From a virus, in the IMG/VR virus record IMGVR_UViG_3300032331_003144, positions 1-46,855 of that record: a stretch of DNA of 46,855 bases. One strand, 5' to 3'. A program made the position numbers and the translations under genes. Under the pieces are notes generated by a model, which saw nothing but the letters and a program-made list of their open reading frames with translations, searched no databases and was not told where the DNA came from. Positions 1 through 46,855 of this stretch are shown here, in pieces (the stretch's first letter is position 1; every line of letters starts with the position of its first letter).

Positions 1-144
1 TAAATTTTTATATTCTTGTTTAGTTAATCCTTTCATTAGCATATAACATTCAAAATCTATATCTAATAATCTCCAATGAGTATACCATTCTTCTTTCCAC
101 AGTTCACGGAATTTTTCAAATTCCTGTTTTGTTAATTTATCCAT
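1..144 (-). CDS. Small hypothetical protein, C-terminus cut by window edge
   Basis: An ATG at 144 opens a frame of 48 codons that runs off the left edge without a stop, so the real protein is longer. The visible part is charged and aromatic (MDKLTKQEFEKF, then WKEEWYTHWRLL). It repeats an LTKQEY element that resembles LTQEEYDF in the 76-residue protein at 2762-2992, so the two may be distant paralogues. It starts two bases after the stop of the gene at 147-404, so it is probably in the same transcript. Function is unknown. Confidence 0.6.
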   Translation of the reverse strand, partial: MDKLTKQEFEKFRELWKEEWYTHWRLLDIDFECYMLMKGLTKQEYKNL

Positions 145-146
145 GA

Positions 147-404
147 TTAAAAGGGTAAATCATCTTCATCAATAACTCTATTAAGTGTTCCTGGTAAATC
201 TTCTTGATGGATTGATTCTGGTTCTCTAAAATAGAAATCTAAGAAATCTTTAGGGTAAAGATTTACTCTCCCTTCGTATTTTGGATTAGTAATTTCTCGG
301 GTTTGCAGTTTAATATTCGCATTAATAGCGGCTGATGCTACTTCTTTTCCTAGATCATTACCTGCAGGTTTTCCTAGGTAATCATATAAACTTAAATATT
401 CCAT
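147..404 (-). CDS. Small protein with SSB-like acidic C-terminal tip
   Basis: Eighty-five residues with no family I recognise. The last seven residues are DEDDLPF. An acidic run ending in a hydrophobic residue plus Pro-Phe is the tip by which bacterial SSB proteins recruit partners, and DDLPF is the form typical of Bacteroidota SSB. The gp32-like protein of this phage (10481-11314) ends the same way. I infer that this protein docks on host or phage proteins that normally bind SSB tails. It lacks the length for a full OB-fold SSB. A good promoter lies just upstream. Confidence 0.7.
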   Translation of the reverse strand: MEYLSLYDYLGKPAGNDLGKEVASAAINANIKLQTREITNPKYEGRVNLYPKDFLDFYFREPESIHQEDLPGTLNRVIDEDDLPF

Positions 405-420
405 AACTTTTATTTTTGAT

Positions 421-451
421 TAAATATACGAAAAGAAAATATAGACTCCAA
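421..451 (-). promoter_or_regulatory. Bacteroidota-type promoter for the gene at 147-404
   Basis: On the minus strand TTG (451-449) is followed by exactly 20 bases and then TATATTTA (428-421), which matches seven of eight positions of the Bacteroidota -7 box TAnnTTTG. The start codon lies 16 bases beyond the box. The -33 TTG falls in the hairpin that ends the preceding gene. Confidence 0.6.
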
Positions 452-460
452 ATTAGAGTC
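444..460 (-). terminator. Weak hairpin at the end of the TGT-like gene
   Basis: GACTC and GAGTC form a five-base stem around a seven-base loop that contains the stop codon of the gene at 453-1247. A T-rich stretch follows on the minus strand. The stem is short and shares bases with the next promoter, so this could be an attenuator or chance. Confidence 0.35.
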
Positions 461-1247
461 CATTTATTGTGCGAAACATTTCAACATTAAAATCTACAAG
501 ATCCTCGTTAACAAACTCTTTGCTTATACTTTGAATATTATTCATATTAGCTATTGGTTTTTGATGTAATCCCATTTTTGTATATGGCATTTCACCAATT
601 GCGGCCATAATTGGACTTGAGGTATCAATAGATTCAATAAATAGCATATTTTTATAAAAACCAAATTCAATAGGGGAAGCAGTTCCAAGTAAATGGATTC
701 GATCTGTATTGACGATTGTTTTATCTCTAAACATAGTAGAAATTACCATAAATCTTCCAATAGCTTTACCTAAATCTTGATTTGGGTGGGGACAAATATC
801 ATTATAATATGAAGCACCATATGAAAATGCAATTTTCTTGTATCCCAAATCTTTATATGCTTGAACACATAAGTTAGCTTCATGTAAACTTTTTGCTTGC
901 ACAACGGCTACTTTAGTTGTATTTTCCGGAAGTTGAATATTTGCCCATTGTTTTGCATTACGAACTGAAGCAGCATAATCTTCCCAAACATCAGGTACAA
1001 TAAATTCATCTGGTTCAAGTTTATTTACCCAATACATTAAACGATCTGTGTTATATGCTTCTCCAAGTTCATGAAGGGAATTGTCCATTATAATATATCG
1101 ATCTACATTTTTTGAATTAAGGAAAAATACACGATATTCTTCGTTTTCATCCATTAAATGGGGTAAACAATAATCGTAATCGTTAAATTCTCTACTTTTT
1201 GTCAATAGACAAAATGGTACTTCGTGGCTAATTTTTACTTTTTTCAT
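453..1247 (-). CDS. tRNA-guanine transglycosylase/DpdA-like protein
   Basis: The 264 residues carry motifs that align with the TGT superfamily TIM barrel. IMDNSLHELG (53-62) sits where TGT has its substrate-binding DSGGFQ segment. VPDVWED (84-90) supplies a second Asp. VVQ (115-117) matches the TGT GIVQG strand. LLGTAS (187-192) matches the LSVGEP-type turn. SIDTSSP (206-212) offers Asp208 at the position of the TGT nucleophile (FDCVLPTR). Family knowledge: TGT swaps guanine for a 7-deazaguanine in tRNA, and the phage relatives (DpdA) do this in DNA. I see no zinc-site cysteines, which argues against ordinary bacterial tRNA TGT. No queuosine-precursor genes lie in the window, so the base donor would come from elsewhere in the genome or from the host. 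Confidence 0.55.
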   Translation of the reverse strand: MKKVKISHEVPFCLLTKSREFNDYDYCLPHLMDENEEYRVFFLNSKNVDRYIIMDNSLHELGEAYNTDRLMYWVNKLEPDEFIVPDVWEDYAASVRNAKQWANIQLPENTTKVAVVQAKSLHEANLCVQAYKDLGYKKIAFSYGASYYNDICPHPNQDLGKAIGRFMVISTMFRDKTIVNTDRIHLLGTASPIEFGFYKNMLFIESIDTSSPIMAAIGEMPYTKMGLHQKPIANMNNIQSISKEFVNEDLVDFNVEMFRTINGL

Positions 1248-1252
1248 ATTAA

Positions 1253-1501
1253 TTAATTTTCTACATATGCATGTTCGTATGATTCTACAGCTATTGCTTC
1301 TAGGTTTGCAAAACGAGATGCATCATAACCTACCCAACGTAATCCCATTTTAGTTGTTCCTTCATTTTTTATTCCCGCAATAATAAACACTCGTTGTTCA
1401 TAATTGTTTATAAATTCTTCAACAACTTCATATTCTCTTCCATTTACAACTTCAGCACCTTCAGGTAACTTTCTGTCATTTATACAAACTACTTTTTTCA
1501 T
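1253..1501 (-). CDS. Small conserved-looking SH3-like hypothetical protein
   Basis: Eighty-two residues beginning KKVVCINDRKLPEGAEV and containing GREYEV and YDASRFANLE. This pattern (VCI.D, then a KEYEV-like strand, then a ..ASRF..L end) resembles small SH3-barrel-like proteins common in Bacteroidota phages; that is recollection of a pattern, not a database hit. The start codon overlaps the stop of the upstream 29-residue membrane peptide as ATGA, so the two are probably translationally coupled. No function can be assigned. Confidence 0.65.
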   Translation of the reverse strand: MKKVVCINDRKLPEGAEVVNGREYEVVEEFINNYEQRVFIIAGIKNEGTTKMGLRWVGYDASRFANLEAIAVESYEHAYVEN

Positions 1502-1587
1502 TTTTGTTTTTTAAACATGTTAAAAATTAACAGTAAAGCTGAAGCAATTACTGCAAAATATCCTAATATAAATCCTATTAAGTTCAT
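1498..1587 (-). CDS. 29-residue single-pass membrane peptide
   Basis: A short frame from ATG at 1587 to TGA at 1500-1498 encodes 29 residues: a hydrophobic helix (about residues 3-24, beginning MNLIGFILGYFAVIAS) followed by a basic tail KKQK, as expected for a small inner-membrane protein with a cytoplasmic C-terminus. It fills the gap between the acetyltransferase and the SH3-like gene: two bases from the stop of the former and a four-base ATGA overlap with the latter. That tight packing supports it being real. Function is unknown. Confidence 0.6.
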   Translation of the reverse strand: MNLIGFILGYFAVIASALLLIFNMFKKQK

Positions 1588-1589
1588 AA

Positions 1590-1922
1590 TTATTTAATTT
1601 TTCTCTCCATGTAAATGCATGTTTCTCCCTCTTCAAATCCTTTTTTACGAAGTAAATTAATACTTGTAGGTAAACACCAGGCAAATGCGGTGTAATTTTT
1701 AAAATGTTCTTCTACATATTTCCATCGAGTATCCCAAAGTTTATTAAAGATACCTTGGCGTCTAAAATCATCATGTACCCAAGCATCCATAAATTTTATT
1801 TTGTTATCAAGTTCAATATGCATGAAAATATGTCCAACAGGATGATCGGTTGAATTTAATGCAATCCACCCATACATATTTTGCGTATTAGTTTTAATTT
1901 GTATAATTTTTATATCTATCAT
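1590..1922 (-). CDS. GNAT-family N-acetyltransferase
   Basis: At 110 residues this is a compact GNAT fold. DAWVHDDFRRQGIFNKLW (about 46-63) is the core: a beta strand, then the acetyl-CoA pyrophosphate loop RRQGIF, which fits R/Q-x-x-G-x-G/A except that the last position is Phe. The C-terminal part (AWCLPTSINLLRKKGFEEGE) matches the usual N..S..ly.k.GF ending. GNAT enzymes move an acetyl group from acetyl-CoA to an amine; the substrate cannot be read from sequence. It lies one base from the gene at 1924. Confidence 0.75.
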   Translation of the reverse strand: MIDIKIIQIKTNTQNMYGWIALNSTDHPVGHIFMHIELDNKIKFMDAWVHDDFRRQGIFNKLWDTRWKYVEEHFKNYTAFAWCLPTSINLLRKKGFEEGETCIYMERKIK

Positions 1923-1923
1923 T

Positions 1924-2520
1924 TTATAGATGATTTTTTGGACGACCTCTACCTCTTTTTATTTTTAATACATCTAGTATTGGGAGAGTTCTGACTTTTT
2001 TGGGACGACCTCTACCTCTCATATTTTTTCTATTTTCAGCAGGTGTTGTTCTAAAAAAATTAGATGCTCTATCATAAAAACTTAAAATATCCCCAGGCCA
2101 TTTAAGAAATTCAGTTTCAAGTTCTTCTTTAGTAATTTGAAATGCAGATGTAAAGGCATCATAAAGAGCAACCACACGTGATGTTTCTTCTTTTTCAAAA
2201 TCCTCCATTAAACGTTTATATCGTGCAAAATCTACAGCACAAATCTCAACTTGGAATTGGGAATCATGTTTTGTTAAATCCAATTTTTCTTTAGCCATAT
2301 ATAATGATAATTGAGCTTGCCAAAAATATGATGATGGATTAAAATCACCATTTAATATACGGTCTTTTAAAGGTGCTCGTTTACCAAGAGGTATAATTTT
2401 ATCAGTATGAGTACGCCACCACATAAATTTATTATAGTTAATAGGTTGAAGTTTATTAATATGTTCTGCAACAACTTCTTTACTGTGTCTAATACTTGTT
2501 TCTTTTATAAAACTATACAT
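1924..2520 (-). CDS. Hypothetical protein with two AT-hook-like motifs
   Basis: The 198-residue protein has an alpha-helical, charged body of unknown family. Two nearly identical basic motifs lie in its last 35 residues: RGRGRPKK (about 169-176) and RGRGRPKN (about 189-196). Each contains the RGRP core of the AT-hook, which binds the minor groove of AT-rich DNA. In a genome this AT-rich, DNA binding is a fair inference. The final codons overlap the upstream gene's neighbour arrangement tightly: this gene starts eight bases inside the end of the gene at 2513-2710. Confidence 0.7.
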   Translation of the reverse strand: MYSFIKETSIRHSKEVVAEHINKLQPINYNKFMWWRTHTDKIIPLGKRAPLKDRILNGDFNPSSYFWQAQLSLYMAKEKLDLTKHDSQFQVEICAVDFARYKRLMEDFEKEETSRVVALYDAFTSAFQITKEELETEFLKWPGDILSFYDRASNFFRTTPAENRKNMRGRGRPKKVRTLPILDVLKIKRGRGRPKNHL

Positions 2521-2710
2521 TATCTAATTTATCTTCAAATTCCTTTAAATCTTGTTCCATAATTTTTAATTTTTTAACTAAAATAGCATGATATAAAACA
2601 GGATCTATTTGCTTAGGATTATCAGGATGGTAATTCCATACCTCCTTAATAGCATTATTTATATCAATAATATTAGCAATTTTGTTATTATGTAAATTTT
2701 GATTTTTCAT
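2513..2710 (-). CDS. Small hypothetical protein
   Basis: Sixty-five residues, Asn-rich at the N-terminus and ending in a charged helix (KKLKIMEQDLKEFEDKLDNV) that could form a short coiled coil. No family is recognised. It overlaps the downstream AT-hook gene by eight bases and is preceded by one of the clearest promoters in the window, so it probably heads the small accessory operon that runs down to about 453. Confidence 0.6.
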   Translation of the reverse strand: MKNQNLHNNKIANIIDINNAIKEVWNYHPDNPKQIDPVLYHAILVKKLKIMEQDLKEFEDKLDNV

Positions 2711-2721
2711 TGTGTTTTTTT

Positions 2722-2752
2722 TAAATATAAAACTAATTTTTTAGGAAACCAA
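2722..2752 (-). promoter_or_regulatory. Bacteroidota-type promoter for the gene at 2513-2710
   Basis: On the minus strand TTG (2752-2750), exactly 20 bases, then TATATTTA (2729-2722). The ATG lies 11 bases after the box, leaving a very short A-rich leader. Confidence 0.6.
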
Positions 2753-2761
2753 ATTTAATAT

Positions 2762-2992
2762 CTATAAACCTTGTTCCATTCTTAAATCATAATCTTCTTT
2801 TTCAACTTCAGAATAAACATTGATATTTAACCAACGACCTTCTCCAATATTGTTTAGGTATTTCCAAGCCTCGGCTGCGTCCCATTTAACACAAAAATCA
2901 TATTCCTCTTGAGTTAAATACTCTTTAGTATTTATGATTTTTTGATACTGTTTGTACTCTTGTTCTTCTTGATAAATGAATTCGTTATACAT
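2762..2992 (-). CDS. Small acidic, aromatic hypothetical protein
   Basis: Seventy-six residues rich in Glu, Tyr and Trp (EEQEYKQYQK, LTQEEYDFCVKWDAAEAW). The LTQEEYDF segment resembles LTKQEY in the partial protein at the left window edge. No family is recognised. It is preceded by a promoter-like -7 box and by a small inverted repeat. Confidence 0.6.
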   Translation of the reverse strand: MYNEFIYQEEQEYKQYQKIINTKEYLTQEEYDFCVKWDAAEAWKYLNNIGEGRWLNINVYSEVEKEDYDLRMEQGL

Positions 2993-3020
2993 AACCTTTA
3001 TTTTTTTAATTTCTATACCG

Positions 3021-3051
3021 TAAATATACGAATAGGATCTTAGGAATCCTA
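3021..3051 (-). promoter_or_regulatory. Candidate promoter with imperfect -33 and adjacent palindrome
   Basis: TATATTTA (3028-3021, minus strand) is identical to the -7 box at 421-428 and is preceded by the same CG, but the triplet 20 bases upstream is TAG, not TTG. The perfect 11-base palindrome TAGGAATCCTA (3041-3051) covers this -33 position, and TAGGAT/ATCCTA arms (3033-3038 and 3046-3051) form a longer inverted repeat. It could be an operator or a weak hairpin at the end of the membrane-protein gene. Confidence 0.4.
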
Positions 3052-3069
3052 CTCTTTTTGCATAAGTTT

Positions 3070-4188
3070 TTAAAAATAAGTTATTGTATTATCATCTTTT
3101 TTTGTATTTTTTAAAGTACCTAATTCTATACTTAATTTTTTTATTTCTTTTATATGAGTGTTAATTTTATTTGATTGGTCTGGGTTTAATTTATAAAGTT
3201 GATTAAAATTATCCATTACTTCTTCAACTTGGTTATTTAGTTGGTTTAATTTTTCAGTTGTTTGAGGGTCTAAATTTGCTAATTTTGCTTCTTGTTCATC
3301 TATATAACCATCATTATTAGTATCGGATTCATTAAATACTTGCTCGAATTCTTCTTTAAATAAAGGAGCATCTAACCATTCTTTATCTTCCTCAGCCAAA
3401 TCATGTATAGGGTCTTTACGAATTTGGGCAAAAGCAAAATTAGCGGCAATTACTAAAGATATTGCTAATGGATCAAACACAAAAATAATAATAAGCAAAA
3501 ACCAATTAATAATTTTATCCATTGGTTGGCCTGTTAAATTTGAAATATATTTAAGAGGACCTAATTCACTTGTAGTTTCACTATTAGTTTTAACTTCTAA
3601 AATTTGATTTTCTAAACTAAAAATAGAATCATTTACTACATCTACTTTTTCAGATAATTTTTCATCTGATTTAGATGTGGATTCAATGTTACGGATTGCA
3701 GCATTGTTTGTTCTAACTACTAAATTACCATTTTTATCCGTATATTGAGTAGTTGAGCCTTTAGATAATGTACCTCGTAAATCTGAGAGGGATTGCTTTT
3801 CTTTTAATATATTATTTCTTGAATCTGTGTAAAGTTGTTTTTTAGTTTCTAAGGCAGAAATTTGTTTATCTATAATTTCAGATTTTGTAGCTGTAGTTTG
3901 ATAGGCTGCAGATAAAAAACCATAAATTCCTGCAGATGTAATTAGTATTAATATACAAGTAGCTACCACAAGATAAGTTCTTAAAATTTTATTTAATGTA
4001 TTCCAATATTGGTATAATAAGGAAGCAATAACTAATTTAGCAACTTCTAAAGAAGAAGCCATAATTAAAACTGCAAAACTAGCTCCAGCAAATAACATAC
4101 TAAGACCAGTTACTGAGTAAAAAGCAGCAGACAAACTAACAGATAATGCAGATAAAGCTATTATAAATGGTAAAAAATATTTTTTCAT
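3070..4188 (-). CDS. Multi-pass membrane protein with coiled coil and EF-hand
   Basis: The 372-residue protein has three hydrophobic segments near the N-terminus (about 4-24, 31-58 and 71-93), a long polar, coiled-coil-prone region (about 100-205), a fourth membrane segment (about 228-252) and a soluble C-terminal tail. In the tail DTNNDGYIDEQE (289-300) is a textbook EF-hand calcium loop, with Asp, Asn, Asp, Tyr, Asp and Glu at loop positions 1, 3, 5, 7, 9 and 12. Only one loop is seen. The N-terminal segment, with SLEVAKLVIASLLYQYW, reminds me of uncharacterised membrane proteins of marine T4-like phages. Lying after nrdA it may be co-expressed with it. Role unknown; remodelling or sensing at the host membrane is possible but speculative. 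Confidence 0.75.
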   Translation of the reverse strand: MKKYFLPFIIALSALSVSLSAAFYSVTGLSMLFAGASFAVLIMASSLEVAKLVIASLLYQYWNTLNKILRTYLVVATCILILITSAGIYGFLSAAYQTTATKSEIIDKQISALETKKQLYTDSRNNILKEKQSLSDLRGTLSKGSTTQYTDKNGNLVVRTNNAAIRNIESTSKSDEKLSEKVDVVNDSIFSLENQILEVKTNSETTSELGPLKYISNLTGQPMDKIINWFLLIIIFVFDPLAISLVIAANFAFAQIRKDPIHDLAEEDKEWLDAPLFKEEFEQVFNESDTNNDGYIDEQEAKLANLDPQTTEKLNQLNNQVEEVMDNFNQLYKLNPDQSNKINTHIKEIKKLSIELGTLKNTKKDDNTITYF

Positions 4189-4209
4189 AGTATTTTATAG
4201 ATTAATGTA

Positions 4210-5922
4210 CTATCCATCACAACTTAAACAAGTAGATGTACGAGAGCCTAAATCTCCTTTAATTACAGAGTCGGTTCTTAAATAGTATAGGGTTTTTATT
4301 CCTAATTTCCAACTTTCTATATGGACTTGATTAATCCATCTTGGAGAATCTGTTGGATCAAAAGCTAAATTTAAGGATTGGGTTTGATCAATATAACGTT
4401 GACGGGCTGCGGCTTGTTGAACTAAAGATAATTGGTTAATTTCGGGAAATGTTAAAAATACTTCTTTTTCTTCTTCATTTAAAACATCATGTGATAAATT
4501 TTGAACTGATCCGTTATCTGCTAAAATTTGGTCCCAATATTTATTTTGGTTTTTTCCTTTAGATTCTAATAATTTTTCTAATTCTTGATTTTTAACAATA
4601 AATGTTCCTTTAGCTCCATTAAACACATAAACATTTGCTGGTTGGGGTTCAATACCAGCGGAACAAGCATTAATACGTGAATTGGATACTGTTGGAGCTA
4701 TGGCTAATAAATGAGTATTTCTCATACCTGTGTTTTTACACCACAGAGGTTCACCATATTCTACAGCTAGTTGACGAGATGCTGCTTCTGCTTTAATTTT
4801 AATATCACTAAAAATAGTATGTGTCCAGGCTGTTGATGCAATTGAATTAAAAGGTAAATTCTTTTGTTGTAAAAAGGTATGCCAACCCATTACACCTAAA
4901 CCAAGTGCACGTCCTTTTTTAGCATGTCTGTGAGAACGAATCATTGAGTCTTTACCATTTGTTTTAACAATAAATTCTTCCATTACCCCATCTAAAAAAT
5001 ATACAGCAGTTTCAACTAAATCTGTGTTTTTCCATTCATCATATTTAGCTAAATTTAAAGAACTTAAACAACAAATAAATGAATGTTCTTCATCTGTATG
5101 TAATGTAATTTCAGTACAAATATTAGTCATACTAACATCAAGATTATTCATTCTATATGCTAATGGATTATCTTTATTAACATTATCCTTAAACATAATA
5201 TATGGTTCTCCTGTTTCTACACGAGATTTAAGAATTTCTAACCACAAAGACATAGCTTCACTATCACGATCATTTAAACGCTTCATAAATGCATCATCAA
5301 CAACTATACATTGATGAAGATTAAGACATTGTCTGTTAGGATCACCCTTAGGTCTACGGATTTGAAGAAATTCATTAATATCTTTATGATTAATATCTAA
5401 ATTTACAGATGCTGCTCCTCTTCGTACTGATCCTTGATTAGTTGCTATAATAGTGGAATCATAAATTTTAGCCCAAGGGACTATTCCTTCGGATTTTCCA
5501 TTTCCGGTAATATTTGATCCTCTTCCTCTAATTCTTGAGAGGGAAATTCCAACTCCACCTCCATAAGAGGTAAGTCGCATAAGTTCTGCGTTTGTAAGGC
5601 CAATACCTCTGATTGAATCTGGAGTATCGATGCCAAAGCAACTAATCGGTAATCCGCGGTCCGTTCCTGTGTTTGAGAGTACAGGGCTAGCCAATCCAAT
5701 CCATCCATTCCAAATATATTTAAAAAATTTGTTTTCTAATTCAGGTTTATTTAAACGCATAGCTACAGAATGTGCTACTCGTCTGTATGCTTTTTTTGGT
5801 GTTTCTCCGGGAAGTAAATATCCTTTTGAAATAGTACTTAAGGCAACCTCATCAAAATATTCAGGATAATCTTTTCCACGTTCCCATTGTGTGTAATCTA
5901 TTGATAAGTTGTTATTATCCAT
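4210..5922 (-). CDS. nrdA: Class I ribonucleotide reductase large subunit
   Basis: Reduces ribonucleoside diphosphates to deoxy forms for phage DNA synthesis, together with NrdB encoded just upstream. Key residues are visible: Cys95 in ISCFG and Cys285 in CCLSSLNL (the reducing pair), the active-site set N-x-C-x-E (267-271, TNICTEI) with the thiyl Cys269, the LYYLR tyrosine pair near the C-terminus, and the tail cysteines CLSC (565-568) that accept electrons. At 570 residues it is much shorter than the roughly 750 of E. coli or T4. The N-terminal ATP-cone is absent, so the usual dATP activity switch should be missing. The segment APTVSNSRINACSAGIEP deviates from the usual APTATIS form but keeps the core. 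Confidence 0.96.
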   Translation of the reverse strand: MDNNNLSIDYTQWERGKDYPEYFDEVALSTISKGYLLPGETPKKAYRRVAHSVAMRLNKPELENKFFKYIWNGWIGLASPVLSNTGTDRGLPISCFGIDTPDSIRGIGLTNAELMRLTSYGGGVGISLSRIRGRGSNITGNGKSEGIVPWAKIYDSTIIATNQGSVRRGAASVNLDINHKDINEFLQIRRPKGDPNRQCLNLHQCIVVDDAFMKRLNDRDSEAMSLWLEILKSRVETGEPYIMFKDNVNKDNPLAYRMNNLDVSMTNICTEITLHTDEEHSFICCLSSLNLAKYDEWKNTDLVETAVYFLDGVMEEFIVKTNGKDSMIRSHRHAKKGRALGLGVMGWHTFLQQKNLPFNSIASTAWTHTIFSDIKIKAEAASRQLAVEYGEPLWCKNTGMRNTHLLAIAPTVSNSRINACSAGIEPQPANVYVFNGAKGTFIVKNQELEKLLESKGKNQNKYWDQILADNGSVQNLSHDVLNEEEKEVFLTFPEINQLSLVQQAAARQRYIDQTQSLNLAFDPTDSPRWINQVHIESWKLGIKTLYYLRTDSVIKGDLGSRTSTCLSCDG

Positions 5923-5946
5923 AATTTAATTTTATAATTTTATTTT

Positions 5947-6927
5947 TTAATCGAAAATACTTTCATCAAACATTATATGACCTTTACTATAATTAGTTAC
6001 TCTTGTAGAAAAGAAATCAGAATGTTGCTTTCCTGCTGAGAGGTGATCAAACCATTTCATTCTTTCAACAGCAGTTACATCTATATTTGATATGATTGGT
6101 TTATATCCTAAATCACCTAATTTAGTATTTACTCTATTTTTAATAAAATGTTCTAGATCATATTTTGAACAACCTTCTAAATCTCCAAGCTCATAAACTT
6201 TATTAATAAAATCAATTTCTAGTTTAAGGGAAAGTAAAGCGGCTTCATTAATTGCTGCTTCTAATTCTTTAGTTTTAAGTTTTGGATTTTCTTGAATTAA
6301 AGTTCTAAATAACCAACATCCAGCTTCAGAATGAAGAGATTCATCTCGAATAGACCATTCTACTATTTGTCCAACTCCTTTAAGTTTATTACGCATTTTA
6401 AAACTCAATAAAATTGCAAAAGAAGAAAATAAATTAACACCTTCTGTAAATGCTGAGAATATAGCTAGTGATTTTGCTACTTCGTGCCAATCTATTTCTC
6501 CTTGAAAACTATCTCTTATATTCATTAAATTTTGAATTTTAGCCATTGTAGCTTCATCTTCTAAAAATTCATCAAAATTTTCAAGACCTAAAGTTTCGTT
6601 TAATAAAGAATAAGCTTCAGCATGAATTGTTTCAAAGGCACCAAAAGTAGTAGCCATCATAATAATTTCAGGTTTACGAAACCATTTTGTTACTAGACCT
6701 GACCAATAATCATTTACAACAGTTTCGGTTTGGGCAAATCCCTTTAAAATAGAACCAATAATATTTTTTTCAGTTTTATTTAAATTAAAATTCCAATCTG
6801 TTAAATCCGACATCATTGGTACTTCTGTGTGTAACCAATGAGCTTGTTGTTGTTTAAGCCAATAATCTGCAGCTTCTTGATATTCAAAAGGTTTATATAC
6901 CAATCGTGGTTTTGTTATATTTTTCAT
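5947..6927 (-). CDS. nrdB: Class I ribonucleotide reductase small subunit
   Basis: The 326-residue radical-generating partner of NrdA. The ferritin-like four-helix core carries the di-metal ligands: Glu68 (QTETV), Glu99 and His102 (ETIHAEAY), Glu162 (FTEG), Glu196 and His199 (RDESLH). Tyr106, four residues after the first ligand His, matches the radical tyrosine (Tyr122 in E. coli), so this looks like a normal tyrosyl-radical subunit and not a radical-less variant. The C-terminal end (FDESIFD) is acidic and aromatic, as needed for docking on NrdA. It precedes nrdA by 24 bases in the same operon and follows the helicase gene by eight. Confidence 0.96.
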   Translation of the reverse strand: MKNITKPRLVYKPFEYQEAADYWLKQQQAHWLHTEVPMMSDLTDWNFNLNKTEKNIIGSILKGFAQTETVVNDYWSGLVTKWFRKPEIIMMATTFGAFETIHAEAYSLLNETLGLENFDEFLEDEATMAKIQNLMNIRDSFQGEIDWHEVAKSLAIFSAFTEGVNLFSSFAILLSFKMRNKLKGVGQIVEWSIRDESLHSEAGCWLFRTLIQENPKLKTKELEAAINEAALLSLKLEIDFINKVYELGDLEGCSKYDLEHFIKNRVNTKLGDLGYKPIISNIDVTAVERMKWFDHLSAGKQHSDFFSTRVTNYSKGHIMFDESIFD

Positions 6928-6935
6928 ATTTTTAA

Positions 6936-8306
6936 TTAGGTGTTTAATTCGAAAAACTTATTACGTAACTCTTGTTTATCCATATAATCAATAGTATTGA
7001 AAACAGGTAGTGCAGTTTGTGGAGAAGTAGCTTCATCATCATCTTCTGCTCTTTCTGAAACTTCAAAATGGCCTGTTGATGTATCTGCTTTAACATTAAA
7101 ACTCATTCCGTCCATTCCATATCTATTTTTCATAATATGGAATCTTCCGGTTCCATTAACTTTATCTTGACGTTTTCTTGATAAAGATATTGCAACATCA
7201 GTGACCATCATTTTATCATATGATCCTGCGGCTTTATCACCTTCAATAATATCATCTTTTGCACCTGCTCTATTTACTTGAGAAACAGACCATACGGGTA
7301 TATTTAGGTCTCGTGCAAGGGCTTTTGTGCTAATATAAATATCATCTATTTCATCTTTTCGTTCACGATTTGTTTTTCTTGAACGAAGAAGATCTACATA
7401 GTCAATAATGACTAAATCGGGTTTAAAATCTTGATCAATACATTTTTTAATATGTGATTCAACTGTAGACATTGATGCCTTACCTGGCGAATATTCTTTA
7501 ATAATTAACTGGCCTTGTAATTCTGCAATAACCTCTTCAACTTTTGGTCTATGTTTTTTTTCAGTAATTTTATTTACTGGGATGTTTGTAAAGAAGGAGT
7601 CATAACGACGTCCTACATAATCTTCTCCTAATTCAAGAGTATAATGTAAAACATTGTATCCCATTTTAACAGCATATCCACCTAGAGCAATTAGGGTCCA
7701 AGATTTACCACCTCCAGGATTACCAAAAATTAATCCAAAGTCACCATTACCTAATCCTCCTTGTAATAAGGTATTAAAAGGCTCCCAAGGACAAGGTACT
7801 ACAACTCTATGGTCTTCTCTATAACGAGATTCAATTTCTTTGTTATATTCGTGCCCTACATTTTTGTCTTGTCCCGATTTTAATGCGTTATCAATTAATG
7901 AACGGATTGTATCATAATCCCCCACGTTAAGAAAATTAACGCTGTTTAATAACGCTCTTTTAAGTTGTTGGTTTTTACAAAAATTTGAAAATTCTTCTTC
8001 AACATATTTAAGATCTTCATCTGATGCTTTATAAGCTTCACGGAGTTGTTCTTTTATTGATACTTGAAGTATTTCATTATCAATTTTTTTCAACTCTACT
8101 TTTAACACATCCATTGAAGGAGTAGTATGGTATTTTTGATAATATTTTAAAATTTCTTTAATAATCCATTGGTGTGCTTGATTATCAAAATAATCTTCAC
8201 TAATAACATCATGGATATTTAATAAAAATTCCTTATGAGTTAGTAATGAAGATAATACTTTAATTTGAAAATTAATTCCGTATTGGGAAAGATTCGATAG
8301 TGTCAA
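6936..8306 (-). CDS. 41: Replicative DNA helicase, DnaB/gp41-like
   Basis: A 456-residue hexameric-type helicase that would unwind DNA at the phage fork. The N-terminal helical domain (about 8-110) is followed by a RecA-like motor. Walker A GNPGGGKS is at 195-202, the glutamate-bearing strand HYTLELGEDY at 221-230, Walker B DLVIIDYVD at 297-305 and the SVSQVNR sensor at about 342-348. The frame begins with TTG; the next Met is residue 65, inside the N-terminal domain, so TTG is the likely true start. No recognisable primase gene is seen in the window. Confidence 0.92.
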   Translation of the reverse strand: MTLSNLSQYGINFQIKVLSSLLTHKEFLLNIHDVISEDYFDNQAHQWIIKEILKYYQKYHTTPSMDVLKVELKKIDNEILQVSIKEQLREAYKASDEDLKYVEEEFSNFCKNQQLKRALLNSVNFLNVGDYDTIRSLIDNALKSGQDKNVGHEYNKEIESRYREDHRVVVPCPWEPFNTLLQGGLGNGDFGLIFGNPGGGKSWTLIALGGYAVKMGYNVLHYTLELGEDYVGRRYDSFFTNIPVNKITEKKHRPKVEEVIAELQGQLIIKEYSPGKASMSTVESHIKKCIDQDFKPDLVIIDYVDLLRSRKTNRERKDEIDDIYISTKALARDLNIPVWSVSQVNRAGAKDDIIEGDKAAGSYDKMMVTDVAISLSRKRQDKVNGTGRFHIMKNRYGMDGMSFNVKADTSTGHFEVSERAEDDDEATSPQTALPVFNTIDYMDKQELRNKFFELNT

Positions 8307-8341
8307 AACTTTTATTTTTTAAATTGTGAATGTAATATAAC

Positions 8342-9382
8342 TTATTTATTAAAACTATTTAGTACTTTAAATGTATCATTGATCCAAAAATCCACATTTT
8401 TAATTAAATGACCTAAACCATCATCTTGGTAAAATCGTAAAAAAGCTCCAGTATTCAAAGCTAAATTATCTTCTTCTGCAAATGCTTCTAAAAATTCTTT
8501 ATCATTGTCATCTAATAAAGGTTTTTTTAAATTCATAATTTTGTAATTTTGTTCTAGTCTGTCACGTTCAAAAGCAATACGAGCATATATTACATGCTCT
8601 TTATGTTTTTGTCCCGCAATTTCAAAGATCTCATCTAATGTTAATACCCTTTCAGCTAGTTCTGGAAATTTTTTAAGTAATCCTTTATTTCCTAATCCTT
8701 TTACTCCTGGGATTTTATCAGAATTATCCCCAAGCAACATTTTATATAAAATAAAATTATCAGATAATACTCCAAATTTTTCTTTAACTGTATCTTTAGT
8801 ATAATATTCTTTTTCTATTGGTCTATATACTATAACATTATCGTTAACTAATTGTATAAAGTCTTTATCTGAGGAAACTATAAAACATTTTGAATTATAT
8901 GTTTTTGGAAGAATATCACTGTAATATGCAATAATATCATCTGCTTCAGCTTTATCAATTGCTACTGTTTTAACAGGTAAACATTTTAAATAATGAGCAA
9001 TTCGTACAATTTGATTAATTTTAGCATCATCTTCATCTTCTAAATTTTCAAATACTTCCCAATTTGTGATTCGAGTTAGATTACGTCCTGATTTGTACTC
9101 GGGGAGTAAGTTTTTTCTATTTGTAGAGGAACCTATTCCATCAAATACTACAAATACAGCAGTAGGTTGAATTTGTTTAATTAAAGATCCTAAGGAACGA
9201 AGAAAACCACCTAAACCCCCTACGTGTGTTCCTTGAGAATTGATGATATTCATCATAGCAAAATTTCTAAAAAATAAATTTAAACCATCAATCAAAAGTA
9301 CTCTATCGTATCTATTTGAGGAGACTGTTTCCTGCTCCTCAACTAAATTGTTCAGGAGTTTAAGTAATTCTTTTTTTTCCAT
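8342..9382 (-). CDS. rnh: 5'-3' exonuclease, T4 RNase H/FEN-like
   Basis: Removes RNA primers and 5' flaps during lagging-strand maturation. Conserved acidic clusters of the 5'-nuclease family are present in order: LLIDGLNLFFRNF, VFVVFDG, DKAEADDIIAYY, VSSDKDFIQLV and LLGDNSDKIPG. The last runs into a helix-three-turn-helix DNA-binding segment (GVKGLGNKGLLKKFP). I take the ATG at 9382 as the start; an in-frame TTG at 9403 would add seven residues inside the uvsX coding end. With the ATG start the gene begins one base after the uvsX stop. Length is 346 residues, slightly longer than T4 RNase H (305). Confidence 0.9.
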   Translation of the reverse strand: MEKKELLKLLNNLVEEQETVSSNRYDRVLLIDGLNLFFRNFAMMNIINSQGTHVGGLGGFLRSLGSLIKQIQPTAVFVVFDGIGSSTNRKNLLPEYKSGRNLTRITNWEVFENLEDEDDAKINQIVRIAHYLKCLPVKTVAIDKAEADDIIAYYSDILPKTYNSKCFIVSSDKDFIQLVNDNVIVYRPIEKEYYTKDTVKEKFGVLSDNFILYKMLLGDNSDKIPGVKGLGNKGLLKKFPELAERVLTLDEIFEIAGQKHKEHVIYARIAFERDRLEQNYKIMNLKKPLLDDNDKEFLEAFAEEDNLALNTGAFLRFYQDDGLGHLIKNVDFWINDTFKVLNSFNK

Positions 9383-9383
9383 A

Positions 9384-10466
9384 TTAATCTGGTTCTTGGG
9401 CAAAGATGTTTACGGGTTCATATTGATCTTGTTCTTCAAAAATATCAAAATCTGTACCCCCAAGTATACTTACCCATTCTGCTGTGTGTGCGTCTTTATA
9501 GGATTTAAGTTCTTTGTCTGTGTCATTAATAAATCCATGGGGTGTCATAATAATTTTTCCTCTTGACTGGATACCATTGATGTGATTTTTATCAATTTGA
9601 ATATTTGTACGTTTAGCAAATTCAACTTGTTTACCATCTTTAATTGCTTTAATTTTAGAGGTACCTGCATTTGAGATATTACCAAATGTTACTACAAAAG
9701 TAGCATCAAACCACATTGCAAATCCTCCTTTGTTCATTAATTTTGGTTGACCCATTGGAACTTCTGCTTTTGCCGTCCATACTTTATTAACACATACTAA
9801 GGTATTAGTATAAGGAGATGATTCTTTACGAGATAATGTAATTCTTTGATTTACACTATTTCCAAATTGTGTTGACATTGCTCCTGCATTCCATTCATTA
9901 TTATTTTTATTTGAACGAACTGAGAGATCACAAGGAATTGATCCAATAGAATCCCACAAGAATAATAAATCATAAGGTAAATTACCTTTTTTCTGTTCAT
10001 CTAATAAATCTAAAACAAATGCAGCTACATCTTCTATAGTGTGTAATACTTCACGATCAACATATATAAAATTACCTTCATAATTTAAAATTTCACCTGT
10101 TGATTCATCTACAATTTCATTAACCTGAAGGCCCATTTGTCTAGCATGTTCCCAGTTCCATTTCATTTCAGTTATAATAAATACAGGTAAAACACCTATT
10201 TTTTGAGCAGAAACTGCGGCTTCAATCATTGCTGTTGTTTTTCCAGTATCACTATGTCCCCGAAGAAGTACAATGTGACCCATTGGAATTCCAGGTAATG
10301 AAGTTACATCCTGGAATGCCGGGCTTAAAGGAATCCACTTTTGATCTTTAAATTTTACATTTGAATTTAGCATTTTCTTTTCTTTGAACTTAGTTAAATC
10401 AAATTTAGATCTAAGTTCTGAGGAGAGAGCAGCCGTTAGCGATTCGCTTTTTTTACTTTTTGCCAT
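9384..10466 (-). CDS. uvsX: UvsX/RecA-like recombinase
   Basis: A 360-residue RecA-fold ATPase for strand exchange and recombination-dependent replication. Walker A is GHSDTGKTT (70-78), Walker B is the YDLLFLWDSIGS segment, and WDSIGSIP is typical of UvsX. A later KLMNKGGFAMWFDATFVVTF segment fits the recombinase core. The C-terminus is acidic (FDIFEEQDQYEP). The gene sits 14 bases after the gp32-like gene and directly before the 5' nuclease gene, a sensible replication-recombination cluster. Confidence 0.93.
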   Translation of the reverse strand: MAKSKKSESLTAALSSELRSKFDLTKFKEKKMLNSNVKFKDQKWIPLSPAFQDVTSLPGIPMGHIVLLRGHSDTGKTTAMIEAAVSAQKIGVLPVFIITEMKWNWEHARQMGLQVNEIVDESTGEILNYEGNFIYVDREVLHTIEDVAAFVLDLLDEQKKGNLPYDLLFLWDSIGSIPCDLSVRSNKNNNEWNAGAMSTQFGNSVNQRITLSRKESSPYTNTLVCVNKVWTAKAEVPMGQPKLMNKGGFAMWFDATFVVTFGNISNAGTSKIKAIKDGKQVEFAKRTNIQIDKNHINGIQSRGKIIMTPHGFINDTDKELKSYKDAHTAEWVSILGGTDFDIFEEQDQYEPVNIFAQEPD

Positions 10467-10480
10467 GTTTGTTTTTTATA

Positions 10481-11314
10481 TTAAAATGGTAGATCGTCTG
10501 ATTCTTCTTCAAATAATGAATCAAATTTATCTGCTTTGCTTACCTTAACAGCAGATGGTGTTTTAATTGAGTATGCTTTTTCAGGAGATATTAAAGGGGC
10601 TTTTTCTTCCTTTTCATCATCAATAATAGCACCTTCTTCATATTCATCTTCCGGAGTTAACCATTCTTGAAGTGCTGATTTCATTTCATCGTATGAATAT
10701 TTTTTAAATACATCCATAGGATTAGGTTGATTTTCTAACAATGATTCAATTGTTGTTTTATCACCTGCTAATGGAGTTTCTTTAACTTTAGGCATGATGG
10801 TTGTTTTATTATAACTTGTACCTGTAACTTCAGGACCTACAGTAGTTAATGTAATATCACGACCAATCATTACATCCGTAAAATCACCAACATCTTCATT
10901 ATCTGCAAGATTTAAGAAATCCATATATAATTCCTTACCAAATTGCCATAACTTAATTCCCTCTGTTTCTTCACCACGAACAATAACAGGAGCAAAAATA
11001 CGCATTTTTGGATCTAATTTCTTAGCCAAACGCCAATTTTCCTTATCACTAGTTGTACGTAATTGTTTAGAAAATTCTACAATAGGATCTTTTTCACCCC
11101 AATTAATAGGAGATACCATAGTATTTTTTCCAATACCATAATGGAAATACATTTCTGTAAATGGGATAGTTTTGTTGTATTTAGAAGGTACAACACGAAT
11201 AACTTGTTTACCTACTGAGGGTTTCCAAAAGATAGATTTTTTTTCTCCGCCACCTTTTCCGGATTGTTTTGACTGCATTGCAGACAGTCTGTTTTTCATT
11301 TCATTTAAATCCAT
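10481..11314 (-). CDS. 32: Single-stranded DNA-binding protein, gp32-like
   Basis: The 277-residue protein has a gp32-like layout: a basic N-terminal cooperativity segment (MKNRLSAMQSKQSGKGGGEKK), an OB-fold core (FWKPSVGKQVIRVVPSKYNK, FTEMYFHYGIGK, LWQFGKELYMDFL, VMIGRDITLTT) and an acidic C-terminus ending EEESDDLPF. The T4 protein binds zinc through a His-Cys cluster; here there is no cysteine at all, so that zinc site is missing. The DDLPF tip copies the Bacteroidota SSB tail and may let the phage protein recruit host repair and replication factors. It is first in the ssb-uvsX-nuclease-helicase-nrd run and has its own promoter. Confidence 0.9.
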   Translation of the reverse strand: MDLNEMKNRLSAMQSKQSGKGGGEKKSIFWKPSVGKQVIRVVPSKYNKTIPFTEMYFHYGIGKNTMVSPINWGEKDPIVEFSKQLRTTSDKENWRLAKKLDPKMRIFAPVIVRGEETEGIKLWQFGKELYMDFLNLADNEDVGDFTDVMIGRDITLTTVGPEVTGTSYNKTTIMPKVKETPLAGDKTTIESLLENQPNPMDVFKKYSYDEMKSALQEWLTPEDEYEEGAIIDDEKEEKAPLISPEKAYSIKTPSAVKVSKADKFDSLFEEESDDLPF

Positions 11315-11341
11315 AACTTAATTAATTTATTATTTATAACG

Positions 11342-11372
11342 TGAATATACTAACAATTTAACGAGATGCCAA
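11342..11372 (-). promoter_or_regulatory. Bacteroidota-type promoter for the gp32-like gene
   Basis: On the minus strand TTG (11372-11370), exactly 20 bases, then TATATTCA (11349-11342). The roughly 27-base stretch after the box also contains TATAAATA in the coding orientation (around 11329-11338), which matches the T4 late-promoter core; T4 gene 32 is known to have several promoters. Confidence 0.6.
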
Positions 11373-11373
11373 A

Positions 11374-11832
11374 TTATAGTTCAATAATTTTATGAACTTT
11401 TGTATTTAATTGTTTAAAAGATCCATCTTGAGTAAGTAAAATACAATTTTGATAATGTTTCCAATCTACTCTAAAGTTAGTATCAACTACTCCATCATTT
11501 AATTTTTTAATTAAATCATTTAAAGCATTGATTGTATATAAAGTATTGGTTTCTTTTTTTCTATGCACTAAAATAGTGTTCATAGGAATGTTGCTAACAT
11601 TTCCTTGATCTACATTATATGTAATAACATATTCATTTGTACTTTTAACAAAAAGAACAAACATTTTATTATACATTATCGTGTATGTGTTTGATATGCT
11701 AGAAACCATTTCTTCTAGTATATCTTCTGTAACGAACGTACAAAATAACTTGTTGTTCAAATCTGTATTATTTAGTTGGGTTTCCTCCCAATAAATATTA
11801 TGATGATTATTCAAAATCGTAGCTTGTTCCAT
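11374..11832 (-). CDS. Hypothetical protein between polymerase and SSB genes
   Basis: The 152-residue protein has no recognisable family. It has a mixed alpha/beta look, with three cysteines and no membrane segment or signal. It overlaps the 3' end of the polymerase gene by 26 bases in another frame, so translation is probably coupled to the polymerase. That position suggests a replication-linked accessory role, which is only inference. Confidence 0.6.
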   Translation of the reverse strand: MEQATILNNHHNIYWEETQLNNTDLNNKLFCTFVTEDILEEMVSSISNTYTIMYNKMFVLFVKSTNEYVITYNVDQGNVSNIPMNTILVHRKKETNTLYTINALNDLIKKLNDGVVDTNFRVDWKHYQNCILLTQDGSFKQLNTKVHKIIEL

Positions 11833-13087
11833 GTTTAATCTTTATTTGTAATTTTTTGCTTTTAAAAATATCTTCTATGTCCTTTAATAAATTTTCACTT
11901 TCGTCATAATCTAGTAAAAAACTGTCATAAGTATATAATACTAATTTAGTGTTTTTACCTTTTAGTAATTTATTTAACGCCGTTAATATACAAACATTCA
12001 TTGATGTTTCCAAATTTTGTAATATATAATTAAACAACTTTTGTGGATTCATGTTTTCTAACTCGCTTTTTTTAAAGCCATATCCTGAAATTGGTACTAT
12101 AATTTCTCCTATATTATTAAATTCATTCCAGTTGTTATCAATAAATTTCTTTATTTTTTGGAAAAATTCTAGGTGTTCATATTCTTTAAATACGCCTCCA
12201 TATAGTTGTTTGAATGTAAGTTCTTTAGCTTCTTTATAACTTGTACCATACATATCTGCAAATATTTGATGAACGTCTTGTCCCTCAAAATCAAAAGAAA
12301 CTAAACGAGCAGCAAGGTTAGGATGATAAGCACTAATATCGTACTCAATAAATTTACCGGTTGGTATAAAACTTTTTCTAGCTCCACTTTCTTTATTTAA
12401 TGCCGCAAAATTAAGACCATTAAAAGTGTTACTTGGTCTACGTGTAGTTGTAAATAAGTTATAGTTGGTATATATTTTGTTATCCCTAATGGAGTACAAA
12501 GGGTTAATTTGGGAGAAATGTTGGTTAAAAACTGTTTCATTTATGTTTATTCCGTTTTTTTCGATTCCAAAAAATGCAATCGTTGATTTATTGTTATAAA
12601 AGTCAAAATGTTGAGGTACATCTTGTGTAAAATGTTGTTTTGTTTTATTATAAATATTTTCACAATACTCATAGTGTTTAACTACCGGAATAATTTTATT
12701 TATTTTTAGATTTTCCGGATACTTGTTATAAAAATATGTGTGTGCTTGGGTTTGTTCTTGTATATACGGAGGAGTGAGTATGTTTATATCGCGCAAGCTC
12801 TTAATTTGGAAGTAGTATAATGCATTTTTCTTATCTCGCACCCATAGACACTCAACTGACGCTAATAACTCATTTACTATTGAATTGTTGATGCTTAAGG
12901 TTTCACTATGATCAAGACATATCATAAATCCTTTAGAGGCGGTAACGGGTCTAAAATATACTAAAGAAATATTATTTAAAGCAGGGTGTACTTTATCGTG
13001 GTGGGGGATTATCTCTATAAAAGCTTCTTTAAAGTTGCTTTGTTGAAGATAATTTATTTGTTCTTGTGTCTCTATTAACCAAAACAT
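11807..13087 (-). CDS. Compact family-A DNA polymerase
   Basis: The 426-residue protein carries the family-A signature in order. TTTRRPSNTFNGLN (213-226) matches the TGR..NPNLQN segment. Motif A is FIEYDISAYHPNLAARL, with catalytic Asp250. DVHQIFADMYG (271-281) matches the DIHT..A segment. Motif B is AKELTFKQLYGG (Lys289, Phe292, Tyr296-Gly297). ILQNLETSMN (355-364) follows, then motif C YTYDSFLLD with Asp388. IEKNGI (175-180) matches the thumb element E..GI. The O-helix arginine seems replaced. The first 160 residues show no DxE exonuclease motif, so proofreading is probably lost or the domain is remodelled. T4 relatives normally use a family-B polymerase, so this is a notable swap. No other polymerase lies in the window. 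Confidence 0.82.
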   Translation of the reverse strand: MFWLIETQEQINYLQQSNFKEAFIEIIPHHDKVHPALNNISLVYFRPVTASKGFMICLDHSETLSINNSIVNELLASVECLWVRDKKNALYYFQIKSLRDINILTPPYIQEQTQAHTYFYNKYPENLKINKIIPVVKHYEYCENIYNKTKQHFTQDVPQHFDFYNNKSTIAFFGIEKNGININETVFNQHFSQINPLYSIRDNKIYTNYNLFTTTRRPSNTFNGLNFAALNKESGARKSFIPTGKFIEYDISAYHPNLAARLVSFDFEGQDVHQIFADMYGTSYKEAKELTFKQLYGGVFKEYEHLEFFQKIKKFIDNNWNEFNNIGEIIVPISGYGFKKSELENMNPQKLFNYILQNLETSMNVCILTALNKLLKGKNTKLVLYTYDSFLLDYDESENLLKDIEDIFKSKKLQIKIKHGTSYDFE

Positions 13088-13104
13088 AACCTTAATTTAT
13101 TTTG

Positions 13105-13135
13105 ATAATATACAAATTAGAATTTAAACTACCAA
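13105..13135 (-). promoter_or_regulatory. Bacteroidota-type promoter for the polymerase gene
   Basis: On the minus strand TTG (13135-13133), exactly 20 bases, then TATATTAT (13112-13105). The TTG lies partly in the loop of a seven-base inverted repeat (TAAACT...AGTTTA, about 13124-13141) that includes the stop codon of the last tail-region gene. This marks the border between the virion and replication modules. Confidence 0.6.
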
Positions 13136-13137
13136 GT

Positions 13138-14019
13138 TTAATAGCCTCCTCCTCCACCACCACTACCTCCCCCAAAACTAGGGGTCTGAGTTAGATATAT
13201 ATCACTCCCAGAAACTGAGTTAGATATTTGAGATTTAATTTTTGGGAGTATTGGCTTATTTGTTGGAATTAAAATTTCATGAGCTTCTTTAGTATGAACT
13301 TTACCAACCATAGGTATTGTACCCCTATGAATGTGGTAAAATCCTATATAGTTTTGTCCGTTTTTAGTTGTAAATTCATTACCCTCTGTGTATAAATTTG
13401 AGGTTTCTGAGGGGATATAGAATTTAGTATAATTATTTTTTAAATAAAATTCTAAACCTTTAAAATCATTTTTTTCAGCTAGTTTAACTAAATTTTTATT
13501 TGTTTTATATATGTTTTCTATATTGCCTGAGATTTGCCAAGGAATAGAGGTTACATTATATAATTGCCATAAATATTCACTGTTATTTTCTGATAGGTTT
13601 TGGAAGGTTGATTGATTAATTTCAATAAAAATAGGGGCATTAACTTGTTTTGCAAAATACCTACTAAAATATCCTGTTGTATAATCTTGATTTGTAGGTT
13701 GTGGATAAAAAGGGGTTGGGATTTTTTGGGAGGTTGGGAAAGTTTCTATGTTTTGTAAATATGTGTCTAAAAATGGTGTTTCTAATGTTGAGGTTTGTAA
13801 TTGAGTAAAAATTTCGGAGGTTGTGGTAGAATCGGGGGTTGCTGTAAGATCTAGTAATTCATCTGGGTATCTAAGAGATTGGGGATTTATCCCTACATAT
13901 TTTGTGCCATCAGATAATTTGTAATAAGGGCCAATATATGTAGAAGCATCCGAGGATCTAAGAAATTCTCCATTAGAAAATAAATTGGTTTGTATTTTAG
14001 ATTTTGGATAATACGGCAT
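13138..14019 (-). CDS. Probable virion protein with duplicated Y-I-G motif and Gly-rich tail
   Basis: The 293-residue protein contains a similar element twice: NGEFLRSSDASTYIGPYY near residue 16 and GNEFTTKNGQNYIGFYHIH near residue 220, so two copies of a small beta domain flank a helical, Asn-rich middle. The C-terminus is almost pure Gly/Ser (GGGSGGGGGGY). It is last in the tail gene run, so a baseplate or peripheral virion role is likely by position. NYIGFYHIH followed by PMVGKVHT resembles unassigned structural proteins of marine T4-like phages (recollection only). Confidence 0.6.
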   Translation of the reverse strand: MPYYPKSKIQTNLFSNGEFLRSSDASTYIGPYYKLSDGTKYVGINPQSLRYPDELLDLTATPDSTTTSEIFTQLQTSTLETPFLDTYLQNIETFPTSQKIPTPFYPQPTNQDYTTGYFSRYFAKQVNAPIFIEINQSTFQNLSENNSEYLWQLYNVTSIPWQISGNIENIYKTNKNLVKLAEKNDFKGLEFYLKNNYTKFYIPSETSNLYTEGNEFTTKNGQNYIGFYHIHRGTIPMVGKVHTKEAHEILIPTNKPILPKIKSQISNSVSGSDIYLTQTPSFGGGSGGGGGGY

Positions 14020-14032
14020 TATTGCTATTTAT

Positions 14033-14725
14033 TTATTTTTTCTTTTCTTGAAGTTTCTTACCATAATCAGCAAGAGTAACTGGTGTTCCTACTGGGTAAG
14101 GGAATCCGGGTTTAGCTGCTGTTATTGATTTCATACCATTTTTAACAGGAATTGCTTTACGTAGTGGAAATGCTGCTTCATTAAGAGGTCCATAAACTTT
14201 AGCTAATATAATACCCGTAGAGGTTGTGTCAAAAATAATCCCGGGCATCGCAAACATATTACTCTCACTTGTATTTGGAGAATCTAAATTAATTACAAAT
14301 GATCTATTAACAGGGGACATCATTTCCCACTCCTTAGTTAGAGGATTAAATTGAGGAATAGTTGTTGTTGAATCATAATACCAAAATAAAGACCATATAG
14401 TATTAGTAGTTCCATCAGGAGTTTGGAAGTTTTTACTTACATTGAACTTTCCGTATGTTTCACTAACACCCTTCATTGCTAAGTTAGAAATTGAGGGACC
14501 AGATAGTACAGGACATATTGCACATCCTTCATCAAACACAACTCCTTGCACTACAATCTTTTTCCCTGTAGGGATCGCTCCTGAGGCGCCACAAAAAGCA
14601 AAAGATCCTTTATGTATCTTAACAATTTTATTAGATTTAATATCTTCTAATGTTTCAGTTTTTGTTCCTGTGTTACAACTAAATAACATAGTAGCTGTGG
14701 CTATACTTAATAATAATTTTTTCAT
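14033..14725 (-). CDS. Phage-encoded lipoprotein
   Basis: The 230-residue protein starts with a lipoprotein signal: basic MKK, hydrophobic LLLSIATATML, then lipobox LFSC with Cys17 as the lipidated residue. The mature part begins NTGTKTET. It has further cysteines in FAFCGASGA and DEGCAICPVL that could pair, and a mostly beta composition. No family is recognised. It lies in the baseplate region, 13 bases before the Gly-rich protein. Possible roles are blocking superinfection at the outer membrane or an envelope function in lysis; neither is shown by sequence. Confidence 0.72.
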   Translation of the reverse strand: MKKLLLSIATATMLFSCNTGTKTETLEDIKSNKIVKIHKGSFAFCGASGAIPTGKKIVVQGVVFDEGCAICPVLSGPSISNLAMKGVSETYGKFNVSKNFQTPDGTTNTIWSLFWYYDSTTTIPQFNPLTKEWEMMSPVNRSFVINLDSPNTSESNMFAMPGIIFDTTSTGIILAKVYGPLNEAAFPLRKAIPVKNGMKSITAAKPGFPYPVGTPVTLADYGKKLQEKKK

Positions 14726-14727
14726 GA

Positions 14728-14763
14728 TTTTTTTTTAAATTGTTTTTTTTAAATTGTTTTTTT
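14728..14763 (-). repeat. Tandem A-rich leader repeat
   Basis: The 14-base unit AAATTGTTTTTTTT (plus strand) occurs twice (14737-14750 and 14751-14763, the second one base short) after nine T residues. On the coding strand the lipoprotein leader is therefore A8-CAATTT repeated right up to the ATG. Long A-tracts before starts substitute for Shine-Dalgarno sequences in Bacteroidota. Confidence 0.6.
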
Positions 14764-14771
14764 ATTTTATT

Positions 14772-17600
14772 TTATTGTTTATCTTTATTATAAAGTTTTC
14801 TTCTATTTGAACCTACTGTTAAACTTTCAATTTTAGTTTCCCATTTATTATCTTTAATAGAGTGAGATATTCCTTTTATTAAAAAATCAATAACTCCCCC
14901 TTGATCTCCTGTTCTATAACTATAAGGTAGTACTTTTTCGGTGATTGAGAAGCGTTCATAGTTTCTCATCCCCGAAAGTCCTTTCATATTTACTGTAAGA
15001 TTAAAGGGAATAAAAAATGGAGCAGGCATATTATCCGCTAAAGCATCCTGGCCTGTTAAGTATAAGGCAATGTCTCTATTTGAGGAACGAGTATTTTCAA
15101 CTGTTTCTCTATTATAATTTTTGGAAGCATATAAATCGGTTACAAATTTGCTTACAACCTCAATATTTCCATTAAATATTCTTAAGGGGTCTAATTCACC
15201 AACACCAGGAGCACCTTCAATACTATCTCTATCTAATTTGAAAGTAATTAATCTATCAGTTAATCCCGTGTTCATTTTAGATAGACCTGTAGCATTTTCA
15301 CCAATAATATTACCATTAGCTTGAGCAGAAATTGTAGCCATTGCTGCCATATTTGGAGGTAATTGAACTTGAAAATCCACATTAGTTATAAAACTACCTT
15401 GAGGATGTTTATCTGTCCCAATACCATATACTTGAAATACACCCATTTTGTTTTTTACCTTAGATATTTTATCTTCTGCGGATTTTAATAAATCATCAAG
15501 ATTCTCTAAACTGCTACCTTCAATAATTTTTAATTTATTTGAATCAGAATCAAAAATAGGTTCTAATTTATTTACATTACCTAAAGAATCATTTATGTTA
15601 TTGCATAAGGAGGAGAGGAATTTTAATAAATTAGTTTTACCGTTTACATCTGTGTTTGAATCTAAAACACCTGCTGTGTGGTCTATATTAACAAATAAAT
15701 TCATTAATTTTCCAGCAAAATCATTTTTATCAACAAAATATGCTTTTAATTCTGGGAGGACATTCCATTTAGTTGTAGATGATGAATAGCTACTAGGTAT
15801 AATACAAATTGCAGGGTCTGTAGAAAATTGGGTGGGGAAACGTAAACAAAAATTAGATTCTATATCGTAATCTATTTCAAAAATAGGATTATCAGATAAT
15901 TTTGCTAAATCAGAGTTTGGATTTGGTTGGGGTGGTTTAGTTGTATCATATATTAAAAGATTCTTTTCAATCCATTCTAATAAATATCCTAATCTAACAT
16001 AATAAAAATTCAGAACTAATTTATTGGCTGAATTAGATTCGGAAGTAGCTGATAAAGTTAATTTATATAGATTTTTTTTATCTAGTGTAGATTTTTCTGC
16101 ATCTTGTCTCCATTTAAATAATTGAACATTCATTGATGTTTTATCTTTATTTTCAACAGAGGTGATAGGGGATAATTTTTTTGTTTCTATTTGCTTTTTA
16201 AGAGCATTCTCTTGCTCTTGAATCTTCTTCAATTCATTAGAAATTTGTTGAACCTTCGCATTGTTTGCGGCGGTTGCTTGTGCAACTGCCCCATAATCAG
16301 CATCTGAGATTGAGTTAATTAATCGTTTAATCTCTTCTATATTATTTTTAGCACCATCCATTGTGGCATTTGCATCAACCCTTCTTGTTGCAAAGTCCGG
16401 TACAAAACCTCTGATTCCTCCTTGTTGCTCTAATAAAGCTTGAACGGATTCTAATGTTTGAATATTTGCGGATTTTTGTTGGGTTACAGTAACAACAGTT
16501 TGTTTTACAGCGGAAACATATTGACTAACTAATGCTTTTTGATTTGCTGATAAAGCATAATTAATTGTGATAAGGTTATTTACATTATTTACCCAATATC
16601 CTTTTTGTGTGTTTATTGCTTTTTGTACACTTGCTATTTTTTCGTTAAACTTAACTAATGCTGTTTGACCATCCGGGGTTGATTCATTTTTCTTTTCCTC
16701 TAACTTTTCCTTCTTTTTCCCAAGAGCATCTAGATTTTGTTGGTCCGTAGGAGCTACAGGGCCCGTACTTTTAGCAATGTTAGATTTATTAATTTTTAAA
16801 GATTCAATTATATCTCCTAAACCAATTAAATTTAAATCAATATCATAAGTACCATCATCATTGAATTTCCAGGTAAAATTAGTTACTTTACCTAACATAG
16901 CATCATAGTTATAATTTTCGTCTTTTCTTTGTTTAGAAATACTTGCTATTATATCTTGTTGGCTTTTCCCGACTGTAAAAAAGTTACGGAAGGGCTCTGT
17001 AACAAATTCGGTTCTTGTATTAATTGGGTTTGGATTTTTTTCAAGGTCTATATTATTATTTAACCAAATATTGTGACCCCATTCTAAAAGCATGGTATAT
17101 CCAATCCTAAAATATAATAGATCAAAAATTTGAAGTTGTTGAAGTGAAGAAACTTTAATTTTTACGGTGGCTTTTTGGAGGGCTCCTCTATTATAAAAAC
17201 TTATCTCTGCGGATTCCATGTTTGGCATAGGGGAAAATCCTTTATCTATACCTCCCCATCCGTAAGCAGCAATTGTACTTACATAATCAAAAACTTTTCC
17301 TCCATTATCTACAATTCCAAATTTTCGTTTAGGATTTAATGTATCATCAATTCCAACAGTTCCTCCAAATAAAACACAAGATTTTGCAAGCAAATCTCCT
17401 TGGAGAGTTTCACTAAGAGATCTTTCTTTTAATCTATCTGGTTCTACATTAACAGAGGATGCTAATCTTAAAAAAGAAGTAGTATTGTTACCATAAATAA
17501 GATTAGAATCTGTTTTATATCGTGCTCCTAAAAAAGTTTGTCTAGCTTCAATTTGATCAATAACTCCATCATCAAATACATTTCCCGTAAGGTTTCCCAT
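14772..17600 (-). CDS. Large baseplate hub-like tail protein
   Basis: The 942-residue protein follows the LysM-like gene by two bases. The N-terminal third looks like a tail-hub beta domain (SAEISFYNRGALQKATVKIK, FDLLYFRIGYTMLLEWGHN). A long alanine- and glutamine-rich coiled coil fills about residues 290-500. The C-terminal part returns to beta structure and ends with GISHSIKDNKWETKIESL, which has the look of the last domain of hub proteins of the gp27/gpD type. I infer that it forms the central baseplate hub, enlarged by the coiled-coil insert. No lysozyme motif is seen. Confidence 0.6.
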   Translation of the reverse strand: MGNLTGNVFDDGVIDQIEARQTFLGARYKTDSNLIYGNNTTSFLRLASSVNVEPDRLKERSLSETLQGDLLAKSCVLFGGTVGIDDTLNPKRKFGIVDNGGKVFDYVSTIAAYGWGGIDKGFSPMPNMESAEISFYNRGALQKATVKIKVSSLQQLQIFDLLYFRIGYTMLLEWGHNIWLNNNIDLEKNPNPINTRTEFVTEPFRNFFTVGKSQQDIIASISKQRKDENYNYDAMLGKVTNFTWKFNDDGTYDIDLNLIGLGDIIESLKINKSNIAKSTGPVAPTDQQNLDALGKKKEKLEEKKNESTPDGQTALVKFNEKIASVQKAINTQKGYWVNNVNNLITINYALSANQKALVSQYVSAVKQTVVTVTQQKSANIQTLESVQALLEQQGGIRGFVPDFATRRVDANATMDGAKNNIEEIKRLINSISDADYGAVAQATAANNAKVQQISNELKKIQEQENALKKQIETKKLSPITSVENKDKTSMNVQLFKWRQDAEKSTLDKKNLYKLTLSATSESNSANKLVLNFYYVRLGYLLEWIEKNLLIYDTTKPPQPNPNSDLAKLSDNPIFEIDYDIESNFCLRFPTQFSTDPAICIIPSSYSSSTTKWNVLPELKAYFVDKNDFAGKLMNLFVNIDHTAGVLDSNTDVNGKTNLLKFLSSLCNNINDSLGNVNKLEPIFDSDSNKLKIIEGSSLENLDDLLKSAEDKISKVKNKMGVFQVYGIGTDKHPQGSFITNVDFQVQLPPNMAAMATISAQANGNIIGENATGLSKMNTGLTDRLITFKLDRDSIEGAPGVGELDPLRIFNGNIEVVSKFVTDLYASKNYNRETVENTRSSNRDIALYLTGQDALADNMPAPFFIPFNLTVNMKGLSGMRNYERFSITEKVLPYSYRTGDQGGVIDFLIKGISHSIKDNKWETKIESLTVGSNRRKLYNKDKQ

Positions 17601-17602
17601 AT

Positions 17603-17926
17603 TTATATTCTATTTAATGTATTAAAAAGTGTTTGAGCAGTAGAAACATTATAAGGAATTCTTATTTCAGTTCCACCGGGAATAAATAAAGAATTTTGAG
17701 GGATAATATCTGGGTTACCCGATGCAATGATCCACCAAAGATTAACATCACCATAAAATTGTTGAGCTAGTAAGTCTAGTCTATCCCCTTCCGTAGTAAT
17801 GGCATAAGTATCGTTTACATCTTTAGGTAATTCTGGGTATCTAGTACTTCTTTGTATTGGGAATGTTTTATTACCTTTAGCCTCCGAAAATGGTATTAAA
17901 GGAACATTTATATATCTACTACTCAT
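17603..17926 (-). CDS. LysM-like baseplate protein, gp53-like
   Basis: The 107-residue protein carries a LysM-like fold across about residues 41-95: YAITTEGDRLDLLAQQFYG, then WWIIASGNPDI and LFIPGGTEIRIP. In T4 relatives the wedge protein gp53 and other small baseplate proteins have such a domain, where it packs against the hub instead of binding peptidoglycan. It sits between two baseplate genes, 14 bases after one and two bases before the other. T4 gp53 is about twice as long. Confidence 0.7.
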   Translation of the reverse strand: MSSRYINVPLIPFSEAKGNKTFPIQRSTRYPELPKDVNDTYAITTEGDRLDLLAQQFYGDVNLWWIIASGNPDIIPQNSLFIPGGTEIRIPYNVSTAQTLFNTLNRI

Positions 17927-17940
17927 TTTTATTTAATTTA

Positions 17941-19239
17941 TTACGCAGGGTCAGATGCTGAAACTCCTTTTCTTAAGGTATTTTTATAACCACCCGCACT
18001 ATTAGCCGTTGGTCCTCTTCCAAATGTAATAAAGGGAGAATTTACATCATTACCCGTACTATTTTCTAAATTAAGAAATTTATTACTTACTGTTTGAGGA
18101 ATAAAGTTATGAATAGGTGTAAATTTAATACCTTTAATTTGAATTAATTTAGGCATAATATACGCACCTGGTTCTTTATTTCCAAGTTCATCTCTAGCTA
18201 TATCCCATCCTGCCTCTGGATCTATTTCGTAACTTACTCCTTTTATTATTCCTGGGAGATCTTTTATGTAGTCTCCTATGGTAATTTTAACTAGATTACC
18301 TCTCATAAATCCTCCCTCAGTATAATCCGGAGCCATCATTGATGCTAAATAATTTAATTTACTATAAACGGAAGATTGTTCTGCTCGGGATAATACAGGA
18401 ACTGAGAATCCAAAGGATATATCTCGAGAAAAACCATGATAAGAGAAAAATTTTTCTCCTCTACCCATATATTTGTTTTCCGACCAATCAGCTCCATAAT
18501 CATCTGTAAGTCCTGTTACGTAAGCTCTAAAATGAATATATGTATTATTTCCTGAGCCATCATTATTAATTTTTTGGATGTAAAAAGGAACAGTATCATT
18601 TAAATACTCTCCTTTAACTGACTGAGCCATATACATAGGACTTGTAGTTATAGTATCTACATTTGATCCAGCTTTTTGGGCTATTTTTCTAGTTTTATTA
18701 TTTGGATATGATGCTAGTTCTCCATAAAGAGCTTCGCGAGTTAAACTTGGATTTAGTCCAAAATTTAAAATATTTGGTACACGAACTCCTGTACCAGATG
18801 TTGTTACATTTGCTATATATGAAAGAGGGTTTATTGTTTTATATTTTAAAATATCTGTACCATATACTTCAATATTTTGTTTAAGAAGTAATGTTTGTTC
18901 TTTTAAAATAAATTGTCTACCTGCTGGGGAGTCTAAAAATTTTTCTATCCTTTTAATGTCTTCATTTCTTGCTCTCTCTGATACTCCTGTTCCTCTATAT
19001 AAACTATCAATAGATGTTTGAGGTGTTCGTTGAGAATCTAATGCGGGAAGTGGTGTTATTATTAAAGGTTCAGTAGTAGCTCCATTCCCCATAATTCCAT
19101 CATTATTTGGAGTACCAGCAGTTAATGGAATATCTCGAGGACTATAAGCATATCCTTTACCTCTATAAAGCATGTACGGGTCCCCGTTAGCATAAAACTT
19201 AAAGGAAGTAGGATCTGTAAGCATTGTAACTAAACCCAT
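17941..19239 (-). CDS. Probable baseplate/tail-tube initiator protein
   Basis: The 432-residue protein has a disordered-looking N-terminal 90 residues, a helix-rich stretch (ARNEDIKRIEKFLDS, QFILKEQTLLLKQN), then a beta region YIHFRAYVTGLTDDYGADW, FSYHGFSRDISFGFSVPVLS, KLNYLASMMAPDY and VKITIGDYIKDLPGII. This last region reads like a tail-tube-type beta barrel and resembles baseplate proteins next to the hub in T4-like marine phages. By position between tape measure and gp53-like genes, a tube initiator role (T4 gp48/gp54) is the best guess. Confidence 0.55.
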   Translation of the reverse strand: MGLVTMLTDPTSFKFYANGDPYMLYRGKGYAYSPRDIPLTAGTPNNDGIMGNGATTEPLIITPLPALDSQRTPQTSIDSLYRGTGVSERARNEDIKRIEKFLDSPAGRQFILKEQTLLLKQNIEVYGTDILKYKTINPLSYIANVTTSGTGVRVPNILNFGLNPSLTREALYGELASYPNNKTRKIAQKAGSNVDTITTSPMYMAQSVKGEYLNDTVPFYIQKINNDGSGNNTYIHFRAYVTGLTDDYGADWSENKYMGRGEKFFSYHGFSRDISFGFSVPVLSRAEQSSVYSKLNYLASMMAPDYTEGGFMRGNLVKITIGDYIKDLPGIIKGVSYEIDPEAGWDIARDELGNKEPGAYIMPKLIQIKGIKFTPIHNFIPQTVSNKFLNLENSTGNDVNSPFITFGRGPTANSAGGYKNTLRKGVSASDPA

Positions 19240-19269
19240 AATTTTTTAATTAATTAGTTAAATAATTGA

Positions 19270-19542
19270 TTAAGTTGGTAGGTTATCAATATACTGTGGG
19301 GGTGTAACTCCTCCATTTGCATCTAAAGAAGAAGAAATTGCAAAGGTTGCTTTTAATTTTGAAAATTGAAGATTTGGTGGTGGGGGTGCAACTCCTCCAT
19401 TTGCATCTAAAGAAGAAGAAATTGCAAAGGTTGCTTTTAATTTTGAAAATTGAAGATTAGGAGATGTTGTTGGAGCAGTAAATGCTTTAGTAGTTCCGCC
19501 TGCAGCTAATAAGTCTGAAAGGGATGTTGGTTGTTGTGGCAT
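19270..19542 (-). CDS. Small protein built from a duplicated 28-residue unit
   Basis: Ninety residues. After an alanine- and threonine-rich start, the unit PNLQFSKLKATFAISSSLDA... occurs twice, 28 residues apart, joined by a Pro-rich linker (GGVAPPPP). The two copies are almost identical at the DNA level, so the duplication is recent. It lies between tape measure and the tube-initiator-like gene and has a late-type motif upstream. Function is unknown. Confidence 0.6.
   Translation of the reverse strand: MPQQPTSLSDLLAAGGTTKAFTAPTTSPNLQFSKLKATFAISSSLDANGGVAPPPPNLQFSKLKATFAISSSLDANGGVTPPQYIDNLPT
19297..19458 (-). repeat. Tandem direct repeat, 84-base period
   Basis: Positions 19297-19374 and 19381-19458 are 78-base copies that I read as differing at one base (T at 19305, C at 19389), separated by six bases. 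The period is 28 codons, so the reading frame is kept. Confidence 0.85.
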
Positions 19543-19556
19543 GATGTTTAGTTTTA

Positions 19557-19568
19557 TTTATAAATATT
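19557..19568 (-). promoter_or_regulatory. Late-type motif AATATTTATAAA
   Basis: One of about a dozen copies of the coding-strand motif AATATTTATAA that precede virion genes; this copy lies 14 bases before the start of the duplicated-unit protein. Confidence 0.45.
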
Positions 19569-19580
19569 AAAAAGTTTAAT

Positions 19581-22436
19581 TTATTGTTGTCTATAATTAG
19601 CTAAAGCTAATGTAACTCCTACTTTATTACCATCAATCATTACATTTCCTTCTTTACTAAGAATCTGTTGTAATAAAGCTGATACTTTTTGAAGTTCCAT
19701 AATCATTATTGATTCACCTCCAGCACTGCTGGTTTGAGTTGAGGTTGATTGCGTACTATCTTTACCAAATAAATCAGTACCCGCAACAATTGTATCTTTA
19801 TCATTAAATTTAATTGATCCTTCAGGACCAAATAATGTTCGTCCTCCTTTTCCGGATGATGGTTCGATCACACCATCATTCATGTATTTATAAGATAATG
19901 CAGTAATAGTTGCCCCCGCGGCTATACCTAAACCAACTCCAACAACGGGAATTGCTGCTAGTGAACTAAATGCTCTCATAACAGCTAAACCAACTGCTTT
20001 AATAAAATCTTTCGCAGCAAATGCTGCGCTTTTTACCATTTGAGCATATGCTTTAAGATTTTCTTTACCTAAAAGTTTTTCAACAGCTAATTTACCTTTA
20101 GTTATTTTTAAACCTGCTTTTTCCATAAGTTGTTTACCTTTTTGGATACCTACCTGGATTTTTTCTAATTTAACCATTGCTTTTTTATATAAGTTAATAG
20201 CCATCATAGTTCCTTTTATTGCTATTAATCCTATTCCAACGGCTCCTACTAATTTTTCCATTTTAGTAAATTCACCATTTCCAGTTGCTAACTTATTAAG
20301 TAAACTACCAACAGAACCTACTATCTCCATAATTAAATCTCTAATATAAAAGATAACTGGTTTTATTTTTTCCCATATTACTAATATTACCGGAACTAAA
20401 TTCATTGCTAAGTCTCCTAACATTTCAAATATTGGTGTTAAAAATTCTTTTACACCTGCAAAAGCACCTTTAATACCTTCCGTCATCATTTTAACATTCT
20501 TGGAATCTGTTAACCAATTTTTTACTCCTTCAAATAAAGGCCATACTATGTTCCATATTTCTTGGAATAGAACTACCATTACAGGCATAAGAGCTATTGC
20601 TATTTGTCTCATAGCATTTTGAAACTGTAAAAACATTGCACCTATAGGACCCATAGATGCTTTTCTTGCATCCTCAGCATTTGCTATTTGTTCAGCAAGT
20701 GAGGCTTGAGATGTCATAGCTGCTACACCTGCGTTTTGTCCAGCAACAAGGTTAGTATTAGATGCTTCTACTTTTTGTTGGTTAGCTAACATATCTCCTA
20801 ATTGTTCTCCATTCATCCCCATTGCTTTACCTAAAGCCTCTTGTTGAATACGATTCATTTTACTATAGTCAGCAGCAGTAATACCTTGGTCAGCTAAGGC
20901 CGCCATCAACGCAACATTATCTCCAGATAAAGCTGCTTCTCTTGCTTTTTCAAGATTTAAATCTTTACCAATTAATAATTCTGCTTCCATTTCAGCAGCA
21001 ATTGAATCTTCAATATTTAATAAAGCATTAGCAATACTTTCAATTTGCTCCATTTCCAAACCTAATTTTTTAGCTTGAACAACGGCACCCGTTATTGCTT
21101 TTCCTGATCCTCCCATGCTTAAGGCTACACGACTGGAGACTTTAGCGACTCCTTCCATAACAGCTCTCATACTTACGTTTACTTTTAAACTTTTAATAGA
21201 ATGAGATGCTGCTCTTGCAATTTCTTCTGCTACGGTTCCTGCGGCTTTACCACTTAATTTTGATAAACCATATATTTTAGATAAAGTTTCAGCACTTACA
21301 TTTCCATGAACATTTAATTTCATAAATGTTTTTAAAGTACTTGCTCCTAACATTTCTGAACCAGCTAATTGGCTATATATTGCTCCGGCTGCTGCTGTTG
21401 CTTGTTCATGGGTCATACCCATAGCACCACCTATTGCTCTTGCTTGTCCTGCTAGTTTAGCTCCTGTTGCAGCACCTACCCCCATTTCACGAGTCATATT
21501 AGCTGTTTCTTGGCTAATTTCTTTCATGTATTCTAGAGCTTCGGCACCCATTTGTTTAAATTTCTGGAATAGGAAGGAGCCAGCACTAATAGCCATTGAA
21601 ATTAAAGCCATTGGGCCTAAAGCTGTCTTTAAAGCTGTACCAAAAGTAAATGCAGCTACTCTCATTTTACCAAACATACCTAATGATTTTTTACCTCCAT
21701 CAGTTAATCTATATGTTAATTCATCTGCTGCTTGTTTTGCTTTATCTAATCCTAATCTATTACTTAAATTACCAAATCCTAATTTATTTAAAACCTTTGA
21801 AGTTCCACCTACCGCAGAGGTAAATAAGGATTGGGATGATACTAAATTTTCTTGACGTCTTAATTGTTCTTTTAAATGAACATTATTGCCTTCTAATGCT
21901 TTTCCTGCTTCTTCTAATAGTACTAATTGTTGAGCTTCAGGTGTTAAATTTTCGTAAGCAAGTTTAAGTTGTTCTTCTTTTTTAAGTACTGTTTTTTGGG
22001 TTTGAGCATAAGCAACCTCATCAATTTTTACTCCTTGCTTTTTTTGGCTATCCATTTTAGCTAATTTAGCTTGTTGATCTGAAAGACTTTGTTTTTTTAT
22101 ACCAAGCAATTTCATCTCATCTTTTAAACCATCTCCACCCTTTTTTATTAAAGCATTGGTTTGTTTTGTTATATCGTTTTGAAGTTGTTGATTTCTTGAT
22201 ATATCTTTTTGAACTTCTTTTACAGAATCATATTCGGATTTATATGCTTTAGTAGCTGCTGTAACTGCTTTAATATTATCTAATGATAATTTATCTAATG
22301 TACCTTTTTCTCTGTAAATCTTAATAAGATCAACCATCTTATCTTGAAGAGCTGTAACTAAATTTAGTTGGTCTCCTAAGGCTTTGTTAGCTTCTTCAGC
22401 ATTTTGAGCTTTAATTTCTTCTAGTTTCTTAGCCAT
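19581..22436 (-). CDS. Tail tape measure protein
   Basis: The 951-residue protein sets tail length and lies where expected, after the tube and tail-chaperone genes. The N-terminal 220 residues are coiled coil (KLEEIKAQNAEEANKALGDQ and following). Alanine- and glycine-rich helices with membrane-like stretches follow (MALISMAISAGSFLF, about 655-665 MRQIAIALMPVMVVL, and AAIPVVGVGLGIAAGA). Near the end GPEGSIKFNDKDTIVAGTDL precedes a Ser/Thr-rich linker and a final helix. At about 0.15 nm per residue the tail would be roughly 140 nm (family rule of thumb). A terminator and a late-type motif precede it. Confidence 0.88.
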   Translation of the reverse strand: MAKKLEEIKAQNAEEANKALGDQLNLVTALQDKMVDLIKIYREKGTLDKLSLDNIKAVTAATKAYKSEYDSVKEVQKDISRNQQLQNDITKQTNALIKKGGDGLKDEMKLLGIKKQSLSDQQAKLAKMDSQKKQGVKIDEVAYAQTQKTVLKKEEQLKLAYENLTPEAQQLVLLEEAGKALEGNNVHLKEQLRRQENLVSSQSLFTSAVGGTSKVLNKLGFGNLSNRLGLDKAKQAADELTYRLTDGGKKSLGMFGKMRVAAFTFGTALKTALGPMALISMAISAGSFLFQKFKQMGAEALEYMKEISQETANMTREMGVGAATGAKLAGQARAIGGAMGMTHEQATAAAGAIYSQLAGSEMLGASTLKTFMKLNVHGNVSAETLSKIYGLSKLSGKAAGTVAEEIARAASHSIKSLKVNVSMRAVMEGVAKVSSRVALSMGGSGKAITGAVVQAKKLGLEMEQIESIANALLNIEDSIAAEMEAELLIGKDLNLEKAREAALSGDNVALMAALADQGITAADYSKMNRIQQEALGKAMGMNGEQLGDMLANQQKVEASNTNLVAGQNAGVAAMTSQASLAEQIANAEDARKASMGPIGAMFLQFQNAMRQIAIALMPVMVVLFQEIWNIVWPLFEGVKNWLTDSKNVKMMTEGIKGAFAGVKEFLTPIFEMLGDLAMNLVPVILVIWEKIKPVIFYIRDLIMEIVGSVGSLLNKLATGNGEFTKMEKLVGAVGIGLIAIKGTMMAINLYKKAMVKLEKIQVGIQKGKQLMEKAGLKITKGKLAVEKLLGKENLKAYAQMVKSAAFAAKDFIKAVGLAVMRAFSSLAAIPVVGVGLGIAAGATITALSYKYMNDGVIEPSSGKGGRTLFGPEGSIKFNDKDTIVAGTDLFGKDSTQSTSTQTSSAGGESIMIMELQKVSALLQQILSKEGNVMIDGNKVGVTLALANYRQQ

Positions 22437-22453
22437 TTTACATTGAATATATG

Positions 22454-22464
22454 TTATAAATATT
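22454..22464 (-). promoter_or_regulatory. Late-type motif AATATTTATAA before tape measure
   Basis: An exact copy of the 11-base motif, 17 bases before the tape-measure ATG and directly after a terminator hairpin, which favours a role in starting a new transcript. Confidence 0.5.
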
Positions 22465-22465
22465 A

Positions 22466-22490
22466 AAAGGTATTAAAATATAATACCTTT
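22466..22490 (-). terminator. Rho-independent terminator after the tail-chaperone genes
   Basis: AAAGGTATTA and TAATACCTTT form a perfect ten-base stem around a five-base loop. T-runs flank it on both strands, the longer one on the plus strand, so it could work in both directions. Confidence 0.6.
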
Positions 22491-22502
22491 TTTTTTATTT
22501 TA

Positions 22503-22799
22503 TTAAAATTTACTTCTATCTGGGTTTACCCAATCTAAAGTGGTTTTTCCGGGGTTGTTATTTCCTGAAGTATTATTTTTATTTTTTTCTTCTTGGTCTA
22601 TTGAATCTTGAGTCCATTTAAATGTAATGCGTCTTAACCAAATAGGCATATTATAGAGGGTATCATAATCATATCCTCGACCATAAAAAATAATTTCGTG
22701 AATTTGTTTAAATAAATTAAATCTATACTCTTGAGTCAGGCCAAAAAAACTGTACCTGCATAGGTACGGTGACCTCCTCTTCACCATTTGCTCCTTCAT
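22503..22799 (-). CDS. T-like extension of the tail chaperone, probably made by frameshift
   Basis: The frame can start at an ATG at 22799, but its first 17 residues (MKEQMVKRRSPYLCRYS) are just the overlapping gene read in another frame and look unnatural. From FFGLTQEYRFNLFKQIHE onward it reads like a real domain, including YDYDTLYNMPIWLRR, a pattern I associate with the end of gp26-type proteins in T4-like phages. So it is more likely expressed as a C-terminal extension of the 248-residue protein by a shift at the T7 run (22749-22743), giving a product of about 321 residues. A Gly/Asn/Lys-rich tail ends it. If independently translated it would be a 98-residue protein. Confidence 0.6.
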   Translation of the reverse strand: MKEQMVKRRSPYLCRYSFFGLTQEYRFNLFKQIHEIIFYGRGYDYDTLYNMPIWLRRITFKWTQDSIDQEEKNKNNTSGNNNPGKTTLDWVNPDRSKF

Positions 22800-23469
22800 G
22801 AATAAAGGTCATTTTAATATCTGGTTGGGTTGCTTTTAAGTAAGATCTAAAAGCTGAAGCATCACGTGCTAAAAAATAATTATCAACAAAGTCTCTAATA
22901 GTTTTAGGATCATCATCTCCATCTACTGAAAGGATTTGGATTTTTAAACGAGACGTAAGATCAGTAGATGCATTTTTATTAATTCTTTTAAGACCTTTAC
23001 TTTCAGCCTCAATTGCTTTTTCATCTCTTGATGTTAAATATTTAAACGTAAGTTTATTTTTTCCTATGGGTGTTTCAAATTCAAATTCATTAACGCCTTT
23101 AGTTACTTTTGTTTCATCTAAATAAATAGTAGGAAGTTCGTTAAGATCTAATAGTATTTCTTCTCCTTCATATGTAAAAGGATAATCTTTACCATAACCT
23201 AAAATACGAGAAGCAACCATAATAGCATTTTTATCTCCAATTAATAGATCATCCCAATCAAATTTAGTTATTACAAGAGATTGCAGTAATTTATCAATTA
23301 CTATTCCTTGTTTAATATAATTTAGATTAGTAAGAATATCTTCTTCTTTAGCTGTCATATATTTTATTTCGACAGTACCTTTTGATAAGGGATGTTTTTC
23401 AGGGTAAAGTAAACCTTTTGAAGGTAATTCTACGTGTTCCGTAGGGAATTTTTGTTTTTTTTCTTCCAT
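22723..23469 (-). CDS. 26: gp26-like baseplate/tail assembly chaperone (G-like)
   Basis: The 248-residue protein starts HVELPSKGLLYPEKHPLSKGTVEIKYMTAKEEDIL, split here over the LPSKG, YP and MTAKEE landmarks of the T4 base-plate protein family (gp26 and relatives), followed by a gp26-like IDKLLQSLVI segment and a central YLTSRDEKAIE. It lies directly between the tube gene and the tape measure, the place of gpG-type tape-measure chaperones in other tailed phages. It stops at TAG (22725-22723) shortly after a run of seven T residues where the overlapping frame takes over. Confidence 0.72.
   Translation of the reverse strand: MEEKKQKFPTEHVELPSKGLLYPEKHPLSKGTVEIKYMTAKEEDILTNLNYIKQGIVIDKLLQSLVITKFDWDDLLIGDKNAIMVASRILGYGKDYPFTYEGEEILLDLNELPTIYLDETKVTKGVNEFEFETPIGKNKLTFKYLTSRDEKAIEAESKGLKRINKNASTDLTSRLKIQILSVDGDDDPKTIRDFVDNYFLARDASAFRSYLKATQPDIKMTFIHEGANGEEEVTVPMQVQFFWPDSRV
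22743..22749 (-). other. Candidate programmed frameshift site (T7 run)
   Basis: The coding strand reads CAG TTT TTT TGG in the 248-residue frame, six codons before its stop. A peptidyl Phe-tRNA on the second TTT can re-pair perfectly after moving one base forward (next codon GGC) or two bases back. Either shift joins the G-like frame to the T-like frame. Confidence 0.55.
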
Positions 23470-23499
23470 AATTTTTATTTAATATAACTTTATTATCAT

Positions 23500-23511
23500 A
23501 TATAAATATAT
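23500..23511 (-). promoter_or_regulatory. Late-type motif variant before the gp26-like gene
   Basis: The coding strand shows ATATTTATATATG, flanked by CATAT so that the region is nearly palindromic. It lies 30 bases before the ATG and just after a terminator. Confidence 0.35.
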
Positions 23512-23521
23512 GGAAATAAAG

Positions 23522-23546
23522 GAAGCTCGCATTTTTTGCGAGCTTT
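23522..23546 (-). terminator. Terminator after the tail tube gene
   Basis: AAGCTCGCA (23523-23531) pairs with TGCGAGCTT (23537-23545) around a five-base loop, GC-rich against its surroundings, followed on the minus strand by a CCTTTATTT tract. It separates the highly expressed tube gene from the chaperone gene. Confidence 0.6.
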
Positions 23547-23572
23547 CTTTAAAATAATTTTAAAATGATAAA

Positions 23573-24061
23573 TTAGAAATTCAACACACAATAATCTGGT
23601 TGAACTGTCATTGTTAGGTTTATAGCTGTATCCGCTGTATCCCAATTGTATTCACCAAAGGCTGCACTTGTAATAAAACATCCTTTTAAAATCCATTCAG
23701 AAACAATATCTCCTACAGGACCTAATACATTTATTGTTAAATCTTTTTTATACATATCTAAATAACCATCACGTCCTGTTACAGATTCATGGTGTAATCG
23801 TACCCACTCCATTATTGCTTGAGCTCCCGAAGGAGTTATTGGGTCATAAAGAGTAAATGTAATTGGATCCCATTTTGTCATACCCTTAAGGTAACGTTGA
23901 ACGTTCATATGGTTTAAGGTAACTGTTCCTGAGTTAAGAGTAACTGCACTTACACCTTTAATTTCATATGATGGAATTCCACCAATTAGCACGATAAACC
24001 TATTTGCTTGTTTTGGTTCAAATGCATTGAAAAATATTTCGCTTGAATCTAATATGGCCAT
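23573..24061 (-). CDS. 19: Tail tube protein, gp19-like
   Basis: The 162-residue protein forms the inner tube through which DNA passes. Visible traits of the gp19 family are the N-terminal NRFIVLIGGIPSYEIKGVS strand region, YLKGMTKWDPITFTLYDP, a helix AIMEWVRLHHESVTGRDGY and the C-terminal FGEYNWDTADTAINLTMTV before DYCVLNF. Length matches T4 gp19 (163 residues). It follows the sheath gene by 48 bases, the T4 order, and has its own upstream motif and downstream terminator, consistent with high expression. Confidence 0.9.
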   Translation of the reverse strand: MAILDSSEIFFNAFEPKQANRFIVLIGGIPSYEIKGVSAVTLNSGTVTLNHMNVQRYLKGMTKWDPITFTLYDPITPSGAQAIMEWVRLHHESVTGRDGYLDMYKKDLTINVLGPVGDIVSEWILKGCFITSAAFGEYNWDTADTAINLTMTVQPDYCVLNF

Positions 24062-24083
24062 TTTGTTATTTTATTTAGTTTTA

Positions 24084-24094
24084 TTATAAATATT
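24084..24094 (-). promoter_or_regulatory. Late-type motif AATATTTATAA before the tube gene
   Basis: An exact 11-base copy, 22 bases before the tube ATG, in the 48-base gap between sheath and tube. Confidence 0.5.
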
Positions 24095-24109
24095 AAATAT
24101 TTTATTTTT

Positions 24110-26212
24110 TTATCCAGGGAATATAGCACCTGTTGGTAAAATATTAAAGTCTAGATAGATGAATTCTGCTGTTTTTGTTGGTTGGATATAAATCTGACCT
24201 ACCATTTGATTTCTATCGATTACATCCGCTGTATTGTTGCTATCATCCATGATTACTTTAAAAGCATACAAACCTTGTTTTTGTTGTACTGTTTCTAAAT
24301 ATGGATTTACTGCAGCTAAAAAACCATTTCTTGTAGCTATTGAATTTTGTTCAAATACTAAGTTTTGAGCTACTTGAGAAATATAAGATTTAAGTGCAAT
24401 TAATAAACGACGAACATTTACACGATCAAGAGCAGATGCTTTTGTTTGTAATGTTTTTTGGCCATATACTACAACTCCATTTCCAGGGAATGTAGCTATT
24501 GGGTTTACTTTATTTTCATATAAATTATCACGATCTGTTTGAGATAATTTCTTTTCAGCTCTAACTGCTGTGCTTAATCCACCTCTAGTAATACCGGCAG
24601 GGGCAAACCAAGGTTCTGAAATACTATCATTGAAAGCATAAGCTCCTGCTACTAATGATGACGCTGGTAGCCAAACTAACTGTGCTGAATCTGGATCAAT
24701 TGTTTGAACCCAAGGCCAATAAGAGGCAGCATATGAAGTGTTTTTAGAACTTGCTTGGGCAACAGCTTGTGATATAGTAGATCCAAAAGGTACTAAATCA
24801 ACTATATAAATATTATCTCCTCTAAGTTGAGTATTATTTATTGCTGTTGTTATTTGTGAAGCACCTAAATTAGCTGTTGACGCAAATAATCCAGGAGTTA
24901 ATAATACATTAAATCTATAATCATCAGCATTACCTAATAATCTAATCATATTAGTATAACCACTTGCGGATATACCTTGTGGGGCTGTAGTTGCAGAAGT
25001 AATTGAGTCATAATAATTTGCTTGACCTATAAATAAAGTCCCTGTAGCATTTTTAAAAGATCCTTCTGAGTTTACTGGGATTGAACTTGTATATTGAGGT
25101 TTTGCAATACCATTATTATCAAAGAAAAATGGTGTTGGAGTTGATACACTAGATACATAAACGTATCTTGAATTAACCGGATAATCTCCAAGTACCTCAA
25201 TTTGATTATCTTGACTACTATATTGTTTTCTTTGGTTACCAATTACTTTAGATACATAATTTACTGAAGTTGGATCCATTGATAAATTAGTCCAAGTTTC
25301 TAACACAATTGGTGTATTAGAATTATCATCACCTCTTCTAATTAGTAAAGTAAAAGTTCCTGAGGAGGTATTATTGTTTTGAATTTGATATCTAATATTA
25401 TCTTCTGAGCCTGAAAGTAATGAGCCACTAGCATCTAATGAACTAGAGCTATTCATAATAACACCCTCAGATATTGTTTTTAAAGTGAAAGCTGGTGTAT
25501 TTGTACCTCCTGTAAATAAAGTAGTAGTACTTCCGGAAATATAATACAAGCTATTACCTGAAATTCCTCCTGTTACAGCAAATAGGTTAAGGACGGCTGT
25601 TGTGTTACTTGAGGTAATATTTGACCAAGAAGAAGTATAAGCAGTTACTGATGAACTTACATTAATTGCGGGAAATGTACCTGCGGCAAATGTAGTTGCT
25701 GTTGTAAAGGATGAAGCATTAATATTAACTTGAGTTGCTGTGTTTGCTTGCGCAGAACCTGTGTAATTTATAGTAATACCATTTAAATCAAATGAACTAG
25801 AACCAACAGCTGCATAACTAGCTGAAAGGGTAGTTACATTTAATGTTGCTGAAGCAGTTGCAGATGCTACACCACTAGCTATACCTAGAGTTCCACTAAC
25901 ATTATCATTACTTGAAACTGCAGGTAAAAAACTACCAGTTACTACTCTTGTTACTAATAATGTTTCACCACCATTGTTAAAATAATTAAAAGCAGTTACT
26001 GAAGTAAAATAAGTATAAACTTGGCTAGCACTTAAAAAAGTAGTACCAAATCTATTTTGATAGTCACTATAAGAACGAACAATTGTTGGGACATTTACAG
26101 GACCTTTTACTGTTGGTCCTACAATAGCGGCACCAACCACAATAGGTTGAGATGATACAAAAGAACCATCATTTTCTGATGCTTGTATTCCGGGAGATAT
26201 TAATGTTGGCAT
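24110..26212 (-). CDS. 18: Contractile tail sheath protein, gp18-like
   Basis: The 700-residue sheath subunit makes this a myovirus. The N-terminal LISPGIQASENDGSF, IVGPTVKGPVNVPTIV and SYSDYQNRFG are typical of the gp18 start. The C-terminal domain is the conserved sheath core: ALDRVNVRRLLIALKSYIS, FEQNSIATRNGFLAAVNPYL, GLYAFKVIMDDSNNT, and QIYIQPTKTAEFIYLDF. The middle (about 100-380) is a Ser/Thr-rich, variable surface domain. Length is close to T4 gp18 (659). Confidence 0.94.
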   Translation of the reverse strand: MPTLISPGIQASENDGSFVSSQPIVVGAAIVGPTVKGPVNVPTIVRSYSDYQNRFGTTFLSASQVYTYFTSVTAFNYFNNGGETLLVTRVVTGSFLPAVSSNDNVSGTLGIASGVASATASATLNVTTLSASYAAVGSSSFDLNGITINYTGSAQANTATQVNINASSFTTATTFAAGTFPAINVSSSVTAYTSSWSNITSSNTTAVLNLFAVTGGISGNSLYYISGSTTTLFTGGTNTPAFTLKTISEGVIMNSSSSLDASGSLLSGSEDNIRYQIQNNNTSSGTFTLLIRRGDDNSNTPIVLETWTNLSMDPTSVNYVSKVIGNQRKQYSSQDNQIEVLGDYPVNSRYVYVSSVSTPTPFFFDNNGIAKPQYTSSIPVNSEGSFKNATGTLFIGQANYYDSITSATTAPQGISASGYTNMIRLLGNADDYRFNVLLTPGLFASTANLGASQITTAINNTQLRGDNIYIVDLVPFGSTISQAVAQASSKNTSYAASYWPWVQTIDPDSAQLVWLPASSLVAGAYAFNDSISEPWFAPAGITRGGLSTAVRAEKKLSQTDRDNLYENKVNPIATFPGNGVVVYGQKTLQTKASALDRVNVRRLLIALKSYISQVAQNLVFEQNSIATRNGFLAAVNPYLETVQQKQGLYAFKVIMDDSNNTADVIDRNQMVGQIYIQPTKTAEFIYLDFNILPTGAIFPG

Positions 26213-26237
26213 GTTAGTAGTATTTTATTTTATTTGA

Positions 26238-26250
26238 TTATAAATATATT
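26238..26250 (-). promoter_or_regulatory. Late-type motif before the sheath gene
   Basis: The coding strand reads AATATATTTATAA, 25 bases before the sheath ATG; it overlaps the stop codon of the preceding small gene. Confidence 0.45.
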
Positions 26251-26503
26251 AAGAATTTTCAAAATTAGATTTTTTAAATATACCTGTGTCGGGATCTATT
26301 ATTCCATCTCCATATTTTTTATGTAATAAAATACCCATTTTTTCACAACTAGTATTTATTATTTTTGATTGAAATTGAAGATATTGTTTTTTTGATTGAT
26401 ATTCTATTTCTAATTCTTTAAAATTTAAAGATAAACTATTTTTTTTAATATCTAATTCTTTTAAAACTGATAACTCCTCAGGTGTTAGAACTATTTGATC
26501 CAT
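26249..26503 (-). CDS. Small helical hypothetical protein upstream of sheath
   Basis: Eighty-four residues, starting LTPEELSVLKELDIKK and continuing as a predicted helix to about residue 60, then GDGIIDPDTGIF, which has an Asp-Gly-Asp-like turn. It is probably a small structural or assembly protein. It is isolated by a 121-base gap upstream and has a late-type motif one base before its ATG. Confidence 0.6.
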   Translation of the reverse strand: MDQIVLTPEELSVLKELDIKKNSLSLNFKELEIEYQSKKQYLQFQSKIINTSCEKMGILLHKKYGDGIIDPDTGIFKKSNFENS

Positions 26504-26504
26504 G

Positions 26505-26516
26505 TTAATAAATATT
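26505..26516 (-). promoter_or_regulatory. Late-type motif abutting a start codon
   Basis: AATATTTATTAA on the coding strand, with one base before the ATG of the small helical protein. If the motif is a -10-type promoter element, the transcript would be leaderless or start inside the gene; this is a useful test case. Confidence 0.35.
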
Positions 26517-26561
26517 AAGAACTTTATTAAGATTTAGTAGGAGTTAATAAATTCATTAACC

Positions 26562-26611
26562 TATAAATTTTTAATTTATAACATTATCGGTATATACGGG
26601 TTGTTAACAAC
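26562..26611 (-). other. Two palindromes in the gap after a fibre-like gene
   Basis: TATAAATT-TTT-AATTTATA (26562-26580) is a perfect eight-base inverted repeat of A and T only, and GTTGTTAACAAC (26600-26611) is a perfect 12-base palindrome. The gap at 26504-26624 holds nothing else I can support. They may be a weak terminator and a binding site. Confidence 0.35.
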
Positions 26612-26624
26612 ATACAACAATATC

Positions 26625-27461
26625 TTATACTGCTCTACCTAATGTTGTTTGAAATGCTTGTACTGCAGTGTATAAATTAGATGATTCAATTGAAGTTAAT
26701 CCATCACCCATAGCCCAAAATGCGTAATTTTTAATGGTTGCTAAGGGAGATATACCCACACAAGGGTCATTTAGACCGGTAATTACAACAGTACTTAATG
26801 GTCGTGAACCAGGGGAAATTGCTGTAAGTCCCGCATCCATCTCTATTCCATTTCTATACGCAACATAAGTTTGTGAGTTTGTTCTTGATATAGTGTATAA
26901 ACCATTACCATTCTTATTTGTATAAGTTCGGGAGATATATCCTCCATAAACATCATAAAATTGGAGTTGCTGGGAAGTACGTATAAATAAATTATGTATA
27001 GCCGCAATATACCCATATTCATCACATGATGTCATATCAAGAGTATGGAAATCGTTTGAATCACCTTGAGTTCTTGAATATATTGAATATTGATAATTTG
27101 TGTCTGAATTGAAACCTTTATATGGTGAAAATCCAGTATCTCCATAACATTGCCCATTTGAGGTAATTCCATTTTGGTTAAAAGTCCAACCTGGACTGAA
27201 ATCTATTTTGAAAATATATGGGTCTTTCAAGTTATAACTACAAGTATCAGAACTCCCACCAACAAATGGATAAATTACTGAGTATTTAGACCAAATATTA
27301 TATGATTTTAAATCAAGAACTAATGTGTTAATTGCAGTTTGTTCGGTTGGATTTGTTATGTCTGCTGCGGTAATAAATGCTTGTGCGTCTGGATCAACTG
27401 GGGGAATGGGAGGAATTGATTCTACTTTAGGTATCTGTATAAAGGCAAATGGAGTAAACAT
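26625..27461 (-). CDS. Fibre-associated protein with a LamG/concanavalin-like domain
   Basis: The 278-residue protein has a Pro-rich start (PKVESIPPIPPVDPDAQAF), then AAGIT-type helix AFITAADITNPTEQTAINTLV, then IYPFVGG and NLKDP, a pattern I recall from phage receptor-binding or fibre proteins with a jelly-roll (concanavalin/LamG) domain. The rest is beta-rich with many Tyr, Asn and Gly. NYAFWAMGDGLTSIESSNLY followed by a helix AVQAFQTTLGRAV closes the domain. It follows the SHAEG fibre gene by one base, so both are likely parts of the adhesion apparatus. Confidence 0.65.
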   Translation of the reverse strand: MFTPFAFIQIPKVESIPPIPPVDPDAQAFITAADITNPTEQTAINTLVLDLKSYNIWSKYSVIYPFVGGSSDTCSYNLKDPYIFKIDFSPGWTFNQNGITSNGQCYGDTGFSPYKGFNSDTNYQYSIYSRTQGDSNDFHTLDMTSCDEYGYIAAIHNLFIRTSQQLQFYDVYGGYISRTYTNKNGNGLYTISRTNSQTYVAYRNGIEMDAGLTAISPGSRPLSTVVITGLNDPCVGISPLATIKNYAFWAMGDGLTSIESSNLYTAVQAFQTTLGRAV

Positions 27462-27462
27462 A

Positions 27463-28815
27463 TTAAACTAAGTTTCTTATAGAACTTACATAAACTGTTG
27501 AAGCATTAAATGTAATCATTGTAATAATATCAACAGCATTTGCTACCGCAGATCCTGTATATAAAGAACCTGATGATTGTTTTACTATTAATGGAAAACT
27601 TACTGTTCCTGTACCTGCTGAACCTTGTGTTACACGAATATTTACTGTTTGTCCCGGGTTTATGTTTGTTGGATCAATATTAGTATTTGCTCCATTTACT
27701 AGTGTTAAAGTAAAGAAGTTATTTGTTGACATATCAAGGGATGCAGTAGTTGAGGCAATTGAAAGTGCAGTTACTTGTCCTCTTAAAGATCCGGAAACTT
27801 GTGAATTACCTTGTATGATAAGTGAGCCTGTAATTTGAGCCGATCCTGTAATTTGAGCCGATCCTGTAATTTGAGCCGATCCTGTAATTTGTACTTGTGA
27901 ACCAGATGCAAATATAAGATTTGATCTTGCAGCATCTGAGGTACCATTACCTACTATGAAAGCACTTTGTGCTGAGGAGGAGCGGTTGTATTGGCCTTGT
28001 ACGTGTTGGTATAGTCCTAATGCTACTGTGTTAAAGCCTTCTGCGTGTGAGTAGTCTTGAGAGGCCGTTGTAGCATAACCTTCTGCGTGTGAATAATATC
28101 CACTTGCAGATGTATTTCTTCCTTCTGCGTGTGAATAGTCTCCTACTGAATTTGTATCTCGACCTTCTGCATGAGAATATTGTCCTAATGCTATTGTATC
28201 TCGTCCTTCTGCGTGTGAATAGGATCCAGATGCTATTGTACTAAGACCTTCGGCGTGTGACCAATCTCCTTTTGATATTGCCGCATAACCTTCTGCGTGT
28301 GAATAGGATCCAGATGACTTTGTGCCATAACCTTCTGCGTGTGAATAATAGCCTGGTGCTTGTGCACTATGACCTTCGGCGTGTGAATAGTTGCCTGCTG
28401 CAAGTGAATTAAGACCTTCTGCGTGTGAATATTGTCCTGATGATGTTGTTTGATTACCTTCTGCGTGTGAATATTGTCCTTGTGCTTTTGTACTTTCTCC
28501 TTCTGCGTGTGAATAATCTCCGGAAGCCGTTACTCTAAGTCCTTGAACATGAGCAAATAATCCAGATGCTAAAGATGAAGATGCTTGGTTGAATGATCCA
28601 GTTATAATTGCATTACCGTTTACATCTAATTTTGCTGAAGGGGTTGTTGTTCCTATACCTACGTTACTTGATGTTTGGTAAAGTATACTGCTTGATAAAG
28701 TAGTTGATGTATCCCAAATCGCAATATAATTTGGGGTACCACCTTGTAAAGAGGTACCGTTTTGAGATTGGTATGCACCTATTGGAACTTGATCTAAAAA
28801 TCTTGCTTGAGCCAT
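27463..28815 (-). CDS. Tail fibre with SHAEG beta-roll repeats
   Basis: The 450-residue protein begins with a shaft-like region (NVGIGTTTPSAKLDVNG) common in phage fibres. Then come 12 consecutive 14-residue units of the form GxYSHAEGxxTxAS, with degenerate units on each side (LFAHVQG and LYQHVQG). This repeat builds the left-handed trimeric beta-roll seen in YadA-type adhesin heads and some phage fibres. After AFIVGNGT, a hexapeptide QITGSA repeats about four times, then a beta-rich C-terminal domain. I infer a trimeric host-recognition fibre; no chaperone or intramolecular cleavage domain is visible. Confidence 0.82.
   Translation of the reverse strand: MAQARFLDQVPIGAYQSQNGTSLQGGTPNYIAIWDTSTTLSSSILYQTSSNVGIGTTTPSAKLDVNGNAIITGSFNQASSSLASGLFAHVQGLRVTASGDYSHAEGESTKAQGQYSHAEGNQTTSSGQYSHAEGLNSLAAGNYSHAEGHSAQAPGYYSHAEGYGTKSSGSYSHAEGYAAISKGDWSHAEGLSTIASGSYSHAEGRDTIALGQYSHAEGRDTNSVGDYSHAEGRNTSASGYYSHAEGYATTASQDYSHAEGFNTVALGLYQHVQGQYNRSSSAQSAFIVGNGTSDAARSNLIFASGSQVQITGSAQITGSAQITGSAQITGSLIIQGNSQVSGSLRGQVTALSIASTTASLDMSTNNFFTLTLVNGANTNIDPTNINPGQTVNIRVTQGSAGTGTVSFPLIVKQSSGSLYTGSAVANAVDIITMITFNASTVYVSSIRNLV
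27827..27890 (-). repeat. 18-base tandem repeat inside the fibre gene
   Basis: CCTGTAATTTGAGCCGAT (plus strand) occurs three times in a row (27827-27880) and is followed by a ten-base partial copy. It encodes the hexapeptide repeat ITGSAQ and could change copy number by slippage. Confidence 0.85.
28030..28560 (-). repeat. 42-base coding repeat array (SHAEG units)
   Basis: Twelve units with the conserved core CCTTCTGCGTGTGAATA (plus strand) every 42 bases. Third positions vary (some units use GCATGAG or GGCGTGT), so most units are older than the 84-base duplication at 19297. It is protein-coding throughout and not a CRISPR array. Confidence 0.85.
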
Positions 28816-28830
28816 TAGTTAATAATTATC

Positions 28831-28842
28831 TTATATAAATAT
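28831..28842 (-). promoter_or_regulatory. Late-type motif before the SHAEG fibre gene
   Basis: The coding strand reads ATATTTATATAA, 15 bases before the ATG, in a 41-base gap. Confidence 0.4.
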
Positions 28843-28856
28843 GATAAAATATTATA

Positions 28857-29840
28857 TTATTCTATATAAGAAACAGGGTTATTAGGATTATTAAAATTAA
28901 CTTTATTTTTTCTTTCTAAAGATTTTAAAGTTTCTGGGGTTGTTATAGATCCATCACCTGTATCTTGACCATTATATAAGGAATCAAGTGAAGAAGCTTC
29001 TAGTGAAAATATAAGTTTTGTTTTATCTGAGAATTTTTTAAGAGAATTTATATCTTTTTGTAGAATCTCCGGAACAATATATCCATTTAATTTTATATTA
29101 AAAGTACTTCGAACAATGCGTTCATCATTGTCTACTAATTCTGTTTGAAAAACGAATGAATCAATCATTGCTTTAAATTTAAAGCGTTCCGGGTCTCCCC
29201 AATAAGCATCAGATGCGTATCCTATTGATTCTATTATTTTATTTAGCTGTTCTACGTAATATGTAAATACAAGGCATGTGTATTCTATAGTAACATAATC
29301 CGGGATTACAGTAGCATAATATTGTTTTTCTGGGATTCTATTATTTAATACTTTAAAATTATCGTATGAATTTCTAGGGTCATATGTTTTCTGAGATATA
29401 CTATAGTTGTGAGGATTATTAGCATCTAATTTATTTCCTATACTTCTGTTTTTAGTAATGGAATCACGTTTAAACATAATTAAAGGAGCCATTATTTTTC
29501 CTTTTTGATCTCTATAATACCCATCTTTTTGAAATGATTTCCATTTTTCTTGAGAACCATAAACAACAGGTACAGGTAAACGTTCTCCGTTTTGATAAAC
29601 GGAAGGTTTAATTACATTTTCAAAATAATAAAACACAGCTTCATCAATATCTTTGATACCAATACTAAAAGGTTTTGTAGTATCATTTTTAAATGATGTT
29701 TGTAATGCGCGATTAACACCAGAGGCATTTGGGTCGGCATAATTTGGATTACCCGCGGGTACATACGTTGAAATATGCTGTTCAACGCTTATTTCTCGTT
29801 GTGTCTTAGGGGTTGGTTTATTTAATCTGTTAGTAGCCAT
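28857..29840 (-). CDS. Probable tail terminator/sheath stabiliser-like protein
   Basis: The 327-residue protein follows two neck-type genes and precedes the fibre and sheath genes, the place of T4 gp15 and gp3. It contains an ADEAVFYYF-like helix region (IKDIDEAVFYYFENVIKPSV), VPVVYGSQEKWKSFQKDGYYRD and a beta-rich middle (YVTIEYTCLVFTYYVEQLNKIIE). VYGSQEKWK recurs in T4-like structural proteins of this position. Assignment rests on position and this pattern, so the exact role is open. It shares one base with the stop of the upstream gene. Confidence 0.55.
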   Translation of the reverse strand: MATNRLNKPTPKTQREISVEQHISTYVPAGNPNYADPNASGVNRALQTSFKNDTTKPFSIGIKDIDEAVFYYFENVIKPSVYQNGERLPVPVVYGSQEKWKSFQKDGYYRDQKGKIMAPLIMFKRDSITKNRSIGNKLDANNPHNYSISQKTYDPRNSYDNFKVLNNRIPEKQYYATVIPDYVTIEYTCLVFTYYVEQLNKIIESIGYASDAYWGDPERFKFKAMIDSFVFQTELVDNDERIVRSTFNIKLNGYIVPEILQKDINSLKKFSDKTKLIFSLEASSLDSLYNGQDTGDGSITTPETLKSLERKNKVNFNNPNNPVSYIE

Positions 29841-30436
29841 TACATTCTAGATAAAATTATATTTACTCGATCTGATGGTACATAATGACAATCACATCTT
29901 ACTTCTACGCTCCATCCAAATTCTTCTAATCCTGGGTTTAATGGGTTATTTCCAGCACTATCATAATATGGAAATTCTGGGTTTTTGCCTGTTGTTAATT
30001 GGGTTGTATTTGTGTTATCTACTTCCCAATAACCATTTTGGTATTGGATAATATCTCCTACTTCAGGGTGAATTTCAGCACCATATGTAATATTTGGAGT
30101 TTGTTGAAATGTTCCAAATCCTTGTCCTTGGTTTGCAGGATTAAGTTTACTTAATAAATCATCACGTAAAAATCTAATAACTAAGGGCCAATTAAAATCT
30201 ACTCCTAAATCACTTACAGGAGAGGATTCAGAAGAACCTGCTACCTCTACTAAAGCAAATAACATTACGGGATCTGCAAATGTTCTTCCTTCAGAAGATT
30301 CACCATACATATTTGTTTTAGTTTCACCTATTTTATATTTATAGTAAATAACTTCTTGAGATATAATATTTCCCATCAACTCTCGGTTGACTCTTCGGAA
30401 CATACTTACATCTCTTGATCCACCGTATAATGCCAT
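29840..30436 (-). CDS. Neck protein, gp14-like
   Basis: The 198-residue protein begins with SRDVSMFRRVNRELMGNIISQEVIYYKYK and continues ETKTNMYGES, a pattern typical of the head-tail connector protein near gp14 in T4-like phages. The C-terminal half is beta-rich (GAEIHPEVGDIIQYQNGYWEV). It joins the upstream gene after one base. I infer that it is part of the neck that closes the head after packaging. Confidence 0.6.
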   Translation of the reverse strand: MALYGGSRDVSMFRRVNRELMGNIISQEVIYYKYKIGETKTNMYGESSEGRTFADPVMLFALVEVAGSSESSPVSDLGVDFNWPLVIRFLRDDLLSKLNPANQGQGFGTFQQTPNITYGAEIHPEVGDIIQYQNGYWEVDNTNTTQLTTGKNPEFPYYDSAGNNPLNPGLEEFGWSVEVRCDCHYVPSDRVNIILSRM

Positions 30437-30437
30437 T

Positions 30438-31664
30438 TTATCCTATAAAAATTGTCATGGGGACTTGGTTAATTTCAGTAACACGAGCTACAGATTCTGC
30501 TGCTCTTCTTTCAAGTAATGATTGACGAGAAGTTTGATCAAAATATTCTCTTAATCGTGTAATTAATGCTTCTTTTTCAGTTGCTGCCGCTGATACTAAC
30601 TCATTGCCATTTAAAGTTACTTCAGCTCCTGGGATTGGGATTGAAGAATATTTATTTCTAACTAGTCCTAATACTTCTTTTGCTTTAGCTAAGGTATATT
30701 CAAAAACCCAAGATCTACCAATAGAATTAATTTTAGAATATGTTGGGTTTGCATAAGGAACATTTGATGTATTTGAAATTTTATTAGTTCCATCAGAAAA
30801 AGATGAATTTATTCTATCTTGGATTTTAATAAAGTCAAATATTAAATAATGTCCATATCCTAAACCTCCACCATCATCTTCTCCAAATGAAAAATCTCCA
30901 GTTCCCGGGATTGGGAATACTGTAATTATATTGTTTACAATGTTAAATGAATAATTTGAAAGTGTTACTGTGTTTTGCATTTCAATTGCTTGAATATTTT
31001 GTATAGTAAAACTTGTAGGCATCATCAAATAATTTGAATAACCAGCACCACCATACAAACCAGCAGGAAGAACACCTCCTAAACCACCTTGTCCAGCCAT
31101 TAAAGTAGGAGAAAATAATTGATTAATTGCGGGTGGTGGTTGATAAAATACATTTTTTATTTCTATACCACCTTCAATACCATTATCTAAAGCCCATTGT
31201 GCTAAATCGTAATCTTGTATTCCATATTGGAGGGGTAATTGTCCTTTAAACCAAGTTACATTACCTCCAGTTCCTGCTTCTTCACCATATTGTTGAGATA
31301 ATCTAACAATAGTAGAAAATGTAGGTGTTATTATATCATTATTAACATCGGTTGATGTTGAAGCTCCTTCTAAGGATAAATAATTATCTCGAGTTTGAAA
31401 AGCATATAATTCATTTCCATAAATAGTTACTGCTTCTTCAAACCCAGACCAAAAATTAATATCTTGTAATTCTACATTTTCAATAGGATATCCTAAACGT
31501 AATGCACAAAAGTTAGCAACTTTATTAGCATCAGTTTGGAACTGACTATCAGTATCATAAAATCCAAAGGGAGTTGGTGGTGGCCATACACTAGGTGTGC
31601 CATAATAAGATGCTGATACTTGAGCAAATGAAGATGAACCAGGCCAAATAGGAATGTTTGCCAT
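30438..31664 (-). CDS. Neck/head-completion protein, gp13-like
   Basis: The 408-residue protein contains TPFGFYDTDSQFQTDANKVANF with ALRLGYPIENVELQDINFW, then GFEEAVTIYGNELY, and a C-terminal helical part SIGRSWVFEYTLAKAKEVLG, LVRNKYSSIPIPGAEVTLNG. These segments recall the neck proteins of T4-like marine phages. A Gly- and Leu-rich beta region lies between. Its position before the gp14-like gene matches T4 order 13-14-15. Assignment is by position and pattern. Confidence 0.55.
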   Translation of the reverse strand: MANIPIWPGSSSFAQVSASYYGTPSVWPPPTPFGFYDTDSQFQTDANKVANFCALRLGYPIENVELQDINFWSGFEEAVTIYGNELYAFQTRDNYLSLEGASTSTDVNNDIITPTFSTIVRLSQQYGEEAGTGGNVTWFKGQLPLQYGIQDYDLAQWALDNGIEGGIEIKNVFYQPPPAINQLFSPTLMAGQGGLGGVLPAGLYGGAGYSNYLMMPTSFTIQNIQAIEMQNTVTLSNYSFNIVNNIITVFPIPGTGDFSFGEDDGGGLGYGHYLIFDFIKIQDRINSSFSDGTNKISNTSNVPYANPTYSKINSIGRSWVFEYTLAKAKEVLGLVRNKYSSIPIPGAEVTLNGNELVSAAATEKEALITRLREYFDQTSRQSLLERRAAESVARVTEINQVPMTIFIG

Positions 31665-31673
31665 ATTTTTTTA

Positions 31674-32096
31674 TTAAGTTGTTACAATGTAATACTCTAT
31701 ACTTGCTGCACTACTTGAAGGTTGTACTTTAACTGATTTAATATCATTAAAAGTTAACCCACTTGTACTACCAGTTATTTTACTAGTAGAAATCATATAT
31801 GAGCTTCCAGTAGCAATTAGATAACTCATAGCTTCTGTAGAAGAAGATACAATTAATTTAACAGGGGTAACTGTTGAATTATTAGTTACTCTAACGTATT
31901 GGATACTACTTGTTACAAAAGTACCAGCACCCGGAATTGAATCCATGGAAAATAATGTTGTAACAGATCCTGTAGGTACACTTAAAATTCTATTATCAAC
32001 ATAATTAACATTGTTAATTGTTTGAGTTACCGAAGATCCTACGTTATCCCCATTCAGGGTTAATATCTCAAATATTTGTGAGGTGAAAGTTGCCAT
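31674..32096 (-). CDS. Small beta-rich probable virion protein
   Basis: The 140-residue protein is almost wholly beta-like and Ser/Thr/Val-rich (VTQTINNVNYVDNRILSVPTG, SSTEAMSYLIATGSSYM). Its composition resembles the 93-residue protein at 39020-39301, and both may be surface decoration proteins. It has a late-type motif eight bases upstream and lies between PhoH and the neck genes. Confidence 0.5.
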   Translation of the reverse strand: MATFTSQIFEILTLNGDNVGSSVTQTINNVNYVDNRILSVPTGSVTTLFSMDSIPGAGTFVTSSIQYVRVTNNSTVTPVKLIVSSSTEAMSYLIATGSSYMISTSKITGSTSGLTFNDIKSVKVQPSSSAASIEYYIVTT

Positions 32097-32104
32097 GCTT
32101 TTTA

Positions 32105-32116
32105 TTAATAAATATT
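32105..32116 (-). promoter_or_regulatory. Late-type motif AATATTTATTAA
   Basis: A variant copy, eight bases before the ATG of the small beta-rich protein. Confidence 0.4.
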
Positions 32117-32135
32117 AAAAAGCTATGGCTCATTC

Positions 32136-32870
32136 CTATTTTTTTAACTTTCCGTTTGTTCCTAATGAATTTGTTGTAATCCCATTTTCATTTGCTTCTT
32201 CATATAGTGTAATTAAATCATCTACAATTGGATCTCTATGGTTTTTAATTAAAGTAATAGAACACATATTTTTAATTTTACGCCCGGCTGTGTATAAAAA
32301 TCTAAATCCGGAATCCCGTCTTGATTTTAAATCTACTTGGTAATCATCCCCACATACTATCATTTTTGAACGCAAACCAATACGAGTAGCAATCATTTCC
32401 ATTTGTTCATGAGTAACATTTTGTGCTTCATCAACAATAATACATGAATCTAAAAATGTTCTTCCTCTCATAAATGCTAAAGGAACAATTTCTATTTTAC
32501 CATCATTGATAAGAGATTCTACTTTTTCTTTATCATAAAGAGCATACATATTTTGATAAATTGGTTGAATCCAGGGGTCCATTTTTTCTCTTAAATCTCC
32601 GGGGAGGAAACCAATTTCTTCTTTTGATACTGTTGGTCGTGTAATTATAATTTTAGTAAAATGTCGTCTTAATAAACCATCTAAAGCAACTTGACAAGCT
32701 AATAATGTTTTACCACTACCTGCTCTACCTGCTAAAATTGTTAATGTGTTTTTTAAAATTTCATCTTTTGCTTGTTTTTGTTCTTCATTTAGAGGAATTT
32801 TGAATTTAATAGGATTTTTTACTATTTTCTTTTCTCTAAATATTTCGTCGTTATGGTGGTTTGAGGTCAT
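32136..32870 (-). CDS. phoH: PhoH-like P-loop ATPase
   Basis: The 244-residue protein is a PhoH-family ATPase: Walker A GRAGSGKT (48-55), IIITRPTVSKEEIGFLPGD with the family's RP..GFLPG signature, Walker B CIIVDEAQN and the C-terminal KMIVCGDDYQVD and NHRD segments. PhoH is very common in marine and T4-like phages; RNA helicase or RNase-like activity has been suggested, but its phage role is not settled. It is the last of three enzymes set between the capsid and neck genes. Confidence 0.93.
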   Translation of the reverse strand: MTSNHHNDEIFREKKIVKNPIKFKIPLNEEQKQAKDEILKNTLTILAGRAGSGKTLLACQVALDGLLRRHFTKIIITRPTVSKEEIGFLPGDLREKMDPWIQPIYQNMYALYDKEKVESLINDGKIEIVPLAFMRGRTFLDSCIIVDEAQNVTHEQMEMIATRIGLRSKMIVCGDDYQVDLKSRRDSGFRFLYTAGRKIKNMCSITLIKNHRDPIVDDLITLYEEANENGITTNSLGTNGKLKK

Positions 32871-32896
32871 TTTTTTATAATTAGGATAGTAAAATA

Positions 32897-33613
32897 TTAT
32901 AATCTTTCAGAAAGACGGACTAATTTATCAAGTCCTGCATTTACATGCATTGCATCCTCCAATATTGTTTCAAAATTATATCTTTCGTCTAAAGGTAAAA
33001 CTAAATCTACTTGAGATCCCCATCTAATTAAACTAAATCTTTCATTTTGAACACAAAGATCTTGTTGTTTTTTAAAAGGAGCAATTACGTTTACATCTTC
33101 ATCAGCAATTTGAATTAAATAATATGTGTAATCTAAAGAAGGAACATATATTTGGTTAAACATTCTTTCATTATATTTTAAATATTCCATATTATTAGGA
33201 TTAATTACTTTATTTAAAATATCTTTTTCAACAGCTAACATTGGTCTATTTGTAGATTCAATAGGTTCTAAATGTTTGTAAGTAAGAACACCTCCATAAG
33301 GTATTCTATTAATATGAACATCATAAAAAGACATAAATATACCAATTACTAAGGATGGTTTATTGTATTCATCATCTCCCATTACATCTTTTAAGGTGTA
33401 ATTAATACCTTTAATTTCTACAACAGCCTCATTAGGTTGGACAACCTTTTGATATATAATAGTTCCATCAGCTGGGCTATAAAAATGTTCAGAGTCAATA
33501 TAGTTTGGTCGGATTGGATCTCTAAAGAAAAAGGTATTACTTAATTCACCTACAGGAAGTTTAGATAATTCTTTTACTTCTCCATTTAACCATTCAGTTA
33601 ATGTTTGTGCCAT
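32897..33613 (-). CDS. Phosphatidylserine-decarboxylase-like pyruvoyl enzyme
   Basis: The 238-residue protein matches the Psd family. FFFRDPIRP (28-36) is the usual entry motif. FYSPADGTII (44-53) carries Asp49 of the self-cleavage triad. GIFMSFYDVHINRIP (91-105) carries His100. LIRWGSQVDLVLP (195-207) has the cleavage site Gly199-Ser200, whose serine would become the pyruvoyl group (usually FGSRVD in bacteria). All three triad residues are present, so autoprocessing looks possible. Psd makes phosphatidylethanolamine from phosphatidylserine at the inner membrane. No transmembrane segment is visible, as in other short Psd forms. Its ATG overlaps the stop of the amidinotransferase-like gene (TAATG), so the two are coupled. 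The substrate may differ from PS. Confidence 0.82.
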   Translation of the reverse strand: MAQTLTEWLNGEVKELSKLPVGELSNTFFFRDPIRPNYIDSEHFYSPADGTIIYQKVVQPNEAVVEIKGINYTLKDVMGDDEYNKPSLVIGIFMSFYDVHINRIPYGGVLTYKHLEPIESTNRPMLAVEKDILNKVINPNNMEYLKYNERMFNQIYVPSLDYTYYLIQIADEDVNVIAPFKKQQDLCVQNERFSLIRWGSQVDLVLPLDERYNFETILEDAMHVNAGLDKLVRLSERL

Positions 33614-34527
33614 TATAATAAAGTTTTACAGTGATCAACTCTATTTAAATGCATTACCATACAAGAAAGCATAGCTCCTGATTTCATATATTCTGATAGA
33701 TTAAATATTACAGGTTCCATTCCTTCATTAGCACATATTTTTTCTAAAGAAGCGATTTTGTGTTTTTCACCTTCATAATATTCATGAGATTTTTTAAGTT
33801 CAGAAATGTTAGAAGCACATAAAATCATATTACCCATTCTTACTGAGTTTGTTATTCCCCCTAATGCATCATCAACATCAACGTCTATAATTTCAGTATA
33901 TTTTTCTAAATATTTGATTTCTTCTGGGTCATATAATTCCGTGCAAACTAAGGTTTTATCACCATTTAATGGAAATATAGAGCAATCTAAATGATACATA
34001 TATTCATCAGTCATTGCTAATTTAATAATATCCATATTAAATTCTTTTTCCATCCATTCATACGCTTTAATGTTTGAACGAATACCATAACCACCAATAT
34101 AAACATTGTCATATAGATATTTAATATCTGCTTCACCTTCCCATTTGTGTGGAGAGATGTGAGTATCATAACCCATCATTTTAAAGAATTTTTCACCTAC
34201 TAACTCTTCACCTTTACGAGGGTCTGATGTATAATTAGATAATAAAATTTTATTTGAATCTGTAATGTGTGGAAGATGTAAACCTAAATTAGCTACATAT
34301 ACTTGATCTTGGAAATTACCTTCAGAGGGTAATAAGTGTACTAATGATTGACCAGCCATAAAGTTATACAAATCCATAAATTGCTTGTATGCTTTAGGTC
34401 TATTGATTGCTAATTCATCATCTGTTAATTCTTGCATCCAGATGTTGTTGGGGTCCGCTGTTGATAAGGAAAACGGAAAATTCATCAAATAACTTTGTTG
34501 ATGTAACTGACTTGGGGTTTCTTTCAT
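33613..34527 (-). CDS. Amidinotransferase/DDAH-like guanidino-modifying enzyme
   Basis: The 304-residue protein has the motifs of the beta/alpha-propeller guanidine-modifying superfamily (arginine deiminase, DDAH, amidinotransferase). QDQVYVANLG (73-82) supplies an Asp. KWEGEADI (128-135) matches the FEGGD motif with Glu130 and Asp134. YHLDCSIFPL (178-187) gives His179 and Asp181. SVRMGN follows, and KSGAMLSCM (282-290) holds the likely catalytic Cys289. Family reactions are hydrolysis of methylarginine to citrulline or transfer of an amidino group from arginine to an amine. Which one applies here cannot be told. It starts a three-gene run with the Psd-like and PhoH genes, right after the capsid terminator. 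Confidence 0.8.
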   Translation of the reverse strand: MKETPSQLHQQSYLMNFPFSLSTADPNNIWMQELTDDELAINRPKAYKQFMDLYNFMAGQSLVHLLPSEGNFQDQVYVANLGLHLPHITDSNKILLSNYTSDPRKGEELVGEKFFKMMGYDTHISPHKWEGEADIKYLYDNVYIGGYGIRSNIKAYEWMEKEFNMDIIKLAMTDEYMYHLDCSIFPLNGDKTLVCTELYDPEEIKYLEKYTEIIDVDVDDALGGITNSVRMGNMILCASNISELKKSHEYYEGEKHKIASLEKICANEGMEPVIFNLSEYMKSGAMLSCMVMHLNRVDHCKTLL

Positions 34528-34584
34528 ATTATAACTAATTTATTGTTCTAGTATACATATGATATAGGCCTAGGTAAATAAAAA

Positions 34585-34608
34585 AAAGCCTCGATTTCTC
34601 GAGGCTTT
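34585..34608 (-). terminator. Strong terminator after the major capsid gene
   Basis: AAAGCCTCGA and TCGAGGCTTT form a perfect ten-base stem with a four-base loop. On the minus strand it is followed by seven T residues. It isolates the capsid gene from the amidinotransferase-like gene. Confidence 0.8.
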
Positions 34609-34630
34609 CTTAAATTATGTTATTTTTATA

Positions 34631-36346
34631 TTAGATAGTATTTAAACCATTAATATAAATTTTTCCATAAAACTCTGGGCGCAACATCTTCTTAGCGTAA
34701 CGAGTCAATAAACCTTTACGTGGTGTAAATGTCTCTGGATCGTACACTAATGGAGTCATGATTAACGGAATGTATGGAGCAAACACAGCACCTGTTTCCA
34801 AGAATTGTGAACCTCTATATCCCATTAAAATCAAGTTTTCAGTCATGTAAGGATTTTTGTAAACCTTATAACGACCATTAACTGTACCTATTTTTTGTAC
34901 ACCAAAAGCATATTCCATTTGATCCGCTTCACCGTTGTTTGTAGAAGCAAATCCAGGGATTGACTCAAGGATAGTAGCAATTGTAGGAGAAGTTACTAAG
35001 AAATTAGCACCTCCACGTAAAGTTAATGAATGGATCTTATTAGATACTTTTTGAATTTTAGTACCTAATGTTTGGAACCATTGACCTTGTGTGTTATAAA
35101 ACGCTTGAGTTGTTGCGGCAGCAGCAAAAGCACCATTTGCATAAGTTGTGTTGTTAATAGCTGACCAGTACTCAGTTGCAGCAGCAGCATCTTCAATTAA
35201 CATATCTAAGATTTCTAAATCAATTTCCATTGAAATATACTCAGACATGATGTTTGTTAATTCCGCTTCAGCATCGATGTTTTGGTAAGCAGCTAAATCT
35301 TGTGCAAATTCAGGAGTCCATACAGCTTTTAACTTTTTAGTCTTAGCAGTAATGGCTTGAGATTGCATTCTTACGTTAATCTCAGGAATAGAGATTTGTG
35401 TGTTTGAAGCAGCATTTGGTACTGAGAAAGAACCTGATGCTTCAAAATCACCACGACCTGATCCACTGTAATTGTTTCCACCTGAATAAGTTGGAATACC
35501 ATCTACGTTACCGTTTTTCTGATAAGTAACTGTATAAGCACCGTTTTCTAGGATTTGTGCTGTAGAAGCAGTTACATAGAAAGTAATAGTGTTATTAGTA
35601 TAATCATAAGAAGTAAAATTGTTTAAGTTGGTAGCTGTAACAATGTTTGAGCCTGAAGAAATAATAAATCCACGAACTGCATCTTGATCAAATCCTGGAA
35701 GGTTTGTTGATGCTGCTGGGAAGACGATTTCTTTAATAGTACCTGCAGCTACTGATGCTGAATAATCAGAATCAAAACGAATATCAGCAAAAGAAGCAGA
35801 TGTAACAGAAGCTGATGCTGTAATTGCTACTGCTGAACTTGAGAAGTTGTTAGTTGCGTAAGTAAAACGGCCTTCTGGTCCACCATATAAACCACCTACA
35901 GTATTAGTAGTTGAGAATGGAAATTGAGAAGCTGTATTTCTATTACCATATAATGAAGTACCTTCAGTAAATGGACTCTTAGTGTTACCATATTGGAAAT
36001 CTAAAAAGAATACAAGGCCTGATGGCATATTCATTGGTTGAACTGAAACGAATTCTTTAGCTACGATAGTACCGAATACTTTACGTACTAACGGAAGAGC
36101 AATACCAGCCCAGTTCTCACCTTGTCCGTTAGAAACGAATGATGAGTTTGAAGAGATTTGGTTTGTTTCAGTTACTAATTGTTTAGCTTGATTTTCCAAC
36201 ATGATTGACATATTGTTTTTTTCAAACTCACCTAGACCTTCTAATAGTCCTGTTCTAGACCATTTTCCAGCTAATCTAGCAGCGTCGCTTTGAAGTGACT
36301 TCCAAGAGCCGGCTGCGCTTTCTAATAATTGTTGTACTTGTGACAT
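34631..36346 (-). CDS. 23: Major capsid protein, gp23-like
   Basis: The 571-residue protein is the main head subunit. The N-terminal WSRTGLLEGLGEFEKNNMSI and MLENQAKQLVTE are typical of gp23, followed by GENWAGIALPLVRKVFG, PMNMPSGLVFFLDFQYG and later AVWTPEFAQDLAAYQNIDAEAEL. MEYAFGVQKIGTVNGRYKVY and PEFYGKIYINGL lie near the end, all standard gp23 blocks. The leading segment before the GENWAG block is probably removed by the prohead protease. A Ser/Ala/Thr-rich insertion at about 150-330 is the variable surface domain. The leader is A/C-rich (AACAACTAAAAACAACA8), suited to strong translation in Bacteroidota. Confidence 0.95.
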   Translation of the reverse strand: MSQVQQLLESAAGSWKSLQSDAARLAGKWSRTGLLEGLGEFEKNNMSIMLENQAKQLVTETNQISSNSSFVSNGQGENWAGIALPLVRKVFGTIVAKEFVSVQPMNMPSGLVFFLDFQYGNTKSPFTEGTSLYGNRNTASQFPFSTTNTVGGLYGGPEGRFTYATNNFSSSAVAITASASVTSASFADIRFDSDYSASVAAGTIKEIVFPAASTNLPGFDQDAVRGFIISSGSNIVTATNLNNFTSYDYTNNTITFYVTASTAQILENGAYTVTYQKNGNVDGIPTYSGGNNYSGSGRGDFEASGSFSVPNAASNTQISIPEINVRMQSQAITAKTKKLKAVWTPEFAQDLAAYQNIDAEAELTNIMSEYISMEIDLEILDMLIEDAAAATEYWSAINNTTYANGAFAAAATTQAFYNTQGQWFQTLGTKIQKVSNKIHSLTLRGGANFLVTSPTIATILESIPGFASTNNGEADQMEYAFGVQKIGTVNGRYKVYKNPYMTENLILMGYRGSQFLETGAVFAPYIPLIMTPLVYDPETFTPRKGLLTRYAKKMLRPEFYGKIYINGLNTI

Positions 36347-36382
36347 TTTTTTTTGTTGTTTTTAGTTGTTTTTATAAGTTAA

Positions 36383-37522
36383 TTATTTTTTAATTCCGGC
36401 CAATTGTTGCCATCTGGCAAATTGGTCGTTTATTTCAAGTATTGGTTTCTTTATTGGAGCAATTCCTGCAGCCTTAGAAGCACCACCTATTCTAGATTCA
36501 GTTACTGAAAGTTTTCTTTCTTTTACTTCATTTAGTAAAGTTTCAAATACTAATTTTGCTTCTTTAACATTAGTTGCTTTATCAAAAGATTCTAATACTT
36601 TTACTTTTTGACTTTCCGTCAAATTTTTAGCTCTGAAGATTTTGTTTGTATAAAGTAATTTAGCATTTAACAAATTAACTTCGTTTAAGTCAGTTTTAAT
36701 AGTTTCGATAGTAGAATAAGCTTTATTAAGTTTAGATTCAGATTCTTTTAACTTTTTCTTATAATCTTCAACTCCCTCTTCTTCAGCAGTGTCTTTTTTA
36801 TCACCACGTTTAGAAGCAGGTACGTCGCCTTTTTTACCACCGTACTTTTTTCTTTCTTTTAACTCAGCTATTAATTCTTCAAGGCTGATTTCTTCTTCAG
36901 AGGTTTCTGATTCTTCATCTTCAACTTCATCTTCTTCGCCTTCAATTCCGCCTTCTAATTCACCTGCGGCTACCATATCAGCGATTACATCTTCGATAAA
37001 TGTTTTTAGATCATCTTCAGACATATTTTCAAGATCAACTTCCCCATCTTCTGAATCTTCAATGCCATCAGCATCTTCGTCTTCATATCCTTCTTCATAT
37101 ACATTACCATGTGATGTAGGTCTTTTAGGATCGTTAATTAGGTCATCTTCACCTTCATTCATGTCTTCTCTTTTACCTTCTTCCATGTCATCGAGTTCTC
37201 TAAGAAGTTCATCAAGATCAAAATTTTCTTCAATTTCATCTTCTTCGATTTCATCTTCGTTTAATTCATCTTCTTCGATTTCATCTTCATCTAATCCTTC
37301 AGATTCATCTACTTTAAAAATTTTCTTAAACTTTTTTTCTTCTTTTGCTTCTTTAACGTCATCATTTTCTTCTTCATCCATTTCAGATAGCTTTGCAGCT
37401 AATCTTTCTTTTAGATAAGGGGTAAATGCTTCTTCTAAAGCAGCTTTTGCGTTTGCTATTGCTGTTTCTTTAACAGTTTTTGCATCTGCGATTGCTTCTT
37501 TTAACAAGTCTCTGTTGTTCAT
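36383..37522 (-). CDS. 22: Prohead core scaffold, gp22-like
   Basis: The protein is very acidic over residues 50-215 (long Glu/Asp runs such as DEDEIEEDELNEDEIEEDE) and helical at both ends. The C-terminal coiled coil (DYKKKLKESESKLNKAYSTI, LNEVNLLNAKLLYTNKIF) matches gp22-like scaffold ends, and FARWQQLAGIKK closes it. It forms the temporary inner core around which the capsid assembles and is cleaved by the neighbouring protease. I start at ATG 37522: it has GAGGA about eight bases upstream, while the longer frame begins with TTG at 37537. Length is 379 residues, longer than T4 gp22 (269) because of the acidic region. Confidence 0.85.
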   Translation of the reverse strand: MNNRDLLKEAIADAKTVKETAIANAKAALEEAFTPYLKERLAAKLSEMDEEENDDVKEAKEEKKFKKIFKVDESEGLDEDEIEEDELNEDEIEEDEIEENFDLDELLRELDDMEEGKREDMNEGEDDLINDPKRPTSHGNVYEEGYEDEDADGIEDSEDGEVDLENMSEDDLKTFIEDVIADMVAAGELEGGIEGEEDEVEDEESETSEEEISLEELIAELKERKKYGGKKGDVPASKRGDKKDTAEEEGVEDYKKKLKESESKLNKAYSTIETIKTDLNEVNLLNAKLLYTNKIFRAKNLTESQKVKVLESFDKATNVKEAKLVFETLLNEVKERKLSVTESRIGGASKAAGIAPIKKPILEINDQFARWQQLAGIKK

Positions 37523-37673
37523 ACTATTTGTCCTCAAATTGTTTGTTGGAAATACACTTAATATTGACGGGAGTCGAAGTGTAATAAAATTTAATTTATC
37601 TAATGCAATATATAAGATTGCATATTATGAATATACATATATGAGGATTATTTAAAGTCAATTTGATACAAAA

Positions 37674-37696
37674 AAAGCCTGCCATAGGCAAGCTTT
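37674..37696 (-). terminator. Terminator after the prohead protease gene
   Basis: On the minus strand AAAGCTTGCC pairs with GGCAGGCTTT across a three-base loop, with one U-G pair that would be a mismatch in plus-strand RNA, followed by TTTTTTTGT. The wobble fixes its direction as leftward. Confidence 0.75.
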
Positions 37697-37712
37697 CTTT
37701 TAATTTTAAAAA

Positions 37713-37775
37713 ATATCCCGGTAGCGATACTAGGATAATTTTTATAGCCGTAGCTATACGGTCCTAAGCCGTGGG
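37713..37775 (-). other. Cluster of hairpins between protease and scaffold
   Basis: Between the protease stop and the terminator, minus-strand RNA can form ACGG-CTTAGGA-CCGT, CCGTA-TAGC-TACGG or TATAGC-TACG-GCTATA. The last two exclude each other. A TATCC-TAG...CTA-GGATA stem with a three-base bulge, followed by six T residues, comes next. It looks like a structured 3' end or an attenuator. The rest of the gap (37538-37670) is AT-rich and carries TGCAATCTTATATATTGCA, a 19-base inverted repeat, with no gene. Confidence 0.4.
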
Positions 37776-37782
37776 TTTAATT

Positions 37783-38391
37783 TTAAAATATTGGGCATGT
37801 GCCGTTAGCACACAGTATTTCAGTTAATAGTGAATTTACTTTAGCAAATTTATTTTCTAAGAGATTTTCTTTTCCTTCTTTTACTAATTGCATATAGGAT
37901 CCTGGATTAGAGGGGGTGGATACAAAATCCCAACATAATAATTCAAAATCATCTTGGACCTCTAGTGTACCTTCATTCATTTCTTTTAATGATCCCATAC
38001 CACGCGATGATACACCTACAGAAACATTATTTTCAATAAGTGCTTTTAAAATATTACCGGATACTGTAGGTAATATTTCTAATTTTCCTACTACTTTATC
38101 ACCCTTCCACCAAATTTCACGAATAATATGTGATACATTTTTTAAATTAATAATTGTAGAATCAGGGTGGTCTAATTCACCAGTTGCCCTATTTTCTTTA
38201 ACAATATCCATATACTTATCAATTTCTCTTTCCCATAGTTCTTTTGGATAATATCTTCCATTACCGTTTTTTACTTCTGCAGTTGCTAGTATTCCTTCTA
38301 CCATTGGATTACCTGAGGGGGCTTTAAGACCTTCAGTTAAACTTAGAGGTGATACTAAAAACGGAATAGTTTCAATTAATACTTGTTTCAT
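37783..38391 (-). CDS. 21: Prohead core protease, gp21-like
   Basis: The 202-residue serine protease cleaves scaffold and capsid proteins during head maturation. GELDHPD (about 92-98) holds the catalytic His and VSSRGMGSL (about 127-135) holds the catalytic Ser, the pair used by gp21/S77-type and herpes-like assemblins. NGRYYPKELW and EGILATAEVKN are typical of its first strand block. DFELLCWDFVSTPSNPGSYM follows the Ser motif as in relatives. Length fits T4 gp21 (212). Confidence 0.92.
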   Translation of the reverse strand: MKQVLIETIPFLVSPLSLTEGLKAPSGNPMVEGILATAEVKNGNGRYYPKELWEREIDKYMDIVKENRATGELDHPDSTIINLKNVSHIIREIWWKGDKVVGKLEILPTVSGNILKALIENNVSVGVSSRGMGSLKEMNEGTLEVQDDFELLCWDFVSTPSNPGSYMQLVKEGKENLLENKFAKVNSLLTEILCANGTCPIF

Positions 38392-38394
38392 GAT

Positions 38395-39006
38395 TTATTT
38401 TTTATCTAAATCACCATATCCTGATGATCTATATTTTCCTTTTGGTGCTTTTGGTTCACCTAATCCAGGTGCTTCAACTTGGTATCCAATTCCTTTAACA
38501 CCAGCAAAAGCATTTTTGTGATAATAACTAATATCTTTAGCCATGTTTTTAGCAACAATAGCTTTTAATTCATCAACTGTTTTTTTAGCATTTTTTGGAT
38601 CCCCTATTTCAGCTAAATATCCTAATAAAAATGATTGACCATAAAGATTATCAATATTTTTAGGATCATTATTATTAAATTGATTTGCTAAATCTTTAGC
38701 TACATCTTTATCAATTTTTTCAAACTCGTTTTGGTTGCCATATTCTTTTTTACCTTTAACACCTACGGCTTCTGATATTTTTTTATTAAAAATTTTAAAC
38801 CAGTTTGGTTGAGGAGTTGGTTGGGTAATAACACCACCAATGCCTTCACTTAAAAGACTTTTTCCTCTTAAAATAGATACTGTAGTACTAAAATCATTAC
38901 CTGATGTAATATATTCAGGAAACATAGTTCTTGCTAATTTAAGAAAATGATCTTTATTGCCTTTTCCTTCTTTAATTAATTGATATTCTTGTTGTAAGGT
39001 TTTCAT
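38395..39006 (-). CDS. Head-region hypothetical protein, possible core component
   Basis: I start at ATG 39006 (MKTLQQEYQLIKEGKGNKDH), which gives 203 residues. The frame stays open to 39045, but those codons cross a late-type motif and the next gene. The protein is mostly helical and Lys-rich, with a Pro/Gly-rich C-terminus (APGLGEPKAPKGKYRSSGYG). LIKEGKGNK is similar to starts of other unassigned head genes in T4-like phages. Lying between portal and protease, it may be a minor core protein. Confidence 0.6.
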   Translation of the reverse strand: MKTLQQEYQLIKEGKGNKDHFLKLARTMFPEYITSGNDFSTTVSILRGKSLLSEGIGGVITQPTPQPNWFKIFNKKISEAVGVKGKKEYGNQNEFEKIDKDVAKDLANQFNNNDPKNIDNLYGQSFLLGYLAEIGDPKNAKKTVDELKAIVAKNMAKDISYYHKNAFAGVKGIGYQVEAPGLGEPKAPKGKYRSSGYGDLDKK

Positions 39007-39010
39007 TTTA

Positions 39011-39021
39011 TTATAAATATT
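39011..39021 (-). promoter_or_regulatory. Late-type motif AATATTTATAA before a head gene
   Basis: An exact 11-base copy, four bases before ATG 39006. It supports this start over the longer frame. Confidence 0.45.
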
Positions 39022-39301
39022 ATGTGTATAAAAATACTGGAGCACTTCCTGCAGTTAAACTACAAGAAGTAATAAAGAGAGGAACTGAAGCTCCTGCAGG
39101 AAGAGTGAATGAACCTCCTGTTGTTTCTACAATTGCTTGGTTAGATAATAATCCGTTTCCATATTTAAATGCTGAAATTGTTGAACCGGTTGGTTCATTT
39201 GAGGAACCAGTTCCTAAAGAAATTATACCAGCAAAAGATCCAGTAACTGAATTTCCTGCTGTTAAAAGTACTCCACCAAAATTTATTGGGATATTTGCCA
39301 T
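39020..39301 (-). CDS. Small beta-rich head-region protein
   Basis: Ninety-three residues of alternating Gly, Ser, Thr and hydrophobics (FGGVLLTAGNSVTGSFAGII, GGSFTLPAGASVPLFITSC), so a small all-beta domain. No family is recognised. It resembles in style the 140-residue protein at 31674-32096. A decoration or head-surface role is plausible from position only. Confidence 0.55.
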   Translation of the reverse strand: MANIPINFGGVLLTAGNSVTGSFAGIISLGTGSSNEPTGSTISAFKYGNGLLSNQAIVETTGGSFTLPAGASVPLFITSCSLTAGSAPVFLYT

Positions 39302-39305
39302 GTTT

Positions 39306-40244
39306 TTATTTTTTAAATAATTCTATTAAATCGTTTATATAATCGTTTGCTAAATCCGTACCATACAATACTTTAAATGAATCTGGGTTTTCTCTGTAGT
39401 AATCCATAGTTTCATGTTTAGCTTGTTGTAATAATGGTATTAATCTATTTAATTTTTTTTCTAATTCATCAAAACCTAATAAACGGCTTGTAATAAATTT
39501 TTTTTTATCCGGATCAATAATATTTAATCCTTGTAAATAATCTTCAACATCCACAGCTTCCCAAAGTGATTTAACTATTATACCTTTTGCTGCTTTATTT
39601 AGTTTTTTTTTGTCTACTAATTTGTATTTAAAATCTTTAACATAAATATTATCTTTTACACCTTCAGGACCTGCTGAAGGGCCGGGGCCTAATGTTGCTC
39701 CTGGGCCTTCTTTTACTTTTTTAAATCCTGCTTGAGTATAAGCTCCATAAGTAGATTTACGTGGAGAAGGGCCATTATGGTTTTCTCCTTCACCTCCTGA
39801 TATGAATCCAGAATTAGAACTTATTGAAGATAATTCTTCAAGAGTTCCTTTAAATTGTTCATATTGATCCGGATAATTTTTTCTTAAATGAGTTCTATAA
39901 ATATTAAATGTTTTTTTTAAATCTTCCTCAATATCCTTAAGTAAGGGATCCGTTCTACCATCATCTGTGCCTCTTAATGCTTTGATTGCCATAATAGCAT
40001 CATTCATTTTTTCTAGTGAATCTTTAAAACTTGCTAAATTAATTATTTGACTAGTAGAACCACCAGTTTCTTTATCAATTCCTTGACTTTTATAATATGT
40101 TTTTAAATCTTTTGAAAAAAAATCATTTTCCATATCCATAGGACCATATTTAGCTTCAATACGTTTAATCAAAGCTTGATCCACCTCATTAGGTTTGAGG
40201 ATATTGCTATCTATTTCTTTTAATTTATATTTAAAATTACCCAT
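39306..40244 (-). CDS. Head-region helical protein
   Basis: The 312-residue protein is helical and highly charged, with a Gly/Pro-rich linker in the middle (GPGATLGPGPSAGPEGVK). No family is recognised. It overlaps the upstream gene by eight bases and sits between portal and protease, where T4 keeps its small core genes 67 and 68; this protein is much larger. Coiled-coil potential at both ends would suit a core or portal-associated role. Confidence 0.6.
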   Translation of the reverse strand: MGNFKYKLKEIDSNILKPNEVDQALIKRIEAKYGPMDMENDFFSKDLKTYYKSQGIDKETGGSTSQIINLASFKDSLEKMNDAIMAIKALRGTDDGRTDPLLKDIEEDLKKTFNIYRTHLRKNYPDQYEQFKGTLEELSSISSNSGFISGGEGENHNGPSPRKSTYGAYTQAGFKKVKEGPGATLGPGPSAGPEGVKDNIYVKDFKYKLVDKKKLNKAAKGIIVKSLWEAVDVEDYLQGLNIIDPDKKKFITSRLLGFDELEKKLNRLIPLLQQAKHETMDYYRENPDSFKVLYGTDLANDYINDLIELFKK

Positions 40245-41094
40245 TTGTTTTTTGAAGTTCTTCTAGAAGTGAATAATATTGCAATAAATTAACTAAATCA
40301 TCATTTCCTACATTAGCCTTTTTTCCTAAAGGTAATAATATATTATTAACTTCATTTAATTTTATTTGTACAACTTTATCCTTTACTTTTTTAGTTACTT
40401 TAGTTAATTCATTTTTAATCTCTTGAATTTTTTCATTATAAAATTCTTTTAATTTAGGAGTTGAATCAACGGAATTGATAAATTCTTTTAATATAGATTT
40501 TTGATTATCATTTAGATTTTCATATTTACCATTAAATTTTTCTAACATTACTTTATATGTTAAAATACGTAAATCTTTATCGTATGATTGAAATTCAACC
40601 ATTAAATCATTTTCTACTTTTTGTTTGTCAACAATATGTGTTGTTAAACTTTCTAAAAGAGCAATTTTATTTTCAATAATTTGCGTAGGATTAGATAAAT
40701 TTTCACTATTATAAATTTCAACTAAAGTATATAAAGCCGCATGTATTTTATAACTTGGAAGTTTTGTTTTAAAAAAATCTTCTAAATTATAATGTTCGGA
40801 AATTTCTTTAATTAAATTATATTTTTGTCTTTTTAAAGTCCCTCGATTAAGGTTTCTAGATGATTCAATAATAGAATTAATTATAATTTCTGCTTTACCT
40901 TCGGTTAAATTTTTATGTTTAAATAAAGTTTCATATAATTTATATTCTTTTCCTAATTCTGTTTTTACAAAATATTTTTTTAAAATATGAGTTGCTTTTG
41001 AGTCTTTACCCGATAAGGTATCCGATGTGATCTGTCTAACTAAAATTTCGAATAAGATACCCGTATTCTTATATTTAGAATGTTTTATGTTCAT
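40237..41094 (-). CDS. Head-region helical protein following portal
   Basis: The 285-residue protein starts NIKHSKYKNTGILFEILVRQ, then SKATHILKKYFVKTELGKEY, a pattern I recall from unassigned proteins after the portal gene in T4-like phages of marine bacteria. It is all-helical and Lys/Glu-rich with no membrane segment. It begins 34 bases after the portal stop and has a late-type motif upstream. Probably an assembly or core protein; the precise function is unknown. Confidence 0.6.
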   Translation of the reverse strand: MNIKHSKYKNTGILFEILVRQITSDTLSGKDSKATHILKKYFVKTELGKEYKLYETLFKHKNLTEGKAEIIINSIIESSRNLNRGTLKRQKYNLIKEISEHYNLEDFFKTKLPSYKIHAALYTLVEIYNSENLSNPTQIIENKIALLESLTTHIVDKQKVENDLMVEFQSYDKDLRILTYKVMLEKFNGKYENLNDNQKSILKEFINSVDSTPKLKEFYNEKIQEIKNELTKVTKKVKDKVVQIKLNEVNNILLPLGKKANVGNDDLVNLLQYYSLLEELQKTNG

Positions 41095-41108
41095 CCTTAG
41101 AGGTTTAA

Positions 41109-41120
41109 TTATAAATATAT
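41109..41120 (-). promoter_or_regulatory. Late-type motif ATATATTTATAA
   Basis: A variant copy, 14 bases before the ATG of the gene at 40237-41094. Confidence 0.4.
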
Positions 41121-41128
41121 AAAGATTT

Positions 41129-43030
41129 TTATTCTCTTATTTGATTTTCATCTAATAATGATTCTGTTGGCTTATCTTTATTTATTGAAATATTTTTTCC
41201 CATATTTTCAATTAAAGATTTATTTTTTAAGAAGATTTGTTTTGCTTCTAGTGCTAGAGGAGAATTACCTTTATATTGAGGGCGAATAGAATCTGATTCA
41301 TTATCATCATTTTTCATTCCTTTTGCTCCTAATCTATCTTTACCAAAAGTATCATCTTGAGTATTGCGATCCGTTACTTTTTCTTCAGGACGACCTAATT
41401 TTAAATCATCTCCATACCCTACAGGTAAATTTTCAGGTTCTGAAAACATTCTGCCTTTACCATATAATGAGGCTAGATCATGAGGTGTACCATATGAGCG
41501 GCCTGTAGCTTTAGGGTCATTACCTTCTTCTTCTAATTGTTTAAATCTAAATGCTCGTTTTTGATCTTCAGCTAATAAATCTCTATATTCATCATATTCA
41601 TCTTGACTAAAATTAAATATATAATCATAAATCCAATCAGTAGGTAATAATTTAGTTTCCATAATATTTTTTGCTAAATCTACCTTTTGAGTCATTAATG
41701 CAATTTTTTCTTGCTCGTAAATGATTGATGGACCTGTTAAATCTAGTTCAAAATTAGTTAATTCTTCTCCCGTGTAACCTTGTGAATATAAATGAACTAA
41801 TGCGATTTTATATAATTCGGATAAGGTAATGCGTTGTATGCGGTCAATTGTGCGAGCAAAACGTATATCTTCAGCTGCTAGAGTTGCTTTACCACTTAAA
41901 TCTTTATCATATCCCATAAATGCTTTTGGAACTTTGAGAGCAGCAAATAATTTATCACGTAAATAAGTTACATCTTGAATACCATCATATTGTAGACCTG
42001 GGGTGGTTTCAATTTTTGTTGATGTATCATTTCCTCGAATTGGGATATAAAAATCTTCTAGGAGATTTTGTTGATTATACTTAAGATTGTATTCTCCGGT
42101 TTGGGCATCCATTAAGGGAGTACGTTTCATAGTAGAAATTGTTTTTTGCATAAAATTTTCTACTTCATTTGGGGGGATTGAACCTACATTAATATAAAAT
42201 ATACGTCTATCAGGACTACGTGAAATTCTATGGATTAGCATAGCATCTTCCATTAACACATATTGTTTAAAAATTCGGCGAGCTGGTTCTAGATATGAAC
42301 GACCATATGGAAGATAATTAACATCTGTTAATAATCTAAAATGAGCCATTTCATAATTATCAAAATAAATACCGGGTTGGTTATCATTAAATGTTCCTAA
42401 AGTTGGAGAACCATAATATCCTGAACCTCCAGCATAAATACCCTCTGGAGAGTATCTAAATCTTATAGATGCTGGGTGGTCTTTATCATAGTTTTCTTGT
42501 CTTTCAATGTGATAAGCTGTATAAGGGATAACATTATAAACTCCATATTTTTCAGCGATTTCTATTTTAAGGAAAAAATCACCATATTTACACATTTGAC
42601 GAATCCATGACCAAAGATTAAATTCAATATTTAATACATCATAAAATAAATTATATAAAATTTGTTGAATATCTTCATTATTACTTTTAATACGGAGAAC
42701 TTCACCCATATCATTTTTAAGCGTACATTCATCGGCTACAATATCAAGAGCAGAAGCTACAATAGCATCATAATCCATATTATCATAGTCTGAATAGACC
42801 ATGGTTCTAAGGTATTGCCAATTAATGTTTATTTGGGAACCTAATAAAGAGGAGGCTGCAGGAGAGTATAAACGATTATATCTATCCATTAAGGAATTTG
42901 TAGCAATGTCTCCAGATTGTTGGATTGAATCAACATCCATTACTTTTAATTGGTCTCCTCCTTGATTTCTTACAATAACATCTGTTGAAAATAATCGTTG
43001 TAATCGAGTAAATAAACTAGTATCTGCCAT
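41129..43030 (-). CDS. 20: Portal vertex protein, gp20-like
   Basis: The 633-residue protein forms the dodecameric portal for DNA entry. gp20 blocks are visible: NINWQYLRTMVYSDYDNMDYD, the DIVADECTLKND segment, WIRQMCKYGDFFLKIEIAEKYGVYN, HFRLLTDVNYLPYGRSYLEPARR, and YINVGSIPPNEVENFMQ. LRDKLFAALKVPKAFMGYD follows, with the DLSGKATLAAEDIRFARTIDRIQ block after it. The C-terminal 110 residues are polar and low-complexity. T4 gp20 has 524 residues, so the tail is extended. It follows the terminase gene directly, as in many relatives. Confidence 0.94.
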   Translation of the reverse strand: MADTSLFTRLQRLFSTDVIVRNQGGDQLKVMDVDSIQQSGDIATNSLMDRYNRLYSPAASSLLGSQININWQYLRTMVYSDYDNMDYDAIVASALDIVADECTLKNDMGEVLRIKSNNEDIQQILYNLFYDVLNIEFNLWSWIRQMCKYGDFFLKIEIAEKYGVYNVIPYTAYHIERQENYDKDHPASIRFRYSPEGIYAGGSGYYGSPTLGTFNDNQPGIYFDNYEMAHFRLLTDVNYLPYGRSYLEPARRIFKQYVLMEDAMLIHRISRSPDRRIFYINVGSIPPNEVENFMQKTISTMKRTPLMDAQTGEYNLKYNQQNLLEDFYIPIRGNDTSTKIETTPGLQYDGIQDVTYLRDKLFAALKVPKAFMGYDKDLSGKATLAAEDIRFARTIDRIQRITLSELYKIALVHLYSQGYTGEELTNFELDLTGPSIIYEQEKIALMTQKVDLAKNIMETKLLPTDWIYDYIFNFSQDEYDEYRDLLAEDQKRAFRFKQLEEEGNDPKATGRSYGTPHDLASLYGKGRMFSEPENLPVGYGDDLKLGRPEEKVTDRNTQDDTFGKDRLGAKGMKNDDNESDSIRPQYKGNSPLALEAKQIFLKNKSLIENMGKNISINKDKPTESLLDENQIRE

Positions 43031-43045
43031 TTTTATTTTTGTTGT

Positions 43046-43056
43046 GTATAAATATT
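43046..43056 (-). promoter_or_regulatory. Late-type motif before the portal gene
   Basis: AATATTTATAC on the coding strand, 15 bases before the ATG, overlapping the terminase stop. Confidence 0.4.
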
Positions 43057-44620
43057 ATAATAACCAATTAATATTCTCTATCCCTTTATCAGTTTCCATA
43101 GTATAGGGATTTTGAATTTTATTATAGTTATAGGCTCCAACATACGTACTTTTGCTCATATTACCAAGCGTAGCTCGAGTCATATCATAAGATTGTTGTT
43201 GAAATTTTAAAGATGTGTCTCTTAAATACATTCCTATACCAAAAGACATTACTAAATCGTCATTATATCCTGTTTGAGCTTCCGGTCTACCATTTTTCCA
43301 AATAAAAACTTTCATTTCTTCTAATAATCGTTTTGAACGAATTGTTACTGATCGATCTCCAACATATTCTCTAAATTTGTTTACTACAAGTGGTCTTGTT
43401 CTTAAAGACATTGTAAAACCTGGAGTCATATCAGAAGTACCCTCAAATACTCTTAAATATGATTCAGCCGTCATTGTATCTGATTTGGGGGAGTGATATA
43501 AATTACGATAATTTCTTTCAATTATAGAATCTAAAGTTGCCCAACCAATGGATGCATTTTCTACAACTAACATTGCATTGTTGTATTCAGAAGCTAAACC
43601 AACTAAAAAATATCCAAATTCTTTTGGTGATAATTGACCTTTATATTCTGCTACTTGTGTATTAGTTGCTATATCAATAACATGACATGCTGAGGAATCT
43701 TTTCCATCTCCTCTAGCAACATCAGCCATAATCATATAATCTCTAGTATAGTCTGCAGGTTCCCAAATCCAAAGATTTTGATCTGCTCCTCTTCGTTCTA
43801 AAGGATCTTGAACCGTAGTTTCTTTAATAAAATCTATCCATTCACTATAAAATACAACATCTCCAGAAGTACTAAAATCACAATCACATTCTTGAGATGC
43901 TAATCTAGGATCACCTAATAATTCATCTTGACGTTTTCTCCATTCTTCATTTCTTTCAGGATGGACATACCAAGGTAATTTAATAGGTAAAAAATCATTT
44001 TCTTGAGATTCAGCTCTAACCCATGTTTGGTGAAACCAATTACCAGTACCATAAGGAGTTGATAATACAATAGCACCACCACCTGTTGCTAATGTTTGTT
44101 GAGCTGATGCCCAAATTTCTCCAATATTTTCAATAAAGGCCGCTTCATCTATTATTAATAAAGATACTGCTTCTGATCTACCGGCATCACTAGATGCTGA
44201 GGTAGCTTTTATTTGAGAACCATTATTTAATCTTAAGGTTAGCTTATTATGTTCATCTGCTGGGATTTTGAGCCATGAAGGTAAGTTATCAAACATAAAC
44301 TTAACCTTTGTAACCATGTTTTTAGCAGTTTCTTGCTTAGTAGCAATACAAAGTACATTTTTATCTTTTTGAAATAACATCAACCATAATGAATAACTTG
44401 CGGCTAATGTTGAGATACCTAATTGACGAGATTTTAATACAATTGAATAAGGATTATCTCTAAATAATTTTAAAGTTTTATCTTGAAATGGATATAGATT
44501 AAATAAGATTCGGCCTCGTTGGGGATGTTGAATGTGGCAATATTTACGCATAAAGTGTGCTGGGTCTTGGGCACACTTAATATATTCTTCTCTAATTATT
44601 TGCTTTAAATCTTGACTCAT
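43055..44620 (-). CDS. terL: Terminase large subunit, gp17-like
   Basis: The packaging motor has an N-terminal ATPase and a C-terminal nuclease. The ATPase shows the Q-like PFQDKTLKLF segment, the deviant Walker A VLKSRQLGIST, Walker B LLIIDEAAF and the coupling segment LSTPYGTGNWFHQTW. The nuclease starts with MIMADVARGDGKDSSA (first metal-binding Asp), then LVVENASIGWATLDSII, and ends with TGYNDDLVMSFGIGMYL (last Asp pair). I start at ATG 44620 (MSQDLKQ), which makes an ATGA overlap with the upstream spanin-like gene; an in-frame start at 44668 lies within that gene. Length is 521 residues, close to T4 gp17 (610). Confidence 0.95.
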   Translation of the reverse strand: MSQDLKQIIREEYIKCAQDPAHFMRKYCHIQHPQRGRILFNLYPFQDKTLKLFRDNPYSIVLKSRQLGISTLAASYSLWLMLFQKDKNVLCIATKQETAKNMVTKVKFMFDNLPSWLKIPADEHNKLTLRLNNGSQIKATSASSDAGRSEAVSLLIIDEAAFIENIGEIWASAQQTLATGGGAIVLSTPYGTGNWFHQTWVRAESQENDFLPIKLPWYVHPERNEEWRKRQDELLGDPRLASQECDCDFSTSGDVVFYSEWIDFIKETTVQDPLERRGADQNLWIWEPADYTRDYMIMADVARGDGKDSSACHVIDIATNTQVAEYKGQLSPKEFGYFLVGLASEYNNAMLVVENASIGWATLDSIIERNYRNLYHSPKSDTMTAESYLRVFEGTSDMTPGFTMSLRTRPLVVNKFREYVGDRSVTIRSKRLLEEMKVFIWKNGRPEAQTGYNDDLVMSFGIGMYLRDTSLKFQQQSYDMTRATLGNMSKSTYVGAYNYNKIQNPYTMETDKGIENINWLL

Positions 44621-45021
44621 ATTAGTATTAATATAAAAGTAATAATACTTAATCCTGTTGTAGCCCAAGCTACTCTCATTTTATTTTTTGCTTTTTTAAT
44701 TTGTTTATCTTTAAGTTTTATTTCAACATCTTTATTTATAATAATTTGATTATATTTATCTTCATTTTTTTTAAATAAAGAAATAGTAGTATCTTGTTTA
44801 ATTATAATAGAATCTTGATTACTTAAAATATTAGTAAAAATAAGGATAGAGTCACGAGTAACTCCAATTTGATCCTTTAAAAGATCACGTTCGGTTTTTA
44901 CAAGTAATGCTTTTTTTAAAGATTTGCAGGGAACGCAACATAAACTATCATTCGAAAGTGTTTGTAAACTCGCGGACAATGGAAGTATTATCAAGAGAAT
45001 TAATACGATTAGATTCTTCAT
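44617..45021 (-). CDS. Spanin-like envelope protein, signal plus C-terminal membrane segment
   Basis: The 134-residue protein starts with a signal-like segment (KNLIVLILLIILPLSASLQ), then DSLCCVPCKSLKK with three cysteines (28, 29, 32), a coiled coil (about 40-110) and a C-terminal membrane helix (VAWATTGLSIITFILILI). An N-terminal export signal plus a C-terminal anchor with a coil between is the layout of one-protein (u-) spanins, but there is no clear lipobox before Cys28. Its 5' end overlaps the next gene by 74 bases in another frame, like Rz/Rz1 pairs. I infer a role in the last step of lysis or another envelope function. Confidence 0.55.
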   Translation of the reverse strand: MKNLIVLILLIILPLSASLQTLSNDSLCCVPCKSLKKALLVKTERDLLKDQIGVTRDSILIFTNILSNQDSIIIKQDTTISLFKKNEDKYNQIIINKDVEIKLKDKQIKKAKNKMRVAWATTGLSIITFILILI

Positions 45022-45298
45022 TATATTTAGATTTAATTTTTTTAGCTTTTATTTTTAAATTAGCTAATTCTTTTTTATCTTCTATTATTTTAACTTTATA
45101 AGTATCAATTTCTGAGGATAAATTATTAATTAAAACTTTATTAGAATCTATATTAGCTTTTAAGGATTTATTTTGTATTTTTAATGTTTTTATTTGGTTT
45201 TTATAATCAGTATTTTTATCAAATCTAATATTAAGTACTATAATTAAAGTTATTAATATAACAAACACATAACTTAAAATTTGATAATAATTCTTCAT
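44948..45298 (-). CDS. Candidate i-spanin (Rz-like)
   Basis: The 116-residue protein has one N-terminal membrane helix (about 7-23, ILSYVFVILITLIIVLN) with no cleavage site, followed by a continuous charged coiled coil to the end (QIKTLKIQNKSLKANIDSNK, KKELANLKIKAKKIKSKY). That is the topology of an inner-membrane spanin subunit. Its ATG overlaps the stop of the gene at 45298-45738 (TAATG), and its 3' end overlaps the 134-residue protein. No holin or endolysin gene was recognised nearby, which keeps confidence moderate. Confidence 0.55.
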   Translation of the reverse strand: MKNYYQILSYVFVILITLIIVLNIRFDKNTDYKNQIKTLKIQNKSLKANIDSNKVLINNLSSEIDTYKVKIIEDKKELANLKIKAKKIKSKYNEESNRINSLDNTSIVREFTNTFE

Positions 45299-45738
45299 TA
45301 ATCTTCGTCTTCGTCTTCCATTGAAGGATTAATAAGGGATTCTAATTCTTTTTTAAGTTGAGTTAGATTTCTTAATTCATCAACGTATTGTTGTTTTTCA
45401 CTTCCTTCTGCTGATTTGTAATTATTTACAACAGATTTCATTTGTTTTACAATTTCATTATATTTAGATTGTAATTGAGCAAAAGATGAATTTGCTTTAA
45501 TATCTTTTGATGTTGGTTCAACATCAAACTCAGCATCATAATCTTCTTCATTTTCTAAAGTAACACTACCTCCAGCTTTTAATGTGTTGATCGGAGTCAC
45601 TTTATCTTTTGCTGCCGCAAATTTTGGATCTTTTTGTAAAGATACTATAGAAGCAGCTCCAACATATGTTCCTTCTTCTAAAGATAATTCAGATATAATA
45701 ATTTCTTTGATGTAATTTTTAGCTTCTGATTTTTTCAT
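45298..45738 (-). CDS. Small acidic helical protein upstream of the lysis/packaging genes
   Basis: The 146-residue protein starts KKSEAKNYIKEIIISELSLEE, has an acidic middle (LENEEDYDAEFDVEP) and a coiled-coil C-terminal half (AQLQSKYNEIVKQMKSVVNN) ending EDEDED. Small terminase subunits and core proteins of T4-like phages are also coiled coil, and it lies two genes before terL, but no family motif proves this. A late-type motif precedes it. Confidence 0.55.
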   Translation of the reverse strand: MKKSEAKNYIKEIIISELSLEEGTYVGAASIVSLQKDPKFAAAKDKVTPINTLKAGGSVTLENEEDYDAEFDVEPTSKDIKANSSFAQLQSKYNEIVKQMKSVVNNYKSAEGSEKQQYVDELRNLTQLKKELESLINPSMEDEDED

Positions 45739-45750
45739 TATTTATTTTTA

Positions 45751-45762
45751 TTTATAAATATT
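45751..45762 (-). promoter_or_regulatory. Late-type motif AATATTTATAAA
   Basis: An exact copy of the 11-base core, 12 bases before the ATG of the acidic protein; it overlaps the stop codon of the kinase-like gene. Confidence 0.45.
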
Positions 45763-46291
45763 ACAAAGAAAGGGTAGATTTTATTTGTGTGATACGTTCT
45801 TGGATAGTACCTTTAATTTTAATACAGTTTTTAATTTTATGCATATTAAAATCTAGTTGATTTTGAATAATAACATCAATTGTTTCTCTATATTTTAAAT
45901 CTGTTTCACGAACCCCATTATCTTCCATCTCAACTCCTTCGGGGGAGATATAAAATAAATAATCATATTCCGGGAGTAAAGTTCCAGCAAATTCACAAAA
46001 TTTTTCAGCATCTAAACTAGTCATTGATTGTGATGCTTTAGCAAAAGCCATAACATCTATTATAGTACGATCAGTAATAATATTTTCTTGCATTAATTCA
46101 CTTGCTCGTTCAGCTAAAAATACAGCTTGACCTTTAGTAGTTGAATCAGTATTAAGAGGAATTCCAAGTTCTCTTAAATACTTAGAACGTTCAGTTCTAA
46201 ATGTATAATTTTTAAATTCAGGTAATTCTTTTAACGCATTTACAAGCGTTGTTTTACCTACTGACATTGTTCCACAAAAACCTATACGCAT
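45761..46291 (-). CDS. P-loop kinase-like/NTPase protein (AAA_28 type)
   Basis: The 176-residue protein starts MRIGFCGTMSVGKTTLVNAL, with Walker A GTMSVGKT at residues 7-14. FRTERSKYLRELGIPLN and ENIITDRTIIDVMAFA follow; the DR pair resembles the DRS/DRT element of deoxynucleoside-kinase- and NadR-kinase-type P-loop proteins. LFYISPEGVEMEDNGVRETD gives the lid-like region. I infer phosphorylation of a nucleoside or nicotinamide riboside, but the substrate cannot be set from sequence. Confidence 0.75.
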   Translation of the reverse strand: MRIGFCGTMSVGKTTLVNALKELPEFKNYTFRTERSKYLRELGIPLNTDSTTKGQAVFLAERASELMQENIITDRTIIDVMAFAKASQSMTSLDAEKFCEFAGTLLPEYDYLFYISPEGVEMEDNGVRETDLKYRETIDVIIQNQLDFNMHKIKNCIKIKGTIQERITQIKSTLSL

Positions 46292-46308
46292 ATTTTATTC
46301 TTTTAGTA

Positions 46309-46569
46309 TTAAAATCTATTAGTTGAACCTTTTGCTGATGATCCTTTATACCAAGGAAGACCTTCTCGTTCTTTACGAGATAATTTCCATGATGTTTCTG
46401 TTAATTTAATACCATTTATATAGTATTCTCTTTTACGATTATTTCCTTCAGGAATTAAAGCCGGACCCTCCCAATTATGTAGTTTATTATCAAAGATATA
46501 AGCTATAGTACCATCAGATTTAACAAGTTTTTTTGAAGGTTCAAACTTTTCATTTGTTTGGTTTTCCAT
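46309..46569 (-). CDS. Small conserved-looking protein with a D-G-T/K-L-H motif
   Basis: I take ATG 46569 (MENQTNEKFEPSKK) as start, giving 86 residues. A longer frame to 46647 would read through the promoter at 46590-46620. The sequence SDGTIAYIFDNKLHNWEGPA, then REYYINGIKL, resembles the short DGT...NGKLHR.DGPA repeats found in many phage and bacterial hypothetical proteins. Its function is not known. Confidence 0.65.
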   Translation of the reverse strand: MENQTNEKFEPSKKLVKSDGTIAYIFDNKLHNWEGPALIPEGNNRKREYYINGIKLTETSWKLSRKEREGLPWYKGSSAKGSTNRF

Positions 46570-46589
46570 ATTATTAATTTTATTTTTTA

Positions 46590-46620
46590 TAAATGTACGT
46601 ATCTTATTTAAAGTTTCCAA
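46590..46620 (-). promoter_or_regulatory. Bacteroidota-type promoter for the gene at 46309-46569
   Basis: On the minus strand TTG (46620-46618), exactly 20 bases, then TACATTTA (46597-46590), which fits seven of eight positions of TAnnTTTG. It lies partly inside the end of the upstream gene, and it decides the downstream start at 46569. Confidence 0.6.
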
Positions 46621-46855
46621 GTATAGATTCAGCAACATAAACTCCATGTGCTCCCGAAACTGTTATACCACGAGCGGATAAAGCATCTCCTACGAAATGT
46701 ACGTTAGGATACTTTGTTAAACTAAGATCTTTATAATTTACTAATGGTTCTGGTGAAAGATATTTAACTTCCGGCATATAAATTCCCCAATCATCTTTAA
46801 GTGTAGGGAATACTTTTTTCATATCTTCAATAAAATCAACAATATATTGAGCATA
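46604..46855 (-). CDS. C-terminal end of a probable FAD-dependent oxidoreductase (partial)
   Basis: The frame is open to the right edge; 83 residues are visible, with Met codons inside but no reason to start there. NVHFVGDALSARGITVSGAHGVYVAESIL, read as VHFVGDALSARGI and SGAHGVYVAESIL, fits the C-terminal FAD-binding GD segment and following helix of NAD(P)H/FAD oxidoreductases (GDxxxxRGxxxAxxxGxxAAxxI). PEVKYLSPEPLV just before is also typical. The N-terminal dinucleotide-binding GxGxxG lies outside the window, so the identity stays tentative. Confidence 0.6.
   Translation of the reverse strand, partial: YAQYIVDFIEDMKKVFPTLKDDWGIYMPEVKYLSPEPLVNYKDLSLTKYPNVHFVGDALSARGITVSGAHGVYVAESILGNFK

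Follow-up and report, generated by a model that had tools for sequence, protein, structure and literature searches.

An arginine-dihydrolase-like gene paired with a phosphatidylserine-decarboxylase-like gene in T4-like phages and bacteria: a predicted route from arginine to putrescine

The locus and its transcription signals

The window, by which we mean the whole 46,855-nt stretch of IMG/VR DNA that was analysed, represents part of a T4-like phage record, with genes for a gp23 capsid protein, a prohead protease and PhoH. The two genes under study, here called A and P, lie between the capsid and PhoH genes, with the following features in and around them.

34631..36346, minus strand: major capsid protein gp23, upstream neighbour of A (PF07068, E 3e-74)
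34578..34608, minus strand: intrinsic terminator between the capsid gene and A (-19.2 kcal/mol, z -6.1)
34552..34560, minus strand: promoter-like motif ATATGTATA upstream of A, kept in relatives
33613..34527, minus strand: gene A, arginine-dihydrolase-like guanidino-modifying enzyme (ATG start, 304 aa, complete)
33611..33615, minus strand: TAATG, overlap of the stop of A and the start of P, read from the sequence
32897..33613, minus strand: gene P, phosphatidylserine-decarboxylase-like pyruvoyl decarboxylase proenzyme (238 aa ORF, PF02666)
32136..32870, minus strand: PhoH-like ATPase, downstream neighbour of P (PF02562, E 5e-63)
19569, 22465, 24095, 26251, 26517, 28844, 32117, 43057 and 45763, minus strand: TAATATWTATA sites near genes

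The TAA of A (33615-33613) and the ATG of P (33613-33611) have one base in common, as an earlier sequence-only reading of this DNA had noted, and the same TAATG overlap is found in 111 of the 125 IMG/VR loci with both genes, the two genes being no more than 16 nt apart in the others. That reading had also placed the pair in one unit after a capsid terminator, and indeed a hairpin followed by a T-run separates the capsid gene from A in 87 of 92 relatives (0 of 92 shuffled sequences). The letters of the terminator stem vary among relatives, with pairing kept. Because the motif ATAT[TG]TATA is conserved about 34 nt upstream of A (82/92 relatives, approximately 1.6 being expected by shuffling), A and P are probably transcribed from a promoter of their own. 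A T4-type TATAAATA late promoter was sought upstream of A and showed no consistent occurrence. Elsewhere in the window, 9 of the 18 minus-strand matches to TAATATWTATA (at most one mismatch) fall in the 60 bp before a minus-strand gene, a zone that makes up about 5% of positions, and the motif is a candidate for the late promoter in this group of phages. Positions 27463-28815 (minus strand) contain many YSHAEG repeats resembling the heads of YadA-type adhesins and probably encode a tail fibre. Purifying selection acts on A and P alike (median dN/dS 0.13 and 0.10, respectively).

Identity of the two proteins

The sequence-only reading had described A as amidinotransferase/DDAH-like and had named PF02274 as its family. 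A Pfam search gave no match of A to PF02274; the sole Pfam match was PF19420, at 22.4 bits slightly below the cut-off of 23. By HMM, sequence and predicted fold, A is instead nearest to arginine dihydrolase, ahead of DDAH and the amidinotransferases. The arginine dihydrolase model NF052232 matches A with an E value of 1e-22, and since its score of 80.5 bits does not reach the equivalog cut-off of 450, we describe A as arginine-dihydrolase-like and as a separate subfamily; the dimethylargininase family is also matched, likewise far under its cut-off. The ArgZ/AgrE entries of the PDB are recovered with E 1e-13 by sequence search and 2e-19 by profile search. The AlphaFold model of A (pLDDT 89.6), which like that of P was predicted from alignments with IMG/VR relatives only, has ArgZ (6jv0) as its best Foldseek match (E 1e-20, TM 0.89 of target), and ArgZ/AgrE structures take ranks 1-13 (E 1e-20 to 1e-17). 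The DDAH fold match (E 2.5e-12) is some eight orders of magnitude behind ArgZ. DDAH/amidinotransferase as the nearest family of A was rejected on these weaker matches in both sequence and fold.

Alignment of A with AgrE gives the residue pairs N80/N71, R104/R90, E130/E118, R150/R139, H179/H168 and C289/C264. Of the catalytic residues proposed earlier (a Glu or Asp, His179 and Cys289), the His and Cys are exact and the acidic residue is E130. Together with R104 and R150, all three are unchanged in 121 phage relatives, including those of Campylobacter and Bacteroides phages, so that loss of the Cys or His, which was looked for, was not found in this set, where invariance, like synteny, is partly a matter of kinship because most of the sequences are closely related. 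N80 is present in 120 of the 121, with one gap, and position 134 is Asp in the phages and Glu in most bacterial relatives. An Asn at the position of N71 is the mark of dihydrolases, the corresponding residue being Asp in deiminases and, at the position equivalent to N80, also in DDAH; PDB entry 6juz is the N71S mutant of ArgZ, N71 aligning with N80 of A. The two arginines at the positions of AgrE R90 and R139 hold the substrate carboxylate in this superfamily, and their presence in A as R104 and R150 agrees better with arginine than with agmatine as its substrate. The 'dimethylarginine dimethylaminohydrolase' of Xanthomonas phage phiXF1 (L156, 4995-5813) is also ArgZ-type, with the Asn signature and a match of E 3e-69 to 6jv0; no P was matched in this phage, and from its sequence the enzyme appears to be a second, separate phage arginine dihydrolase.

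P had been recognized earlier as a Psd-like decarboxylase, an assignment confirmed by its match to PF02666 (E 7e-25, 88.2 bits, gathering score 22 passed). This is its only Pfam match, and the AdoMet_dc fold (PF02675) of SpeD-type enzymes is not found in P. The residues for pyruvoyl self-cleavage and the GS site are intact, D49, H100 and G199-S200 being unchanged in 86 relatives. P-type proteins form a clade of their own in a tree, apart from the type II Psd homologues and on a long branch (support 99/100), in a set of rows that holds no biochemically characterized Psd. Set beside 26 Psd homologues drawn from comparable (bacterial) genomes, they have E129 and D171 in 18 of 18 rows and D173 in 17 of 18, D171 replacing the canonical A/G; they have Q189 where most Psd have K, and are further marked by Q201, giving GSQ instead of GSR/GST. 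As E129, D171 and D173 are acidic and Q189 replaces a lysine, the sequence suggests that P may be fitted to a cationic substrate. The predicted structure of P is of moderate confidence (pLDDT 73), and its best PDB match, the tryptophan decarboxylase PsiD, is weak (E 0.02).

These features bear on two alternatives to a pathway through ornithine. The main rival reverses the order of steps, P making agmatine from arginine and A converting agmatine to putrescine, 2 NH3 and CO2. Arginine would be as well served as ornithine by the acidic changes in the pocket of P, and the named phages infect hosts that presumably rely on arginine decarboxylase. Phages are, moreover, known to have pyruvoyl arginine decarboxylases of a different fold (PMC9992855). 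Against this, A retains both carboxylate-binding arginines, for which an enzyme acting on agmatine would have no need, and its nearest characterized relatives act on arginine; we consider the agmatine route unlikely.

The other alternative is lipid remodelling, in which P would be a phosphatidylserine decarboxylase or a close relative and A would modify a guanidino or amine head group. It accords with the membership of P in PF02666, but not with the long separate branch or with the replacements K189 to Q and A/G171 to D. Nor does it sit well with the distribution of lipid genes, since a PF02666 scan of 26 P genomes showed another Psd homologue, distinct from P, in 22 of them. The remaining four (G002, G011, G019 and G029) have only the P-type protein among their PF02666 members, and PssA was found above cut-off in none of the four and in 6/6 comparison genomes by a search with TIGR00473, a model that misses some kinds of PssA. 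Lipid remodelling by the pair was rejected on this phyletic, residue and tree evidence, and we hold it, and the action of P on a lipid, to be very unlikely. Of the earlier suggestion that the two genes make an amine-bearing metabolite or lipid, it is thus the amine that survives, and putrescine fits better than that open wording.

The pair in phages and bacteria

The functional link proposed in the sequence-only reading is borne out by linkage, which is solid. A and P stand side by side in 125 of 138 IMG/VR loci (counted as distinct by A/P sequence), and the twelve one-gene loci are contig-end cases, as judged by match position, together with the Campylobacter loci and Xanthomonas phage phiXF1. 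Both genes are matched, and adjacent, in 6 Bacteroides phages. Among public Campylobacter phages A was matched in 40 records and P in 39, the records being the same, yet in Campylobacter phage NCTC12673 the two genes are unlinked, approximately 43 kb apart. In NCTC12673 (L155, 4694-7185) P comes after a GroES gene, and its 3' end overlaps with the gene for a homing endonuclease. SpeD and SpeE were sought in 13 phage records and neither was found, for which reason the phage contribution would be putrescine only.

Beyond what had been noted earlier, the pair is a conserved module of bacteria too, and is present, unlinked and unrecognized, in long-sequenced Campylobacter phages. A scan of GTDB genomes gave 34 loci with P, 33 of them bacterial. 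The other (L443), a contig in a Flavobacteriales bin, holds a capsid gene with A and P and is a phage sequence, which offers a hint at the host. The bacterial P proteins, at about 46-55% identity, come from Verrucomicrobiota, Actinomycetota, Campylobacterota, Pseudomonadota, Latescibacterota, Planctomycetota and Eisenbacteria, in a survey made up mostly of incomplete MAGs, with Sulfurimonas among the bearers of the pair. In 30 of the 33 bacterial loci P is followed by A in the fetched DNA, the reverse of the phage order. Two of the three exceptions (L446 and L475) end at or near P; the third is the complete genome of Latescibacterota G002, in which A, followed by a MATE-like gene, lies about 615 kb from P. 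A whole-genome search found A in 31 of 32 genomes with P. Within the order around G014, P is present in 4 of 114 genomes and A (E < 1e-150) in exactly these four, another four having only distant A relatives (1e-20 to 1e-29); the match has p ~1.5e-7, a value uncorrected for kinship.

It could be argued that A and P are bystanders, two core genes co-inherited in one phage lineage and not acting together. Most phage loci are indeed relatives at 67-99% identity with a constant order of capsid, A, P and PhoH, the PhoH-like gene coming after P in most of them. Against this stand the retention of both genes where they are unlinked, in Campylobacter phages and in the Latescibacterota genome, their reversed order in bacteria of several phyla, and the coincidence of A and P in the same four of 114 genomes, which together make mere co-inheritance highly improbable.

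A MATE exporter is often next to the bacterial pair, and in Verrucomicrobiales the genes after the pair encode a PotD-like protein (spermidine/putrescine-binding, 2e-53) and a histidine kinase. An M90 peptidase lies upstream of the conserved cluster P-A-MATE-PotD-like-histidine kinase, which is seen in L457 (4921-12711) and in other Verrucomicrobiales. Such exporters are compatible with a different product, some other small amine derived from arginine or a different amino acid with a guanidino group, be it a modified diamine, an amine for modification of DNA or of a natural product, or an exported metabolite. The annotation of P in NCTC12673 notes, in addition, a similarity to an ORF in AF210249, a record that we take to be the bleomycin cluster. 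The PotD-like neighbour in Verrucomicrobiales argues against this explanation, as does the fact that only A and P are consistently common to phages and bacteria, with no consistent third biosynthetic enzyme, and an amine other than putrescine seems to us a doubtful product. Streptoalloteichus hindustanus has two copies each of A and P (L477 and L481), and no natural-product cluster was evident near either among the ORFs inspected in stretches of 40 kb and 20 kb.

Bacteria with P are often poor in other enzymes of putrescine synthesis. SpeA is matched in 9 of 32 P genomes (7 over cut-off) and in none of the other 23, and OKR decarboxylases are absent from 28 of the 32. Verrucomicrobiales with the pair have neither SpeA nor an OKR-type decarboxylase, and most have a single PF02784 (alanine-racemase-fold) decarboxylase, which in those sampled is LysA. 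Latescibacterota G002 has SpeD and lacks SpeA, OKR and PF02784 enzymes. Given the nine genomes with a SpeA match, the pair is not always the only putrescine route.

A predicted arginine-to-putrescine pathway and its known relatives

From these observations we infer the substrates, the order of steps, the product and the biological purpose as follows. A, acting as an ArgZ-type arginine dihydrolase through Cys289, His179 and Glu130, with Asn80 replacing the aspartate of deiminases, would remove both guanidino nitrogens and convert arginine to ornithine, 2 NH3 and CO2. P, a Psd-fold proenzyme, would cut itself at Gly199-Ser200 to form a pyruvoyl group and would then decarboxylate free ornithine to putrescine. 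We favour this short route by two consecutive enzymes, with a probability of about 0.58, because an ornithine-producing hydrolase adjoins a pyruvoyl decarboxylase with cationic-substrate residues, and because polyamine transport genes lie nearby in genomes that have few other enzymes for putrescine synthesis. From its genomic context the pair is predicted to have a polyamine-related auxiliary metabolic role in phage infection. The phage may raise putrescine late in infection with two enzymes of its own, bypassing the host route, and the extra putrescine would perhaps serve to neutralize packaged DNA or to support translation. That P, with its Psd fold, represents a new class of pyruvoyl ornithine decarboxylases, and the pair a mobile arginine-to-putrescine pathway of T4-like phages and several bacterial phyla that bypasses arginase, arginine decarboxylase and PLP-dependent ornithine decarboxylase, is a wider proposal to which we give slightly better than even odds.

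Should the proposal hold, one more protein fold would be capable of ornithine decarboxylation, and phages would own an arginine-to-putrescine route. A survey of polyamine genes in the virosphere reported PLP- and SpeD-type decarboxylases and arginase, with no arginase in phages (PMC9992855). The proposal would also account for two Campylobacter phage genes whose long-standing annotations are lipid enzyme and amidinotransferase, fill the missing putrescine route in bacteria without the known decarboxylases, among them Verrucomicrobiales and Latescibacterota, and reveal an unrecognized polyamine route in scattered bacteria of several phyla. Neither 'phosphatidylserine' nor 'Campylobacter' occurs in the text of that survey, the accompanying study on bacteria (PMC10407285) is silent on the Psd fold, and neither names phosphatidylserine decarboxylase homologues as polyamine enzymes. 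An ocean survey treated viral psd as a lipid gene (PMC11360552); if the proposal is right, phage 'psd' should not be so called in surveys of auxiliary genes. The sequence-only reading knew of no such pair in a described phage system, and likewise no paper on it was found by a full-text search whose coverage leaves out most subscription journals.

Among known systems, A most resembles ArgZ/AgrE of the cyanobacterial ornithine-ammonia cycle (6juy, 6jv0, 6lrf), with which it shares the fold, the Cys, His and Glu, the two arginines that bind the substrate and the signature Asn. It is, however, only about 22% identical to its nearest solved relatives in structural alignment, lacks the ornithine cyclodeaminase domain, is paired with a decarboxylase and scores far under the equivalog cut-off. 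DDAH and the amidinotransferases have the superfamily and the catalytic triad in common with A, but are weaker matches in sequence and fold. P shares its family, the conserved Asp and His and the GS self-cleavage site with type II phosphatidylserine decarboxylase (PF02666), from which it differs in its separate clade, in GSQ, in the acidic residues 129, 171 and 173 and in usually being found in genomes that have another Psd as well. A Psd-family decarboxylase whose substrate is a free amino acid has a precedent in PsiD (PMC12603985). PsiD of Psilocybe (PDB 8x4q), the best, though weak, fold match to P, is fungal, takes an aromatic substrate and is about 10% identical to P in structural alignment, whereas P has its own acidic subfamily residues. 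Lastly, the SpeD-derived ornithine and arginine decarboxylases resemble P in being pyruvoyl enzymes of phages and bacteria, and have been shown to make putrescine or agmatine (PMC9992855; PMC10407285); unlike P, they are built on the AdoMetDC fold.
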